From NCBI GenBank assembly GCA_031268195.1, contig JAIRXQ010000059.1, positions 1 to 64,000 on the forward strand: a stretch of DNA of 64,000 bases, in the 5' to 3' direction. The position numbers and the translations under genes were made by a program. The stretch is from Azoarcus sp. (GTDB lineage: Bacteria > Pseudomonadota > Gammaproteobacteria > Burkholderiales > Rhodocyclaceae). The notes under the pieces are model-generated. The model was not told the origin of the DNA. It searched no databases and was given only the letters and a program-made list of their open reading frames with translations. Of this stretch, positions 1-64,000 are shown piece by piece (position 1 is the stretch's first letter; every line of letters starts with the position of its first letter).

Positions 1-60
1 TCTGATCGTCACGCGCTGATCACCAGGCCCCGGCGCGCGAAGAACCTTTCGCGCGCCAAC

Positions 61-98
61 CGCCCCCGGCAGGCATCGCCCGCCGGGGGCGTTTTTTT
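61..98 (+). terminator. Rho-independent terminator of a gene lying left of the window
   Basis: Perfect 10-bp stem CGCCCCCGGC...GCCGGGGGCG followed by TTTTTTT. Confidence 0.85.
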
Positions 99-254
99 AT
101 CGTCCGGTGCGGAAAAAGCAGTCCGCCCAAAACATGATGCCCCACGCCGCGCCCGCGCCTGCGGGCGGATTGCCATTCGCCCCCGATGCGTGCTGGTAGT
201 GGCACGCTGGGCACGCTGGGCACCGGCGCGCTTGGCGCGGCGTGCGCGGGTCGT

Positions 255-707
255 TCAGTAAATGGGCGGCGACTCGACGATGCGCCGCGCCTGCGCGAAG
301 CGCGGGCCGTAGATCTTGCCGTAGATGATGTCGATGCGCACAGTCGTGCCTTTTCTCGGCGCATGCACCATTTTGCCGTAGCCCGCGTAGATGCCGACAT
401 GGGTAATCTTGCCGTCCGGCTTGTCTTTGAAGAACACCAGATCGCCCACATGTATGTCGCGCATGCTGACCTGCTTGCCCGCGCGCACTTGTTCGGAGAC
501 CGTTCTGGGCAAATTCGCGCCGACACGTTTAAAGACTTCGGAGGTAAAGCCGCTGCAATCGACGCCCTTGGCCAGGTTGGTGCCCCCCCATTGATAGGGC
601 GTTTTCAGGGCGGACAGGGCTTGCGTCAGCACGCGCTGCTCGATGATTTCTTGACCGAACGCAACGGGGCAAAACGTCAGCAGGAAAAAAGCGATCAACC
701 ATTTCAT
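255..707 (-). CDS. NlpC/P60 family (C40) cell-wall peptidase with signal peptide
   Basis: Signal peptide MKWLIAFFLLTFCPVAFG; YQWGGTNLAKGVDCSGFT catalytic Cys motif and THVGIYAG His motif. Confidence 0.88.
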   Translation of the reverse strand: MKWLIAFFLLTFCPVAFGQEIIEQRVLTQALSALKTPYQWGGTNLAKGVDCSGFTSEVFKRVGANLPRTVSEQVRAGKQVSMRDIHVGDLVFFKDKPDGKITHVGIYAGYGKMVHAPRKGTTVRIDIIYGKIYGPRFAQARRIVESPPIY

Positions 708-835
708 TGAATTCTTCCGGAAGCGGCCCGCTGCCGCCGCATGGCCGATGCGCGGCTTCGCGCGGAAATGACAGGACACAGTGCGGCGCTCATTCTATCG
801 CCGCTACTTCGCCAAAAACGACCCCTTTCCCGACG

Positions 836-1963
836 TCACAGAAACTCCCCGCCCGCACACAACCTCTGGTGTTCCTTCACCGCGTAGCGGTCGGTCATGC
901 CCGCGATGTAGTCGGCGATGGCGCGCGCTTTGCCGTCCTGAGCGCGCCGCTGGTATTCGGGCGGCAGTTGGGCGGGCTCGGCCAGGTAGGCCCCGAACAA
1001 GTCGGCGACGATGCGGCGTGCCTGATCGATGGTCTGCATGACCTGTGCGTGATGATAGAGATTGTCGTAGAGGAAAGTTTTCAGCTCGCGCAGTTGCGGG
1101 CGCAGGGCGTCCGGGTAGGCGGCCAGCACCGGGGCGCGATGCACGTCGGCCAGGGTTTTCACGCCGCTGGCGGCAAGGTTGGCGCGGGTTTGCGCCACGA
1201 GCTCGCCCGCCATGATGTCGATCATGCGGCGTACGGTTTCATGCACCAACCGCCGCCCTTGCAGGGCGGGCCATTTCGCCTCCACCTCGCGGCGGCAGCG
1301 CGCGAAGATCGCCACGCTCTCCAGTTGTTCCAGCGAAATCAGCCCGGCGCGCAGGCCATCGTCGACGTCGTGGTTGTTGTAGGCGATCTCATCGGCGAGG
1401 TTGACCAGCTGCGCTTCGAGCGAGGGTTGCGTACCCTCGAGGAAGCGCTGCCCCACTTCGCCAAGCAGCCGTGCGTTGGCGAGTGAGCAGTGTTTGAGGA
1501 TGCCCTCGCGCGTCTCGAAGCAGAGGTTCAGTCCATCGAAAGCGGCGTAGCGTTCTTCGAGCAGCTCGACGATGCGCAGCGATTGCAGATTGTGCTCGAA
1601 GCCGCCGTCGTGCCGCATGCACTCGTTGAGCGTGTCCTGCCCGGCATGGCCGAAGGGCGTGTGGCCAAGGTCGTGCGCCAGTGCCACCGCTTCCGCGAGA
1701 TCTTCGTTCAGCGCCAGCGCCCGCGCCATGCTGCGCGACAGCTGCGCCACTTCGAGGCTGTGCGTGAGCCGGGTGCGGAACAGGTCGCCTTCGTGGTTGA
1801 TGAACACCTGCGTCTTGTATTCGAGGCGGCGAAACGCGGTGGAATGAACGATGCGGTCACGGTCGCGCTGAAACTCCCCGCGCCCCGCCGGTGGCGGCTC
1901 GCTGAAGCGGCGGCCTCTGGAGACGGCTTCGGTGACGGCGCAGGAGGCGAGCACAGTGTTCAT
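836..1963 (-). CDS. dgt: Deoxyguanosinetriphosphate triphosphohydrolase-like protein
   Basis: HD-domain motifs [40 protein letters not shown]. Confidence 0.92.
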
Positions 1964-2340
1964 GGGCGAAATGTCCGGACCGCGAGTCCTTCTATGGCGC
2001 GGTAATGTTTAGCGTTGCCGGTGAGGATTTCCACGCCGTGTTCGAGGGCGGTGGCGGCGATGAGCGCGTCCGCCAGTTGCAGGGAGTGGGACAGGTGATG
2101 CTGTTCGGTCAGGAAACAGGCACGCGCCGAAACTCCCTCGTCGATTTGCACGATGCGGGTACCCCAATGACTCAATGCCTGACGAAGCACGCGCAGTTCC
2201 CGCTTGTCGCGCACCCCTTGCACGAGTTCCATGTAAGTGATGGCCGAGACGAAAAAGCCCGGCATGGCGTCGAGCGCACGCGCGGCCTTTTCGTTGCCTC
2301 GCAGGTTCCAGATCAGAACATCGGTGTCGACCAGCGTCAC
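1960..2340 (-). CDS. PIN-domain toxin (VapC type), GTG start
   Basis: [16 protein letters not shown]-terminus, [25 protein letters not shown] acidic residues; immediately follows a Phd-like antitoxin. Confidence 0.88.
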
Positions 2341-2576
2341 GGCAACGGTCTCGGTTGCCGCATGCGGCGGACTTCTTCTTCCACGTCGCCCTCACGGTCG
2401 CGCCAGAGTCCGAATGCGGGGTTGCGTTCCGTCGTTTCGTGTTTGTCGGTTCCTGACCAGCGCGACAGCACTGCCCGCGCTTTTCCACGATAGGTGATGA
2501 CTACCGGCGTGCCACGGTCGGCGGCCGCCAGCACTTCCGCCGTATGTAACCGCAAATCCCGCATCGTCGCTTCCAT
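2337..2576 (-). CDS. Phd/YefM-type antitoxin
   Basis: VVITYRGKARAVLSR motif; overlaps the PIN toxin start (GTGA). Confidence 0.8.
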   Translation of the reverse strand: MEATMRDLRLHTAEVLAAADRGTPVVITYRGKARAVLSRWSGTDKHETTERNPAFGLWRDREGDVEEEVRRMRQPRPLP

Positions 2577-2594
2577 GACCGAACTCAGAATGTT

Positions 2595-2702
2595 TCACAA
2601 CCAAGTATACATTTTAGTGCGTGAAAGCCAATAAAAATCAACGATGGCCCGCTCGGAAGGCAGATCGTCAGCGGGATCGTAAGGAGTCAGTTTTTCGGGC
2701 AT
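2595..2702 (-). pseudogene. Truncated addiction-module antidote (HI1420-like family), N-terminal fragment only
   Basis: MPEKLTPYDPADDLPSERAIVDF resembles the start of the antidote family, then unrelated residues and a stop. Confidence 0.55.
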
Positions 2703-2716
2703 GCACGGTTCTCTTT

Positions 2717-3009
2717 TCACGCCGCTGCGCCCGCCAGGGCGGGGATGATGCCTTGTGGACGACGGGGAGAATGTTCCGCTTGCCACAGGTCGTAGTTTGC
2801 CTGCATACGCAGGAACATTTCGGCGCTTGGGCCGCCGCCGGTCGGCGTTTTCAGCCATGCTTCGAGACGCAAGGCCATGTCGGCGCTGATGCCCGCCTTG
2901 CCGTTGATGACGCGGGAAAGCATGACGCGGCTTACGCCAAGTTGACGAGCGGCTTCGGTGACGGTCAGCCCTAAGGCGGGCAGCACGTCGTCGCGTAAGG
3001 AGATGCCGG
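2717..3009 (-). pseudogene. higA: higA antitoxin 3' part, separated from its start by the IS607-type element
   Basis: PGISLRDDVLPALGLTVTEAARQLGVSRVMLSRVINGKAGISADMALRLEAWL is a HigA HTH; an in-frame stop sits at the element boundary. Confidence 0.82.
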
Positions 3010-3060
3010 GGTTTTAACAGTTTCTCGATAATCTAAGTAAATCTGTGTTAATCTATGTAA

Positions 3061-3696
3061 ATGGACAGATTGGCAAGCATAGGCGAGGCGGCTCAGGCGT
3101 TAGGGGTAGACATCACGACTCTCCGGCGCTGGGAGCGGCTTGGCAAAATTTCTCCAGAGCATACGACAGGCGGACATCGCCGCTATGATCTTGCGAAGCT
3201 GCGCCCTTCGCTGATTCGCGCAAAGCCGGATTTGAACCGCAAGACCATCGCCTATGCCCGCGTTTCCAATCACGAGCAGAAAGACGATTTGGAGCGGCAA
3301 AAGCAGGTGCTGGAACTCTACTGCGCCCGGCAAGGCTGGACGTATGAGGTGATTGCCGATCTGGGTTCCGGCATGAACTACCACAAGAAAGGCTTGAAGC
3401 GCCTTCTGTCCGCGATTCTGGATAACGGCGTCGGGCGGCTGGTGCTCACGCACAAGGATCGGCTGCTCCGCTTTGGCGCGGAACTCATCTTTGGCATCTG
3501 CGAGGCGAAACAGGTTGAGGTGGTGATTCTCAACCAGGGCGAGGACACGAGTTTCGAGGAAGACCTCGCCAAGGACGTATTGGAGATCATCACGGTATTC
3601 TCGGCGCGGCTCTACGGCTCACACTCGCGCAAGAACCAGAGGCTGCTTGAGAATGTGAAAGCTGCCGTAAAATCCGCACATGCTGATTGCCCATAA
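3061..3696 (+). CDS. tnpA: IS607-type serine recombinase/transposase TnpA
   Basis: MerR-like N-terminal HTH (IGEAAQALGVDITTLRRWERLGKI) plus resolvase core (IAYARVSNHEQKDDLERQ). Confidence 0.93.
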   Translation: MDRLASIGEAAQALGVDITTLRRWERLGKISPEHTTGGHRRYDLAKLRPSLIRAKPDLNRKTIAYARVSNHEQKDDLERQKQVLELYCARQGWTYEVIADLGSGMNYHKKGLKRLLSAILDNGVGRLVLTHKDRLLRFGAELIFGICEAKQVEVVILNQGEDTSFEEDLAKDVLEIITVFSARLYGSHSRKNQRLLENVKAAVKSAHADCP

Positions 3697-4882
3697 AATC
3701 GCGCTCGAACCGAACGACAAACAGGCGACTTACCTTGCCCGCGCCTCGGGTTGCGCCCGGTTCGTGTATAACTGGGCGCTGGCCGAGTGGGGACGTCAGT
3801 ATGAAGCCTGGAAGGCGGATAACAGCCTTCCGAAGCCGAACCAGATGGCCTTGCGGCGCAAGTTGAACAGCATCAAGCGGCAGGAATTCCCGTGGATGCT
3901 GGAAGTGACGAAGTGCGCTCCGCAACTGGCGATCATGCAATTGGGCGTGGCCTTTCGGAACTTCTTCGCTGGTCGCGCCCGCTATCCCACCTTCCGCAGA
4001 CAAGGCGCCCATGATCGTTTCACGATCAGCAACGACCAGTTTGACGTGGAAGATTCGCGTATCCGTATCCCCAATCTGGGTTGGGTGCGGATGCGGGAGT
4101 CCTTGCGCTTTACCGGCAAGATCATGTCGGCCACCGTCTCCCGTGTGGCCGACCGATGGTACGTCGCCATCGCCGTCGACACCCAGGACGATTCATACCT
4201 TCCCAAAGCCGAAAACCAAGGCGCGGCAGGGGTGGATCTGGGTGTTGCGGCGCTGGCGACCCTTTCCACGGGAGAAACCGTCTCCGGCCCGAAAGCGCAG
4301 ACGGCCTTGCTGCACCGCTTGCGCCGCGTATCGAGGAGCCTGTCCCGCAAGGTGAAAGGCTCGAAGAACCGGGACAAGGCAAAGAAGAAACTCGCCCGCC
4401 TGCACGCCCGTATCGGACACATCCGCTGCGATGCCCTGCACCAACTCACGACGAATCTGGCCCGGCGGTTTCACACCATCGGGATCGAGGATTTGAACGT
4501 CATGGGCATGATGAAGAACCGCCATCTGTCGCGCTCGATTGCCGACATGGGTTTCTTCGAGTTCCGGCGGCAACTGGAATACAAGGCGGCGATGCGCGGC
4601 GGGCAGGTGGTGGTGGCGGACAGGTTCTTCGCCAGTTCAAAGACCTGTTCATGCTGCGGACACAAACTGGACGAACTGCCCTTGTCCGCGCGAAGCTGGA
4701 GGTGTCCGCAATGCGGCGCGGAACATGACCGCGACGTGAACGCCGCGATCAATTTGAGGGATTACGCCGTGAGTTCCACGGTGTCTGCCTGTGGAGGGGA
4801 AGGCGCTGGCTCCGGTCGCAAGACCGGAACGAAACCGGCCCCGATGAAGCAGGAAGCCAACAGCAAACCTGTTACGGGTTAG
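3680..4882 (+). CDS. tnpB: RNA-guided nuclease TnpB (OrfB), apparently intact
   Basis: RuvC residues in GVDLGVAALATLS, IGIEDLNV and DRDVNAAINL; zinc ribbon CSCCGHKLDELPLSARSWRCPQCG. Confidence 0.93.
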   Translation: MLIAHKIALEPNDKQATYLARASGCARFVYNWALAEWGRQYEAWKADNSLPKPNQMALRRKLNSIKRQEFPWMLEVTKCAPQLAIMQLGVAFRNFFAGRARYPTFRRQGAHDRFTISNDQFDVEDSRIRIPNLGWVRMRESLRFTGKIMSATVSRVADRWYVAIAVDTQDDSYLPKAENQGAAGVDLGVAALATLSTGETVSGPKAQTALLHRLRRVSRSLSRKVKGSKNRDKAKKKLARLHARIGHIRCDALHQLTTNLARRFHTIGIEDLNVMGMMKNRHLSRSIADMGFFEFRRQLEYKAAMRGGQVVVADRFFASSKTCSCCGHKLDELPLSARSWRCPQCGAEHDRDVNAAINLRDYAVSSTVSACGGEGAGSGRKTGTKPAPMKQEANSKPVTG

Positions 4883-4926
4883 ATTTAACCAGGTTTATAC
4901 AGATTTACATAGGTTTGGTAGAACGG
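4750..4926 (+). ncRNA. Predicted omega RNA (reRNA) from the tnpB 3' end and element right end
   Basis: Inferred from position only: TnpB systems make the guide scaffold from the right end; 5' boundary not determined. Confidence 0.35.
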
Positions 4927-4943
4927 TTGTACATTCTGCTCAT
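4925..4943 (-). pseudogene. higA: higA 5' fragment (MSRMYN...) upstream of the insertion
   Basis: ATGAGCAGAATGTACAACC follows the decayed higB and runs into the element end. Confidence 0.7.
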
Positions 4944-4958
4944 GATTTTCTACCTCTG

Positions 4959-5235
4959 TCAGTGGTAGTCCTGATCATCCACAAGTCTCGCGTCTTCACC
5001 TTCAAACACGAACGTCAGCCGCCAATTACCGTTGACCGTGACTGCCCAAAATGTCCTGCCAGATTGTGCGACAGGGGGTGCCGTTTCCAGCCCGGATACT
5101 CCATTCCGGACGGCGAGCTTGCGGCATCCAGAAAAGCAAGTTGCGCGGCAAGCCGCTTGGCGTGATCGGGACGAATGCCTGCTTTGCGCCCGGTTTCGAA
5201 AAACGCCTGAACACCTAGGATTTGATCGTGGCCAG
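4959..5235 (-). pseudogene. higB: Decayed higB (RelE/HigB-type) toxin
   Basis: Conceptual IKS..GVQAFFETGRKAGIRPDHAKRLAAQLAFLDAAS..GMEYPGWKRHPL..NLAGHF, then a 1-nt frame change to WAVTVNGNWRLTFVFEGEDARLVDDQDYH; no start codon at the expected position (ACG). Confidence 0.75.
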
Positions 5236-5264
5236 AATGTAAAGCGCTAATTTATGGTTGTCAA
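5236..5264 (-). promoter_or_regulatory. Sigma70-type promoter of the former higBA operon
   Basis: Minus strand TTGACA - 17 bp - TACATT directly upstream of the higB remnant. Confidence 0.6.
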
Positions 5265-5294
5265 AATAAAGCGCATGGAAAGGAAGATGCCCCA

Positions 5295-5322
5295 TAAAAA
5301 AGGGCGCCGAAGCGCCCTTTTC
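5295..5322 (-). terminator. Terminator downstream of the porin
   Basis: AAAAGGGCG CCGAAG CGCCCTTTT inverted repeat just after the porin stop. Confidence 0.75.
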
Positions 5323-5347
5323 TGACTGAATCGCTGTGAAGCCGCGA

Positions 5348-6610
5348 TCAGAAGTCGTGACGAACACCAACGGCGAGACCTTGGCGATAGCCCGTGCCGC
5401 CGATGCCGTCTTGGCTGGAAGAAACGCTGCGGCTGTTGTAGCCGACGACGCCGCCTAAGCCCGAAACGACACCGCCCAAGCCCACGGCGTTATCAAGCGC
5501 TTCAAGGCGCTCATTTGCTATCTTCTGTGCGTTGTTTTGGCGTTGACCAACGTATTGCGCGTACAGAGTCGTGCGCTTGGAAAGGCTGTGCTCATAACCG
5601 AGCGCCCATTGGTCAAGCTTCAGCTTGTCGAGCGGAAGACCTGGGATATCAGCGTAATCGCCGGTCTTGACAGTGCGACGACTGAAGGATGCCAAAATCG
5701 CATCGTTCGCGCTGATCTTGAAGGTTGCGCCAATCAGCAATTGCGAAACCTTGATGTCGTCTTTCACCCCACCAACAGCTCTGGTATCCACGTCTTTGGT
5801 GACACGCTGCCCATACAAGCCACCGATTTTCACCGGCCCGAAGTCATACGACGCATAGCCTTCCAGCACACGCAAGTGCTCGGCGGGCGCATCCGGTTCG
5901 TTGAACTTGGCTTGATGGTAGTTGGCTGCCACGAAGAGCCCGCCGGTGGCGAAGGACGGTGCGAACGCGATCACACGCGTGTCAGTCAGGTCATAATCAT
6001 AACCGGCTGGAGTTGGGACGATAGTGCCCGTATTCTGATCAATCGTATACCCAGCACGGTGACTGCCCCTATTCTCATTGTTTTCTTGACCTTCATACGA
6101 ATTGGTGTAGGCCGCGATGAACGAGAAACCGCCCCAGCTCGGGGAGATGTAGGCAACGAGGTTGCTCAGACGGGTGTCCTTGGACAGCACATTGGCGGAG
6201 GAGCCGATGCCGTTGGCAGCGAACGGGTCAACCGCGGATTGGAACAAATGCTGCGGCGTGTAATGGCGACCAAAGGCGACCGTACCGAAACCGCCCGCCA
6301 GCGCGGCGTACGATTGACGCGCGGTGCCGTTCAGGATGCCAACGCCGGTGGTGTCACCGGCCAAGCCGTTTTCCAGCACGCCGACAACCTTGAGGCCATT
6401 GCCGAGATCTTCCACCACCTTGAAGCCGATGCGGCTGGCCTTGGAGATGCCGGAGTCGACGCCCTGGCGGGAATCGACCCCGTGAGCGACGTTGCGGTTC
6501 TGGAGCGTGTAACCATAGTCGACCGTACCGTAAATGGTGACGTTCGACTGCGCGAAAGCCGGAGCAGAAAGCAGGCCGGCGACCGCCAGCGCGATCAGTT
6601 TCTTTTGCAT
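5348..6610 (-). CDS. Gram-negative porin (OmpC-like family)
   Basis: Signal peptide MQKKLIALAVAGLLSAPAFAQ, SNVTIYGTVDYGY start, C-terminal GVRHDF. Confidence 0.92.
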   Translation of the reverse strand: MQKKLIALAVAGLLSAPAFAQSNVTIYGTVDYGYTLQNRNVAHGVDSRQGVDSGISKASRIGFKVVEDLGNGLKVVGVLENGLAGDTTGVGILNGTARQSYAALAGGFGTVAFGRHYTPQHLFQSAVDPFAANGIGSSANVLSKDTRLSNLVAYISPSWGGFSFIAAYTNSYEGQENNENRGSHRAGYTIDQNTGTIVPTPAGYDYDLTDTRVIAFAPSFATGGLFVAANYHQAKFNEPDAPAEHLRVLEGYASYDFGPVKIGGLYGQRVTKDVDTRAVGGVKDDIKVSQLLIGATFKISANDAILASFSRRTVKTGDYADIPGLPLDKLKLDQWALGYEHSLSKRTTLYAQYVGQRQNNAQKIANERLEALDNAVGLGGVVSGLGGVVGYNSRSVSSSQDGIGGTGYRQGLAVGVRHDF

Positions 6611-6972
6611 GTAATTCTCCTCAAGTTTGAATCGGCGCTCCCACCGGCGGCAAGAGCCCAACTGGACCTCTCAGTGGCGAGAAGTTGGCAGAGATTGTGC
6701 TGAAGCTGCAAGGGTTAGCGCAAGTGCGAAAACGAAAACCCGCTGTATTAAAGCGACGCCTGTTGCACCAGGGCAACAAGCATGCCGCCGATAGTGCGCG
6801 TTTACAACATGTGGTGCCCAACCCACCGCCAGATCGATAAATCCTTTTCGATGCCGTTCGCCGCAGATCGGCCCCGTAATGGTCGAAATCCGTTATTTTG
6901 CGTCCCGCATCGTCTCGATGGCATCGCCGAGCGCCCTTGGGCGTGATCGCGCAGTCTGTCAACCAGATTGAG

Positions 6973-7112
6973 ATGGTCATCGACCTTGCCGTGGGGGTCA
7001 TCATCGGCGCGGCGTTCGGCAAGATCGTCGATTCGCCGGTCAAGGACATCATCATGCCGGTCATCGGGGGCATCGATACATCCGCGATGCGCTGGTGAAG
7101 AAGGACGCCTGA
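6973..7112 (+). pseudogene. mscL: mscL remnant with internal deletion
   Basis: [34 protein letters not shown] matches the MscL N-terminus; another frame then gives [10 protein letters not shown] stop, resembling the MscL C-terminus. Confidence 0.75.
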
Positions 7113-7117
7113 GCGGG

Positions 7118-7768
7118 TCAGATGCGCCTGTCGCCCACGTACGGGTTGGCCGCGCGTTCGTCCCCGAAGGTGGAGGTGGGGCCGTGACCGGGGATGAATT
7201 CAACCGCATCGCCCAGCGGAAAGAGCTTTGCGCGGATGGAATGGACGAGGGCGTCGAAATCGCCGCGCGGAAAATCGGTGCGGCCGACGGAACCGGCAAA
7301 CAGTACGTCGCCCACCTGCGCGAGTTTTTGGCTCGCGTGGAAATAGACGACGTGGCCGGGGGTGTGGCCGGGGGCGTGGATGACCTGCAAGGTTTCGTTG
7401 CCGAAGGCGACGGTGTCGCCATCCTCCAGCCAGCGCGCCGGGGTGAAGCCGGGGTGTGGCGGCAGGCCGAACATTTTGCACTGGCGCCCGAAGTGATCGC
7501 CCTCGATCAGAAAGGCGTCCTCACGCTGCGGCCCTTCGATGGGCACACCGAGCGCCTCGGACAACGCCTGCGCGCCGCCGACGTGGTCGATGTGCCCGTG
7601 TGTGAGGAGGATGCGCTCCACGGTCAGCCCCAGTGCTTCGATGGCGGCCCGGATGCGCGGCACTTCACCGCCGGGGTCGATCACCACCGCGCACCGGGTT
7701 GCGGCGCACCACAGCAGGGTGCAGTTTTGCTGGAACGGGGTGACGGGGAGGATGCGGGTTTCGATCAT
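7118..7768 (-). CDS. MBL-fold hydrolase (glyoxalase II-like)
   Basis: THGHIDHVGG, HAPGHTPGHVVYF, VGDVLFAGSVGRTDFP and FIPGHGPTST motifs. Confidence 0.88.
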   Translation of the reverse strand: MIETRILPVTPFQQNCTLLWCAATRCAVVIDPGGEVPRIRAAIEALGLTVERILLTHGHIDHVGGAQALSEALGVPIEGPQREDAFLIEGDHFGRQCKMFGLPPHPGFTPARWLEDGDTVAFGNETLQVIHAPGHTPGHVVYFHASQKLAQVGDVLFAGSVGRTDFPRGDFDALVHSIRAKLFPLGDAVEFIPGHGPTSTFGDERAANPYVGDRRI

Positions 7769-7800
7769 GGGGGCGGGGCTTTTCGTGTGGGGGCAAGGGC

Positions 7801-8610
7801 TCAGACAAAGAATACGCCGTGCAGCATCTTGAGGACGAGCAGGATCAACATGCCCGCGAAGGCTTTCTTGAGCGTCTGCACGGGCAGGCGATGGGCGCAG
7901 GCCGCGCCGAGCGGGGCGACGAACACGCTGACCACGCCGGTCAGCACCAGGGCGGGCAGGTAGATGTAGCCGAGCGTGAGCGGCGGCGAGCCGTGTGTCG
8001 TCCAGCCGTTGACCAGATAGCCGATGGTGCCCGCCAGGGCGATGGGAAAGCCGATAGCCGCCGAGGTGCCGATGGCGTGTTGCGCCTTGATGTTGCACCA
8101 GATCATGAATGGCACCGAGAGCGAGCCGCCGCCAATGGCGACCAGCGCGGAGGGGCCGCCGATGAGCAGGCCCGCGCCGATCATGCCAACGCGGCCGGGC
8201 AGTTCGCGCGAGGGTTTGGGTTTGGCGTTGTAGAGCATCTGCGCGGCAACGAAGGTCATGAAGCAGGCGAAGAACACCGCCAGCGGCACGGTGTTCATGT
8301 GCTTGGCGATAAAGCTGCCTGCGAAGGTGCCGATGAGGATGCCGGGGGTGATGCGGCGCACGATGTCCCAATGCACCGCGCCGTGAGCGTGGTGGGCGCG
8401 CGTGCTGGAGATCGAGGTGAGTATGATGGTGGCCATCGAGGTGCCGAGCGCCATGTGCACTACGTGTTCGTGCGGGAAACCCTGCGCGAGAAAAAGGGTG
8501 GTGAGCATCGGCACCATGATGCCGCCGCCGCCGATGCCGAGCAGTCCGGCGAGAAAGCCGACCACGACGCCCAGCAGGGGGTAGGCCAGCAACCATGTAT
8601 CGAATGTCAT
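7801..8610 (-). CDS. TSUP family transporter (TauE/SafE-like)
   Basis: FLAGLLGIGGGGIMVPML and VAIGGGSLSVPFMIWCNI repeats, multiple TM segments. Confidence 0.85.
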   Translation of the reverse strand: MTFDTWLLAYPLLGVVVGFLAGLLGIGGGGIMVPMLTTLFLAQGFPHEHVVHMALGTSMATIILTSISSTRAHHAHGAVHWDIVRRITPGILIGTFAGSFIAKHMNTVPLAVFFACFMTFVAAQMLYNAKPKPSRELPGRVGMIGAGLLIGGPSALVAIGGGSLSVPFMIWCNIKAQHAIGTSAAIGFPIALAGTIGYLVNGWTTHGSPPLTLGYIYLPALVLTGVVSVFVAPLGAACAHRLPVQTLKKAFAGMLILLVLKMLHGVFFV

Positions 8611-8650
8611 TGATGTCCCCGCACCGGGAAATCGAAATCCGGCAGACAAA

Positions 8651-8678
8651 AAAGCGCCGCAACGAGGTGCGGCGCTTT
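8651..8678. terminator. Inverted repeat, terminator-like
   Basis: AAAGCGCCGCA ACGAGG TGCGGCGCTTT, downstream of 6S RNA and upstream of the TSUP gene. Confidence 0.65.
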
Positions 8679-8685
8679 GGGATGG

Positions 8686-8860
8686 GCCCCCCGCACGTGC
8701 CGTATCGCCGGATATCCTGAACCTTTGGTTCAGGGGGTCACTTTCCTTCTGCCTCAGGCTCGCCCACGAGGGGCGTGCACACTGGCAGTTTCAATGGTCA
8801 GCAACCGGTCTCTCGATATTGGTTCAAGGAAACTACGGCTTCCACGAACACAGCAGGGGA
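8686..8860 (-). ncRNA. ssrS: 6S RNA
   Basis: Minus strand CCTTGAACCAATATC...CGGTTGCTGACC and CCCCCTGAACCAAAGGTTCAGGATATCCGGCG match 6S conserved arms; located just downstream of zapA as is common. Confidence 0.8.
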
Positions 8861-8908
8861 TTGACCTCACAAACCAGACGTCATCGTCCGCGCATTGGAA
8901 ACGGCTAC

Positions 8909-9229
8909 TCAAAAGAGCTTTTCCTGCTGCGCCAGCACGCCTTCGATGCGTGTTTGCATATGGGCGATTCTACGCTTGAGCGTGGGCAAATCAAACCCGC
9001 GACCGTGTAGTAGTTGGAGAAAATCGTGCGCAATGTTGAGCGCGGTCATGATGGCCAGCGTCTCGCCGCCCGCGCGGGTTTTTTTCGCCATTTCTTCCAG
9101 CCGCTGCGCAAGGTAGGAGACGGCTTCGAGCAGGCTTTCCCGCTCGTTCGCGGCGCACGAGATTTGGTATTCCTTGCCCAGAAGGCTGATGTCGAGCATT
9201 TCGGCCTCTTTCATGCTGGCCTCCTTCAT
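8909..9229 (-). CDS. zapA: Cell division protein ZapA
   Basis: MLDISLLGKEYQISCAANERESLLEAVSYLAQRL, ALNIAHDFL. Confidence 0.88.
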   Translation of the reverse strand: MKEASMKEAEMLDISLLGKEYQISCAANERESLLEAVSYLAQRLEEMAKKTRAGGETLAIMTALNIAHDFLQLLHGRGFDLPTLKRRIAHMQTRIEGVLAQQEKLF

Positions 9230-9420
9230 GACTGCGGCAGCCGCTCGAGCACGGTTGCGAGCTTTTCGGCGGCAAGCTCGATTTTGCTGGTGAGCAGGCG
9301 GTTGTCGGCTTCGAGTCTGGCTTTTTGCTGGCGCAGCTCGCGGGTTTCGTCACGCAGCGTCGCGTGCATGCTGATGAGTTGTTCGAGCTGTGCTTCGAGA
9401 CGGTTGAGTTCGGCTTCCAT
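9226..9420 (-). CDS. Small coiled-coil protein (ZapB/TIGR02449-like)
   Basis: Short coiled-coil ORF overlapping the zapA start by 4 bp. Confidence 0.65.
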   Translation of the reverse strand: MEAELNRLEAQLEQLISMHATLRDETRELRQQKARLEADNRLLTSKIELAAEKLATVLERLPQS

Positions 9421-9508
9421 GAGTGGCGGGCGAGAGGTGGCGGACGATGTGTGGCGGGTGGAGGTGCGGCGAGAGAAGGAGGACTCGGCAGGCGGAAAGG
9501 CAAGGCCG

Positions 9509-11359
9509 CTACTTTATCACCTGCGTCACGTCGCGCACCGCGCCCGTGTCGGCCGAGGTGGTGAGTGCCGCGTAGGCTTGCAATGCCGCGGAAACCGGGC
9601 GCTGGCGCGTGGCGGGCCGCCACGCTTTGCCGCCGCGCGCCGCCATCGCCGCCCGGCGGCGCGCGAGTTCTTCGCTGCTGACGACAAGCGTGATGGTGCG
9701 GGCGGGGATGTCGATTTCGATGACATCGCCCTCCTCGACCAGGGCGATTGCACCGCCGCAGGCCGCTTCGGGCGAAACGTGGCCGATCGAGAGGCCCGAT
9801 GTGCCGCCGGAGAAGCGACCGTCGGTCAGGAGCGCGCATTTTTTGCCGAGGCCGCGCGACTTGAGGTAGCTCGTCGGGTAAAGCATCTCCTGCATGCCGG
9901 GGCCGCCCTTGGGGCCTTCGTAGCGGATGACCACCACGTCGCCCGCCTGCACTTTGTCGCCCAGGATGCCGTCGGAGGCTTCTTCCTGGCTCTCGAACAC
10001 TCTGGCCGTGCCGGAGAACTTCCAGATCGATTCATCGACCCCGGCGGTCTTCACGATGCAGCCTTTTTCCGCGATGTTGCCGAACAGTGTCGCCAGGCCG
10101 CCATCCTGGCTGAAGGCGTTGGCGCGGTCGCGAATGACGCCTCTGGAGCGGTCGAGGTCGAGTTCGGGCCAGCGCTTGTCCTGGCTGAACGCCTGTTGTG
10201 TTGGCACGCCACCGGGCGCGGCGCGGTAGAAGTCGAACACGGCGTTGTCGTGGGCGCGGATCACGTCCCGGCGCGCGAGCGCATCGCCCAGCGTGCGGGC
10301 ATGTACGGTGAGGGCGTCCGTGTGGAGCAGGCCGGCGCGGTCGAGTTCGCCGAGGATGCCCATGATGCCGCCAGCGCGATGCACGTCCTCGACGTGCACG
10401 TCGGCCACGGCGGGCGCGACCTTGCACAGGCAGGGCACGCGCTTCGAGAGGCGGTCGATGTCCTTCATGGTGAAATCGACGCCCGCCTCGCGCGCGGCGG
10501 CCAGAAGATGCAGCACGGTGTTGGTGGAGCCGCCCATGGCGATATCGAGGCTCATTGCGTTCTCGAACGCTTTTACGGTGGCGATGGCGCGCGGCAGCAC
10601 GGATGCGTCATCCTGTTCGTAATAACGCTTTGCCATGCCGACGATGAGGCGGCCCGCCTCGCGGAACAGGTTTTCGCGGTCGGCGTGCGTCGCCACCAGT
10701 GTGCCGTTGCCGGGCAGCGACAGACCGAGCGCTTCGGTGAGACAGTTCATCGAGTTGGCGGTGAACATGCCCGAACACGATCCGCAGGTCGGACAGGCGC
10801 CGCGTTCGACTGCGTCGATTTCGGCGTCCGAGCAGTTTTTGTCCGCCGCTTTCACCATCGCGTCGATGAGATCGAGCGAGAGCACTTTCGCCCCCCATTT
10901 CACTTTGCCCGCCTCCATCGGCCCGCCGGAGACGAAGATCGCCGGAATGTTGAGCCTCAGCGCCGCCATCAGCATGCCCGGCGTTACTTTGTCGCAGTTG
11001 GAGATGCACACCAGCGCGTCGGCGGTGTGGGCGTTGGCCATGTATTCCACCGAATCCGCGATGAGATCGCGCGAGGGCAGCGAGTACAGCATGCCGCCGT
11101 GCCCCATCGCGATGCCATCGTCGATGGCGATGGTGCCGAACTCTTTGGCGACGCCGCCCGCGGCTTCGATCTCGCGCGCCACCAGTTGTCCGAGTTCTTT
11201 CAGGTGCACATGTCCCGGCACGAACTGGGTGAAGCTGTTGGCGACGGCGATGATCGGTTTGTCGAAATCCCCGTCCTTCATGCCGGTGGCGCGCCACAAG
11301 GCGCGTGCGCCCGCCATGTTGCGGCCGGTGGTGGAGGTGCGGGAACGGTATTCGGGCAT
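9509..11359 (-). CDS. ilvD: Dihydroxy-acid dehydratase
   Basis: Full length; [70 protein letters not shown]. Confidence 0.97.
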
Positions 11360-11642
11360 GACGGCGCTCCGGGAAAAGGGGCAGAAAAAGGCTGAAGGGG
11401 GCGGAAAGAAGCGGAAAAGCCGCGATTCTAATCCTCGCGGCAGGGCGCGGGCAAAGACGGAAGGGTCGTCAGGCGGGCGCCGGGCGGCTCAAACGTGCCT
11501 TGCGCGGGATGGTTCCAGTGGCGAGGCCGTTTGGCGCATGGCTGCGGACCCCGAAATCTTGCGGCAGATGCGCGCGGAGCACGCCGGTGTTCGTTTTGCC
11601 GTGCGCTTCAGGATTTGTCGGGCGCGCTTCGGCAATCCGGCG

Positions 11643-12446
11643 CTATTCCTCCGCCTTCACCTGAAACACCTGCCCGTCTTCCAGCCGCAGGGCGGTGAGC
11701 GAGCCGCCCCAGACGTAGCCGGAGTCGAGGGCGATGAGTCCGGGTTCGCGGTAAAAGCCGAGGGCCGACCAGTGGCCGCAGACGATGGTGTGGGTGCGGC
11801 TGGCGCGCTGCGGAAGCGCGAACCACGGCAGCGTGCCTTCCGGGGCTTTGTCGGGTGGGCCTTTGGCGCGCATCGCCATGCGACCGTCCAATGTGAGGAG
11901 GCGCATTCTGGTGAAGGCGTTGACGATGACGCGTAACCGGCCCCATCCCTGTAGGCCGCGTTCCCAGTGATCGGGACGGCTGCCCATGAGGTGCATGAGG
12001 AATTTTTTGGCATCCTTGCCGGTGAGCATGTCTTCGACTTCGGCGGCGAGCGCCTGCGCTTTCGGCACCGTCCATTGCGGCAGCAGGCCCGCGTGCACGA
12101 GCACGTACTGGCCTTCGACGTGCAGCAGCGGGCGGTGTGCGAGCCAGTGCAGCAGCTCGTCGCGGTCGGGCGCGGTGAGGATTTGATCGAGCGTGTCGCC
12201 GTCGCTGCGGCGTTTGATGCCCGCCTGGGTCATCAGCAAAAAAAGGTCGTGATTGCCGAGCACCACGGTGGCGGCCGCGCCGAGGCGGGCGACGAAGCGC
12301 AGGGTTTCGAGCGATTGCGGGCCGCGATTGACCAGATCGCCCACCAGCCACAGGCGATCCGCGACGGGATCGAAGGCGATGAGATCGAGGAGTCGCCGGA
12401 AGGCGCTGTAGCAGCCCTGGAGATCGCCAATCGCGTAGGTTGCCAT
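11643..12446 (-). CDS. apaH: Symmetrical bis(5'-nucleosyl)-tetraphosphatase
   Basis: MATYAIGDLQGCYSAFRRLL, LVGDLVNRGPQSLETLRFV, VLGNHDLFLL. Confidence 0.95.
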   Translation of the reverse strand: MATYAIGDLQGCYSAFRRLLDLIAFDPVADRLWLVGDLVNRGPQSLETLRFVARLGAAATVVLGNHDLFLLMTQAGIKRRSDGDTLDQILTAPDRDELLHWLAHRPLLHVEGQYVLVHAGLLPQWTVPKAQALAAEVEDMLTGKDAKKFLMHLMGSRPDHWERGLQGWGRLRVIVNAFTRMRLLTLDGRMAMRAKGPPDKAPEGTLPWFALPQRASRTHTIVCGHWSALGFYREPGLIALDSGYVWGGSLTALRLEDGQVFQVKAEE

Positions 12447-12462
12447 GTCGTGTCGGGAGGCG

Positions 12463-13479
12463 TCAGACGAACACGGGTTCGGGTTCGAGTTCGATGCCGA
12501 AGCGCGCTCGCACGTCGGCCTGGATGCGCCCGGCCAGTTTCAGCACGTCCGCGCCGGTCGCGTTGCCGTGGTTGACCAGTACCAGGGCTTGCTGGGTGTG
12601 GCAACCGACGGGGCCGAGGCGGCGACCTTTCCAGTCGCATTGTTCGATCAGCCAGCCGGCCGCGAGTTTTTCGTGGCCGTCGGGTTGCGGGTAGTGGGGT
12701 AGCGCCGGGTTCTTTGCCAGCAAGGCGGTGCAGCGGGCGGCGTCGACCACGGGATTCTTGAAGAAGCTCCCGGCGCTGCCGAGGGTGGCCGGATCGGGCA
12801 GTTTGCGGCGGCGGATGGCGGCGACGGCTTCCGAGACTTGCAGCGGCGACGGTTTTTCGATGTTTTGCGCGGCAAGTTCCTGGGCGATGTCGCCGTAGTG
12901 GGTCAGGGGGCGCCATGTGCGCGGCAGGCGAAAACGCACCGCTGTCACCAGCCAGCGGGTGGGTTCGCGCTTGAAGATGCTGTCGCGGTAGGCGAAGCGG
13001 CAGGCGGAGGCATCGAACGTGCGTGCTTCGCCGCTCAGGAGATCGAGCGCATCGAGCGAGTGGAGGCGTTCGGCCACTTCCAGCCCGTATGCGCCAATGT
13101 TCTGCACCGGGGCCGCGCCGACGGTGCCGGGGATCAGCGACAGGTTCTCCAGCCCCGCCCAGCCACGCGTAAGCGTCCAGCGCACGAAGTCGTGCCAGTG
13201 CTCGCCCGCGCCCGCTTCGACGATGGTTGCGCCGTCTTCCACGCCCAGTTTGCGGCGTCCGCTGATTTCCACTTTGAGCACGGTGGCGAGTTCGCCGCCG
13301 CGCAACACGAGGTTGCTGCCGCCGCCGAGAATCAGGCTCAACACTTCGCCGCCGCGGGTGGCGACCCAGTCGCGCGCATCGTCGACGGTTCTCAGGCGCA
13401 CCAGCCAGCGCGCCCGCGCGGGCAGGCCAAAGCTGTTGAGCGCGGCGAGATCGGCATCGAGTTGCGTGGCGGCTTTCAT
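12463..13479 (-). CDS. murB: UDP-N-acetylmuramate dehydrogenase
   Basis: [50 protein letters not shown]. Confidence 0.96.
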
Positions 13480-13497
13480 CGGCTGGCTTTCATCGGC

Positions 13498-14781
13498 TCA
13501 CTCGGCGCGCAGTGCGGCCAGCACCCGCGTCACATCGGATGCGCTCGCGCCGTTGGCGAGATCGGCCCACTGCGCGAAGTGTTCGCCGTTTTTGAGTGCG
13601 GCCACCGCTTGCCCGGCTTCGCGCGGCGCGGCGAAGGCGTGGCTTTGCAGGAGGGTGCGGCCCTCGCCGTCGACGAGTTTGAAGTAGAACTGGCCGTCTG
13701 CTTCGCGGTATTGCTTCACTTGCGGCCTGGCCTGCGCTTGCGGGCGCGCATCCGCGGGCGCGGCGGGCAACTGGTCGAGCCGCCGCAAACCGACCGCCTC
13801 GCGCAGTCGGGCGACGAATGGCGTCGCGTATCTGGCGCGCAGCCGTTCCGCGCCGCTTTTCAGCACTTGTTCGATGCGTTGCGGTTCGGCGATCAATTCT
13901 TCGTAACGGGCGCGCATCGGGGCGATGACCGTCTCCAGCTTGTCGAACAGCGCTTCTTTGGCGTCGCCCCACGCGATGCCTTGCGCGAAGCGCCCGCGCA
14001 TCGTCTCGGTTTCGGCGGGGGTGGCGAACGCCTGAAAAAGCTGGAACAGCGCGGAGCCTTCGGTTTGTTTTGGCTCGCCGGAGGCTTTGGAGTCGGTGAC
14101 GATCGTGAGGATGCGTCTTTTGAGTTCGGCGGGGGGGGCGAAGAGCGGAATCGTGTTGTCGTAGCTTTTGCTCATCTTGCGTCCGTCGAGTCCGGGCAGG
14201 GTGGCGACGGCATCGTCGACCGCCGCTTCGGGCAGCACGAAGTGTTCGCCGTAGCGATGATTGAAGCTGGCGGCGATGTCGCGCGCCATTTCGAGGTGCT
14301 GAATCTGGTCGCGGCCGACCGGCACTTTGTGCGCGTTGAACATCAGGATGTCGGCGGCCATCAGCAGCGGATACATGAACAGGCCCATCGTCACCCCGGC
14401 GTCGGCGTTTTCGCCCTCGGCGGTGTTCTTGTCGACGGCGGCCTTGTAAGCGTGGGCGCGGTTGAGCAGCCCCTTGCCGGTGACGCAGGTCAAGAGCCAG
14501 GTCAGTTCGGGAATTTCGGGGATGTCGGACTGGCGGTAGAACCACACTTTTTCCGGGCGCAGCCCGGCGGCAAGCCAGGTGGCGGCGATCTCCAGCGTGG
14601 AGCGCTGTACCCGTTCGGGCGAGCCGGTCTTGATGAGCGCGTGGTAGTCGGAGAGGAAATAAAAGCTCTCGACATCGGGTTGTTTGCTGGCGTTCACCGC
14701 GGGGCGGATTGCACCCGCGTAGTTGCCAAGGTGCGGCGTGCCGGAGGGGGTGATGCCGGTGAGGATGCGAAGTTGGGGCAT
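13498..14781 (-). CDS. trpS: Tryptophan--tRNA ligase with C-terminal extension
   Basis: RILTGITPSGTPHLGNYAGAIRPAV and KMSKSYDNTIPLF signatures; about 80-residue tail after the catalytic core. Confidence 0.95.
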   Translation of the reverse strand: MPQLRILTGITPSGTPHLGNYAGAIRPAVNASKQPDVESFYFLSDYHALIKTGSPERVQRSTLEIAATWLAAGLRPEKVWFYRQSDIPEIPELTWLLTCVTGKGLLNRAHAYKAAVDKNTAEGENADAGVTMGLFMYPLLMAADILMFNAHKVPVGRDQIQHLEMARDIAASFNHRYGEHFVLPEAAVDDAVATLPGLDGRKMSKSYDNTIPLFAPPAELKRRILTIVTDSKASGEPKQTEGSALFQLFQAFATPAETETMRGRFAQGIAWGDAKEALFDKLETVIAPMRARYEELIAEPQRIEQVLKSGAERLRARYATPFVARLREAVGLRRLDQLPAAPADARPQAQARPQVKQYREADGQFYFKLVDGEGRTLLQSHAFAAPREAGQAVAALKNGEHFAQWADLANGASASDVTRVLAALRAE

Positions 14782-15016
14782 GACGAGAGAGAAGGCTTGG
14801 GGAGCCGGCGATTTTAGCTGAAACCGTCCGGACAATGACGGTTTGGGGAGGATAACAGTTGTGGTTGTCCGAAATAGCGCACGGCCTGTGGCGAAAGCGT
14901 GATGCGGGCGATGTCCGGTCTTTGCCCTCCACCATGACATCTGTCATGGTCTAAAAGCGTGCGGGGGCTAAAATCGGCGCAGCACAACCCTATCACTTCA
15001 TCCGGGGGAAACGATC

Positions 15017-15322
15017 ATGGATCACGCCGCGCCGAGGGATCGCCGTCTCGACCGCCGCATTCCCGTCAATTGCACCGCGTTCATTCACCTGCGCGAGGGC
15101 AGCAGCATCGCGGCGGAATGCATCGAACTGAGCGTTGCGGGGATGACGTTGCGCGCCAATTATGTGCCCACCGAGGGCGAGGTGGTCGAAGTCGCGGTCG
15201 CTTCCCCGAACGATACGATGGAGCGCCCGCCGCTGATGACGCGGCTGCGCGTGACGCGCTGCCATTCGATTCCCGACGGCCGCAACGAAATCGGCGGCAC
15301 GATCGTGCGTGTCGTGGGCTGA
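15017..15322 (+). CDS. PilZ domain protein
   Basis: DRRLDRRIPVNCTAFIHL and CIELSVAGMTLRANYVP, PilZ RxxxR...(D/E)xSxxG-like pattern. Confidence 0.75.
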   Translation: MDHAAPRDRRLDRRIPVNCTAFIHLREGSSIAAECIELSVAGMTLRANYVPTEGEVVEVAVASPNDTMERPPLMTRLRVTRCHSIPDGRNEIGGTIVRVVG

Positions 15323-15396
15323 ACGCCCCGCGTTCTACCTCGCCGCGCCCCGCGTTCTACCTCGCCGCGCCCTGCGTGCTACCTCGCCGCGCCCGG
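15322..15396. repeat. 22-bp tandem repeat (about 3 copies) overlapping the dsbB stop
   Basis: Units CGCGCCCCGCGTTCTACCTCGC / CGCGCCCCGCGTTCTACCTCGC / CGCGCCCTGCGTGCTACCTCGC. Confidence 0.9.
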
Positions 15397-15894
15397 TGCG
15401 CGGCGCAGCATCAGCCACAGCGTCACGGCGATGATGCCGCAGAACGTGACCAGCCCCCAGTGGGCGATGGAGAGGCCCAGGAGCGTCCAATCCACCGCGC
15501 CGCACTCGCCGGTGGCCTCGAACAGTTGCGGCCACCAGTGCGCGAACGCGAGCCCGTTGACCGTCCGTCCGATGCCGGGACCGCAGGCGGCGATGCCCGC
15601 CGGATTCGCCTGCAACCAGCTTTGCCACACCGCGACCCCCCCGCCCGCGAGCGCGGCCAGCGTGATCAGCGCGCCGTAGAGGCGCGGGGCGCGGTTGTGC
15701 AGCGCCCCGGCGAGTCCGACGATGCCGATTGCCAGCAGCCCGTAGCGTTGCAGGATGCACAGCGGGCAAGGATCGAGCCGCAGCGTCCCTTGCAGGTAGA
15801 GCGCGCCGAAACACAGCTCGAACACGACGAGCGCGAACAGCGCGAAGAAATAGGGCCGGAAGGGGCGGCGCAAGAGCGTTTGCAGAAAGGACAT
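15379..15894 (-). CDS. dsbB: Disulfide bond formation protein B
   Basis: LDPCPLCILQRYG Cys pair and four TM segments. Confidence 0.92.
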   Translation of the reverse strand: MSFLQTLLRRPFRPYFFALFALVVFELCFGALYLQGTLRLDPCPLCILQRYGLLAIGIVGLAGALHNRAPRLYGALITLAALAGGGVAVWQSWLQANPAGIAACGPGIGRTVNGLAFAHWWPQLFEATGECGAVDWTLLGLSIAHWGLVTFCGIIAVTLWLMLRRAPGAAR

Positions 15895-15953
15895 GGCGAT
15901 CCTCGGCGGAGGCGGGAAAGGTGGCAGCATTGTAGGCGAATGCCGCTACGCTT

Positions 15954-16070
15954 TCACTCCCACGCCAGTGGGCCGCCCGTCTGGTGTTCGTTGCTCCGCG
16001 TCCCGGAAAAGCTTTTCTCTTTGCGCGGATGGGCGGGTTCATCCAGCCAGGACAATTTGGCTTTCGCGCC
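15954..16070 (-). repeat. Left copy of 117-bp direct repeat: diverged nrdB 3' end
   Basis: Encodes SWLDEPAHPRKEKSFSGTRSNEHQTGGPLAWE stop, versus NrdB PWLDEQANLRKEKNFFETRVNEYQTGGTLAWE; about 18 mismatches in 117 nt by eye. Confidence 0.9.
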
Positions 16071-16440
16071 GCAATTTCCTTTCCGCGGGCATGACGTGGT
16101 TTTCGTATTGCGCAATCTTTTGATCCAGCCGGTCGAGCATTTTTTGCATCCCGTCCACCCGCGCCGCGATCTGGGCACGCTGTTCAATGAGAATCCGCTT
16201 GCGCGCGCCGGCGGTTGCTTCGCCTTTTTGGAAAAGCGCGATGTATTCCATGAGCGCCTCCACCTGAACGCCCGCGTTGCGCATGCATTTGACGAAGTCG
16301 ATCCAGCCACAATCGAACTCCGTGTAGTTTCTGATGCCGCCCGCGCCGCGCCCGATCGCCGGAATCAGCCCGATGCGCTCGTAGTAGCGCAGGGTATCGG
16401 CCGTCAGACCGGATTTCTCGCAAACCTCCGAGATTGTCAT
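16039..16440 (-). CDS. MerR family transcriptional regulator (AdhR-like)
   Basis: MTISEVCEKSGLTADTLRYYERIGLIPAIGR; divergent to an ADH operon. Confidence 0.9.
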   Translation of the reverse strand: MTISEVCEKSGLTADTLRYYERIGLIPAIGRGAGGIRNYTEFDCGWIDFVKCMRNAGVQVEALMEYIALFQKGEATAGARKRILIEQRAQIAARVDGMQKMLDRLDQKIAQYENHVMPAERKLRRESQIVLAG

Positions 16441-16481
16441 CGCCACCTTCCGTCTCCACGAAAAATTTTTTGAAACTCCCG

Positions 16482-16512
16482 TTGACATGGAGTTGACTTC
16501 AAGGATTTTACT
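16482..16512 (+). promoter_or_regulatory. MerR-type promoter with 19-bp spacer
   Basis: TTGACA - 19 nt - TTTACT with the GGAGTTGACTTCAAGG operator-like element inside the spacer. Confidence 0.6.
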
Positions 16513-16607
16513 CCGGATTGCAATGTGTGCATCCACTTCATGTCATTGGGTTTATTCGTGACGAATTGCTGCCGGAATGCCGTGCATGACACGGTCTGCT
16601 GGCTGGC

Positions 16608-17870
16608 ATGACAAAGAGAGGAGCGGCAAAAATGGAGCATCAATGTAGCGACCATCATCCTGGCGACTGTCATCCGGAACACGCGCCCGCCGAACCAGGC
16701 CGCCGGAAAATCCTGAAAATGGCGGGTGTGGCCGCCATGCCGTTGTTGGGCGCCATGTCATCCGGCGGCGCACAGGCGCAAGCCGCCAGTGCTTCGGAAC
16801 CGGCGCTGGGCCAAAGCCCGTTCACGGTGCGTGCCTACGGTGCCAAGAGTACCGGCGGTCGTATCGTGCCGCTGCAAATCCAGCGCCGCGCGCTCGGCGC
16901 GCGAGATGTCCTGATCGACATACTTTATGCGAGCATTTGCCATTCCGACATTCACACGGTTCACGGCGATTGGCGCGCGCCACCGCTCCCTGTCGTTCCG
17001 GGTCACGAAATCGTCGGGCGCGTGCTGGCCGTGGGCAACAAGGTCACGAAGTTCAAGGTCGGCGAAATCGCGGGCGTCGGCTGCATGGTGGATTCCTGCG
17101 GAACGTGCGAGAACTGCCTGTCCGACCGCGAGCAGATCTGCCTGAACGGCGCCACCTTCACCTACGGCTCGCTGGACAAGGTTTCCGGCGGGCATACTTT
17201 CGGCGGCTATTCGGACAAGATCGTCGTCTCCGAACGCTTTGCCATCCGCATTCCGCCGGGTATGGATCTGGTTTCGGCGGCCCCCATTCTCTGCGCCGGG
17301 ATCACCACCTTCTCGCCCATCCGCCACTGGCGGGTTCGGCCAGGGTGGCGCGTCGCCGTGGTGGGGCTGGGCGGCCTGGGCCACATGGCGGTGAAGCTGG
17401 CCGTGGCGCAACGCGCTGAGGTCACCGTCTTCACCACCACGCCGGGCAAGATCGCGGACGCCGCACGGCTTGGCGCGCGCGAGGCGGTGCTCTGGAGCGA
17501 CGCGGCGGCGATGAAGCGGCTTGCCAACACCTTCGACCTGATGATCTCCACCGTACCCTACGCCTTCGAGGCGCAGCCCTTCATGAACGTGCTGAAGCTC
17601 GATTCCACCTTCGTCAATGTGGGGCTGGGCGAGGCGCGCGGCATCAATCCCGGCGCGATGGCCCTTGGCCGCAAAAGCCTGTCCGGCTCGATGATCGGCG
17701 GCATCGCCGAAACTCAGGAAGTCATCGACCATTGCTTTGCCCGCAACATCCGGCCCGATATTGAATTGATCCGTCCCGAGCAGATCGATGCCGCCTATGA
17801 GCGCGTGGTGAAGAAGGACGTGCGTTACCGTTTCGTCATCGATTTTGCCTCGGGCAAGAACGCGGCATGA
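16608..17870 (+). CDS. Zinc-dependent alcohol dehydrogenase with Tat-like signal
   Basis: RRKILKMAGVAAMPLLGAMSSGGAQAQA leader; GHEIVGRV, CGTCENC, VAVVGLGGLGHMAVKLA. Confidence 0.9.
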   Translation: MTKRGAAKMEHQCSDHHPGDCHPEHAPAEPGRRKILKMAGVAAMPLLGAMSSGGAQAQAASASEPALGQSPFTVRAYGAKSTGGRIVPLQIQRRALGARDVLIDILYASICHSDIHTVHGDWRAPPLPVVPGHEIVGRVLAVGNKVTKFKVGEIAGVGCMVDSCGTCENCLSDREQICLNGATFTYGSLDKVSGGHTFGGYSDKIVVSERFAIRIPPGMDLVSAAPILCAGITTFSPIRHWRVRPGWRVAVVGLGGLGHMAVKLAVAQRAEVTVFTTTPGKIADAARLGAREAVLWSDAAAMKRLANTFDLMISTVPYAFEAQPFMNVLKLDSTFVNVGLGEARGINPGAMALGRKSLSGSMIGGIAETQEVIDHCFARNIRPDIELIRPEQIDAAYERVVKKDVRYRFVIDFASGKNAA

Positions 17871-17886
17871 ACAGGAAAGCACAACG

Positions 17887-19026
17887 ATGACGCTCACGGC
17901 CGTTGTGTTGATATTGATGGCTGTTTCAGTCTGGTATGTGCCGTTCAGGCTGAAGAAGTTGCTGGAGCTCCGCAGGGTGTGGCCGTGGCACGTTTTGTCC
18001 ATTGGCGTCGTCGCCGGTTACATCCTGCTGATCTTCAAGGGCATCTACACTTGGGACAGCCTCCCCGCCGCCGTCGCATACGACACGCTGGGGTTGCTGT
18101 TCGTCTTCCTTGTCTATCTGTTTTTCTTCCTGATCGTCACGCATCCGCTGACGCTTCTTGTCAAGCGGATTCCCGGACGCCCGCTGGGCTACGGCGGCAT
18201 CGCGGTTTCCGCGTCGCTGGTGATCCTCGGGTTCAGCAACGCCCAGACTTTCGTGGTCACGCACGACGAGTTGCCGGTCAAAAGGCTCGCGCGGCCCGTC
18301 AGGATCGTTCATGTTCCCGACATCCATCTCGGCGCCCAGCGCGGGCAATCCTGGCTCGGGAAGATGCTGGCCGCCGTGGATGAACAGCAAGCCGATGTGG
18401 TCTTGTACAACGGCGATCTCGTCGACAGCAACATTGCCCTGAAACCTGAATTGTTCTCGCTGTTCAAGACGGTTCGCGCCGAGCAGTATTTCACCACCGG
18501 CAATCACGAATACTATCTGGATACGGACCGGGCGCTGCGGCTCATCGGCGATGCGGGCATCCGCATCCTGCGCAGCGAAATGGTCGAGACGCACGGCATT
18601 CAACTCATTGGCATGGAATACATGAACGCCGACCGGGAAACCTGGGACGCCCATGCCGTGAATGATTTGACCTTGCAGGAAGAATTGCCGCGAATCGCCA
18701 GAGACGGCGAAAAACCAGCGCTCCTCGTGCATCACAGTCCCGTGGGAATGCGCTATGCGGCGCAAGGCAACATCGATGTCATGCTCGCCGGTCACACGCA
18801 TGGCGGGCAGTTCTTCCCCGGCAACGTGCTGGTGAAATACCGCTTTCCCATGTACGGCGGGCGCTACAAAATCGGCGACATGACGCTGCTGGTTTCGCGG
18901 GGCGCCGGCACATTCGGCCCGTGGATGCGGCTCGGCACCCGGAACGAAGTGCAAGTCATCGATTTGATTCCCGCTGCAACTGAAACACAGTCCAGCGATC
19001 CGAATGTGAATGTTTTACCGCCATGA
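17887..19026 (+). CDS. Membrane-anchored metallophosphoesterase
   Basis: N-terminal TM segments, then VPDIHLG, YNGDLVD, TGNHEYY, LAGHTHGGQ. Confidence 0.92.
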   Translation: MTLTAVVLILMAVSVWYVPFRLKKLLELRRVWPWHVLSIGVVAGYILLIFKGIYTWDSLPAAVAYDTLGLLFVFLVYLFFFLIVTHPLTLLVKRIPGRPLGYGGIAVSASLVILGFSNAQTFVVTHDELPVKRLARPVRIVHVPDIHLGAQRGQSWLGKMLAAVDEQQADVVLYNGDLVDSNIALKPELFSLFKTVRAEQYFTTGNHEYYLDTDRALRLIGDAGIRILRSEMVETHGIQLIGMEYMNADRETWDAHAVNDLTLQEELPRIARDGEKPALLVHHSPVGMRYAAQGNIDVMLAGHTHGGQFFPGNVLVKYRFPMYGGRYKIGDMTLLVSRGAGTFGPWMRLGTRNEVQVIDLIPAATETQSSDPNVNVLPP

Positions 19027-19039
19027 AGGAACCATCACC

Positions 19040-20092
19040 ATGACCATCAGAGCCTATGGCGCCCATGCGGGCAACAAACCTCTTGAAGCGATGCAAATCA
19101 CCCGCCGCGTGCCGGGCGCGCACGATGTGCAGATCGACATCGCCTATTGCGGCGTCTGCCATTCGGATTTGCATACGGTGCGCGCCGAATGGGCGGGCAC
19201 CCTGTATCCCTGCGTGCCGGGACACGAGATCGTCGGGCGCGTGTCGGCGGTGGGCGCGCATGTATCGGGCTTCCGGATCGGCGATCTCGTCGGCATCGGC
19301 TGTATCGTCGATAGCTGCCAGCATTGCGAAGACTGCGGCGCCGGCCTGGAGAACTACTGTGACCACATGATCGGTACTTACAACAGCCCGACGCCGGATG
19401 CGCCCGGACATACGTTGGGCGGCTACTCGCAACGGATCGTCGCGCATGAACGCTATGTGCTCTCCATCCGCCACCCGGAGGCACAACTCGCCGCCGTCGC
19501 TCCGCTCCTGTGCGCGGGCATTACCACTTATTCGCCGCTGCGCCACTGGAATGCCGGCCCAGGCAAAAAAATCGGCGTCGTCGGCATCGGCGGCCTGGGG
19601 CACATGGGCATCAAGCTGGCGCATGCGATGGGCGCGCACGTCGTCGCGTTCACCACGTCCGAATCCAAGCGCGAAGCGGCGAAAGTGCTGGGCGCGGATG
19701 AAGTCGTCGTTTCGCGCGACGCCGATGCCATGGCCGCGCACCACAAACGTTTCGACCTGATTCTGAACACGGTCGCCATGCCGCATGGCCTCGATGCTTT
19801 CCTCGCGCTGTTGAAACGGGACGGCATATTGGCATTGGTCGGCGCGCCCGCATCGCCGCATCCCGCGCCCAACGTGTTCAACCTGATTACCAAGCGCCGT
19901 TCGATTGCCGGTTCGATGATCGGCGGCATCCCCGAAACACAGGAAATGCTGGATTTCTGCGCTGCACGCGGCATCGTCGCGGACATCGAACTGATCCGCG
20001 CCGATCAGGTCAACGATGCCTACGAGCGGATGCTGAAGGGCGACGTGAAATACCGCTTCGTGATCGACAACGCCACATTATCCCCGTCATGA
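19040..20092 (+). CDS. Zinc-dependent alcohol dehydrogenase (NAD(P)-dependent)
   Basis: GVCHSDLHTVRAEW, GHEIVGRVSAVG, IGVVGIGGLGHMGIKLAHAMG. Confidence 0.93.
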   Translation: MTIRAYGAHAGNKPLEAMQITRRVPGAHDVQIDIAYCGVCHSDLHTVRAEWAGTLYPCVPGHEIVGRVSAVGAHVSGFRIGDLVGIGCIVDSCQHCEDCGAGLENYCDHMIGTYNSPTPDAPGHTLGGYSQRIVAHERYVLSIRHPEAQLAAVAPLLCAGITTYSPLRHWNAGPGKKIGVVGIGGLGHMGIKLAHAMGAHVVAFTTSESKREAAKVLGADEVVVSRDADAMAAHHKRFDLILNTVAMPHGLDAFLALLKRDGILALVGAPASPHPAPNVFNLITKRRSIAGSMIGGIPETQEMLDFCAARGIVADIELIRADQVNDAYERMLKGDVKYRFVIDNATLSPS

Positions 20093-20166
20093 CCGGCTGA
20101 TCGGGGCGGTTTCCCGGTTTCCATGAAAGAAGTCGACGTGCCGGATTTCGGCCGGAAACGATGTCC

Positions 20167-20283
20167 TCACTCCCACGCCAGCGTGCCGCCCGTCTGGTAT
20201 TCGTTGACCCGCGTCTCGAAAAAGTTTTTCTCCTTGCGCAAATTGGCCTGCTCATCCAGCCAGGGCAGTTCGGCTTTCGCGCC
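20167..20283 (-). repeat. Right copy of the 117-bp direct repeat (3' end of intact nrdB)
   Basis: See 15954-16070; same orientation, offset 4213 bp. Confidence 0.9.
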
Positions 20284-21312
20284 GGGGAAGGGTTCCGCCA
20301 GACTCATCTGGCGGGCGCGGCGGTTGGCGACGAAGCGGAACTGGCCGATATGCAGATCGGCGGAATAGCCGAGAATCGAATCGCGCAGGATGTAGCGGGC
20401 GTAGGCTTCCTCCGCGGCTTCCGCTTCCTGCCACATTTCCGCGACGGCGGCGGGGTCGAACGCGATTTTTTCTTCTTGCAGCAGTTCGCGCACCACGCGC
20501 AGGCCGAAGGCGCAGTGCAGCACTTCGTCACGCATGATGTACTGGAACTGCTCGGCGGTGCCTTTCATCAGGCCGCGCCGTTGCAGGGCGAAAATGGGGG
20601 AAAAGCCGTTGTAGAACCAGCAGCCCTCGAAGATGCCCGCGAAGAAGAAGTACGACAGGGCGAATTCATGCAGCGTTTCGCGGTGGGTGAGATCCAGCCC
20701 GGAGCACAGCACTTTTTCCAGACGACGGTTGGCGAGCGCGATCTTGCCGTAGATGGCGGGCACGACGCGGTAGCGGTTGTAGATGTCTTCCTGGTCGAGA
20801 TTCAGCGTCTCGATGCAGTGCTGGTACGTCCAGGTGTGCAGGGCTTCTTCATAAACTTGGCGGGCTTGATAGATTTGCAGCTCCGGCGCGGTCATCTTTT
20901 CCATGACGGCCAAGCCGATGTTGCGCATGGCGAGGATGTCGGACGTGGTCAAGTAGGCAAGCACGTTCTCGAACATATGCCGCTCCGCCGGGTTGAGGCG
21001 GTGGTGATAGTCCTGCACGTCCTGCGCCATGTTGATTTCGGTGGGCGTCCAGTGGTTGCGGTTGGCCTTGAGGAAGAATTCCCAGGCCCACGGATACTTG
21101 AATGGCGCAAGCTGGTTGATGTCGGTGTGGCCGTTGACGATGCGTTTGTCCTCGGCGCGTATCGGGGCGAGATTGGGCGGGCGCAGCTCGGACGGACGGG
21201 GCGCCGCCTCCCCGTCGAGGTGCGCCGCTGCGGGCGGCGGCAGCTCGCCTCCGCCGGTGGTTTTGGGGGTAGCGACGGGCGTATCGCCCCAGTCATCAAA
21301 CATGGCGTTCAT
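20167..21312 (-). CDS. nrdB: Class Ia ribonucleotide reductase beta subunit
   Basis: HTWTYQHCIETL, EGCWFYNGFSPIFALQRRG, IMRDEVLHCAFG diiron motifs. Confidence 0.95.
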   Translation of the reverse strand: MNAMFDDWGDTPVATPKTTGGGELPPPAAAHLDGEAAPRPSELRPPNLAPIRAEDKRIVNGHTDINQLAPFKYPWAWEFFLKANRNHWTPTEINMAQDVQDYHHRLNPAERHMFENVLAYLTTSDILAMRNIGLAVMEKMTAPELQIYQARQVYEEALHTWTYQHCIETLNLDQEDIYNRYRVVPAIYGKIALANRRLEKVLCSGLDLTHRETLHEFALSYFFFAGIFEGCWFYNGFSPIFALQRRGLMKGTAEQFQYIMRDEVLHCAFGLRVVRELLQEEKIAFDPAAVAEMWQEAEAAEEAYARYILRDSILGYSADLHIGQFRFVANRRARQMSLAEPFPGAKAELPWLDEQANLRKEKNFFETRVNEYQTGGTLAWE

Positions 21313-24158
21313 TGGCAAGCCTCGCAGTCGGGATCGTCGATGGCGCAGAAGCGCGGCGTTTCGGCGTCGGCTTCCGCGGCATTGTCGGGCGCGCCCGACA
21401 GCTTTTCGGCTTGCGATGCGCCCAGCGTGCGCAGGTAGTAGGTGGTTTTGAGCCCCTTCTCCCACGCCAGTTTGTAGAGCTCGTCCAGTTTCTTGCCCGA
21501 CGGCGTGGCAAGGTAGAGGTTGAGCGATTGCGCCTGATCGATCCATTTCTGGCGGCGGGAGGCGGCTTCCACCAGCCACTTCGGATCGATTTCGAAGGCG
21601 GTGGCGAAGCGCGTTTTGAGTGCTTCCGGCACGCGGTCGATGCGGGCGAGTGAGCCGTCGAAATATTTGAGGTCGGAGGCCATCACCGTGTCCCACAGCT
21701 TCAACGCCTTGAGTTCGCGCGCCAGATGTTCGTTGACCACGGTGAATTCGCCGGAGAGGTTGGATTTGACGTAAAGGTTCTGGTATTCGGGGTCGATCCC
21801 CTGCGAGACGCCGACGATGTTGGAAATCGTGGCGGTCGGCGCGATGGCCACGCAGTTGGAATTGCGCATCCCCACGGCGCGGATGCGGTTTCGCAAAGCG
21901 TTCCAGTCCAGCGTGGCGCTGCGATCCTGTGCGACGGGGCGCTCGCGATCCGCTTCCAGCAAGGCGATGGTGTCCAGCGGCAGGATGCCTTGATCCCAAT
22001 GGCTGCCAGCGAAGCTGGAGTAGCGGCCGCGCTCCTCGGCCAGATTCGTGGAGGCCCAATACGCCAGATAGCACACGGCCTCCATCGAACGATCCGCGAA
22101 TTCGACCGCTTCGTCCGAGGCATACGCCAACTGCATCGCATGCAGGCAATCCGAGAAGCCCATGACGCCCAACCCCACGGGACGGTGGCGCAGGTTGGCG
22201 TTGCGTGCTTTCGGGATGGCGTAGAAATTCAGATCCACGACGTTGTCCAGCATCCGCATCGCGGTGTTGATGGTGCGTTCGAGCTTGGTGGTGTCGAGCG
22301 CGCCCTCTTTCAGGTGCGCGGGCAGATTGATCGAGCCGAGGTTGCACACCCCGGTTTCGGTGGCGGAGGTGTTCAGCGTGATCTCGGTGCACAGGTTCGA
22401 GCCATGCACCACGCCCGCGTGACGCTGCGGCGAGCGCAGGTTGCAGGCGTCCTTGAAGGTGATCCACGGATGCCCCGTCTCGAACAGCATGGTGAGCATC
22501 CGCCGCCACAACTGCACGGCGGACACCTTGCGGAACAGGGCGATTTCGCCGCGTGCGACCTGTGCTTCGCGGGCGAGGTAGGCTTCCTTGAAATCGCGCC
22601 CGTATTTTTCGTGCAGTTCGGGGGCGTCGACGGGCGAAAGCAGCGTCCATTCGCCGTTTTCCAGCACCCGCTCCATGAACAGATCGGGAATCCAGTGGGC
22701 GGTGTTCATGTCGTGGCAGCGGCGACGCTCGTCGCCGGTGTTCTTGCGCAGTTCGAGGAATTCCTCGATGTCCAGATGCCACGTCTCCAGATAGGCGCAC
22801 ACCGCGCCCTTGCGCTTGCCGCCCTGATTGACCGCCACGGCGGTGTCGTTGACCACCTTGAGGAAGGGGATCACGCCCTGACTCTTGCCGTTCGTGCCCC
22901 GGATGCGGCTGCCGAGCGCGCGCACCGGCGTCCAGTCGTTGCCCAGGCCGCCTGCGTATTTCTGCAAAAGGGCGTTTTCCCTGACCGCCTGGAAAATGTC
23001 GTCGAGATCGTCGGCCACCGTGCTCAGGTAGCACGAGGAGAGCTGCGGATGGCGCGTGCCCGCGTTGAACAGCGTTGGCGTCGAGCACATGAAATCGAAG
23101 CTGGAGAGCAGTTCGTAGAACTCGATGGCGCGCGCTTCGCGGGCGATTTCACCGAGCGCCAGCCCCATCGCCACGCGCATGAAGAACACCTGCGGCAATT
23201 CGATGCGCCGCTCTCCGATGTGCAGGAAATAGCGGTCGTAGAGCGTGCGCAGCCCCAGATAGCCGAACTGGAAATCCCGCTCCGGGCGCAAAGCCGCCGC
23301 CAGCCGGTCGAGATCGAATTCGCCCATGCGCGCATCGAGCAGGCCGGCTTCGATGCCGAGCGCAACGAAGGCCGGGAAATATGCCCGGGTGCGTTCCGCC
23401 GCCTGCTCCGGCGGCACATCTTCTTCCAGCGCCTCGCGGCGCAGGTCGAACAATTGCAGGCGCGCCGTCACCTTGTCGTAGGCGGGGTCCTGCTCGATGA
23501 GCGTGCGCGCGGCGAGCACCAGCGCCGAATGTGCCTCGTCGAGCGTCATGCCGTCGTAGAAATTCTTCAGCGCCAAATCGAACACCGCCTGTGCCGAAAC
23601 GTCCTCGCCCAGGCCATCGCAGGCGGCTCGCGTCCGCGCCATGAGCGCGGCGGCATCCAGTGCTCGCCGCTGCCCGTCTACGGTGATGGAGATGCCGCCC
23701 GCCGCGTCCGCGTCCGTGCCGGTTCGCGCCCGCGCCGCCGCCGCGCGTTCCTCGGCGCGCCGTTCCCGGTAGAGCACGTAAGCACGCGCCACGTCGTGCT
23801 CCCCGGCCCGCATCAGCGCCAGTTCCACCTGATCCTGAATCGTTTCGATATGCACCGAGCCGCCCGCCGGATAGCGGCGGGCCAGGGCCGCCACGACATT
23901 GCGGGTGAGGCTGGCGATCAGCTCGCGGAGGCGGGCGGACACCGCGCCTTGTTCGCCTTCCACGGCCAGAAACGCCTTGGAGAGCGCGAGCGCAATCTTT
24001 CCGGCCTGAAACGGCGCCACCGTTCCGTTGCGGCGAATGACTTCGAGACTGGCCGCCGCTTCCGGCCCGGAAGACAGCGCTCCCCCGGACACGGACTCAT
24101 GTGCGCTTGCGGCGGCCTGCACTGGCTGGCCGCCCAAAACATTTGACCCGATCTGCAT
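21309..24158 (-). CDS. nrdA: Class Ia ribonucleotide reductase alpha subunit
   Basis: N-terminal ATP-cone (EVIRRNGTVAPFQAGKIALALSKAF), SSCYLSTVADDLDDIF, NLCTEITLNTS, C-terminal DPDCEACQ. Confidence 0.97.
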   Translation of the reverse strand: MQIGSNVLGGQPVQAAASAHESVSGGALSSGPEAAASLEVIRRNGTVAPFQAGKIALALSKAFLAVEGEQGAVSARLRELIASLTRNVVAALARRYPAGGSVHIETIQDQVELALMRAGEHDVARAYVLYRERRAEERAAAARARTGTDADAAGGISITVDGQRRALDAAALMARTRAACDGLGEDVSAQAVFDLALKNFYDGMTLDEAHSALVLAARTLIEQDPAYDKVTARLQLFDLRREALEEDVPPEQAAERTRAYFPAFVALGIEAGLLDARMGEFDLDRLAAALRPERDFQFGYLGLRTLYDRYFLHIGERRIELPQVFFMRVAMGLALGEIAREARAIEFYELLSSFDFMCSTPTLFNAGTRHPQLSSCYLSTVADDLDDIFQAVRENALLQKYAGGLGNDWTPVRALGSRIRGTNGKSQGVIPFLKVVNDTAVAVNQGGKRKGAVCAYLETWHLDIEEFLELRKNTGDERRRCHDMNTAHWIPDLFMERVLENGEWTLLSPVDAPELHEKYGRDFKEAYLAREAQVARGEIALFRKVSAVQLWRRMLTMLFETGHPWITFKDACNLRSPQRHAGVVHGSNLCTEITLNTSATETGVCNLGSINLPAHLKEGALDTTKLERTINTAMRMLDNVVDLNFYAIPKARNANLRHRPVGLGVMGFSDCLHAMQLAYASDEAVEFADRSMEAVCYLAYWASTNLAEERGRYSSFAGSHWDQGILPLDTIALLEADRERPVAQDRSATLDWNALRNRIRAVGMRNSNCVAIAPTATISNIVGVSQGIDPEYQNLYVKSNLSGEFTVVNEHLARELKALKLWDTVMASDLKYFDGSLARIDRVPEALKTRFATAFEIDPKWLVEAASRRQKWIDQAQSLNLYLATPSGKKLDELYKLAWEKGLKTTYYLRTLGASQAEKLSGAPDNAAEADAETPRFCAIDDPDCEACQ

Positions 24159-24294
24159 TGTACGGCTCCCCCGTGGCGATGTTGCGATGTGACGATGCGG
24201 GGGGAGGGCTGGCAGGCGAGACGGATGCCGAAGGAGGCGCGGGCACCGGCTTGACCCCCGGAGACACCCCGCTCCGTCAGACAAAAAAGAAGTG

Positions 24295-24470
24295 CGGCGG
24301 CAGGTTTCCTGACTCTCGGCTCGATGCCTGACGCCCGCCTTCCCAAAAAAACCGATTTCAGTGGCTAGATGGGGCGTGAGACTTGCCGACTACAGTTGCG
24401 GGGGCAGTTCCGGCTTGCAACGGCGGATGCGTTTGCATTCACCGAACCGGATTCCCTTGACCGCTGCGGA
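24295..24470 (-). promoter_or_regulatory. Cobalamin riboswitch upstream of nrdAB
   Basis: Minus strand GGGAATCCGGT, GCCCCCGCAACTGTA, GCCACTG, GGGAAGGC and GAGCCGAGAGTCAGGAAACCTGCC in canonical order. Confidence 0.92.
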
Positions 24471-24511
24471 GGGGACTCTACGGGCGGCAGTGGGGCGGTG
24501 TCAAGCCCGGA

Positions 24512-24559
24512 ATACTATATACAGTGTTCCGTGGCTAAAATTATTACCATATACAGTAT
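24512..24559 (-). promoter_or_regulatory. Paired NrdR boxes
   Basis: Minus strand ATACTGTATATGGTAA (24559-24544) and ACACTGTATATAGTAT (24527-24512), 32 bp apart. Confidence 0.82.
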
Positions 24560-25242
24560 GTTGCGGCGGAGGCGCCCTCTTTCGGCCGTCCATAGGTGCG
24601 AAACCGTTCAAGCACCTCGCCCATCTCATCGGCGGAGAGCAGCACCGGCGAGCCCATCTGGCAGGTGCGCCAGTATTGTTCGCACAAGGTTTCGAGTTCG
24701 ATGGCCTGCGCCAGCGCGTGTTCGAGGTCGCGCCCGCAGGCGATCATGCCGTGGTTGGCGAGCAGGCAGGCATTGCGCCTGACGAGCGCCGCGAGCGCGT
24801 TGGTAGACAGCGCGGCCGTGCCGAAGGTGGCGTAGGCCGCGCAGCGCACGCTATCGCCGCCGAAGCGGGCGATCATGTAATGGAAGGGCGGAATGTCGCG
24901 GCGCTGGCAGGCGAGCGCGGTTGCAAACGGCGAGTGGGCGTGGATGACCGCGCCGGCTTCGGGGGTGTTCTCGTAGATGTCGCGGTGGATGCGCCATTCG
25001 GACGAGGGCGCGAGCGAATCCGCATCCGCATCCGCGGCCACGCGTTCACCGGCCATCGTCAGCGCCACCATGTCGGCGGCGGCGCAGCGCTCGGGGGGAA
25101 GGCCGCTTGGCGTGATGAGGAAACCGTCGCCGCAACGCACACTGACGTTGCCGGAGGCGCCGACATTCAGGCCGCGCGCCGCCATTTCGCGGTAGACGGC
25201 ACGCAGCGCGGTGGCAAGCGGAGCGGATGGGGCATCGTTCAT
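24544..25242 (-). CDS. Class II aldolase/adducin family protein (possible DHAP-shunt aldolase Ald2)
   Basis: GASGNVSVRCGDGFLITPSGLPP, VIHAHSPFATALAC, LLANHGMIACG; downstream of mtnA. Confidence 0.85.
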   Translation of the reverse strand: MNDAPSAPLATALRAVYREMAARGLNVGASGNVSVRCGDGFLITPSGLPPERCAAADMVALTMAGERVAADADADSLAPSSEWRIHRDIYENTPEAGAVIHAHSPFATALACQRRDIPPFHYMIARFGGDSVRCAAYATFGTAALSTNALAALVRRNACLLANHGMIACGRDLEHALAQAIELETLCEQYWRTCQMGSPVLLSADEMGEVLERFRTYGRPKEGASAATYCIW

Positions 25243-25319
25243 CAAAAACTGACTCCGGTTGGCCCCCCCCTTCAGGGGGATAATCGGGCACGGGAGGGGC
25301 GTAACCCCTTCCGTGTCTT

Positions 25320-25348
25320 GTCGCCCGGTTACGGGCGTGGATTGAAAC
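25320..25348 (+). CRISPR. Solitary type I-C-like CRISPR repeat (no array)
   Basis: GTCGCCCGGTTACGGGCGTGGATTGAAAC: 5' GTCGC, CGCCCG/CGGGCG stem and 3' GTGGATTGAAAC of I-C repeats; single full copy. Confidence 0.7.
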
Positions 25349-26429
25349 ATGTTGCGGCGTTCCGCAAAAAATAGCTCAGCTGCGCGGGCTCGACGAGGCC
25401 GCGTTCGGTGACGAAAGCTGTGACGAGCGCGGCGGGCGTCACATCGAAAGCGGGATTCGCGGCGCGCGTCCCCATTGCCGCCAGCCGCACGGAGCGTCGT
25501 TCGCCGTCTGCATCGAGCCCGGTGATGGTGAGCACTTCGTCGTCGGCGCGCGCCTCGATGGGGATGGCCGCGCCGTTCGGCGTGGCGGCATCGAACGTCG
25601 AGAGGGGGGCGGCGACGAAAAACGGCACGCCCGCCGCCCGCGCCGCGAGCGCTTTCAGATACGTTCCGATCTTGTTGGCGACGTCGCCGTTGGCGGCGAT
25701 GCGGTCCGCACCGACGATCACCGCGTCGATCTTGCTTGCCGTGAGCAAGTGCCCGGCGGCGTTGTCCGCGGACAGGACGTGGGCAATGCCGGCGGCGGCG
25801 AGCTCCCACGCGGTGAGCAGCCCCTGTAGGCGCGGGCGCGTTTCGGAGACGAAAACCTCGATGGCGAGCCCGGCGGCGTGTGCCGCATACACCGGCGCGA
25901 GCGCAGTGCCTGCGCCCGCCGTGGCGAGCCAGCCCGCGTTGCAGTGGGTCATGACCCGCAAGGGCCGTCCGGCGGGCGCGGGCAAGGTGCGCAAGCGTGA
26001 GAGCCCGTGCGCGCCGATGGCCTCACAGCGCGCGGCGTCATCGGCGCGGATGGCTTCGGCCTCGGCCCATGCCGCCGCGCGGCGCGCGTGCGCGGACAAG
26101 GGTTGCAGGCGCTGCGCCATGCGTTCGAGCACCCACGCGAGGTTGACGGCGGTCGGACGTGTGGCGCGCAGCACCGCGAGGGCATGGTCGAGCGCGGCAT
26201 CGTCCGCGGGCCCGCTGGCGAGCGCGACGGCCACGCCGAACGCAGCGGCGCAGCCGATCAACGGCGCGCCGCGCACGCGCATCGCGGTGATGGCCTCGGC
26301 CACATCATCGAGCGTGGCCAGTTGCCGCTGCTCCGCGCGCCAGGGCAGGCCGGTCTGGTCGAGGATGACGAGCGCCTCGCCGCTGCGGCGCAGGGTGGGG
26401 GTGGGTTGGATGAACATGGCGGGACGCAT
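25329..26429 (-). CDS. mtnA: S-methyl-5-thioribose-1-phosphate isomerase
   Basis: MRVRGAPLIGCAAAFGVAVAL, MTHCNAGWLATAG, VIVGADRIAANGDVANKIGTY. Confidence 0.95.
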   Translation of the reverse strand: MRPAMFIQPTPTLRRSGEALVILDQTGLPWRAEQRQLATLDDVAEAITAMRVRGAPLIGCAAAFGVAVALASGPADDAALDHALAVLRATRPTAVNLAWVLERMAQRLQPLSAHARRAAAWAEAEAIRADDAARCEAIGAHGLSRLRTLPAPAGRPLRVMTHCNAGWLATAGAGTALAPVYAAHAAGLAIEVFVSETRPRLQGLLTAWELAAAGIAHVLSADNAAGHLLTASKIDAVIVGADRIAANGDVANKIGTYLKALAARAAGVPFFVAAPLSTFDAATPNGAAIPIEARADDEVLTITGLDADGERRSVRLAAMGTRAANPAFDVTPAALVTAFVTERGLVEPAQLSYFLRNAATCFNPRP

Positions 26430-26437
26430 CTTAACGT

Positions 26438-28426
26438 TTATTTGCGTGCCTCCAGCATCGCCATCAGCCCCGCCAACCGCGCACGCCCTTCCTCTTTGGA
26501 GAGCGGCGCGTTGCGTTCTTCGCGGCCGCTGATCTTCACCTCCTCGCCCATTTCCGCGATGAAGCGCGACGGCTCGCAGGTGCGAATCTCGCCGCCCGCC
26601 TTGCGCCGCTCGCACCACGTCAGGTTCAGCGAACGCTGCGCGCGGGTGATGCCGACGTACATCAGCCGCCGTTCCTCGTCCACCTTGTTCTCGTCGATGC
26701 TCGACTGGTGCGGCAACAGCCCTTCCTCGGCGCCGATCAGGAAAACGTGCGGAAACTCCAGTCCCTTGGCGGCGTGCAGGGTGGCAAGCCGCACGCCGTC
26801 GAAATCGGGGTCTTCTTTGTCGAGCATCGAGGCAAGCGCGATGGTCTGGGTGAGTTCGATCAGATTCTTGCCGTCCTCGTCGCCACGGCGAGTGAGCCAG
26901 TCGACGAAATCGGAGACATTGCGCCACTTTGTTTCCGCGTCGTGGGCGTCGTGGTGCGAGGCCAGCCACGCTTCGTAATGGATCGCCGTCAGTAGTTCGG
27001 CCAGTGTTTTCGAGGCGGGCCCGGCGTGGGCGCTCGCCCGCATCCGGCGCACGAAGGCGGTGAATTGCCGCACGGCTTCCAGTTGGCGCGGCTGCAAATG
27101 CTGGCCGCAGCCTTCTTCGTGCGCGGCTGCGAACAGGCTCGCGTGGCGCTGCCCGGCATAGCCGCCGAGCGCTTCGATGGTGCCCGGCCCGATGCCGCGC
27201 CGGGGCGTGGTGATGGCGCGGATGAAGGCGAGATCGTCGTCCTCGTTCGCCAGCAGGCGCAGCCAGGCCACGAGGTCGCGGATTTCACTTCTATCGAAAA
27301 AGCTCTGTCCGCCCGAAATAGTGTAAGGAATATGCTGGTTGCGCAACTGCTGTTCGATCAGCCGTGCCTGATGGTTGCCGCGATAAAGGATGGCGTAGTC
27401 GCGGAAATGGCCGCGGTGCTGGAACTTGTGCGCGGAAATCTTCGTCGCCACCCATTCGGCCTCGTGCTCGGCGCTGCGACAACTGGTGGCGGCCACGGGC
27501 TCGCCCGGCCCGCGTTCCGACCACAGGCGTTTCTCGAACAGCTTGTCGTTGTGGGCGATCACGTTGTTGGCCGCCTCCAGAATGCGCTGCGAGGAACGGT
27601 AGTTCTGTTCGAGCTTGACGAGCTTCAGCGCCGGGAAATCCACTTGTAGCTGGCGCAGATTTTCCACATCGGCGCCGCGCCAGGCGTAGATCGCCTGATC
27701 GTCGTCGCCCACCGCCGTGAAGGCGCCGCGCACGCCGGTGAGCAGCCGCAACAGGCGGTACTGGGCGCGGTTGGTATCCTGATACTCGTCGATCAGCAGG
27801 TAGCGCAGGCGGTTCTGCCAGCGCTCGCGCACATCGGCGTGCGTCTCGAACAAGCGCACCGGCAAAGCGATGAGATCGTCGAAATCCACGGCCTGATACG
27901 CGCGCAGGGTGCGTTCGTAATCCGGATAAAGCCGCGCTGCCGCCGCGCCGATCTCGTCCTCGGCAAGCTTCACCGCCTCCGTGGGCGGGATCATGGCGTT
28001 TTTCCATGCCGAAATTCGCCATTGCAACTGCTTCGCCAGCCCTTTTTCGGCATCGGGCGCAATGTCGGAGACGATCTGCGCCGTGTCCGCCGCATCGAGA
28101 ATCGAGAATTGCGGCTTGAGCCCGCACTGCCGTGCCTGCGCCCGCACGATGCGCACACCGAGGGCGTGGAAGGTGCACACCGTCAGCCCTTCCGGAGTGC
28201 GGCCACCCATGAGTCTGGCGACACGTTCCTGCATCTCGCGCGCCGCTTTGTTGGTGAAGGTGATCGCCGCCACGTTCGCGGGCGCGAGCCCGCACTCGCC
28301 GATCAGGTAGGCGATTTTGCGCGTGATGACCCCTGTCTTGCCGCTGCCCGCCCCCGCCAGGACCAGGCAAGGGCCGTCGAGATAGCGGACGGCTTCGCGT
28401 TGCGGGGCGTTGAGTTGGGAGGACAT
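26438..28426 (-). CDS. rep: UvrD/Rep family ATP-dependent DNA helicase
   Basis: LNAPQREAVRYLDGPCLVLAGAGSGKTGVITRKIAYL, VGDDDQAIYAWRGA, LATLHAAKGLEFPHVFLIG. Confidence 0.94.
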   Translation of the reverse strand: MSSQLNAPQREAVRYLDGPCLVLAGAGSGKTGVITRKIAYLIGECGLAPANVAAITFTNKAAREMQERVARLMGGRTPEGLTVCTFHALGVRIVRAQARQCGLKPQFSILDAADTAQIVSDIAPDAEKGLAKQLQWRISAWKNAMIPPTEAVKLAEDEIGAAAARLYPDYERTLRAYQAVDFDDLIALPVRLFETHADVRERWQNRLRYLLIDEYQDTNRAQYRLLRLLTGVRGAFTAVGDDDQAIYAWRGADVENLRQLQVDFPALKLVKLEQNYRSSQRILEAANNVIAHNDKLFEKRLWSERGPGEPVAATSCRSAEHEAEWVATKISAHKFQHRGHFRDYAILYRGNHQARLIEQQLRNQHIPYTISGGQSFFDRSEIRDLVAWLRLLANEDDDLAFIRAITTPRRGIGPGTIEALGGYAGQRHASLFAAAHEEGCGQHLQPRQLEAVRQFTAFVRRMRASAHAGPASKTLAELLTAIHYEAWLASHHDAHDAETKWRNVSDFVDWLTRRGDEDGKNLIELTQTIALASMLDKEDPDFDGVRLATLHAAKGLEFPHVFLIGAEEGLLPHQSSIDENKVDEERRLMYVGITRAQRSLNLTWCERRKAGGEIRTCEPSRFIAEMGEEVKISGREERNAPLSKEEGRARLAGLMAMLEARK

Positions 28427-28511
28427 CGGGGAGGGGGGCGGAAAAGCGAAAGGCGCGAGTGTACCGGACTTCACGACAGTGTTTTCCGGGGCACAAAAAA
28501 GAGAAAGAGAA

Positions 28512-28535
28512 AGCGCCCGGCGAATACCGGGCGCT
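28512..28535. terminator. Inverted repeat terminator-like
   Basis: AGCGCCCGG CGAATA CCGGGCGCT with an A-rich flank (T-run on minus strand). Confidence 0.65.
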
Positions 28536-28565
28536 CCAGGGGTGTTTATGTAAAAATGCGGATAT

Positions 28566-28811
28566 TTATTTTTTGCGCAGTTCCTGCAATGCCTCATTCA
28601 TTTTGAAAAAGATGATGATGAGTTCGCAATAGACTCGCACGAACAGGCTGCCGCCCACAATCGTGCCTATCCCGATCAGAAACTGCCCCCCAAAAATGGC
28701 GGCAATCCCGCCGATCACCACGCCCAGCAGAAGCAGGTAGTATGCGATGCAAATGATTTTCGGGGTAATCATCGTGTCGAACTTCAGAAGCTCATTCACT
28801 GGAATCTCCAA
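28566..28811 (-). CDS. DUF4282-like small membrane protein
   Basis: LLKFDTMITPKIICIAYYLLLLGVVIGGIAAIFGG, two TM segments. Confidence 0.75.
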   Translation of the reverse strand: MEIPVNELLKFDTMITPKIICIAYYLLLLGVVIGGIAAIFGGQFLIGIGTIVGGSLFVRVYCELIIIFFKMNEALQELRKK

Positions 28812-28985
28812 AGGAAGGGGAAGAGCGCATCATGGTACAAAATGCAAAGTGTTACTTCAATATGGTAAAAAAATCATTTATTTGATTTGTCTTGCGCGGA
28901 GATAATCCGTCCTGATGACAGCCTTGGGTAAAACTCGCAAAATAGGCGTCCCATCCAGCCAGGCCCCCTCCAGCCGAGCCGACCC

Positions 28986-29483
28986 ATGAAAATCCGCCTT
29001 CTCTCCGCGCTTGCCGCCATTTTCTTCGTCGCCGTCGGTGTTTTCGTCTACAACGACAAGCCGCCCGCGCCCGATATCGCCCTCACCACGTTGCAAGGCG
29101 AGCGCCTCGACACCGCTTCCCTGCGCGGCAAGGTGGTGCTGGTCAATTTCTGGGCCACCACCTGCACCAGCTGCATCGCGGAGTTGCCCAAGCTCATCGC
29201 CACGCACGAAAAATTCAAGGCGCGCGGGCTGGAAACGCTGGCCGTGGCGATGGATTACGACCCGCCCGAACAGGTACGCGCCTTCGTCGAAAAAAACGCC
29301 TTGCCGTTCATCGTCGCGCCCGATGCGCGGGGCGCAGCCGCGCAAGCCTTCGGCGGTGTGCGCTTGACGCCGACCACGTTTCTCATCGACCGCCAGGGAC
29401 GCATCCAGAAAAAATACCTGGGCGAACCCAGTTTCGATGAGCTGAATGCGTTGCTGGAAGAACTGCTTGGGAAAGCGGCGTGA
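28986..29483 (+). CDS. TlpA-like thiol:disulfide oxidoreductase
   Basis: LVNFWATTCTSCIAELPKL (CxxC) and GVRLTPTTFLIDRQGRI. Confidence 0.9.
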   Translation: MKIRLLSALAAIFFVAVGVFVYNDKPPAPDIALTTLQGERLDTASLRGKVVLVNFWATTCTSCIAELPKLIATHEKFKARGLETLAVAMDYDPPEQVRAFVEKNALPFIVAPDARGAAAQAFGGVRLTPTTFLIDRQGRIQKKYLGEPSFDELNALLEELLGKAA

Positions 29484-29659
29484 TGCGCGGCGCGGCGGAG
29501 GGTGCTCGTGTCTGTTCCCGGAACGGAACGATGGCGGCAAAACGGCGCTCTGATCGGGGCGGCATGCTTTCGGATACTCCGCACGCGACAGCCTCGATAG
29601 CAAACGGTAACATCGCCCCTTCGTCGTCTTGAGGTTCGCCCGCGCGGGCGTCGCCAAAC

Positions 29660-30271
29660 GTGACTTCAAACGCTTCTGCCGTCCCCAAAATTCCGACCAT
29701 CACCGTAGGGCTGCGCCCTTTTCACCCTTTCGGGGCGGCGCTCACGCCGGCGGACGGCGAGAAGGCGACGCTCTCCGACCTGCTGGTGACCTTCTCCACG
29801 CAGCCGGATGGCAACGTGCGCTTCGAATACGCGCTGGAAGGGCGGCTCGATGCCTTGCGCCTGCCGAGCGCCTCTGAGCCCGCGCCACTGCCGTTGTGGG
29901 AGCACACCTGTTTCGAGGCGTTTCTTGCCACGCCTGGCGCGGAAAGCTACCGGGAGTTCAATTTCTCCCCGGACGGGCAATGGGTGGTGGCGGCGTTTTC
30001 CCGTTACCGCGAACTCCATCGGCGGCTGGAAGAAGGCTCGACGCCGCTCATCGAGACTTCGCGCACCGCGGATCGGCTCACGCTGGTGGTGGAAGTGCCG
30101 CCCGCGTTGCTGCCCGCCGGGCCGGTGCTGCGGGTGGGGTTATCGGCAGTGATCGAACACCATGACGGACGGCTCGAATACCGGGCGGTGCGGCATCCCG
30201 CCGCCAAGCCCGATTTTCACCACGCCGACGGCTGGGTGCTCCAGCTCGATACCCGTGTGGCGGCGCAATGA
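29660..30271 (+). CDS. DOMON-like domain protein
   Basis: LWEHTCFEAFLATPGAESYREFNFSPDGQWVVAAFSRYR. Confidence 0.75.
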   Translation: MTSNASAVPKIPTITVGLRPFHPFGAALTPADGEKATLSDLLVTFSTQPDGNVRFEYALEGRLDALRLPSASEPAPLPLWEHTCFEAFLATPGAESYREFNFSPDGQWVVAAFSRYRELHRRLEEGSTPLIETSRTADRLTLVVEVPPALLPAGPVLRVGLSAVIEHHDGRLEYRAVRHPAAKPDFHHADGWVLQLDTRVAAQ

Positions 30272-31485
30272 GCACGGCCCATTTTTCGACCGGGCTCGAT
30301 CGCCTGCTCGCGGAGCCGGAGCTCGTCCGGCCGCTGGCGGGCAAGCGGGTGGCGCTGCTCGCGCATCCGGCTTCGGTCACGCATGACCTGACGCACGCGC
30401 TCGATGCGCTGGCCGCCTTGCCGGGGGTGAGGCTCTCTGCCCTGTTCGGGCCGCAGCACGGGCTGCGCGGCGACAAGCAGGACAATATGGTCGAATCGCC
30501 CGACTACATCGATCCGCAATTCGGCATCCCGGCCTTCAGCCTGTACGGGCGCGTGCGCCATCCGAGCGACGAGATGATGTCGCACTTCGATGTGCTGCTC
30601 GTCGACATGCAGGATTTGGGCTGCCGCATCTACACGTTCATCACCACGCTACGCTATGTGCTGGAAGCGGCGGCGCGGCATGCCAAGGCGGTGTGGGTGC
30701 TCGACCGCCCGAATCCGGTGGGACGTCCGGTGGAGGGCACGCTGTTGCAGCCGGGCTGGGAGAGCTTCGTCGGCGCGGGGCCGCTGCCGATGCGGCACGG
30801 CCTGACGCTGGGCGAACTCGGGCATTGGTTCATCGCGCATCTGGGGCTGGAGCTCGACTACCAGGTCATCACCATGACCGGCTGGCAGCCCGAGGCCGCG
30901 CCCGGATACGGCTGGCCGCCGGCGCGCGCCTGGGTGAATCCCAGCCCCAACGCGCCCAATCTGTTCATGGCGCGCGCCTACGCCGGTACGGTGATGCTCG
31001 AAGGCACGACGCTCTCCGAAGGGCGCGGCACCACGCGGCCGCTGGAGCTGTTCGGCGCGCCGGGGATCACGCCGCGCGCGCTGATCGACGAAATGCGCGC
31101 CTTCGCCCCCCAGTGGCTCACCGGTAGCCGCTTGCGCGAATGCTGGTTCGAGCCGACGTTCCACAAGCACGTCGGGCAGTTGTGCGCCGGCGTGCAAATC
31201 CATGTCGAACCCGGGCACTACGAGCACGCCGCTTTCCGCCCCTGGCGGCTGATGGCGCTGGCATTCAAAGCCTTGCGGCGGCTCATACCCGCTTATCCGC
31301 TGTGGCGCGAATTCGCCTACGAGTACGAATTCGAGCGGCTCGCCATCGACCTCATCAACGGCGGCCCGGGTCTGCGCGAGTGGGTAGACGACGACAACGC
31401 CAGCGCCGCCGATCTGGAGGCCCTCGCGGGCGCGGACGAAGCCGCGTGGATCGAGGCCCGCCGCCCGTACCTGCTTTACCCCTGA
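30268..31485 (+). CDS. DUF1343 family protein (NamZ-type exo-beta-N-acetylmuramidase)
   Basis: FGPQHGLRGDKQDNM, LLVDMQDLGCRIYTFITT, DRPNPVGRPVEGTLL. Confidence 0.88.
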   Translation: MSTAHFSTGLDRLLAEPELVRPLAGKRVALLAHPASVTHDLTHALDALAALPGVRLSALFGPQHGLRGDKQDNMVESPDYIDPQFGIPAFSLYGRVRHPSDEMMSHFDVLLVDMQDLGCRIYTFITTLRYVLEAAARHAKAVWVLDRPNPVGRPVEGTLLQPGWESFVGAGPLPMRHGLTLGELGHWFIAHLGLELDYQVITMTGWQPEAAPGYGWPPARAWVNPSPNAPNLFMARAYAGTVMLEGTTLSEGRGTTRPLELFGAPGITPRALIDEMRAFAPQWLTGSRLRECWFEPTFHKHVGQLCAGVQIHVEPGHYEHAAFRPWRLMALAFKALRRLIPAYPLWREFAYEYEFERLAIDLINGGPGLREWVDDDNASAADLEALAGADEAAWIEARRPYLLYP

Positions 31486-31511
31486 GCGGCACCGTTCCCC
31501 GGAGAGTCACC

Positions 31512-32456
31512 GTGATCAAGCATGCCCTGAAGATTTTCGCCTGCAACTCCAACGGCGCGCTGGCGCGCGAGATCTGTTCCCGCCTCGGCGTACCGCTGTC
31601 GCAATTGGAAATCGCGCATTTCTCCAACGATAATCTGCATGTGCAGGTGCTCGAAAACGTGCGCGAACGCGACGTGTTCGTGGTGCAGTCCTTCATCGAG
31701 CCGGTGAGCGATCACATCATGGAATTGCTGATTACGCTGGATGCGCTGCGCAGCGCCTCGGCGCAACGCATCACGGCGGTGATTCCGTACTACTCCTACG
31801 CGCGTTCGGACAAAAAGGACAAGCCGCGCATTTCGATCACCGGGCGGCTGATGGCCGACATGCTCGTCACGGCCGGGGCCCATCGCGTGCTGACCATGGA
31901 TTTGCATGCCGATCAGGTGCACGGCTTCTTTAGCGTGCCGGTCGATCACCTCACCGCGATCCCGGTCATCGCTGAGCATTTCCGCCAGCACTACGATCTC
32001 TCCAACATGGTGGCGGTGGCCACCGACGCGGGCGGTGCAAAACGGGTAGGGCGTTTCTCCGAGCGGCTCGGCATTCCGATGGCGATCATCGACAAGCGCC
32101 GCATCAGCGACACCACGGTGAAGCAGGGGCAGGTGGTGGGTGAGGTGAGCGGGCGTGACGCGGTGATTTTCGAAGACGAAATTTCCACCGGCGGCACGCT
32201 GGTTTCGACCATCGAACTCCTGCGTGCCGCCGGGGCGAAAAGCGTACATGCGGGCGCGGTGCATGGCGTACTGTGCGGCCCGGCCATCGAACGGCTCGCC
32301 GCCGCGCCCATCGACTCGGTGATCGTCACCAACACCGTGAACGTGCCGCCGGGGAAAAAGCTGGACAAGCTCACCGTGCTCACGGTCGCGCCGCTGTTCG
32401 CGGCGGCCATCGAGCGCATCCACAGCGGGGCGAGCGTGGGGGCGCTGTTCGCCTGA
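31512..32456 (+). CDS. Ribose-phosphate pyrophosphokinase (divergent paralogue, GTG start)
   Basis: ITAVIPYYSYARSDKKDKPRISITGRLMADML, LTMDLHADQVHGFFSVPVD, IFEDEISTGGTL. Confidence 0.9.
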   Translation: MIKHALKIFACNSNGALAREICSRLGVPLSQLEIAHFSNDNLHVQVLENVRERDVFVVQSFIEPVSDHIMELLITLDALRSASAQRITAVIPYYSYARSDKKDKPRISITGRLMADMLVTAGAHRVLTMDLHADQVHGFFSVPVDHLTAIPVIAEHFRQHYDLSNMVAVATDAGGAKRVGRFSERLGIPMAIIDKRRISDTTVKQGQVVGEVSGRDAVIFEDEISTGGTLVSTIELLRAAGAKSVHAGAVHGVLCGPAIERLAAAPIDSVIVTNTVNVPPGKKLDKLTVLTVAPLFAAAIERIHSGASVGALFA

Positions 32457-32498
32457 GCGGTGGGCAACTCGGTAGGCAACTGAGCGCGGGCAAAAAAG

Positions 32499-32522
32499 AA
32501 GGCGCGGCCTTTGCCGCGCCTT
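32499..32522 (-). terminator. Terminator
   Basis: AAGGCGCGGC CTTT GCCGCGCCTT flanked by an A-run (T-run on minus strand). Confidence 0.75.
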
Positions 32523-32547
32523 CGCGAACGACTTCGGATATTGCCGG

Positions 32548-33465
32548 TTACTGCGGCGGAATCAGCCGCGCGTAGTCCTTCGGAATGTCGGGTACCTGAT
32601 AGAGCACGCTCAATTCCGCTTCGTCCGGCAAAACACCACGCATGCGGCTCGCCAACTCCCGTATTTCCGGCGAACGCGTGCTGCCGGTGAGCAGGAACCA
32701 GCGGTTATGACGCGTCTGGGTGCTCTTGGCGGCGATCGTCGGTTTCAGCTCGGACAAATCCGCAGTGACCCGCGTCCACTGCTGCGCAACGATGGGGTAA
32801 GTGTATTCGGAGGCCAGCTTTGCCGACCCCGCGTTTCTCTCCCGGCGGACGCTGGACGCCGCTTCGGAGGGGGCGCTGCTCTGCGTTTCCATGTTCGCCT
32901 GCGCAGCAGCAGCGCCCTCCGTGGCCGGCGCAGGCACGGCGGCGGCGCGGGTGGGCGCAGCGGCGGCGGGCGGCGCAGCAGCGGCGGGCGGCGCTTCGGT
33001 GGTGGGCGGCGCAGCAGCGGCGGATGGCGCCTCCGGGGGCGCGAGGGGCTCGGTTTCGATTGGCGTGGCGACCTTTGCCACAGGCGCGGTGGCCGCCGCG
33101 CTGAAACGACTGACCGGCTCGGGACTGCTGCTGCCTCGCACGCTTTGCACCAGCACGCCCAGAAGCAGCGCACCCACGAAACTGGCGGCACAGATCAAGG
33201 CGGGCCGCAGCCACAGGTTGGGCGAGGGCGGCTCGAGGTCTTCTTCGTAGAGCTCATCCCCCACCAGCAAGGTCGAGGCCAGCTCCGGAGCGGGCGGCGC
33301 CATGACCGGCAGTTTTTCCGGCGTAAATACGCAGTTATCCTGGGTGACCCGCACGACGCTCGCAAACCAGGAATCCATCGTGCTCGGCGCATCGAACCGT
33401 GGCATCACTTTCAACAAGCTGCTCAGCTTGTCGACCCCTGCGATAAAACGTTCGACGGTTTTCAT
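32548..33465 (-). CDS. Membrane protein with Ala/Pro-rich linker, putative anti-sigma factor
   Basis: Single TM (PALICAASFVGALLLGVLVQSV), long A/P-rich linker; TAATG-coupled to an upstream ECF sigma gene. Confidence 0.55.
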   Translation of the reverse strand: MKTVERFIAGVDKLSSLLKVMPRFDAPSTMDSWFASVVRVTQDNCVFTPEKLPVMAPPAPELASTLLVGDELYEEDLEPPSPNLWLRPALICAASFVGALLLGVLVQSVRGSSSPEPVSRFSAAATAPVAKVATPIETEPLAPPEAPSAAAAPPTTEAPPAAAAPPAAAAPTRAAAVPAPATEGAAAAQANMETQSSAPSEAASSVRRERNAGSAKLASEYTYPIVAQQWTRVTADLSELKPTIAAKSTQTRHNRWFLLTGSTRSPEIRELASRMRGVLPDEAELSVLYQVPDIPKDYARLIPPQ

Positions 33466-34034
33466 TACACACGTCCCAAATTACAGCGCAAATATGCGAA
33501 TGCACTGCGCAACCGGCTCTTGGCCGTATCGAAACCCGCGCCGGTGGCGGCGGCGATTTCTTCCAGCGACAGATCGCAGAAGAAACGCAACGCGGCCGCT
33601 TCGCGCAGCAGAATCGGGAGTTCCATAAACGCCCGGCGTACGCGATGCAGGTTTATTCGTAAATCCGCTTCCACTTCCGCCGTCAAATCGTCGTCGGGCG
33701 GATTGGGTTCCTGACCGGCGTCGGCCAAAGGATCGTAGGCGTCGCTATGCATATCGGCCAGAAGGTCACGCGCGATCTGATAGAGATAGGTATTGAAAGA
33801 CGCGGCGGGCTGATACTCGGAACAGTGGGCAACTTTGAGCCAGACTTTCTGGCAGATTTCTTCCGCTTCGAAGCTGCGGCCCTGGCAACTCCAAGAGACA
33901 AAGTTGAACAGGGCGCGATTGTGGCGACGATAGAGTTCAGTCGCGGAGCCGGTGACGTTGCCTTGCGTGATCAACGCCATCAGGTCTTTATCGGGAAGCG
34001 CAGCAAGAGCGGGCGTATGGGCTGGTGTATTCAT
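33465..34034 (-). CDS. ECF RNA polymerase sigma factor
   Basis: ELYRRHNRALFNFVSWSCQGRSFEAEEICQKVWLKV (region 2) and LREAAALRFFCDLSLEEIAAATGAGFDTAKSRLRSA (region 4). Confidence 0.9.
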   Translation of the reverse strand: MNTPAHTPALAALPDKDLMALITQGNVTGSATELYRRHNRALFNFVSWSCQGRSFEAEEICQKVWLKVAHCSEYQPAASFNTYLYQIARDLLADMHSDAYDPLADAGQEPNPPDDDLTAEVEADLRINLHRVRRAFMELPILLREAAALRFFCDLSLEEIAAATGAGFDTAKSRLRSAFAYLRCNLGRV

Positions 34035-34209
34035 CACATCGCATCGCTTGAAAAAGGAGGTGAGAGAAAAAGAGCAAAGGGCTGCGCGGCGAAGTATAGC
34101 CTTCACATCCGTTTTCAGGGAATTGGTAATGACCAGAATCGATCGGCGGCGCGCGCCAGCGGCGCGCCTTCGCTAAAATCCATTTCCCGTCGCCGCCGCC
34201 CAAGGTCGC

Positions 34210-35259
34210 ATGTCCGATTTCGCCACCCTCCTCACCGTCTGGCAGCGCGCCCACGGCCGCCACGGCCTGCCTTGGCAGAGCAGCCGCGATCCGTATCGGA
34301 TCTGGCTCTCCGAGATCATGTTGCAGCAGACGCAGGTGACGACGGTCATTCCCTACTATGCCCGCTTTCTCGCCCGCTTCCCCGACGTGGCGGCGCTGGC
34401 CGCCGCGCCGGTGGAGGACGTGATGGCACTGTGGAGCGGGCTGGGCTACTACGCCCGCGCCCGCAACCTGCACCGCGCCGCGTGCGCGGTGATGACGGAG
34501 CACGGTGGACGCTTCCCCGTCACGGCGACGGCGCTGGCCGGGTTGCCCGGCGTCGGGCGCTCCACGGCGGCGGCCATCGCTGCATTCGCCAGCAATGAGC
34601 GCGGAGCCATCCTCGATGGCAACGTCAAGCGCGTGCTTTGCCGCGCTTTCGGCATCGAGGGCTTTCCCGGCGAGCGCGCCGTGGAAGAACGCCTGTGGGC
34701 GCTGGCCGAATCCCTGCTGCCGTCGCACGGCGAGGACATCGGCATTTACCTTCAGGCGCAAATGGATCTGGGCGCAATCGTCTGCACCCGCACGCGCCCA
34801 GCCTGTGAACGCTGCCCGCTCGCCGGCGCATGCGCCGCCCGCCAGACGAACCGCGTCGCGGAACTGCCAACGCCCCGCCCCCGGAAAACCCCGCCGCGCC
34901 GCGCCGCGACACTGGCCGTCGTCATCCACGACGGCCGCGTGCTGCTCGAACGCCGCCCTCCCACTGGCATTTGGGGCGGCCTGCTGACGCTACCCGAGGT
35001 TCCCGCCGGGATGGCGTCCGATCTCTGGGCCGCACGCAATTTCGCCCTCGATGCCGCCTGTATCGAGGCGCGGGCGCTCGCACCGCTCACCCACACCTTC
35101 ACTCATTTCACGCTGGACATCGCCCCGTGGCGCATCGATCTGGCGCAAGCGCCCCGCGCGCAGGGCGCCCCGGCGTGGCAATGGCTGCCGCTCGCACAGC
35201 TTACCGGCGCCGCGCTGCCCACGCCGGTCAGGAAGATTCTGGAAGGCATCGCCGGATGA
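34210..35259 (+). CDS. mutY: A/G-specific adenine glycosylase
   Basis: LPWQSSRDPYRIWLSEIMLQQTQVTTVIPYY, LPGVGRSTAAAIAAFA, Fe-S cysteines and NUDIX-like C-terminus. Confidence 0.96.
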   Translation: MSDFATLLTVWQRAHGRHGLPWQSSRDPYRIWLSEIMLQQTQVTTVIPYYARFLARFPDVAALAAAPVEDVMALWSGLGYYARARNLHRAACAVMTEHGGRFPVTATALAGLPGVGRSTAAAIAAFASNERGAILDGNVKRVLCRAFGIEGFPGERAVEERLWALAESLLPSHGEDIGIYLQAQMDLGAIVCTRTRPACERCPLAGACAARQTNRVAELPTPRPRKTPPRRAATLAVVIHDGRVLLERRPPTGIWGGLLTLPEVPAGMASDLWAARNFALDAACIEARALAPLTHTFTHFTLDIAPWRIDLAQAPRAQGAPAWQWLPLAQLTGAALPTPVRKILEGIAG

Positions 35260-35445
35260 AACGGTCTTCGCACGCGAACCGGAAAAAGACCGTATTCAGT
35301 TCAATCCAGACATCGACACAGAAAATCTCGTCATACACGCTGCATCAAAAATCAAGTTCATCAGCCGCCTGAAAGCCACCGCTGCCGAATACAAGGTGAC
35401 ATGACGGCTTTTTCGGTCTCAGACTAATTCTTTTGGAGTCTTATC

Positions 35446-35800
35446 ATGTCTCATCCCGAATCACAACCTGCCGGCGTATTCGTCCCCAATGCGCTGCTGC
35501 ATGACGTCCGCCTGAGGCCAACGGAACGCAACGCCTGGATCGAGTTCCGCTTGCTGGCGGACAAAAACGGTATCGCCACCGTGAGCCACGAAGCGCTTCG
35601 CGCAGCCTTGCCCCGTACGCGCCGGGTTGCCAAAAGGCCGCTACGGCCACCGTGTCTGCGCGTCTCTCGGCCTGATCGGCTGCCGCCGCAACCCGCTCAC
35701 CGGCTTTGCGATAGCCGGTTGCTATACCCGTGCGCACCAAGCCCTTGTCCTTCGCCGAGGCGTGCCTGGACTTTGGAAATCAAGGTTGGCAGTCCGGGAC
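35446..35800 (+). pseudogene. Frameshifted remnant of a STY4528-like island replication/HTH protein
   Basis: GVFVPNALLHDVRLRPTERNAWIEFRLLADKNGIATVSHEALR, then other frames give KAATATVSARLSA, GLIGCRRNPLTGFAIAG and KPLSFAEACLDFG. Confidence 0.55.
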
Positions 35801-35809
35801 TGGATTTCT

Positions 35810-36664
35810 CTACGCAGGCGCTTCTCCGGCCGCTAAAAAGTCATTCTGCCCACCGTCTCGCAGGCTAATGTACTCCAGACGCCATTGATCGAAGCGACGC
35901 ACATCGGCGAGGGTCATTTCGGTATCCGCCACCGCTTCACAAGTATCGAGAGCGATTTCTGTGGCACCGTCAGGTGGGCCGTAAGCTTGTTCGAACAAGG
36001 AGCGCAGTTCGTCGGCGACACGTTCGGCAGACTCTCTCGCTTGCCTAGCGCCCTCTTCGGCGTCGTACACGACAAACACACTCAAGCCGTAAGGTTCGCC
36101 GTCTGCTGCTTCAACATTTCGTTGATCGCCAAAGTCGAAAAACAACCCGATCAGATGCTTTGCTTCGGGCTCCAGAATTTTGGCAATCTGCTTTTCGACA
36201 GTTTTTTTGCTGGAGATTTTATTGCGTAGCCGCCTCTCGAACTCATTGGGAAAAGCGGCCCGGCCATACCGCGCGGCAAGCCATTGTTTTAGCATGCGCT
36301 TTTCGTTATCCGGCAGGGCGCGTATTTTATCTCTGCGTGCTTTTGCAATGAAATCGGCTTTCGGCACAGTACGGCGATTGGCATGCCGAAGCTCAAGCGT
36401 TATCGGCTCGGCGGCGTCCAAACCTTCCCAGGTCAGGTGGAGCCGTCTCGGGTTCCTGCAATGGGAAACCCGCGGGTCGGATTCTTCAACCACCTCGCCG
36501 ACGATGACTTCAACAAACGGCTCGTCCTCATGGACCAGATCGCAATCATGGGTGATGACGATGGCGCAACGGTTGGCTTCAGACGCCTCGATCAAGCCCA
36601 GCGTTGCTGCGGCTTCGCATGTCAGGAGATTCCCCTGTCGCCAGTCCATATCGCGCGTCGGCAT
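35810..36664 (-). CDS. Uncharacterised protein with THDCD motif, third gene of an accessory operon
   Basis: Intact 284-aa ORF (AIVITHDCDLVHEDEPFVEVIVGEVVEE); 18 bp after the HTH gene. Confidence 0.7.
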   Translation of the reverse strand: MPTRDMDWRQGNLLTCEAAATLGLIEASEANRCAIVITHDCDLVHEDEPFVEVIVGEVVEESDPRVSHCRNPRRLHLTWEGLDAAEPITLELRHANRRTVPKADFIAKARRDKIRALPDNEKRMLKQWLAARYGRAAFPNEFERRLRNKISSKKTVEKQIAKILEPEAKHLIGLFFDFGDQRNVEAADGEPYGLSVFVVYDAEEGARQARESAERVADELRSLFEQAYGPPDGATEIALDTCEAVADTEMTLADVRRFDQWRLEYISLRDGGQNDFLAAGEAPA

Positions 36665-36682
36665 CCGTCGCCCCCGAGCCTG

Positions 36683-37306
36683 TCACTCGGGGTGTCCGGG
36701 GATGGACGCCGTTGCGAGCCAATCGTCCGTGGGCTTCGCGTTCGATTTTGCCATGCTGGAACGGTCGTAAGCGGCATCCATCTTTCTGGATTCGTCGATC
36801 AGATTGTCGATATGCGATTTTTCGAGTCGATCCGCCGCGACCAGATCCAGCAGGGATTGGCTATTGAAGGCTTTCATCTTCACTATCGCGTGAGCATGCC
36901 TGATTTGGGCGTCCCGAAAGGCGTCGGCCACTTCACTGAGTTTGCTGATTCGTCCGGACTTGCCCGGTTCCGGGGTGGCCTCGCCATTCATCCATTTGTA
37001 GACCGCTTGGCGGGAAACGCCAAACACAGCAGCCAAGTCGGAAATGGACGGTTTCAGCGCCTGTTTGATGTTGGCGAGGTGTTCAGGGGCACGGCGAAGA
37101 TCCAAGCGCGCCGCTTGGCTGTCATCCATGACAACCTTGATGGACGTGCGCGCTTCCACCATGTGCAAGACTTCACGGCGGAAAACATCGAGTACGCTGC
37201 CCGTGCCGAAAATAAACGGACGCGGTTCTGCATCCTCCCCAGCGTTCGGTAACTGAAACCCAGGACGCCAAGCGTAAAAACCCTGCTCTCGATGTGCGAC
37301 GTCCAT
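36683..37306 (-). CDS. HTH-domain protein
   Basis: ISDLAAVFGVSRQAVYKWMNGEATPEPGKSGRISKLSEVADAF; starts 6 bp after the upstream stop. Confidence 0.75.
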   Translation of the reverse strand: MDVAHREQGFYAWRPGFQLPNAGEDAEPRPFIFGTGSVLDVFRREVLHMVEARTSIKVVMDDSQAARLDLRRAPEHLANIKQALKPSISDLAAVFGVSRQAVYKWMNGEATPEPGKSGRISKLSEVADAFRDAQIRHAHAIVKMKAFNSQSLLDLVAADRLEKSHIDNLIDESRKMDAAYDRSSMAKSNAKPTDDWLATASIPGHPE

Positions 37307-37312
37307 GACGTG

Positions 37313-38155
37313 TTACTCCCCTGTTATCAAGCCCCACGCTTTCCTTGCGTAGTCGGTCGTGGTTGCGACAAATACGGACTTGATGATTCCGTGTAGCGAC
37401 AACAACTGTTCGTCGAGTCTGTTCATATCGAGAGGCATCTGGCCCTCGACGAAATGGTCCGTGTCGATGACAACATGCTCAAGCGGTTCTTTTACCACGA
37501 ACGCCGGGTTCACTGCCAAGCCGTTGGGGGCGATGTCCACCGGGTACCCGAGGGGCGCGTTCATCCGGTATACGCGCGTCACGAGCGTGCCGGTCGACAA
37601 CAGAGGCTTGACCTCAGTTGTGAACATTGACTCAGTCATGGTGTATCGCCGCGTTGCATCGAATTTGATGCCGTGCAAGCCTCCGACAAGGTACTCTTCA
37701 ACCGTCTCGCCATTGCGCGGCAAGACCGCATCCAAGTAGCGCAGCCCCAGTCTGCTGACGTGATCGAGCTTCACGACATCATGAACCGTTTTCAACCCGG
37801 CCAGCAGTTCTGGTATGAATTGTTCATGGGTCTGGTAGTGGATCGTGTGAAACGTGATACCCCATGGCGCGAGAATGAATCCCGCCGTTCCGTCGCTCCG
37901 GGTCAGCAGCCAGGAAGTGGTTTGCTCGACTTGAGGCGATGCGCCCTGCGCCTGCCCATGCCCCGGAATCACCAACTGTGTCAACTGTTGCTTGCCGAAC
38001 TGCGGATACTCCCCACGCAGTCGATCTTGAATTTCGTCGACATACTTCGACATCATGTTGACGGGGTTGAAACGCGCCTGCGCCAGCGCGTAGTAGACAG
38101 GTGCGTTCGACATCCACTTGCTCACCGGCATCTCCGTTTCAGGCTGACAGTTCAA
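37313..38155 (-). CDS. TIGR04255-like family protein
   Basis: NAPVYYALAQARFNPVNMMSKYVDEIQDRLRGEYPQF and LDHVSRLGLRYLDAV architecture. Confidence 0.7.
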   Translation of the reverse strand: MNCQPETEMPVSKWMSNAPVYYALAQARFNPVNMMSKYVDEIQDRLRGEYPQFGKQQLTQLVIPGHGQAQGASPQVEQTTSWLLTRSDGTAGFILAPWGITFHTIHYQTHEQFIPELLAGLKTVHDVVKLDHVSRLGLRYLDAVLPRNGETVEEYLVGGLHGIKFDATRRYTMTESMFTTEVKPLLSTGTLVTRVYRMNAPLGYPVDIAPNGLAVNPAFVVKEPLEHVVIDTDHFVEGQMPLDMNRLDEQLLSLHGIIKSVFVATTTDYARKAWGLITGE

Positions 38156-38163
38156 TTTTCAGT

Positions 38164-38715
38164 TTACACTACGGTTGTCAAACGCGCCGATAAATAGTTG
38201 CAAGATGCCGCGACCGAGCAGCCTACCCTTGGCACAACCGAAGCAATCATCATGCGTTCGCTCGTGGCGTTCGTGATGTCTCGCCAACCCATCAGCCAAC
38301 CACGTCGCCAGCCTGGGTTTCCCATGGCAATGCCGTGCGCTCTGTCGCCAGGCGCATTACCCCGTCGCCTGTTACAGGCTTGCTTTGATCGGCCACACGC
38401 AGGAAATAGCGACCATCGGTGGTCGAAGCGACGGTCATTCAATGTATTGACCGCCGTTGGCTGCGGTCAAGATATTGGGCAGAGCCGTCACATTGACAGT
38501 ACGCTCGGCGAGCTTGCGTCGTAGCGTATCCGGCAGGTCAGGAGGAACTTGCTGGCTTGGTGGAGGAGCACTCCGATCGTCCTCGATACCGATCAGCAGA
38601 TGTCCTCCCGTGGCGTTGGCGAATGCTACGCAGTCCCTGGCAGACTCGCTCCAGCTGGCTGTCTTGCCCTGTACCAAACGCAGCGATTTTTTGTCGAGTA
38701 AGTGTCGGCGTCAAT
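38164..38715 (-). pseudogene. Chimeric remnant: AlbA_2/Schlafen-type ATP-binding protein fragment plus DNA methyltransferase-like fragment
   Basis: LLDKKSLRLVQGKTASWSESARDCVAFANATGGHLLIGIEDD; frameshift to TDGRYFLRVADQSKPVTGDGVMRLATERTALPWET; then GWRDITNATSERMMIASVVPRVG, typical of Eco57I-type/N-6 methylases. Confidence 0.65.
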
Positions 38716-38736
38716 GGACGTCCATGGCCCCCCGCA

Positions 38737-40098
38737 TCACTTCCCGATGCAAAAGCGGCTGAAGATCGCTCCCAACAGATCGTCCGCCGTGAATTCGCCG
38801 GTGATTTCGGCCAGGGCATTTTGGGTGAGGCGCAGGTTTTCCGCGCACAACTCCAGTGCGGGATGGGGGGCTTCGAGTTCGGCGCGGGCGGCGTTCAGGT
38901 GCGTGGCCCCGGCTTCCAGCGCCTGAACGTGGCGGGCGCGGGCGGTGAAGGTGTCTTCGGTGTTCTGCCAGCCCGCGATCTCCAGGAGCGCGGCTTCCAG
39001 CAAGTCCATGCCCTGCCCGGTTTTGGCGGACAGGGCGAGGGTGACGGTTTCGCCTTCGCGCTGCCTGGAAGGCGGCTCGGCGGCGAGGTCGATTTTGTTG
39101 CGTACGATGAGGCGCGGCAGGTTTGTGGGCAAGCGCTCGAGAATGGCGCGGTCCGCCGCTGTCAGGCCCGTGCGGGCATCGAGCAGCAACAGGGCGAGGT
39201 CGGCTTCCCGCACGGCTTTCCAGGCGCGCTCGATGCCGATTTTTTCGACTTCGTCCTCGGTGGCGCGCAGCCCGGCGGTATCGACGATGTGCAGCGGGAT
39301 GCCGCGGATCTGGATCGAGGATTTGAGCGCATCGCGCGTGGTGCCGGGAACTGGCGTGACGATGGCGAGATCGTCGCCCGCGAGCCGGTTCAGGAGCGAC
39401 GATTTACCGACGTTGGGCTGGCCGACGAGGACGACCGCCAGCCCCGCTTGCAGCAGTTTGCCTTGCCGCGCGCGGGCGCGCACTTCGGTCAGGCGCGCAT
39501 CGAGCCGCGCGATGCGTCCGAGGGCGTCGGCCTGTGCGAGGAAATCGATTTCTTCTTCAGGGAAATCGAGCGTGGCTTCGAGCAGCAGGCGCAGGCCGGT
39601 GAGCTCATCGACCAAGGCATGCACGGCGTGCGAAAACTCGCCCTGTAGCGAGCGCACCGCGCTGCGGGCGGCGGCGGCGGTAGCGGCGTCGATCAGGTCG
39701 GCCACGGCTTCGGCCTGTGCGAGATCGAGCTTGCCGTTCAGGAAGGCGCGGCGCGTGAATTCACCCGGCTGCGCGAGGCGCGCGCCGAGTTCGACGCAAC
39801 GCGCGAGCAGCAGATTCAGCACGACCGGGCCGCCGTGTCCGTGCAGTTCGAGCACGTCCTCGCCAGTGAAGGAGGCGGGCGCGGGGAAGTAAAGCAGCAG
39901 GCCGCGGTCGATGAGCGTGCCGTCGGCGGCCTCGAAGTCGGCCCGCCCGGCATGGCGCGGCGCAGGTGTTTTGCCGGTGAGCGCGGCAGCCAGCGGCGCG
40001 AGGTTCAACCCGGAGAGGCGCACGATGCCGATGCCGCCGCGTCCCGGCGCGGTGGCGATGGCAGCGATGATATCGGCTGCGGGAACGGCAGTTGTCAT
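38737..40098 (-). CDS. mnmE: tRNA modification GTPase MnmE
   Basis: [52 protein letters not shown]-terminal FCIGK. Confidence 0.97.
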
Positions 40099-40895
40099 GC
40101 TAACGCCATGGCATCGAACTGCTTTTGCAATCTGCCTGCGGTGATGCGCACGATCTTTTTGTTCTTGCGCGCAATCACGAGCGCCGTGCCGGTCTGGATG
40201 GCGGCGCGGCGCGCTTCGGCCGCCGCGCGCAGCAAAGCGGGGTAGGCGCCGCGTACGGTTTCGTCGTTAGTCGCGCCAAGATCGGTGCAGGTCTGCGAGC
40301 GCCAGGCCGGGGCGTAGGCGGATTTGGCCATCAGGCGATGCTGCCATGCCACCGCCGACCAGCCATCGATGACGGCGCGGGTCGGGTTCTCGCCCAGCGC
40401 CAGAAAGCGCGGCGGCTCGGAGAGGTTGTCGAACTTCACCCATATATCGACCGCATCGCGGTAATGCTGCTCGAAGTTGCGGCGGCCCGCCTCGAAGCGC
40501 CGTCGCACGGTTTCTTCCGGGATGGCGAGCCCGCCCTGGTGCACGCGCTCCCTGACCCGGGCCAGCGATGCTTCGGCGCTGGCCAGATCGAGAAAGAACA
40601 TGTGCACGCGATAGCCTTCCCGCTGCCATTGTGCGATCAGGTGCAGATAGCTCAAGCCGGAGAGTGTGGCCTCGAACGCGAAGGATTCGCCGCGCCGCGC
40701 GCAGTCGTGGATTTCCTGCAAAGCCAGCCGTCCGGCGCGGGAGGCGGCCGCTTCTGGCGCGAACGGCGATAGCCCGACGGCGATCAGGTCGGCGTTGATG
40801 TAGCGTGGACAAGCGGCCTCGTTGGGCAGGAATGTACGCGCGAACGTGGTTTTTCCTGCTCCGTGCGGGCCGGCGATGACGACGATTTTCTTCAA
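40095..40895 (-). CDS. Zeta-toxin-like P-loop kinase, TTG start
   Basis: [58 protein letters not shown]. Confidence 0.88.
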
Positions 40896-41941
40896 TTTAG
40901 GAACGGATAGTCTGTGTAGCCGTCCTTGCCGCCGCCATAGAACGACTCCGAACGTGGTGTGTTGAACGGCGCGTTCTGTTTCAGGCGCGCGACCAGATCG
41001 GGATTGGCGATGAACGGCGCCCCGAACGCGGCGGCGTCCGCGTAGGTGGAAAGCAGTTGCGTTGCCGTCTCTCCCGTCAGCCCCTGGTTGGCGATGAACA
41101 CGCCACCGAATTGTTCCTTCAATTGCGGACCGAGCAGTCCCGGCCCCTGCGCTTCACGCGCGAAAATGAAAGCGATGTGGCGCTTGCCGAGCTCGCGTGC
41201 GACATGGCCGAAGGTGGCGGCGGGGTTGGAATCGCTCATGCTGTGCGAGTCGCAGCGCGGCGCGAGATGCACGCCGACGCGCCCCGGCCCCCACACGTCG
41301 ATGGCCGCGTCGGTAACTTCCAGCAGCAGGCGGGCGCGATGCTCGATCGGGCCGCCGTAGGCGTCGGTGCGCTGGTTCGTGCCGTCCTGCAAGAACTGGT
41401 CGATCAGATAGCCGTTGGCGGCGTGGATTTCCACGCCGTCGAACCCGGCGGTTTTGGCGTTGGCCGCGCCTTGACGGAAAGCGGCGACGATGCCGGGAAT
41501 CTCGTTCGTCTCCAGCGCGCGCGGCGTTTCGTAAGGCTTCAGCGGGCGCACGAGGCTCACATGCCCTTCGGCTGCGATGGCGCTCGGCGCAACCGGCAAT
41601 GCGCCGTCGAGATAGACCGGGTCGGAGATGCGCCCGACGTGCCAAAGCTGCATGAAAATCAGCCCGCCCGCCTTGTGCACGGCTTGCGTGATGGGCAGCC
41701 AGCCTTCCACCTGCTCCGCGCTCCAGATCCCCGGTGTGTCGGGATAACCGACGCCCATCGGCGTGACGGCGACGGCTTCCGAGAGAATCAGCCCGGCGCT
41801 GGCGCGCTGCTCATAGTATTCGCGCATCAGCACGTTTGGCACCCGCCCCGCCCCGGCGCGGCAGCGGGTGAGCGGAGCCATGACAATGCGGTTGGGCAAA
41901 ATGAGATCGCCGAGTCGTAGCGGGTCGAACAGGGTGGACAT
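40892..41941 (-). CDS. Old Yellow Enzyme family alkene reductase
   Basis: LFDPLRLGDLILPNRIVMAPLTRCRA, FDGVEIHAANGYLIDQFLQDGTNQRTDAYGG. Confidence 0.94.
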   Translation of the reverse strand: MSTLFDPLRLGDLILPNRIVMAPLTRCRAGAGRVPNVLMREYYEQRASAGLILSEAVAVTPMGVGYPDTPGIWSAEQVEGWLPITQAVHKAGGLIFMQLWHVGRISDPVYLDGALPVAPSAIAAEGHVSLVRPLKPYETPRALETNEIPGIVAAFRQGAANAKTAGFDGVEIHAANGYLIDQFLQDGTNQRTDAYGGPIEHRARLLLEVTDAAIDVWGPGRVGVHLAPRCDSHSMSDSNPAATFGHVARELGKRHIAFIFAREAQGPGLLGPQLKEQFGGVFIANQGLTGETATQLLSTYADAAAFGAPFIANPDLVARLKQNAPFNTPRSESFYGGGKDGYTDYPFLN

Positions 41942-42427
41942 GAACGGCTCCTTGGATGATTTGCTGTGGGTATGCACTTCCTCCTGTTTTCTGGAGGTGT
42001 TGCATCTTCTCTAGCTCGCTAGAATAAACGCCAAACCTGGACGCGAAGGAACTTCCTGTATTTTCAATAGCGATAACGCTCCTGCAAGAACCCGATGCGC
42101 TCGTTTCCGGCCAGATGGACGCTGAGTGATGCGGCGTGACCAGACGTTCGTGCCCGGCACCGGGGCGGGAGGCGGGCTTTTGCCGCGGGCGCGTCCGAGT
42201 GCGGCAAACAGGCGTTCGGCGTTCTTTTCAGTGCGCCGCAGAGGCGCAGTTTCCGGCCATCCCTCCAACGCGTCCGCCGCGATTGGTTCGATTGGCGCGA
42301 CACTCGATGACAACGCTCTCCCGGCCTCCAACAGCATTGTCCATCGGGATTTCCAGTTGACTGCGAGCTCGAATTGCGAACTCATTGTACATAAGCGTTG
42401 TTTTCCGTGTCCGCAAAATAATGCCGC

Positions 42428-43516
42428 TCAACGCGGCTGTAGCAGCAGCCCGCCTTCGAGGTGATCGGTATACGGAAACTGATCGAAACAGGCCGCGGCC
42501 GCGATGCGGTGGGTGGCGGCGAGCGCGGCGGCGTTGGCGTGCAGGGTGGCGGGGTTGCAGGAGATGTAGAGGATATTGGCGAAGTTGCGTGCAAGATCGA
42601 GCGTGGCCGCATCCAGACCGGCACGGGGCGGGTCGACGAAAAGCGTCGAGAAACGGTAGGCGTCGAGGTCGATGTCCCGCAGGCGGCGGAAGGCGCGCAC
42701 ATGGGTGAGCGCGGCGGCGACTTCATTGGCGGCCATGCGCGCCAGCGCGACGTTGTTGACGCCGTTCGCCGTCAGATTGTGGCGCGCCATCGCGCTCGAT
42801 GGTTTGGAGAGCTCCGTGGCCAGCACTTTGTCGAAGCAGGGCGCCAGCGCCACGGTGAAGTTGCTGTTGCCGCAATAAAGTTCGAGCAGATCGCCGCCCA
42901 GCCCGGCGGCCTGCGCCCGCGCCCAGCCGAGCATGGCGCGGTTGACCTCGCCGTTGGGCTGGCTGAACGCGCCCTCGATCTGACGATAGCGGAGGCGGCG
43001 GCCATCGAGGACGATTTCTTCTTCCAGCCAGTCGCGCCCGATCACGATTTTCTGCTTGCGGCTGCGACCGATCAGTTGCACGCCGAGATCGGCGGCGAGG
43101 GCGCGCGCGGTCTCCTCCCATGCGGCATCGAGCGGGCGGTGATAGATGAGGCAGATGAGCGCCTCGCCTTTCAGGGTGGCGAGGAATTCGGTCTGGAACA
43201 GGCGCTGGCGCAGCACATCGCTGGCAAGCAGGCGCGCGCGCAGACGGGACATCAGGGCGCGGATGGCGTCTACGGCGGGCGGAAACTCAGCGATGGGCAC
43301 GGCGCGGCGCGGATCGTCAGCGGCGAACATCGCGTAATCGACCCCTGCGCCGCTGTGCCACATGCGGAATTCGGCGCGCAGGCGGTAGGCGAGCGGCGGC
43401 GAGGCGAAAAGCTGCAATTCGGGCAGTTCGAGATCAGCGAACATGCGCCGGAAGCGCTTGGCTTTGGCGGCGAACAGGGCGGAATAATGCGCGGGGTCGA
43501 TGCGGGAAAGCGGCAT
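42428..43516 (-). CDS. trmA: tRNA (uracil(54)-C(5))-methyltransferase
   Basis: LLELYCGNSNFTVALAPCFDKVLATE, FVDPPRAGLD, ILYISCNPATL. Confidence 0.94.
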   Translation of the reverse strand: MPLSRIDPAHYSALFAAKAKRFRRMFADLELPELQLFASPPLAYRLRAEFRMWHSGAGVDYAMFAADDPRRAVPIAEFPPAVDAIRALMSRLRARLLASDVLRQRLFQTEFLATLKGEALICLIYHRPLDAAWEETARALAADLGVQLIGRSRKQKIVIGRDWLEEEIVLDGRRLRYRQIEGAFSQPNGEVNRAMLGWARAQAAGLGGDLLELYCGNSNFTVALAPCFDKVLATELSKPSSAMARHNLTANGVNNVALARMAANEVAAALTHVRAFRRLRDIDLDAYRFSTLFVDPPRAGLDAATLDLARNFANILYISCNPATLHANAAALAATHRIAAAACFDQFPYTDHLEGGLLLQPR

Positions 43517-43533
43517 GGCGGCAACCAGGCATC

Positions 43534-44166
43534 TCAGGCGGGCGGCGGCGCGCACCGCCAGCGCCGCACGGCGCGGGCGAGCAGGATCGCCATTGCGCCG
43601 AACACCAGCAGCGGATCGAACAGGTGGTCCCACAAATTGGTCGATTCCAGTGCCTCCAGCCGCCAAAGCGCGAGGGCGAGGACGAGCGCGAGGGCGCTGA
43701 TGCGCCAGTTTGCCCACCATGCCGCGAGCGCCAGCGCGCCGACGATGAGGGGCAATGCGAGCGCCTCGCCGTAACCCCATGCGTAGGGGTCGAGCGGCCC
43801 CACGCCGAGTGCGAAGGGGTAGAACAGCGGCGCGGGCAGCGCGCACGCCAGCGGCAGCCAGCGGCGTTCGCGCGCTTCGAATAGCGATGTGCCCTTGAGC
43901 GTGTCCGCCGCCAGCCCTGCGAGGAGGAGCGCGCTGGAGGGCGACACGTCCGCGAACAGGCCGCGCAACACCCAGAGCAGGCTGATGCCGCCGTGCAGGG
44001 GCACGACAGGCGCGCACAACGCCAGCGCCAACACCGTGGCGCACAACACTGTGGCGCGTAACGCGGGGGGCGAGCGCGGATTGCCCCGCCGTGCGCGGGA
44101 CAAGCGGTTCAGCGCCAGCCACAGCAGCAGCGTCCACGCACAAAGATCGAGCGCAGGGGCGATCAT
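43534..44166 (-). CDS. Uncharacterised multi-TM membrane protein
   Basis: Hydrophobic ORF with several TM helices, overlapping the upstream sialidase-like gene stop by 4 bp. Confidence 0.55.
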   Translation of the reverse strand: MIAPALDLCAWTLLLWLALNRLSRARRGNPRSPPALRATVLCATVLALALCAPVVPLHGGISLLWVLRGLFADVSPSSALLLAGLAADTLKGTSLFEARERRWLPLACALPAPLFYPFALGVGPLDPYAWGYGEALALPLIVGALALAAWWANWRISALALVLALALWRLEALESTNLWDHLFDPLLVFGAMAILLARAVRRWRCAPPPA

Positions 44167-45443
44167 CGCGCCGCTCCCAGCCGCGCCTGCAACCATGCGG
44201 CATTGAAGCGGATATAGCGGATGAATGTACCGTTCCAGGTGTAGACCAGATGGAAATCGCCATCGGCGGCGCGCACGAAATAAGGGTAGTCGTAGCGCCA
44301 GTTGCACTGATCGTGCCGACAAGCGTTTTGCATGACATCGTTCGCCGTTGCCTCCAGCGGCGCGCGCCGCGGGCCGGCCGTGGCGAGATCGGCCGCGAGG
44401 CGGGCGCGAAACACCGCGGCCGACAGCGGCGCGGCGAGATTTTCCTGCCGATCCTCGAAGCGGTGGATGAGGCGCCAGTGCTGGCCACGATCTTCGCTCA
44501 CCAGCAGCGACAGGCGCAGGCGTTCGCCCTCGGTGTCGTTGGCGATCGCGAGCATGCGGCCATCGTCGAGACGCAGCGCGCCGAGGGCGGAATTGGGATT
44601 CGGCAGATCGGTTGTCTCCGGCGCGCGCCAGTGGCGGCCCGCGTCCGCCGTTTCGCTGCGCCAGACGCGGGGCGGCTCGTGGCGGGCGTCGCGCATCAGG
44701 GCGACCGCATGCGCGGCATCTTCCACCAGCACCACCGGCTGCAAAGTGCGGCGGCCATGCGCGAGGCGCACCTTGCGCCGCACCTTGCCGTTGGGGGCGA
44801 GCACCAACAGTTCCCCGAACTTGCCCGCCAGTTCGTGATACATGGGGACGCCGATGTCGCCGTTGTCGAAAAAGATCGGCGCGCCCTTGACCAGCGTACT
44901 CATATTGAAAAAAGGCGAAGTGACCAGCCGCTCGGGAGCGTGCACGCCCTGGCGCAGCAGGTTGAGGCGGCTCGTCGCCCAGCCGCCAAGGGTGGCGCTG
45001 ACATACACCAGCCAGCGTTCGCCGCGCGGGGTGGTGAGGATCACGGGATTGCCCAGTTTGCGCACCCAGCGCCGCAAGCCCGCGCCGGTCTTTTCCGGGG
45101 TGACGATGGCCTCGGGCAGCTCCCAGTGCGTGCCGCCATCGGCCTGCGGCTCCCCGCGCATGCCAAAGATGCGCACATCGGAGCTGCCTTCGCGCGTGCC
45201 GCCGAACCACACCGCGGCCAGTTCGCCGTCAGGCAGCTCGGCCAGTGAGGCGGCGTGTACCTGCGGCGGCGGCGTCTCGCTGGGCAGGGCGGAAAAAATA
45301 CGCGCTTCGTCTATGCCCGCCGGATGCGAAACCGGTACGGCAAACCCCGGCGCGGGCGACGGAAACAACCCCGGCCACGCCGCCCACAGCGTCAGCGCAG
45401 CGATGGCCGTCGCGCCGCAGACGCGCCGCACGGCGGGCGTCAC
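44163..45443 (-). CDS. Sialidase/BNR-repeat-like protein (GTG start)
   Basis: VHAASLAELPDGELAAVWFGGTREGSSDVRI, SETADAGRHWRAPETTDLPNPNSALGALRLDDGRML, SEDRGQHWRLIHR Asp-box-like motifs. Confidence 0.85.
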   Translation of the reverse strand: MTPAVRRVCGATAIAALTLWAAWPGLFPSPAPGFAVPVSHPAGIDEARIFSALPSETPPPQVHAASLAELPDGELAAVWFGGTREGSSDVRIFGMRGEPQADGGTHWELPEAIVTPEKTGAGLRRWVRKLGNPVILTTPRGERWLVYVSATLGGWATSRLNLLRQGVHAPERLVTSPFFNMSTLVKGAPIFFDNGDIGVPMYHELAGKFGELLVLAPNGKVRRKVRLAHGRRTLQPVVLVEDAAHAVALMRDARHEPPRVWRSETADAGRHWRAPETTDLPNPNSALGALRLDDGRMLAIANDTEGERLRLSLLVSEDRGQHWRLIHRFEDRQENLAAPLSAAVFRARLAADLATAGPRRAPLEATANDVMQNACRHDQCNWRYDYPYFVRAADGDFHLVYTWNGTFIRYIRFNAAWLQARLGAAR

Positions 45444-47179
45444 TGAATCTGCTCCAGCGGGGCCGGTTTTATCCGCAGCAAATCGGCAACGCCGGTGATC
45501 GTATCCTTGCGCGTGTTCGGATCGAGGAAGCGCCAGCTCAGGCGCGTGACGCGGTAATCCTCCTGCCCACGATCCAGCACTTCGACCCGCAGCCCGCGTT
45601 CGCCCAGCGCTTGCCGACAATCGGCGTTCGGGCTGTCGAGCCCCACGGCCCGATCACGAAAGCCCTTGCAGTACAGCACCGGCGCTTTGCCCGCCTGGAC
45701 GAGCGCCTCGACCGCATCGAGCGAGAGCGTCGGCACGATGCGCTTCATGGCGAAATCGAAGCTTGGCGCCCGGCCGCCGTCTTCGACATAGTAAAAATCG
45801 GCGCTCGAAATGCGGGGGACGAGCTCCCTGCTGTCGATGGCGATGCGCGCGGCGCGGCCCAAAGTGGTGCCCGCCTGCGATTCGAGCAGGTTGGGATAGA
45901 AGTTGAAATTGAGTAGCAGCCAGAACGCCGCCGACACGGCAACCGAGGCCGTGACCAGCCGCGCGCCGCCGAAGCGAAACGGGATGGCCCAGAACCCCAG
46001 GACGAGCATGACCAGCGCGCCGAGCGCGATCCGCCAGTCGTACATCGGAAACGCCCAGCCGTTCGCCAGAAACGCCGCCACCGCGAACACCGCGAACACC
46101 ACGGCCTGCACGCGCCACAGCTTCTTGCGGGTCGAGGCGTGCCGCAGCCGCGCCGGCAGCCAGCCCGCGAGCTGGATGGCGAAAAAGGGCAGCAGCACGA
46201 CGAGGTAATGCAGCAGATGCAGATTCGTTTTGGTCAGCGCGATGAACGCGGTCACGATCGTTCCCGCCGTCACCGCGTCGCCCTTGGCGCGCGGCCAGTA
46301 GTGATCGCTCGTGAGCCGCCTGACGCTGTGGGCGAGCGACCACAACATGAGCAGCGACCAGGGCAGAAACACCCACAAGAAGGTGTGGTAATAGAACAGC
46401 GGATCGTTGCCGCCCGCCGTTCCGCCGCTCAAGCGCTCGATACTTTGCGTCCACAGGATGAATTTCACCCCCTCGAAGCCGAACTGATCGTAAAAAGCGT
46501 AGAGCAGCGGCGAGATGAACACGATGAGCACCGGCGGCAGCAGCAGCCAGAGCGGATCGAACAACCGCTTCCAGTCGAGGTGGTAGACGAGATAGACGAA
46601 GATGATGAAAAGCGGCGCGAAGAAGCCGAGCGCGCCCTTGGCGGCAAAGCCGAGCACCAGCCCAAGCCCGCCCATGATGAGATGCGGCGGGCGGGCGCGC
46701 TCGTTCGTTTCGGTGACGAAAACCAGGAGCTGCCAGACCGCAAATACGATGGCGCCGGTGAGCATCGCATCGGCGCGCACATCGTTGTTGGCGAGCAGGA
46801 ACGCGAAGGCGCTCGCCAGAATCACCCCCGCCAGCCGCCCCTTCGTTTCATTGTGCAACAGCGTGCCCAGCCGGATGGTGGAATACACGGCCAGAAACGA
46901 GAACAGCAGCGAGGGCAGGCGGTAAGAGACGGCATCGACGTCGAACACCCAAAACGAGAGCGCCGACAGCCAGTAAAACAGATGCGGTTTGTCGAGCACG
47001 GGTTCGCCCGCGCTCATCAGATGCGTCCAGTCGCCGGACTCGAAGATGCGCAGCGCAATGGCGGCATGCTTGGCCGCGCCGTCGTCCATCAATGGCACCG
47101 TCGCGCCGCCGAGATAGGCGGCGAGCAGCATCAGATAGCATGCCAGCGCGGCACGGGGGCCGAGAACCCGCACGTTCAC
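45440..47179 (-). CDS. Glycosyltransferase family 39 (ArnT/PMT-like)
   Basis: [41 protein letters not shown]; many TM helices. Confidence 0.88.
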
Positions 47180-48183
47180 ACTCCGTAGTAGGCGCGATAC
47201 CAGGACACGAACCTGCCTACCCCGTCGCGCACGGATGTAGTCGGTTTGAAACCCGTCCAGGCGTCGAGCTCCGCCGTGTCGGCAAAAGTGGCCGGCACGT
47301 CGCCATCCTGCATGGGCAGGAAATTCTTCACCGCTTCGCGGCCGAGCGCCTGCTCAATGGCGGCGATGAAATCCATCAATTCCACCGGATCGTGATTGCC
47401 GATGTTGAACACCCGAAACGGCGCGCGTGAGCGGCCCGGATCGGGATGTTGCGGGTCGAACGCCGCATCGGCCTGCGCCGTGTGCCCGAGCACGCGCAAC
47501 ACGCCCTCGACGATGTCATCGATGTAAGTGAAGTCGCGCCGCATCCTGCCCTGATTGAACACATCGATGGGCCGCCCGGCGAGGATCGCTTTCACGAACA
47601 GGAACAGCGCCATGTCCGGCCTGCCCCACGGCCCGTACACCGTGAAAAAGCGCAGCCCGGTGGTGGGCAAGCCGTAGAGATGGCTGTAGGTGTGGGCCAT
47701 CAGCTCGTTGGCTTTCTTGGTGGCGGCATAAAGGCTCACCGGATGATCGACGCTGTCGTGCTCGGAAAACGGCATCTTCTCGTTGCCGCCGTACACGCTG
47801 GAGCTGGACGCGTAGACCAGATGCTCGACGCCATTGTGACGGCAGCCTTCGAGGAGGTTGACGAAGCCGACGAGATTGCTATCGACGTAGGCGTGCGGGT
47901 TTTGCAGCGAATAGCGCACCCCTGCCTGCGCCGCGAGGTGGATGACGCGGGCGAATTTCTCCCGCGCGAACAGCTGCGCCATGCCGTCGCGGTCGGCCAC
48001 ATCCCGCTGCACGAAGTGGAACGCCGGGTGCGCCGCCAGCCGCGCCAGCCGTGCTTTTTTCAGGCGCGGATCGTAGTAATCATTGAGATTGTCCAGCCCC
48101 CACACCACGTCGCCGCGCGCCAGCAGCCGCTCAGAGGTGTGCATACCGATAAACCCGGCCGCGCCGGTGACGAGAATCTTCAT
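47176..48183 (-). CDS. NAD-dependent epimerase (UDP-glucuronate 4-epimerase type)
   Basis: [82 protein letters not shown]. Confidence 0.92.
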
Positions 48184-48295
48184 GCGTGAGCGAAATGGTT
48201 CGGAACGGCGGCGATTATCGCATGAGTGCATCCCCCGGAACGCCGCCGGGTGCGCGCTATACTTCCGCAGTTCGCATCGTCATTATCGATCGCTC

Positions 48296-49612
48296 ATGCC
48301 GCAACCCCTGTTTCAACGCCTGCTGCTGCTGCCCTACAATCTGCTCTGGCTGCTGGCGTTGCCGTGCGTGCTCCTGCGCCTCGTGTGGCGTGCACGCAAA
48401 CAGCCCGCGTACCTGCGCCATGTGCGCGAGCGTTTCGGCGGCTACCGCGTGCGCGCGCCGGGGCCGCTCGTCTGGGTGCACGCGGTGTCGGTGGGCGAGA
48501 CGCGCGCCGCCGAGCCGCTGATCCGCGCCCTGCTCGCGCGCGGGCCGGTATGCACCATCGTGCTCACCCACATGACCCCAACCGGGCGCGCCACCTCGAA
48601 AACCCTGTTCGGCGGAGAATCGCGGGTGCTGCGGGTCTATTTGCCCTACGACTTTTGCCTTTTCGTTGCGCGTTTCCTGCGCCACTTCCGCCCCGCGTTC
48701 GGCGTCGTCATGGAAACCGAATTGTGGCCCGGCCTGCTCGCCGCCTGCCGCTGGCGCGGTGTGCCGGTGCTGCTTGCCAACGCCCGCCTGTCGGCGCGTT
48801 CCGCGCGCGGTTATGGGCGCTTTCCGGCGCTCACCCGCATGACGCTTGGCGCGCTCACGGCCATCGGCGCGCAGAGCGCCGCCGACGCCAATCGCCTGAC
48901 GGCGCTCGGTGCGGGGCACGTGGCCATCACCGGCAACATCAAGTTCGACAGCGAACCACCCGCCGCCGCGCTCGCGCTGGCGGAGCGCTTTCGCGCCCGC
49001 TGCGGCCCACGCCCGGTAATCCTCGCGGCCAGCACGCGCGAAGGCGAAGAAGCGGGCATCGTCGATGAATTCATCCGTGCCGCCGCGCGCAAAAAACACC
49101 TGAACGCCCTGCTGGTGCTGACGCCGCGCCATCCGCAGCGTTTCGACGAAGTCGAAGCGCTGGTGAGCGCGGGCGGCCTTGCCGTGGCGCGCCGTTCCGC
49201 CGACGGCGATCTGGCCGGGGCCGCGCCGTTGCCCGCAGAGATTCGTGTCTGGCTGGGCGATTCGATGGGCGAAATGTACGCCTACTACGCCGCCGCCGAT
49301 GTCGCGCTCATCGGTGGCAGTTGGCTGCCGTTCGGCGGCCAGAATCCCATTGAGGCAAGCGCCGTGGGGACGCCGGTGCTGCTTGGCCCGCACACCCTCA
49401 ACTTCCGCTACGTCGCGGAAGATGCCGTTGCCGCCGGGGCCGCGCGCCGTTGCAACGACATTGCCGACGCCATGCATGCCGCGTTTGCCCTGCTGGCCGA
49501 TGCGCCTGCCCGTACCGCCATGTCCGAAGCAGGACGCGCTTTCGCCGCCGCCAACCGGGGCGCAACCGCGCGCACCGTGGCGCTGATCGACGAAATCGTG
49601 GCCAGGCAGTGA
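48296..49612 (+). CDS. waaA: 3-deoxy-D-manno-octulosonic acid transferase
   Basis: RFGGYRVRAPGPLVWVHAVSVGETRAAEPLI, GVVMETELWPGLLAAC, GGSWLPFGGQNPIEASA. Confidence 0.94.
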   Translation: MPQPLFQRLLLLPYNLLWLLALPCVLLRLVWRARKQPAYLRHVRERFGGYRVRAPGPLVWVHAVSVGETRAAEPLIRALLARGPVCTIVLTHMTPTGRATSKTLFGGESRVLRVYLPYDFCLFVARFLRHFRPAFGVVMETELWPGLLAACRWRGVPVLLANARLSARSARGYGRFPALTRMTLGALTAIGAQSAADANRLTALGAGHVAITGNIKFDSEPPAAALALAERFRARCGPRPVILAASTREGEEAGIVDEFIRAAARKKHLNALLVLTPRHPQRFDEVEALVSAGGLAVARRSADGDLAGAAPLPAEIRVWLGDSMGEMYAYYAAADVALIGGSWLPFGGQNPIEASAVGTPVLLGPHTLNFRYVAEDAVAAGAARRCNDIADAMHAAFALLADAPARTAMSEAGRAFAAANRGATARTVALIDEIVARQ

Positions 49613-49635
49613 ACCAGACGGGAAGCGCCGCCGCC

Positions 49636-52600
49636 ATGTTCTCGGTCGTTTTCTCCAATCGCCACGAAAATCTGCTCGACGTCCTGCTCGCGCATCTGGG
49701 CGCGGCCAGACGCGGCCCGTTCGCGCGCGAACAAGTGGTGACGCCGAGCAGCGCCATGCGCCGCGCCATCGAACTCGCGCAAGCCGGGCGCGCCGGCGTG
49801 TGCGCCGCGCTCGACTTCGATTACCTCGCGCAATGGCTGTGGCGAAGCATCGGCCGGGTCGTGCCGACGCCGGATGCCTCGCCCTACGCCCCCACCGCGC
49901 TGGTCTGGCGGCTGCTGGCCGCGCTCGATGCGCCGTGGACGCGCGCCCATCCGCGGCTCGCCAACTACCTCGACCGTGCCGAGGCGCGCACACGCTTCGA
50001 GCTGGCAACCCGCCTGGCAAGACTGTTCGACCATTACCTCTGCTATCGCCCGGACTGGCTCGAACGCTGGCGCGCGGGGGAGGCGGGCGGCAGCGGCGCC
50101 GACGCCGCGTGGCAAGCCGAGCTGTGGCGACGCATCCACCGCAACGGCGCGCCGCCGCCTTTGCCGTTCATGGCCTTCCTGCGCCGCGCCGCCGACATGG
50201 ACGATGCCGAACTCGCCGCACTGGGCTGGCCCGCCGCCGTCCATATCTTCGCCTTGCCCGCGCTGCCGCCGCTCTACCTCGAAGTGCTGCACACGCTGGC
50301 GCGAGTGCTCGATGTGCGGCTGTACATGCTCAATCCGTGCCGGGAATACTGGTACGACATCATCGACCTGCCGCGCCTGTCCTGGCTGGCGCGGCGGCAA
50401 CGCGACCTCTACCACGAATCCGGCAACGGCCTGCTCGCGGCGTGGGGCAGGCAGACGCAAGCCTGTATCGAATCCTTGCTGGAGAGCGACACCCCCATGC
50501 AAGACGAAGCGGCTTTCGCGCCCAACCCCGGCACGCATCTCCTGGCGCGGCTGCAAAGCGCCATGCTCGATCTGCGCGAGCCGGGCGATGCACCCACCCC
50601 GCTCGCCCCCGACGATCGCAGCATCGAAGTGCATGTTTGCCACTCGCGCACGCGCGAACTGGAAGCCCTGCACGACCGGTTGCTCTCCCTGTTCGCGGCG
50701 CCGCACCCGCCGCGCCCCGGCGACATTGCCGTGCTCACGCCTGATCTGGCCGCGTGTGCGCCGCTGATCGAAGCCGTGTTCGGCGCGGCCCCGCCCGAAC
50801 GCCGCATTCCGTGGCGCGTCACCGGCCTGAGCGGCGATGCGGAAAACCCGGTCGCGCAGGCGCTCGACTGGCTGCTCGCGCTGGCGGCAGGAAGCGCCCC
50901 CGCGAGCTGCGTATTCGATCTCCTGCAACATCCGCTGGTGGCCGCGCATTTCGGGCTGGATGCCGCCGCGCTCGAACAGGTGCGCACATGGCTGGATGCC
51001 GCCGGTGTGCGCTGGGGGCTGGACAGCGAACAGGCGCGTGAAGCCGGCGCGGGCGGCGCGCATACCGTGGCGCGCGGCCTCGAACGCCTGTTTCTGTCGT
51101 GGGCGGCGGGCGATGCCGCCGCGCGCGGCCTGTTCGCCGACTGCATCGGCGTCGCCCGCGCGCCGCGTGGCAACGACGGACTGGTGCTTGGCAGCTTTTG
51201 GCGCTACGCGCGCACGCTGCGCGAACTGCGCAAGGAGCTGCTCGCATCGCACACCGCCGAGGGCTGGCGCGTGCTCCTGCTGCGCGTGCTCGATGAACTG
51301 GTGGGCGAAGCCCCCGGCGAAGCCGAGGACATGCGCGCCGTGCGCGGCGCGATCAACGCGCTGGCCGGGGACATCGCCGCTGGGCTGGGCGAAGAAGGCA
51401 CGCCCCTCGCGCTGCCGCTCGATGTCATCCATCCCGCCCTTGTCACGCGGCTCGACGAGCGCGCGCGCGGCGGCGTTCCCGGCGGCATGGTGACCTTCTC
51501 GCCCCTGTCCTCATTGCGCGGCCTGCCGTATCGCATCGTCTGCATCATCGGACTCGATCACGGCGCTTTCCCCGGCGCGGCGCGTGACGACGAATTCGAC
51601 CTCATGGCCCTCGAACCGCGCAAAGGCGACCGCCAGCGCCGCACCGACGACCGCAACCTGTTCCTCGACGCCGTGCTCGCCGCGCGCGATGTGCTGCACC
51701 TGTCCTACGTGGGCCGCAGCATCCGCGACAACGCCGAAGCGCCGCCCTCGGTGCTGGTCGACGAACTGCTCGATGCGCTCGCCCCCGCCTGCACCGGGTC
51801 GCGCACCCCCGCCGCCCTTGCCGCCGCCCGCGCCCGCCTCATCGTGCGCCATCCACTACAAGCCTTCTCGCCGGCTTACTTTGCGCCGGACAAGGACGAC
51901 GCCCGGCTGGTCAACTTCCGCGCCGAATTCGCCGCCGCGCTCAACGAGCGCGCCCGCCGGCAAGCCGCGCCCGCCGCCGCACCGCGCCTTGCCGCGGACG
52001 ACGATGAAAACGACCTGCCGGACGATGCCGCCATGCCGCCGTTTTTCACCGCCCCGCTGCCGCCGCCCGACGAAGATTGGCGGCGCGTCGATCTCGCCGC
52101 CCTGCAACGCTTCTTCGCCCAGCCCTGCCGCTACCTGTTGCACGAACGCCTTGGGCTGGATTTGTATGAAGGCGAAGATACGCTGTCCGACGTCGAACCG
52201 TTCGTCTCCGGCTACGCCGAGCGCCGTGCACTGGCCGCGCGCCTGCTGCCCGTGCTGCTTGTCGAATCGGACGAAAATGCGCCCGAAACCGCACCCGAAA
52301 CCGCCCTCGACGATGACACGCTGTTCGCGCTCGCCCGCGCCGGGAGCGAATATCCGGCGGGCCGTCTCGGCGAAAGCGCCCTGCGCGGCGAACTGACCGC
52401 CTTGCGTACCTTCGCCGCCCGGGTCAACGCCGCACGCGCCCCCGCCCGTCTGCCGCCGCATGTCGTGCGCTGCGACTTCGATCTCTCCGGCGAAACCTGG
52501 ACGCTGCAAGCGAGCTTCGCGGAGGTGCGCACGCCCGGGCTCATCCGCCATCGTTACGACGACATGCGGCCGCGCGACTACCTCGCGGCCTGGCTTGAGC

Positions 52601-52995
52601 ACCTCACCTTGTGCGCCGCACCGCCCGCTGGGCTGCAATGCCATACCCTCGGCCTTGCGCGCGACGGCGAATTCACCCTGCATCCGGTGCCGCCCGACGA
52701 AGCGCGGCAAAACCTCGCCGCGCTGCTGGCGCTCTACCGGCAAGGGCTGTGCGAACCGCTGCGTTTTTTCCCCAAATCGGCATGGGAATTCGTGCAGCAT
52801 GGCGGAGACGAGGAAAAGGCGCGCAAGAAATGGCGTGGCAGCGAATGGGACGGCGGCTATCCCGAAAAGAACGACATCGCCTATCGGCTGGCCCTGCGTG
52901 GTGTGGATGATGCGCTTGGCGAAAAATTTCGGGAAAACAGCATGGCGGTCTTTGACCCTTTGCGCCACTATCTCGTAGATTCGCGTTTGCAATGA
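49636..52995 (+). CDS. recC: Exodeoxyribonuclease V gamma subunit
   Basis: MFSVVFSNRHENLLDVL start, LDFDYLAQWLWR, YRIVCIIGLDHGAFPG, full length about 1120 aa. Confidence 0.92.
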   Translation: MFSVVFSNRHENLLDVLLAHLGAARRGPFAREQVVTPSSAMRRAIELAQAGRAGVCAALDFDYLAQWLWRSIGRVVPTPDASPYAPTALVWRLLAALDAPWTRAHPRLANYLDRAEARTRFELATRLARLFDHYLCYRPDWLERWRAGEAGGSGADAAWQAELWRRIHRNGAPPPLPFMAFLRRAADMDDAELAALGWPAAVHIFALPALPPLYLEVLHTLARVLDVRLYMLNPCREYWYDIIDLPRLSWLARRQRDLYHESGNGLLAAWGRQTQACIESLLESDTPMQDEAAFAPNPGTHLLARLQSAMLDLREPGDAPTPLAPDDRSIEVHVCHSRTRELEALHDRLLSLFAAPHPPRPGDIAVLTPDLAACAPLIEAVFGAAPPERRIPWRVTGLSGDAENPVAQALDWLLALAAGSAPASCVFDLLQHPLVAAHFGLDAAALEQVRTWLDAAGVRWGLDSEQAREAGAGGAHTVARGLERLFLSWAAGDAAARGLFADCIGVARAPRGNDGLVLGSFWRYARTLRELRKELLASHTAEGWRVLLLRVLDELVGEAPGEAEDMRAVRGAINALAGDIAAGLGEEGTPLALPLDVIHPALVTRLDERARGGVPGGMVTFSPLSSLRGLPYRIVCIIGLDHGAFPGAARDDEFDLMALEPRKGDRQRRTDDRNLFLDAVLAARDVLHLSYVGRSIRDNAEAPPSVLVDELLDALAPACTGSRTPAALAAARARLIVRHPLQAFSPAYFAPDKDDARLVNFRAEFAAALNERARRQAAPAAAPRLAADDDENDLPDDAAMPPFFTAPLPPPDEDWRRVDLAALQRFFAQPCRYLLHERLGLDLYEGEDTLSDVEPFVSGYAERRALAARLLPVLLVESDENAPETAPETALDDDTLFALARAGSEYPAGRLGESALRGELTALRTFAARVNAARAPARLPPHVVRCDFDLSGETWTLQASFAEVRTPGLIRHRYDDMRPRDYLAAWLEHLTLCAAPPAGLQCHTLGLARDGEFTLHPVPPDEARQNLAALLALYRQGLCEPLRFFPKSAWEFVQHGGDEEKARKKWRGSEWDGGYPEKNDIAYRLALRGVDDALGEKFRENSMAVFDPLRHYLVDSRLQ

Positions 52996-53017
52996 CAGTT
53001 TGTACGGAAAAACAAAA

Positions 53018-53599
53018 ATGTCTCTGACTATTTTCGTGTGTATTGTGGTCGTCGCGGTGGTGGCAATCATCCTTTTCAGGAACCTGCAATTGCAGAAACG
53101 CCGCCGGCAGCAGGAAGCCGCATGGTTCGCGGCGACCCTGAAAGATCGGTCCGGCACCTTCTTGCCGGACGAAAACCGTGGCCCCGTGCGCGCCCGTCCC
53201 GTCCTGCTCGACGCCGCCGAAGCCCGCCTGCTCGCCGCGCTTGCGGCAGCCTTCCCGAAAATGGCCGTTTTCTGCCACGTCGGCTTTGCACGCATCCTCG
53301 TCCTCTCGCCCGATGCACGCGAGCTCGCCGCCTTCACCGCCGATTTTCTCATCTGCAAGCAAAGCGATGCCGGCATCGCCCCCACCGCCGCCATCGAACT
53401 GGACAACCCCGGCGCGCGCCCCGACGAAAACCGCCAGAACGCCTTCACCCAAAAACAGCGCGCCCTCGCAGAAGCGGGCATCCCACTCCTGCGCTACGCC
53501 GCCGCCGCCCCGCCCGACGTAGAAGCCCTGCGCCGTGACGTGGCCAACGCCATCGTCGCCCAGTCCCGCGCCGCGAAAACGGCGGGGAAGCGGACGTAA
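53018..53599 (+). CDS. DUF2726-like membrane-anchored protein
   Basis: N-terminal TM, LLDAAEARLLAALAAAFPKMAVFCHVGFARIL and DFLICKQSDAGIAPTAAIELD. Confidence 0.7.
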   Translation: MSLTIFVCIVVVAVVAIILFRNLQLQKRRRQQEAAWFAATLKDRSGTFLPDENRGPVRARPVLLDAAEARLLAALAAAFPKMAVFCHVGFARILVLSPDARELAAFTADFLICKQSDAGIAPTAAIELDNPGARPDENRQNAFTQKQRALAEAGIPLLRYAAAAPPDVEALRRDVANAIVAQSRAAKTAGKRT

Positions 53600-53821
53600 G
53601 GGAAAGCTTGGGGATATAAACGAACGATCGGGATGACCTGACCGGAAGTTGTACTGGAGGCGAGCCTGTAACATCATCCTGATTCACTGATGTATGCTTT
53701 GATCATGGCCGAGTGCGCCGCGGCGCGGGCAAAAACAGCGAAAGGCCGCATGATGTGGGAGCGTGCAGCAAAAATGCTGCACATGTGCTCCGTCCCTCAG
53801 AACAAGGGAACAACGGAAATA

Positions 53822-53898
53822 TGGCGCGCCCGGCGCGATTCGAACGCACGACCCCTGCCTTCGGAGGGCAGTACTCTATCCAGCTGAGCTACGGGCGC
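53822..53898 (-). tRNA. tRNA-Arg(CCG), CCA encoded
   Basis: Minus strand GCGCCCGTAGCTCAGCTGGATAGAGTACTGCCCTCCGAAGGCAGGGGTCGTGCGTTCGAATCGCGCCGGGCGCGCCA folds as a cloverleaf with anticodon CCG. Confidence 0.97.
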
Positions 53899-54196
53899 TT
53901 CCCAACGGCGCATGCCGATGAGGGGCGGGAGAATAACCCGTTTCCCGGTGCGATGGAAGCGGCCCATTTGCGCAAGCAGGGCAAGTGCGCCGCGAACGTC
54001 ATCGGTCATGGCATCGAAGCTGCGATGGCCGCGCAATTGACAATGCCATGTCATGGGTTGGTCAACGTAGACGAATATGGAAGGGAAAACCGTTTCGTCA
54101 CCCACTTCGGGTATGCCGTTTGGCGGCTCGTCACCACAAGGCTGAACGAACCGCTCGGCGGGTGCTCTTTTTCGTTTTCAGGGCGCAAATCCTCCC

Positions 54197-54766
54197 CTAT
54201 TTACGCAAGCGCTTGTGCACCGCATTGCGCAGCGCGGAGAAGAACGCGGTGCATGCGCCGAGGCAGTGCCCATCCGCCACTTTGTCGCCGGAGACGTTTT
54301 CCATGTCGTGCGCCCGCCTGCTCAGGTAGGCTTTGCCCAGCTCGCTGCGGCGCTTGGTGAATTCGTCCGCGGCCAGAATTGCCGTCTGATCGTCGCAGGC
54401 GTGGAAAAGACGAACTTCGCGGAAAACGTACATGTCGTTTTGCAGGGCAAGGTATTGCTCACCCGCGATCTGGTGGCCGCTGGCGCGTTCGATGGGCTTC
54501 ATGAATGTGAGCACGACGGCGAGCAGGGCCGCCAGGGTGGATGCTCCGGCCCCGAAGCTCGGGTGGTCGCGGAAAAACGCCAGCCCCGCCAGCGTGCTCA
54601 AGGCTACGGTGACGATGCCCAGGATGTAATGATGCCGCCGCCAGCGGGCCGCTTCGCGGAATTGCGTGCTGGCGGCGGACTGGCATTCCGCCTCCAGCCG
54701 TTGCAGTTCCCCCGCCACGGAACGCTTGGTGGCGGGGGAGTGGACTTCGTATTCTCCAGTCATCAT
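54197..54766 (-). CDS. Stand-alone SLATT/DUF4231-like two-TM protein
   Basis: FREAARWRRHHYILGIVTVALSTLAGLAFF, ALLAVVLTFMKPIERASGHQIAGEQYLALQNDMYVFREV layout. Confidence 0.65.
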   Translation of the reverse strand: MMTGEYEVHSPATKRSVAGELQRLEAECQSAASTQFREAARWRRHHYILGIVTVALSTLAGLAFFRDHPSFGAGASTLAALLAVVLTFMKPIERASGHQIAGEQYLALQNDMYVFREVRLFHACDDQTAILAADEFTKRRSELGKAYLSRRAHDMENVSGDKVADGHCLGACTAFFSALRNAVHKRLRK

Positions 54767-54892
54767 GGCCTGCTTGTCGCGGGTGAAGCGGCGATGGTAC
54801 GCTGTCCATCACGGACGGTATATATGTCCCTATTGCTTCGCGGTGTGAAAAGTTTCAGGCTCAATATCTGCCATAGCGTTCTGGAGCAAGCC

Positions 54893-55555
54893 ATGAAGCG
54901 AACGGTTTTTTTCTCCTCCGGCATGCGCACCCGGTTGGCGTGTTACGGGCTGGCGCTGGCGGCGATGCTCGGGTTGGGCGGCTGCGCGACGCCGCTGCCT
55001 TCTTATGAAAATGAAGCGCAACTCATTGAAGAACAAGGCGAGCCGACCGCGCGCTGGCAAAACGAGGATGGCACCCGCACCCTCGAATACGCGACGCAGC
55101 CCGACGGCACCACCTGCTTGATGGCGCAGATCGATGGCGAGGGCAGGCTCTTGCGGCGCTGGGATGCGCTTGGGCGCGAGAGTCTCGCCCAGATCAAACC
55201 CGGCATGACGAAGGACGAGGTGGCGCGGCGGCTGGGCGCGCATCGCTCGGAGAAAACCCTCGCGGACAAGAAGCAGGAAGTGTGGGACTGGAACATCCGC
55301 CACCGCGGCCGCGGCGTCGCCACCTTGTTCAAAGTTGTTTTCGAGAACGGCAAGGTGAAGTACATCTCCCGCACCCGCGTCTATCCAGAAGGCGAGCCCG
55401 GTGCGTACTGGGGGTATCCCCATTATTTTTATCCGTACCCATATTATTACGGCCCACCGTTCCGGCCGTGGACAGGCCACCGCTACCGCTGGGGCGGACG
55501 CGGCGGCAGAGGGCATTTCGGCGGCGGCATCCATCGCGGCGGCCGCCGGCACTGA
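54893..55555 (+). CDS. Lipoprotein with BamE/SmpA-like domain and Tyr/Gly/His-rich tail
   Basis: Lipobox LGLGGCATP; IKPGMTKDEVARRLGAHRSEKTL..QEVWDWN; low-complexity C-terminus. Confidence 0.75.
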   Translation: MKRTVFFSSGMRTRLACYGLALAAMLGLGGCATPLPSYENEAQLIEEQGEPTARWQNEDGTRTLEYATQPDGTTCLMAQIDGEGRLLRRWDALGRESLAQIKPGMTKDEVARRLGAHRSEKTLADKKQEVWDWNIRHRGRGVATLFKVVFENGKVKYISRTRVYPEGEPGAYWGYPHYFYPYPYYYGPPFRPWTGHRYRWGGRGGRGHFGGGIHRGGRRH

Positions 55556-55578
55556 AGTGTGCCGACGAGGCGCACGGC

Positions 55579-56082
55579 TTATTCGGACGGGACGATGATG
55601 ACCACGCGGCGGTTCAGGGCGCGGCCTTCCCGCGTCGTGTTGTCGCCGACCGGGCTGGTTGCGCCAAAGCTTCGCACCGTAATGTTTTCGTAAGGGATGC
55701 CGTTGCGGGCGATTTCGCGCGCGACTGCTTCGGCGCGGCGGCGGGAGAGTTTGTTGTTGATGCGTTTGCGGCCCGACCCGTCGGCATGGCCTTCGATGCG
55801 CAAATGTTCGATGCCGATTTCGGTGACGACCTTCACCAGACGGGCGATGGTTTCGCGGTTCGGCGCGGAGAGCGTCGAGGCGTTGCTGTCAAACAGCAAA
55901 CGTCCGTCGAGGTCGAACCCCCAGCCGTCTTCTTCGCGGTGAAAGCCGATTTCACGCAAGATCTGGATCTGTTCCGCGCTCAATCTTTTCGCGGGCGGCG
56001 GCGTCTGGCAGGCAGCGATCAGCACGCCCGCGCAACACAGCAACACGACTCGGTAAAGCACGCTCGCACGCAACGGCATCAT
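55579..56082 (-). CDS. yfiB: OmpA-family lipoprotein (YfiB-like)
   Basis: Lipobox LIAACQT; LRIEGHADGSGRKRINNKLSRRRAEAVAREI; 3' gene of a YfiRNB-like operon. Confidence 0.82.
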   Translation of the reverse strand: MMPLRASVLYRVVLLCCAGVLIAACQTPPPAKRLSAEQIQILREIGFHREEDGWGFDLDGRLLFDSNASTLSAPNRETIARLVKVVTEIGIEHLRIEGHADGSGRKRINNKLSRRRAEAVAREIARNGIPYENITVRSFGATSPVGDNTTREGRALNRRVVIIVPSE

Positions 56083-57398
56083 GTCTCCTCCAGCGTCGCA
56101 TCCACAGTGGGGTCATACATGCAGGCGCGGGCGCGGCCAAGGCGCTTGGCGCGGTACATGGCGTGATCCGCCGCGCGCAGCAAGGATTCACCGTCGTCGG
56201 CCTGATCGGGGAAGAGCGCCATGCCGATGCTCACGCTCAATTCAATGTCCACTTCCTGCTCGCCCAGGCGCAGTTTGCGCGCCATCGCCGCGAGGATTTT
56301 GTTCGCCACATGGTGCAGGTCATCCTCGCCGCCCACGGATGTGAGCAAGATGGCGAATTCGTCGCCGCCCAGACGGGCGGCGAGGTCGCTTTCGCGCACC
56401 GACCCGCTCAGACGGCGGCCGACGTTGACCAGGAGCGCATCGCCCGCCGCGTGGCCGTAATTATCGTTGATGTCCTTGAAATGGTCGTTGTCGATGTACA
56501 GCACCCCGACCCGCGTGTTGGCGCTGCGCGCCTTGGAAATGGCTTTTTCCAGTTGTTCGCTGAAGCAGGCGCGGTTGGCGAGGCTGGTCAGCATGTCGCA
56601 CATCGCCATGCGCGACAGGGATTGGTTGACGGTTTCCAGTTGCGACTGGCGCAGCGACAACTCGGCGTTGCGCGCCTGAATTTCCCCGAACAGGGCGTTG
56701 AAATCCTGTCCGAGACTGTTGAATTCAGCGATCTCGAACGCGGGCAGGCGCCGCGAAAAATTGCCTTCGAGCCGCGCGGCGCGCGCCATGCCCGCCAACG
56801 CGGAGAGTTCGGCGGCGAAACGCTGCTCCATGAAGCGCGCCGACATGCGGGAGGCCAGCACCGCCAGGCACAGGCAGACCGCGAACACGATCAGCACCCG
56901 GTAGATGAAGCCCACGAACACGGAGCCGTCGCCCCGCAGTTCGACCACGCCGAGATATTGCTGGCTGAGCTTGCGCTGATCGTCGGGGCGGCTCTGGCCG
57001 CTGGATTCGATGTTGACGCTGGCGGTATCGTCGATGAACGAGAGCGCCGCCATGAATGCCGCGATGTGGCTGGTAGACGAGTCTTGGCAATTCTTGCTGT
57101 GCGCCTGCGCGAATTCGCTGCCACTGGCGGTGCGGATCGTGATGCTGCACAACGGCTCGCGGCCGACGATCTCTTGCAGGATTTCGGTGGTCGTCTCGCG
57201 GTCTTCGAACATCACCGCCGCCTCGGTTGCGTAGGCGGTGGTGCGGGCGATGAGGGTCATGTTTTCTTCGTGCTGCAAGCGCAGGGAAACAAAGGAAACC
57301 ACCGCGAACGACACGCCGCTGATGAGCAGGATCATGGCCACCGACCAGAACACGATGCGGCGAAGAACCCCGAACAAGGTTTTGCGAGATGTCGTCAC
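56079..57398 (-). CDS. yfiN: Membrane diguanylate cyclase (YfiN/DgcN/TpbB-like)
   Basis: RESDLAARLGGDEFAILL: GGDEF active site with RxxD I-site; TM plus periplasmic sensor region. Confidence 0.9.
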   Translation of the reverse strand: MTTSRKTLFGVLRRIVFWSVAMILLISGVSFAVVSFVSLRLQHEENMTLIARTTAYATEAAVMFEDRETTTEILQEIVGREPLCSITIRTASGSEFAQAHSKNCQDSSTSHIAAFMAALSFIDDTASVNIESSGQSRPDDQRKLSQQYLGVVELRGDGSVFVGFIYRVLIVFAVCLCLAVLASRMSARFMEQRFAAELSALAGMARAARLEGNFSRRLPAFEIAEFNSLGQDFNALFGEIQARNAELSLRQSQLETVNQSLSRMAMCDMLTSLANRACFSEQLEKAISKARSANTRVGVLYIDNDHFKDINDNYGHAAGDALLVNVGRRLSGSVRESDLAARLGGDEFAILLTSVGGEDDLHHVANKILAAMARKLRLGEQEVDIELSVSIGMALFPDQADDGESLLRAADHAMYRAKRLGRARACMYDPTVDATLEET

Positions 57399-57985
57399 TG
57401 TCCTGTTTCCTCGCGAACGAGTTTTGCCAGCCGCAGCACTTGCGGATTGATTTTCAGCGGGCTGCGACGGGGCGAAATGGAGGCCAGATTGACCGCGAAC
57501 CTGCCCGCATCATCCGCGCCCGCCTGCCCGCCAAACAGCAGGCAGAACATTCCCCCCGCGCTACAAAACGATTCGCCTTCGCCAATGGTCAGGATGGGCG
57601 TGCCCGCGAACGTTTGCAAAGCCCGCCCCGCCTCCGCGATGGGCATGGGCGGAAAATAAACGACATCGCACATACGGGTCGCATCGGGCGGCGTGGTGCG
57701 GACGACGATCTTGCGGCCGAGACGGACTTCCCGGTAAGTCTGGCCGATCAGGGTCGCGTGGCGGTTGCCTTCGGGCACGCAGACCCGCAACGGCCCTTGC
57801 TCGCTTGGCCAGCGCGTATAGCTGACGATGCCCCAGACGACGGTGACGATTTTCACTTCCCGGTCCGTCAGGTAGCCCTCCTGCGCCGCCCACGCGAGAT
57901 CCCCGCCCACGCTCAGGGCGAGCAACACCGAGCCGCACAACAGGCGGCGGGGCAATTTTCGCAGGAGGTTCAGGCGTCTTGACAT
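57395..57985 (-). CDS. yfiR: YfiR family periplasmic regulator
   Basis: REVKIVTVVWGIVSYTRWPSEQGPLRVCV, TPILTIGEGESFCSAGGMFCLL; 4-bp overlap with yfiN. Confidence 0.85.
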   Translation of the reverse strand: MSRRLNLLRKLPRRLLCGSVLLALSVGGDLAWAAQEGYLTDREVKIVTVVWGIVSYTRWPSEQGPLRVCVPEGNRHATLIGQTYREVRLGRKIVVRTTPPDATRMCDVVYFPPMPIAEAGRALQTFAGTPILTIGEGESFCSAGGMFCLLFGGQAGADDAGRFAVNLASISPRRSPLKINPQVLRLAKLVREETGQ

Positions 57986-58230
57986 GTAGTACGCAAATGA
58001 CGGAATGACGACATTGTGGGCGCGCCATCATAACTTATTCGTCCCGGATCAGCGGGCGGATCGACAGTGTTCGGCGCCGATGGTGTTCGGCGGCGACGGC
58101 GTTTGACGACGATAGTTCGAGCAAAGGCGCATCGATTCTACCCGATGCGCCCGATGCTAGAATGAGAAGGACTCACGTTAATTCGCATCTGTTCCCTGTG
58201 TGTAACCCGACCATTCGAAGAGGAACCAGC

Positions 58231-58803
58231 ATGTCATCGCTTCGCCCCCCCTTGTTTTTTGCGCTCGCCACACTGACTGTTTTGCTGGCTGGCTGTGATC
58301 CGGCCGCCACCGATCCCAAGGTTTCCGCCGCCCTGACCGCCCCGGTTGCCCGCATCGATCTCGGTGGCTTGCCCACGGTGGAGCCCGCCTCTCCCGCCGC
58401 GCCGGAATCCCCTGCGGCCCCGGAGACGCCCACGGCCCCAGAGACACCCGCGACCCCGGCAACGCCCGCGACTCCGGAGACGCCTGCGACTCCAACAACG
58501 CCCACGACTCCGGCAACGCCTGAAACGCCCGCCGCCGCGCCGCCAGGGGATGCCGAGGCGCTCGCCAGGGCCAAGGGCTGCATGGCCTGCCACAAGACCG
58601 ACACGAAGCTGATCGGCCCCGCCTACAAGGATGTCGCCAAGCAATACGCCGGACAAGCCGGCGCCCTCGATACGCTCGTGCAAAAAGTGCTGGACGGCGG
58701 CAAGGGCGTCTGGGGCAGCGTGGCGATGACGCCGAACAAAGGCAAGGTTTCGCCCGACGAAGCCAAGACCCTGGTGCAGTGGGTGCTGTCGCTGTCGAAG
58801 TGA
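58231..58803 (+). CDS. Lipoprotein c-type cytochrome with Pro/Thr/Ala/Glu repeat linker
   Basis: Lipobox LLAGCDP, (ETPATP)n linker, CMACH heme motif. Confidence 0.9.
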   Translation: MSSLRPPLFFALATLTVLLAGCDPAATDPKVSAALTAPVARIDLGGLPTVEPASPAAPESPAAPETPTAPETPATPATPATPETPATPTTPTTPATPETPAAAPPGDAEALARAKGCMACHKTDTKLIGPAYKDVAKQYAGQAGALDTLVQKVLDGGKGVWGSVAMTPNKGKVSPDEAKTLVQWVLSLSK

Positions 58804-58830
58804 CCCCCCGCAGTTCACCGCAATGACCGA

Positions 58831-58853
58831 AACGCCCCGTCATGCGGGGCGTT
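58831..58853 (+). terminator. Terminator between the cytochrome gene and leuA (converging)
   Basis: ACGCCCCG TCATG CGGGGCGT followed by a T-rich run. Confidence 0.8.
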
Positions 58854-58863
58854 TTCGTTTTTG

Positions 58864-60552
58864 TCAGGCGGCCTGTCGGGCGCGCGCATCCCTCCCCAGC
58901 CGGTCGATGCCGCTCACCAGGGCGCGAATCGAGGCGGTGACGATGTTCTCGTCCAGGCCGACGCCGTAGCGCGTGCCGGCGCTGTTCGCGGTCGCGAGTT
59001 CGAGGAAAGCGCAGGCGCACGCTTCGCCGCCGTCGCGGCTGGGGGAGAGCGACTGCTCTTCGTAGCTGCGCACCTGCACGATGAAGCCCGCCTCGCGCAA
59101 AGCATGCACGGCGGCATCGATCGGGCCATTGCCGCTGCCGTTGAGCACCCGGCGCTGTCCATCGATCTCCACTGTGAGCTCAATCCCCTGTGCCTTGCCC
59201 ACCTTGTTCAAATGGTGTTCGAGGTAACGCACCGGCGCGGCGGCTTCGAGGTAGGTGCTCGAAAACAGCCGCCAGATCGCCTCGGCGCTCATCTCGCCGC
59301 CGGATTCCGTCTCGCGCTGCACTTCGCGCGAAAACTCTACCTGCAAGCGGCGCGGCATGGTCACGCCGTAGTGCATCTGCATCACCCATGTGATGCCGCC
59401 TTTGCCGGACTGCGAATTGACCCGGATCACCGAGTCGTAATCGCGCCCGATATCGGCCGGGTCGATCGTGAGATAGGGCAGCTTCCACGGCGCCTCCGGC
59501 TTTTGCACCGCGAAGCCCTTGCGGATCGCGTCCTGATGCGAGCCGGAAAAAGCAGTGAACACCAGATCGCCCGCATAGGGGTGACGCGGATGGATCGGCA
59601 TTCCCGTGCATTGCTCGAAGGTGCGCGCGATGGCGGCGATGTCGGAGAAATCCAGCCCCGGCGCGACGCCCTGCGTATAGAGGTTGAGCGCCAGCGTGAC
59701 CAGATCGACGTTGCCCGTGCGCTCACCGTTGCCGAACAGACAGCCTTCGATGCGCTCGCCCCCGGCCATCAAGCCGAGTTCGGCGGCGGCCACCCCCGTG
59801 CCCCGGTCGTTGTGCGGATGCAGCGACAACACCACCCCGTCGCGGCGCGCGAGATTGCGGTGCATCCACTCGATCTGGTCCGCGTAGTGGTTGGGCGAAG
59901 CCAGCTCCACCGTGGCAGGCAGATTCAGAATCACCTTGCGCTGTGGGCTCGCGCCCCAAATCTGCGTGACCACATCGCACACTTCGCGCGCGAACTCCGG
60001 CTCCGTGGCGGAAAACGTCTCCGGGCTGTATTCGAGCACGATTTCCGTCTCCGGCATGCGCTGCGCGCACGCCATGATGCGCGTCACGGCATGCGAGGCC
60101 AGCGCGACGATTTCGGCCTTCTCCATCCCGAACACCACCTCGCGGAAAGTGGGCGAGGTGGCGTTATAGAGATGCACGATGGCGCGACGCGCGCCCTCGA
60201 GCGCCTCCAGCGTGCGATCGATGATGTCGTCGCGTGCCTGCGTCAGCACCTCGATGGTGATATCCGGCGGAATGTGGCCGCCGTCGATCAGATGGCGCAC
60301 GAAATCGAATTCGGTCTGCGAAGCAGCGGGAAAGCCCACCTCGATTTCCTTGAATCCGATGGCGCACAATGCCTGGAACATGCGCATCTTGCGTTCCACA
60401 TCCATCGGCTCGAACAACGCCTGATTGCCGTCGCGCAAGTCCGTGCTCATCCAGATCGGCGCCTGGGTGAGCTCGCGATCCGGCCATTGCCGATCCTTCA
60501 GGTGAATCGGCGGAAAGGGGCGGTATTTCGTGGCGGGGTTGGCAAGCATCAT
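58864..60552 (-). CDS. leuA: 2-isopropylmalate synthase
   Basis: STDLRDGNQALFEPMDVERK, SLHPHNDRGTGVAAAELGLMAGGERIEGCLFGNGERTGNVDLVTLALNLYTQG. Confidence 0.96.
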   Translation of the reverse strand: MMLANPATKYRPFPPIHLKDRQWPDRELTQAPIWMSTDLRDGNQALFEPMDVERKMRMFQALCAIGFKEIEVGFPAASQTEFDFVRHLIDGGHIPPDITIEVLTQARDDIIDRTLEALEGARRAIVHLYNATSPTFREVVFGMEKAEIVALASHAVTRIMACAQRMPETEIVLEYSPETFSATEPEFAREVCDVVTQIWGASPQRKVILNLPATVELASPNHYADQIEWMHRNLARRDGVVLSLHPHNDRGTGVAAAELGLMAGGERIEGCLFGNGERTGNVDLVTLALNLYTQGVAPGLDFSDIAAIARTFEQCTGMPIHPRHPYAGDLVFTAFSGSHQDAIRKGFAVQKPEAPWKLPYLTIDPADIGRDYDSVIRVNSQSGKGGITWVMQMHYGVTMPRRLQVEFSREVQRETESGGEMSAEAIWRLFSSTYLEAAAPVRYLEHHLNKVGKAQGIELTVEIDGQRRVLNGSGNGPIDAAVHALREAGFIVQVRSYEEQSLSPSRDGGEACACAFLELATANSAGTRYGVGLDENIVTASIRALVSGIDRLGRDARARQAA

Positions 60553-60988
60553 GTCGGCGTGTCGTCCTGGATGGAATGGCGAAAAAGGCGGGGAAAATCG
60601 CCTCCCCATGCCCTCTGGCATGAGAGGGGCGGGGGAGATGTCTCGCGGAGGGTGACCCCGGAGAGCGATTGCGCCGAAAGCTCGTGACCGTGCGGCTTCG
60701 TCGCCGTGCTCGTGACCCGACTGACGATGTCCGCCATCCTGCGCGGCAAAGCGGTGCAGACGATTGCAATGTTTGATTGTTTTGGCATAAAAAGGGGCAA
60801 TTTTCTCGACTTGATGTGTTTTTGCGCAATAATGAGCCAAAGATGAGTCAAAACCTGCTTGAAACATCGACCAACCAGCCTGCCACCCCCGCGACCCGAC
60901 CCCGCTGACGGGCGGCCGCGATTTCATCCATCGGGCCCATCCGCGCCGGGGCGCCCCCCGCCCAAGCGTCCGACCTTCGCATTGCGCC

Positions 60989-61453
60989 ATGTCACTTGAT
61001 CGCTACGACCGCCAAATCCTCGACGTGCTCCAGGCCGAAGGCCGCATCAGCAACCAGGATCTCGCCGACCGCGTGAGCCTTTCCCCTTCCGCCTGCCTGC
61101 GCCGCGTGCGCGTGCTGGAAGAATCGGGCCTCATCGCGGGCTACCGCGCCCTGCTCGATGCCCGCCGCCTGGGCCTCTCGCTCACCGCGCTGCTCCATAT
61201 CTCGATGGACGCCCACACGCCCGAGCGTTTCGCCCACTTCGAATCCGAAATCGCCAAGATCGACGCCGTGCTCGAATGCCTGCTCATTACCGGGCAGAGC
61301 GCCGACTATCAATTGAAGATCGCCGTAGCCGACATGGACGCCTATCAGGAACTCCTCTTGCAACACATCACCCGCATCGCGGGCGTATCGGGCGTGCATA
61401 CGAGCTTCGTGCTGCGCAGGGTGGTGGATAAGACAGCGTTGCCGGTGAGATGA
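60989..61453 (+). CDS. Lrp/AsnC family transcriptional regulator
   Basis: LDRYDRQILDVLQAEGRISNQDLADRVSLSPSACLRRVRVLEESGLI. Confidence 0.94.
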   Translation: MSLDRYDRQILDVLQAEGRISNQDLADRVSLSPSACLRRVRVLEESGLIAGYRALLDARRLGLSLTALLHISMDAHTPERFAHFESEIAKIDAVLECLLITGQSADYQLKIAVADMDAYQELLLQHITRIAGVSGVHTSFVLRRVVDKTALPVR

Positions 61454-61528
61454 AAACAGGGCCGATTCCGGCAGGCCCACGCGCACAAGCGTAGAATCCC
61501 GCCCCTTTCCTCCCCTGGCGCGTTCGAG

Positions 61529-63418
61529 ATGCTTCACCCCACCCGATTCGATGTCATCGTCGTTGGCGGCGGCCATGCCGGCACCGAGGCTGCGCTGGCG
61601 GCGGCGCGTATGGGGCGGCGCACGCTGTTGTTGACCCACAATTTCGAGACGCTGGGCGCGATGAGCTGCAATCCGTCCATCGGCGGTATCGGCAAAGGGC
61701 ATCTGGTCAAGGAAGTCGACGCGCTCGGCGGAGCGATGGCCGCCGCCGCCGACGAAGCGGGCATCCAGTTTCGCACCCTCAACGCCTCCAAAGGGCCTGC
61801 GGTGCGTGCGACGCGGGCGCAGGTCGACCGGGTGCTTTACAAGCGCGCGATCCGCGGGCGTCTGGAGCATCAGGCCGGTTTGTGGCTGTTTCAGCAAGCC
61901 GTCGACGATCTGATCGTCGACGGCGGGCGCGTCACGGGCGTCGTCACCCAGATCGGTTTGCGCTTCGCGGCAGATGCGGTGGTGCTAACGGCGGGGACAT
62001 TCCTCAACGGGCTGATCCATGTCGGAATGTCGCATTACCCGGCGGGGCGGGCGGGCGATCCGCCCGCGATCCGGCTGGGCGAGCGCCTGAAAGCGCTCGG
62101 TCTGCCGCAAGGACGGCTCAAGACCGGAACCCCGCCGCGGCTGGATGCGCGCAGCATCGATTTCTCCGGCATGACCGCGCAGCCCGGCGACGATCCGCCG
62201 CCGGTGTTCGGCTTTCTCGGGCGGCCCGAACAGCACCCGGCGCAACTGCCGTGCTGGGTGACGCAGACCAACCCGCGCACGCACGACATCATCCGCGCCA
62301 ATCTCGACCGCTCCCCGATGTACACCGGCGTCATCGAAGGCGTCGGGCCGCGCTATTGCCCCTCCATCGAGGACAAAATCCACCGCTTCGCCGGGCGCGA
62401 CAGCCATCACGTCTTCCTCGAACCGGAAGGGCTGGCGACATACGAAATCTACCCGAACGGCATTTCCACCTCGCTACCCTACGACGTCCAGCTCGAACTC
62501 GTGCATGCCATCGCGGGGCTGGAGAACGCGCATATCCTGCGCCCCGGCTACGCCATTGAATACGACTTCTTCGATCCGCGCCACCTGCGCTCCTCGCTGG
62601 AGACGCGCGAAATCGGCGGCCTGTTCTTCGCCGGGCAGATCAACGGCACGACAGGCTACGAAGAAGCGGCGGCGCAGGGCCTGCTCGCGGGGCTGAACGC
62701 CGCGCTGCGCACGCAGGGGCGTGAAGCGTGGTGCCCGCGCCGCGACGAAGCCTACCTCGGCGTCATGGTGGATGACCTCATCACGCGCGGCGTCGCGGAG
62801 CCGTACCGGATGTTTACCTCGCGGGCCGAATACCGCCTGCAACTGCGTGAGGACAACGCCGACCTGCGCCTCACCGAGCAGGGGCGCGAACTCGGCCTCA
62901 TCGACGATGCGCGCTGGGCGGCGTTCTGCGCCAAACGCGCAGCCATCGAACGCGGCGCCGCCCTGCTGAAAGCGACCTGGGCGCGGCCCGAGGCGATTGC
63001 GCCCGCCGAACAGGAACGGGTACTTGGCAAGGCGCTGGAGCGCGAAACGCGCTATTTCGACCTGCTGCGCCGCCCGAACGTAGACTGGGCGGCGCTGATG
63101 TCGCTCCCCGGCGCGCCCGAAGCCGGCATCGCTGACGCGAAAGCGATCGAACAAATCGAAGTCGCGGCCAAATATCAGGGCTACATCGACCGCCAGCAAG
63201 ACGAAATCGCCCGCCAATCGCAGGCCGCCGCCTGGCGGCTGCCGGAAGACATCGACTACGCCGGGGTGCGCGGCCTCTCGAACGAAGTGCGGCAAAAGCT
63301 CGCCGCCGCCCGCCCCGAAACCATCGCGCAAGCCAGCCGCGTGCAAGGCGTCACCCCCGCCGCGATCTCACTGCTGCTGGTCTGGCTCAAAGGCCGCGAG
63401 CATGAGGCGCGCCCATGA
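61529..63418 (+). CDS. mnmG: tRNA uridine-5-carboxymethylaminomethyl synthesis enzyme MnmG
   Basis: [56 protein letters not shown]. Confidence 0.97.
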
Positions 63419-64000
63419 GCGGCGCGCTCGCGGCGCACGCCGGAGCATTGACCGACGGCCTCGATGCCCTGGGGCTGACCGCGCCCGAGCTGCCCGCGCG
63501 TCTGCTGGCCTTTGGCGAATTGCTGCTCAAATGGAACCGCACCTACAACCTCACCGCCATTCGCGCCCCGCACGAACTCATCACCCATCACCTGCTCGAC
63601 TCACTGGCCGCGCTGCCCGCCCTCGCGGACGTGCACAGTCTGGCCGACGTCGGCTCCGGCGCGGGCCTGCCGGGGATTGCATTCGCGCTCGCGCGGCCCG
63701 ACTTGACAGTGCTTTCGGTCGAATCCGTGGGCAAAAAAGCGAGCTTTCAGCAACAGGCGAAGATCGAACTGAAGCTTGCCAACTTCAGCGTCCTCAACCG
63801 CCGCATCGAAACGCTGCGTCCGGCGGATTTGCCAAACGGCCGCGTGGAGGCCGTCATCTCGCGCGCCTTCTCCAGCCTGGCCGATTTCGTGCGGCTGGCG
63901 GGGCATCTGGCGCGTGACGGCGGTGCATTGATTGCGATGAAAGGCGCGCGCCCGGACGACGAAATCGCCGGGCTGCCGGATGACTGGCGGGTGACCGACC
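63415..64000 (+). CDS. rsmG: 16S rRNA (guanine(527)-N(7))-methyltransferase, truncated by the window end
   Basis: [56 protein letters not shown] overlap with mnmG. Confidence 0.94.

Follow-up and report, generated by a model that had tools for sequence, protein, structure and literature searches.

We have identified a mobile cassette of three adjacent genes, encoding a TIGR04255 protein, a helix–turn–helix (HTH) protein and a protein with a THDCD motif, in the window (the whole 64,000-nucleotide stretch of Azoarcus sp. DNA analysed here). From its position, mobility and architecture, we consider it highly probable that the cassette is a conflict module. A preliminary description, made from the letters of the window, had offered it as a candidate toxin–antitoxin-like conflict system, and this proposal is now supported by the co-occurrence of the genes, an operator in front of them, a predicted MazF/CcdB fold in the THDCD protein and the toxins that related operons carry in third position.

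The cassette, its insert and its distribution

The three frames are tightly packed, as had been described, and are transcribed in the order TIGR04255–HTH–THDCD, separated by 6 and 18 bp (Table 1). The list of open reading frames also offers a TTG start at 38155 for the TIGR04255 gene. In comparisons with seven relatives at 51–72% protein identity, dN/dS was 0.07–0.13 for TIGR04255, 0.18–0.29 for HTH and 0.08–0.18 for THDCD; because dS is near saturation in most pairs the values are rough, but the purifying direction is firm. All three genes are thus under purifying selection, which bears out what the preliminary description had read from their open frames. Its picture of decay everywhere around them holds only inside the 3.5-kb insert, the flanking core genes mutY and mnmE being intact. 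In a congener (G659) these two genes are convergent with zero intergenic DNA, and the insert at the window locus was therefore acquired.

Outside the cassette proper, the insert also holds the AlbA_2/Schlafen fragment, left over from a different mobile or defence gene. Beyond the insert and directly behind mnmE, a minus-strand open reading frame (40095–40895) has Zeta_toxin and AAA_33 matches in Pfam, and could be a stand-alone kinase or toxin relative.

Table 1. Features of the cassette locus in the window
Feature	Position	Strand	Remarks
mutY	34210–35259		intact core gene flanking the insert (Pfam)
Acquired insert	35260–38736	.	3.5 kb; cassette plus relic scraps, mutY and mnmE on either side
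THDCD gene	35810–36664	minus	284 aa; motif WRQG...[ST]HDCD
HTH gene	36683–37306	minus	Pfam HTH_3
TIGR04255 gene	37313–38125	minus	preferred start GTG, preceded by the ribosome-binding site GGAG
Operator, direct repeat	38161–38180	minus	TGACAACC-GTAG-TGTAAACT; ~36–55 nt upstream of the TIGR04255 gene
AlbA_2/Schlafen fragment	38435–38677	minus	80 aa; Pfam PF04326, E 2.9e-6, partial
mnmE	38737–40098		intact core gene flanking the insert (Pfam)

Co-occurrence of the three genes reaches past close relatives, a point on which the preliminary description had staked its reading: the fixed order was maintained across phyla, plasmids and prophages. Scans of genome and viral contigs found TIGR04255–HTH–THDCD in this order at 123 of 126 loci, the other three being broken off by a contig end. 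A tblastn search with the THDCD protein returned 11 plasmid and phage records, and in each of the 10 that were inspected the TIGR04255 gene, the middle gene and the THDCD gene lay on one strand in constant order. Records with the cassette came from Robbsia, Meiothermus (Deinococcota), cyanobacteria including Gloeocapsa, Klebsiella, Vibrio and Pseudomonas, and an Acinetobacter record filed as a phage also carries it. Its hosts include Pseudomonadota, Deinococcota and cyanobacteria, frequently through plasmids or prophages; the phylum labels of some metagenome-assembled genomes may reflect contamination, and the plasmid records are the safer guide there. A descriptive scan of the genes neighbouring the cassette loci showed functions of phages and mobile elements; defence genes were only scattered among them, without clear enrichment.

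THDCD was present in 10 of 274 sampled genomes of the window's class, each time adjacent to TIGR04255, yet TIGR04255 itself was present in 28; THDCD therefore goes with TIGR04255, and not the reverse. The THDCD gene is missing from 11 of 12 congeners and the twelfth (G661) has a fragment only. This fragment (L349) corresponds to the C-terminal part of THDCD at 62% identity and is a remnant of the cassette in that congener.

In E. coli the cassette was found in 18 of 5426 genomes, in a P2-like prophage, between the gpA/DinI-like region (a DinI-like gene following that for the replication endonuclease) and the portal gene Q; the flanks of this slot are present in more than 1200 genomes. The cargo in other strains comprises retron Ec78 with PtuAB, a SecB-bearing three-gene cassette (L148), a PIN gene with DUF6236, a P-loop NTPase with ParA and SIR2, a putative Abi protein, and DUF262 with a HEPN-like nuclease. 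According to main-text passages of Rousset et al. (2022; PMC9122126), the gpA–gpQ interval of P2 prophages is an anti-phage hotspot, part of whose cargo has other functions. The systems given in those passages, old/tin, retrons and others, occupy the same slot as the E. coli cassette but consist of different genes, and the TIGR04255 cassette is not named there, supplementary tables aside. The E. coli copy, though not the window copy, thus lies in a known defence hotspot. This location is positional evidence for defence, not proof.

Operator and HTH protein

A family operator with the consensus TGTCAACC-N4-TGTAAACT was recovered by EM at 84 of 87 non-redundant loci, 34–98 nt upstream of the TIGR04255 gene, and scored 27.9 bits against 6.8 in shuffles. 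The 7-mer GTTTACA occurred in 60 of 78 upstream regions and in at most 11 in shuffles. Successive operator units lie 12 and 7 nt apart, in many cases forming two pairs, and were also recovered in Gloeocapsa and Meiothermus, both outside the discovery set. In the Vibrio and Acinetobacter copies, a 12-bp direct repeat has the altered half-site GTAA (p 0.003–0.008 in shuffles, for a half-site chosen after viewing the sequences), and the recognition helix of the HTH protein there has RK instead of RQ. Because the operator was found upstream at 113 of 117 loci and downstream at none of the 117, we ruled out that it is a transposon end.

When 2.9 million viral contigs were scanned with the motif alone, 50 contigs were returned, 37 of which had TIGR04255 within 200 nt. 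Two viral contigs (L321, L339) contain TGTCAACC/TGTAAACT repeats with no TIGR04255 gene downstream. The operator in front of the window cassette is the sole match in its 2.5-Mb genome, so that no further regulated gene is visible.

Other classes of TIGR04255 loci have no such operator. For this reason TIGR04255 itself was rejected as the simplest candidate for its reader, and the simplest view, drawn from sequence comparison, is that the HTH protein would bind it. The identification of the middle gene product as an HTH protein was confirmed by Pfam (HTH_3, E 4.9e-5), with an HTH_3/Xre-like core at residues ~87–122; R99, Q100 and W105, in the recognition-helix region, are invariant across 58 homologues. 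PADLOC-DB 2023 gave only weak HTH cross-matches to this protein. In its small size and close packing, with an HTH gene and an operator of its own, the operon has the layout of a type II-like toxin–antitoxin system.

A moderately hydrophobic segment is found at the N terminus of 38 of 61 HTH homologues, whereas one of the 61 C-terminal parts has such a stretch. It is the N-terminal segment that TIGR04255 could hold, if chaperone addiction (PMC5105189) is taken as the model. We keep chaperone addiction as a possibility and rejected it as a firm reading, because the window copy lacks the segment and most homologues do not beat composition shuffles, as only 15 of 61 do.

The THDCD protein and exchange of the third gene

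The preliminary description could not place the THDCD protein in a known defence family, and this still holds: Pfam, NCBIfam and PADLOC-DB 2023 gave no match, a PDB sequence search gave no named family, and the sole family match was to phrog_34320, an unannotated PHROG (E 1e-10). When its AF2 model (pLDDT 87.6) was searched with Foldseek, eight of the 10 best PDB matches carried the name MazF or CcdB, the remaining two being toxin–antitoxin entries as well; the matches to MazF/CcdB extended over ~130 residues, with E 2.6e-3 to 0.05, probability 0.98–1.00 and target TM 0.55–0.63. In BFVD, PemK-like phage proteins ranked 2, 3 and 6. The N-terminal ~130 residues are accordingly modelled as a MazF/CcdB (SH3-like) domain, a predicted toxin-like fold, with a C-terminal extension after it.

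The THDCD protein had no Pfam match to PF02452, the MazF/PemK family, up to E 1, and its hhalign comparison with a PemK profile was not significant (P 0.02–0.03); the alignment keeps register, with VVISHD on the PemK LIIS strand. A bridging SNTCDI family aligned with PemK in the same register, again not significantly (P 0.038), and a search of viral contigs with an SNTCDI protein found nothing. The catalytic residues of MazF we take to be Arg and Thr. The equivalent THDCD positions, assigned from the profile register, vary (R in 13% at position 32; G, A, E, R, L or V at positions 56–58), so RNase activity of THDCD is not implied, and we rejected its identification as a canonical MazF RNase. 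The conserved set of THDCD is W8, Q10, G11, D40-C41-D42, E52, R73, W128, Y133 and R135, with Q10, D40, C41, D42, W128, Y133 and R135 invariant in 75 sequences.

The first gene product, previously called TIGR04255-like, is a true member of the NCBIfam family, far above the cut-off (154.6 bits against 30; E 3.9e-45; residues 15–275 on model positions 2–252); the family entry, 'sporadTIGR04255', gives no function. PADLOC-DB 2023 had no match to it. The AF2 model (pLDDT 92.8) had no convincing structural match in Foldseek, which yielded weak AdoMetDC-like ones, the best with E 3e-4 but TM 0.27. No SecB-like chaperone appeared for it in Pfam or NCBIfam, or among the 50 Foldseek matches listed.

We examined the third gene at 55 TIGR04255 loci beyond the first THDCD set; the counts are approximate, coming from simple open reading frame calling and regular expressions. 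At most of these loci the three-gene plan is kept in close spacing: TIGR04255, then a middle gene, then a third. The third gene encodes an SxxCD protein at 13 loci, and hhalign matches a profile of four such sequences (L245, L279, L281, L298) to THDCD with E 5e-28. It is a PIN gene at three loci by Pfam (L247, L255, L258), a canonical PemK/MazF gene at one (L273; PF02452, E 1e-18), HEPN-like at three as judged by eye, where Pfam found none (L259, L290, L296), and papain-like, with the motif GLTCxTF, at four (L244, L246, L269, L270; the two tested had no Pfam match). The largest other class, the WDG type, comprises 22 loci (L248–L251, L256, L260–L266, L268, L278, L280, L282, L287, L291–L294, L297), in which a 'WDGYGA' middle protein is combined with a third protein of ~130–170 aa (AFxPxxxxxxSVxR...) that has no known domain or function. 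Firmest are the PIN and PemK examples, which place known RNase-toxin families at the position of THDCD.

At the PemK locus (L273, 1–5576), the TIGR04255 gene is followed by genes for a 95-aa protein and the canonical PemK. A PglZ-like gene and a large DUF1156-type DNA methyltransferase-like gene, both assigned by eye, flank the operon, and the region is possibly a defence island.

A proposed mechanism and its alternatives

We lean towards the view that the cassette is a tripartite toxin–antitoxin or abortive-infection module. Its toxic effector would be THDCD, as a divergent MazF/CcdB-fold relative that is extended at its C terminus and has conserved residues of its own; the target is probably RNA or another nucleic acid. 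The HTH protein would repress the operon by binding the direct repeats, of 12-bp period, that immediately precede it and, as antitoxin, would probably contact and neutralise THDCD. TIGR04255 would act as a sensor or chaperone on which the competence of the HTH antitoxin depends, a guess prompted by its being the constant part while the effector and the middle gene vary. Phage or mobile-element entry would disturb TIGR04255 and so free the THDCD effector.

More tentatively, and with slightly less than even confidence, we suggest that a large class of tripartite conflict modules, so far undescribed, may have TIGR04255 as its shared sensor or chaperone. Such a class would have sub-class-specific middle antitoxins and freely exchanged effectors, namely MazF-fold SxxCD, PIN, PemK, HEPN-like, papain-like and WDG-type proteins, and the HTH sub-class would be the one whose 12-bp-periodic operator is conserved across phyla.

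This arrangement invites comparison with TAC modules (HigBA1–SecB-TA of M. tuberculosis, PMC5105189; CmdTAC, PMC11618068), which likewise have three co-directional genes with an HTH protein in the antitoxin position. Further likenesses are the moderately hydrophobic terminal segment of many cassette HTH homologues, which a chaperone could hold, and the SecB-bearing cassette in the same P2 slot. In contrast to TAC, the third partner of the cassette is TIGR04255 and not SecB, the order is hub–HTH–effector, the hydrophobic segment is at the N terminus and is not present in the window copy, and the toxin belongs to another family. MazEF and PemIK are approached by the predicted fold of the THDCD N-terminal domain, by the operon's having its own operator and by the one TIGR04255 operon with a canonical PemK. 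The cassette departs from them in that THDCD has no significant sequence match and does not conserve the MazF catalytic Arg and Thr, has a C-terminal extension of ~150 aa, and is accompanied by an extra TIGR04255 gene and by an HTH_3 protein instead of a MazE-type antitoxin.

The same toxin–antitoxin chemistry might have been selected for the stability of a carrier and not for phage blocking, making the cassette a plasmid or prophage addiction module. Its frequency on plasmids and prophages, and its having its own operator, fit this explanation; the cassette also occurs, however, in small insertions within chromosomes, that of the window among them, where it is under purifying selection, and the E. 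coli copy occupies a slot known for defence cargo. We regard addiction as unlikely. The absence of the MazF catalytic residues, together with an HTH protein and an operator that make up a regulatory circuit, could indicate a non-toxic regulatory or superinfection-exclusion unit, in which THDCD would be an RNA- or DNA-binding SH3-like adaptor and the operon would control some other phage or host process. That no second operator exists in the window's genome argues against this, as do the related operons in which PIN and PemK toxins take the place of THDCD, and we consider such a unit improbable. An ordinary metabolic or housekeeping operon kept by chance might also have three intact genes under purifying selection, but we think this very improbable given that the cassette is sporadic, absent from nearly all congeners and found in mobile locations, and that neither Pfam nor NCBIfam assigns any of the three genes to a metabolic family.

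In the literature searched, most subscription papers, bioRxiv preprints and supplementary tables aside, we found no mention of TIGR04255 or of the accessions tested, and no description of the fixed three-gene context, the operator or the exchangeable third gene. Because E. coli carries the cassette in P2-like prophages, the idea can be put directly to the test on standard phage panels; the operator provides a cheap search key for further members. If the proposal is correct, TIGR04255, a widely shared and uncharacterised family, would acquire a function as the component that modular toxin–antitoxin-like systems have in common.
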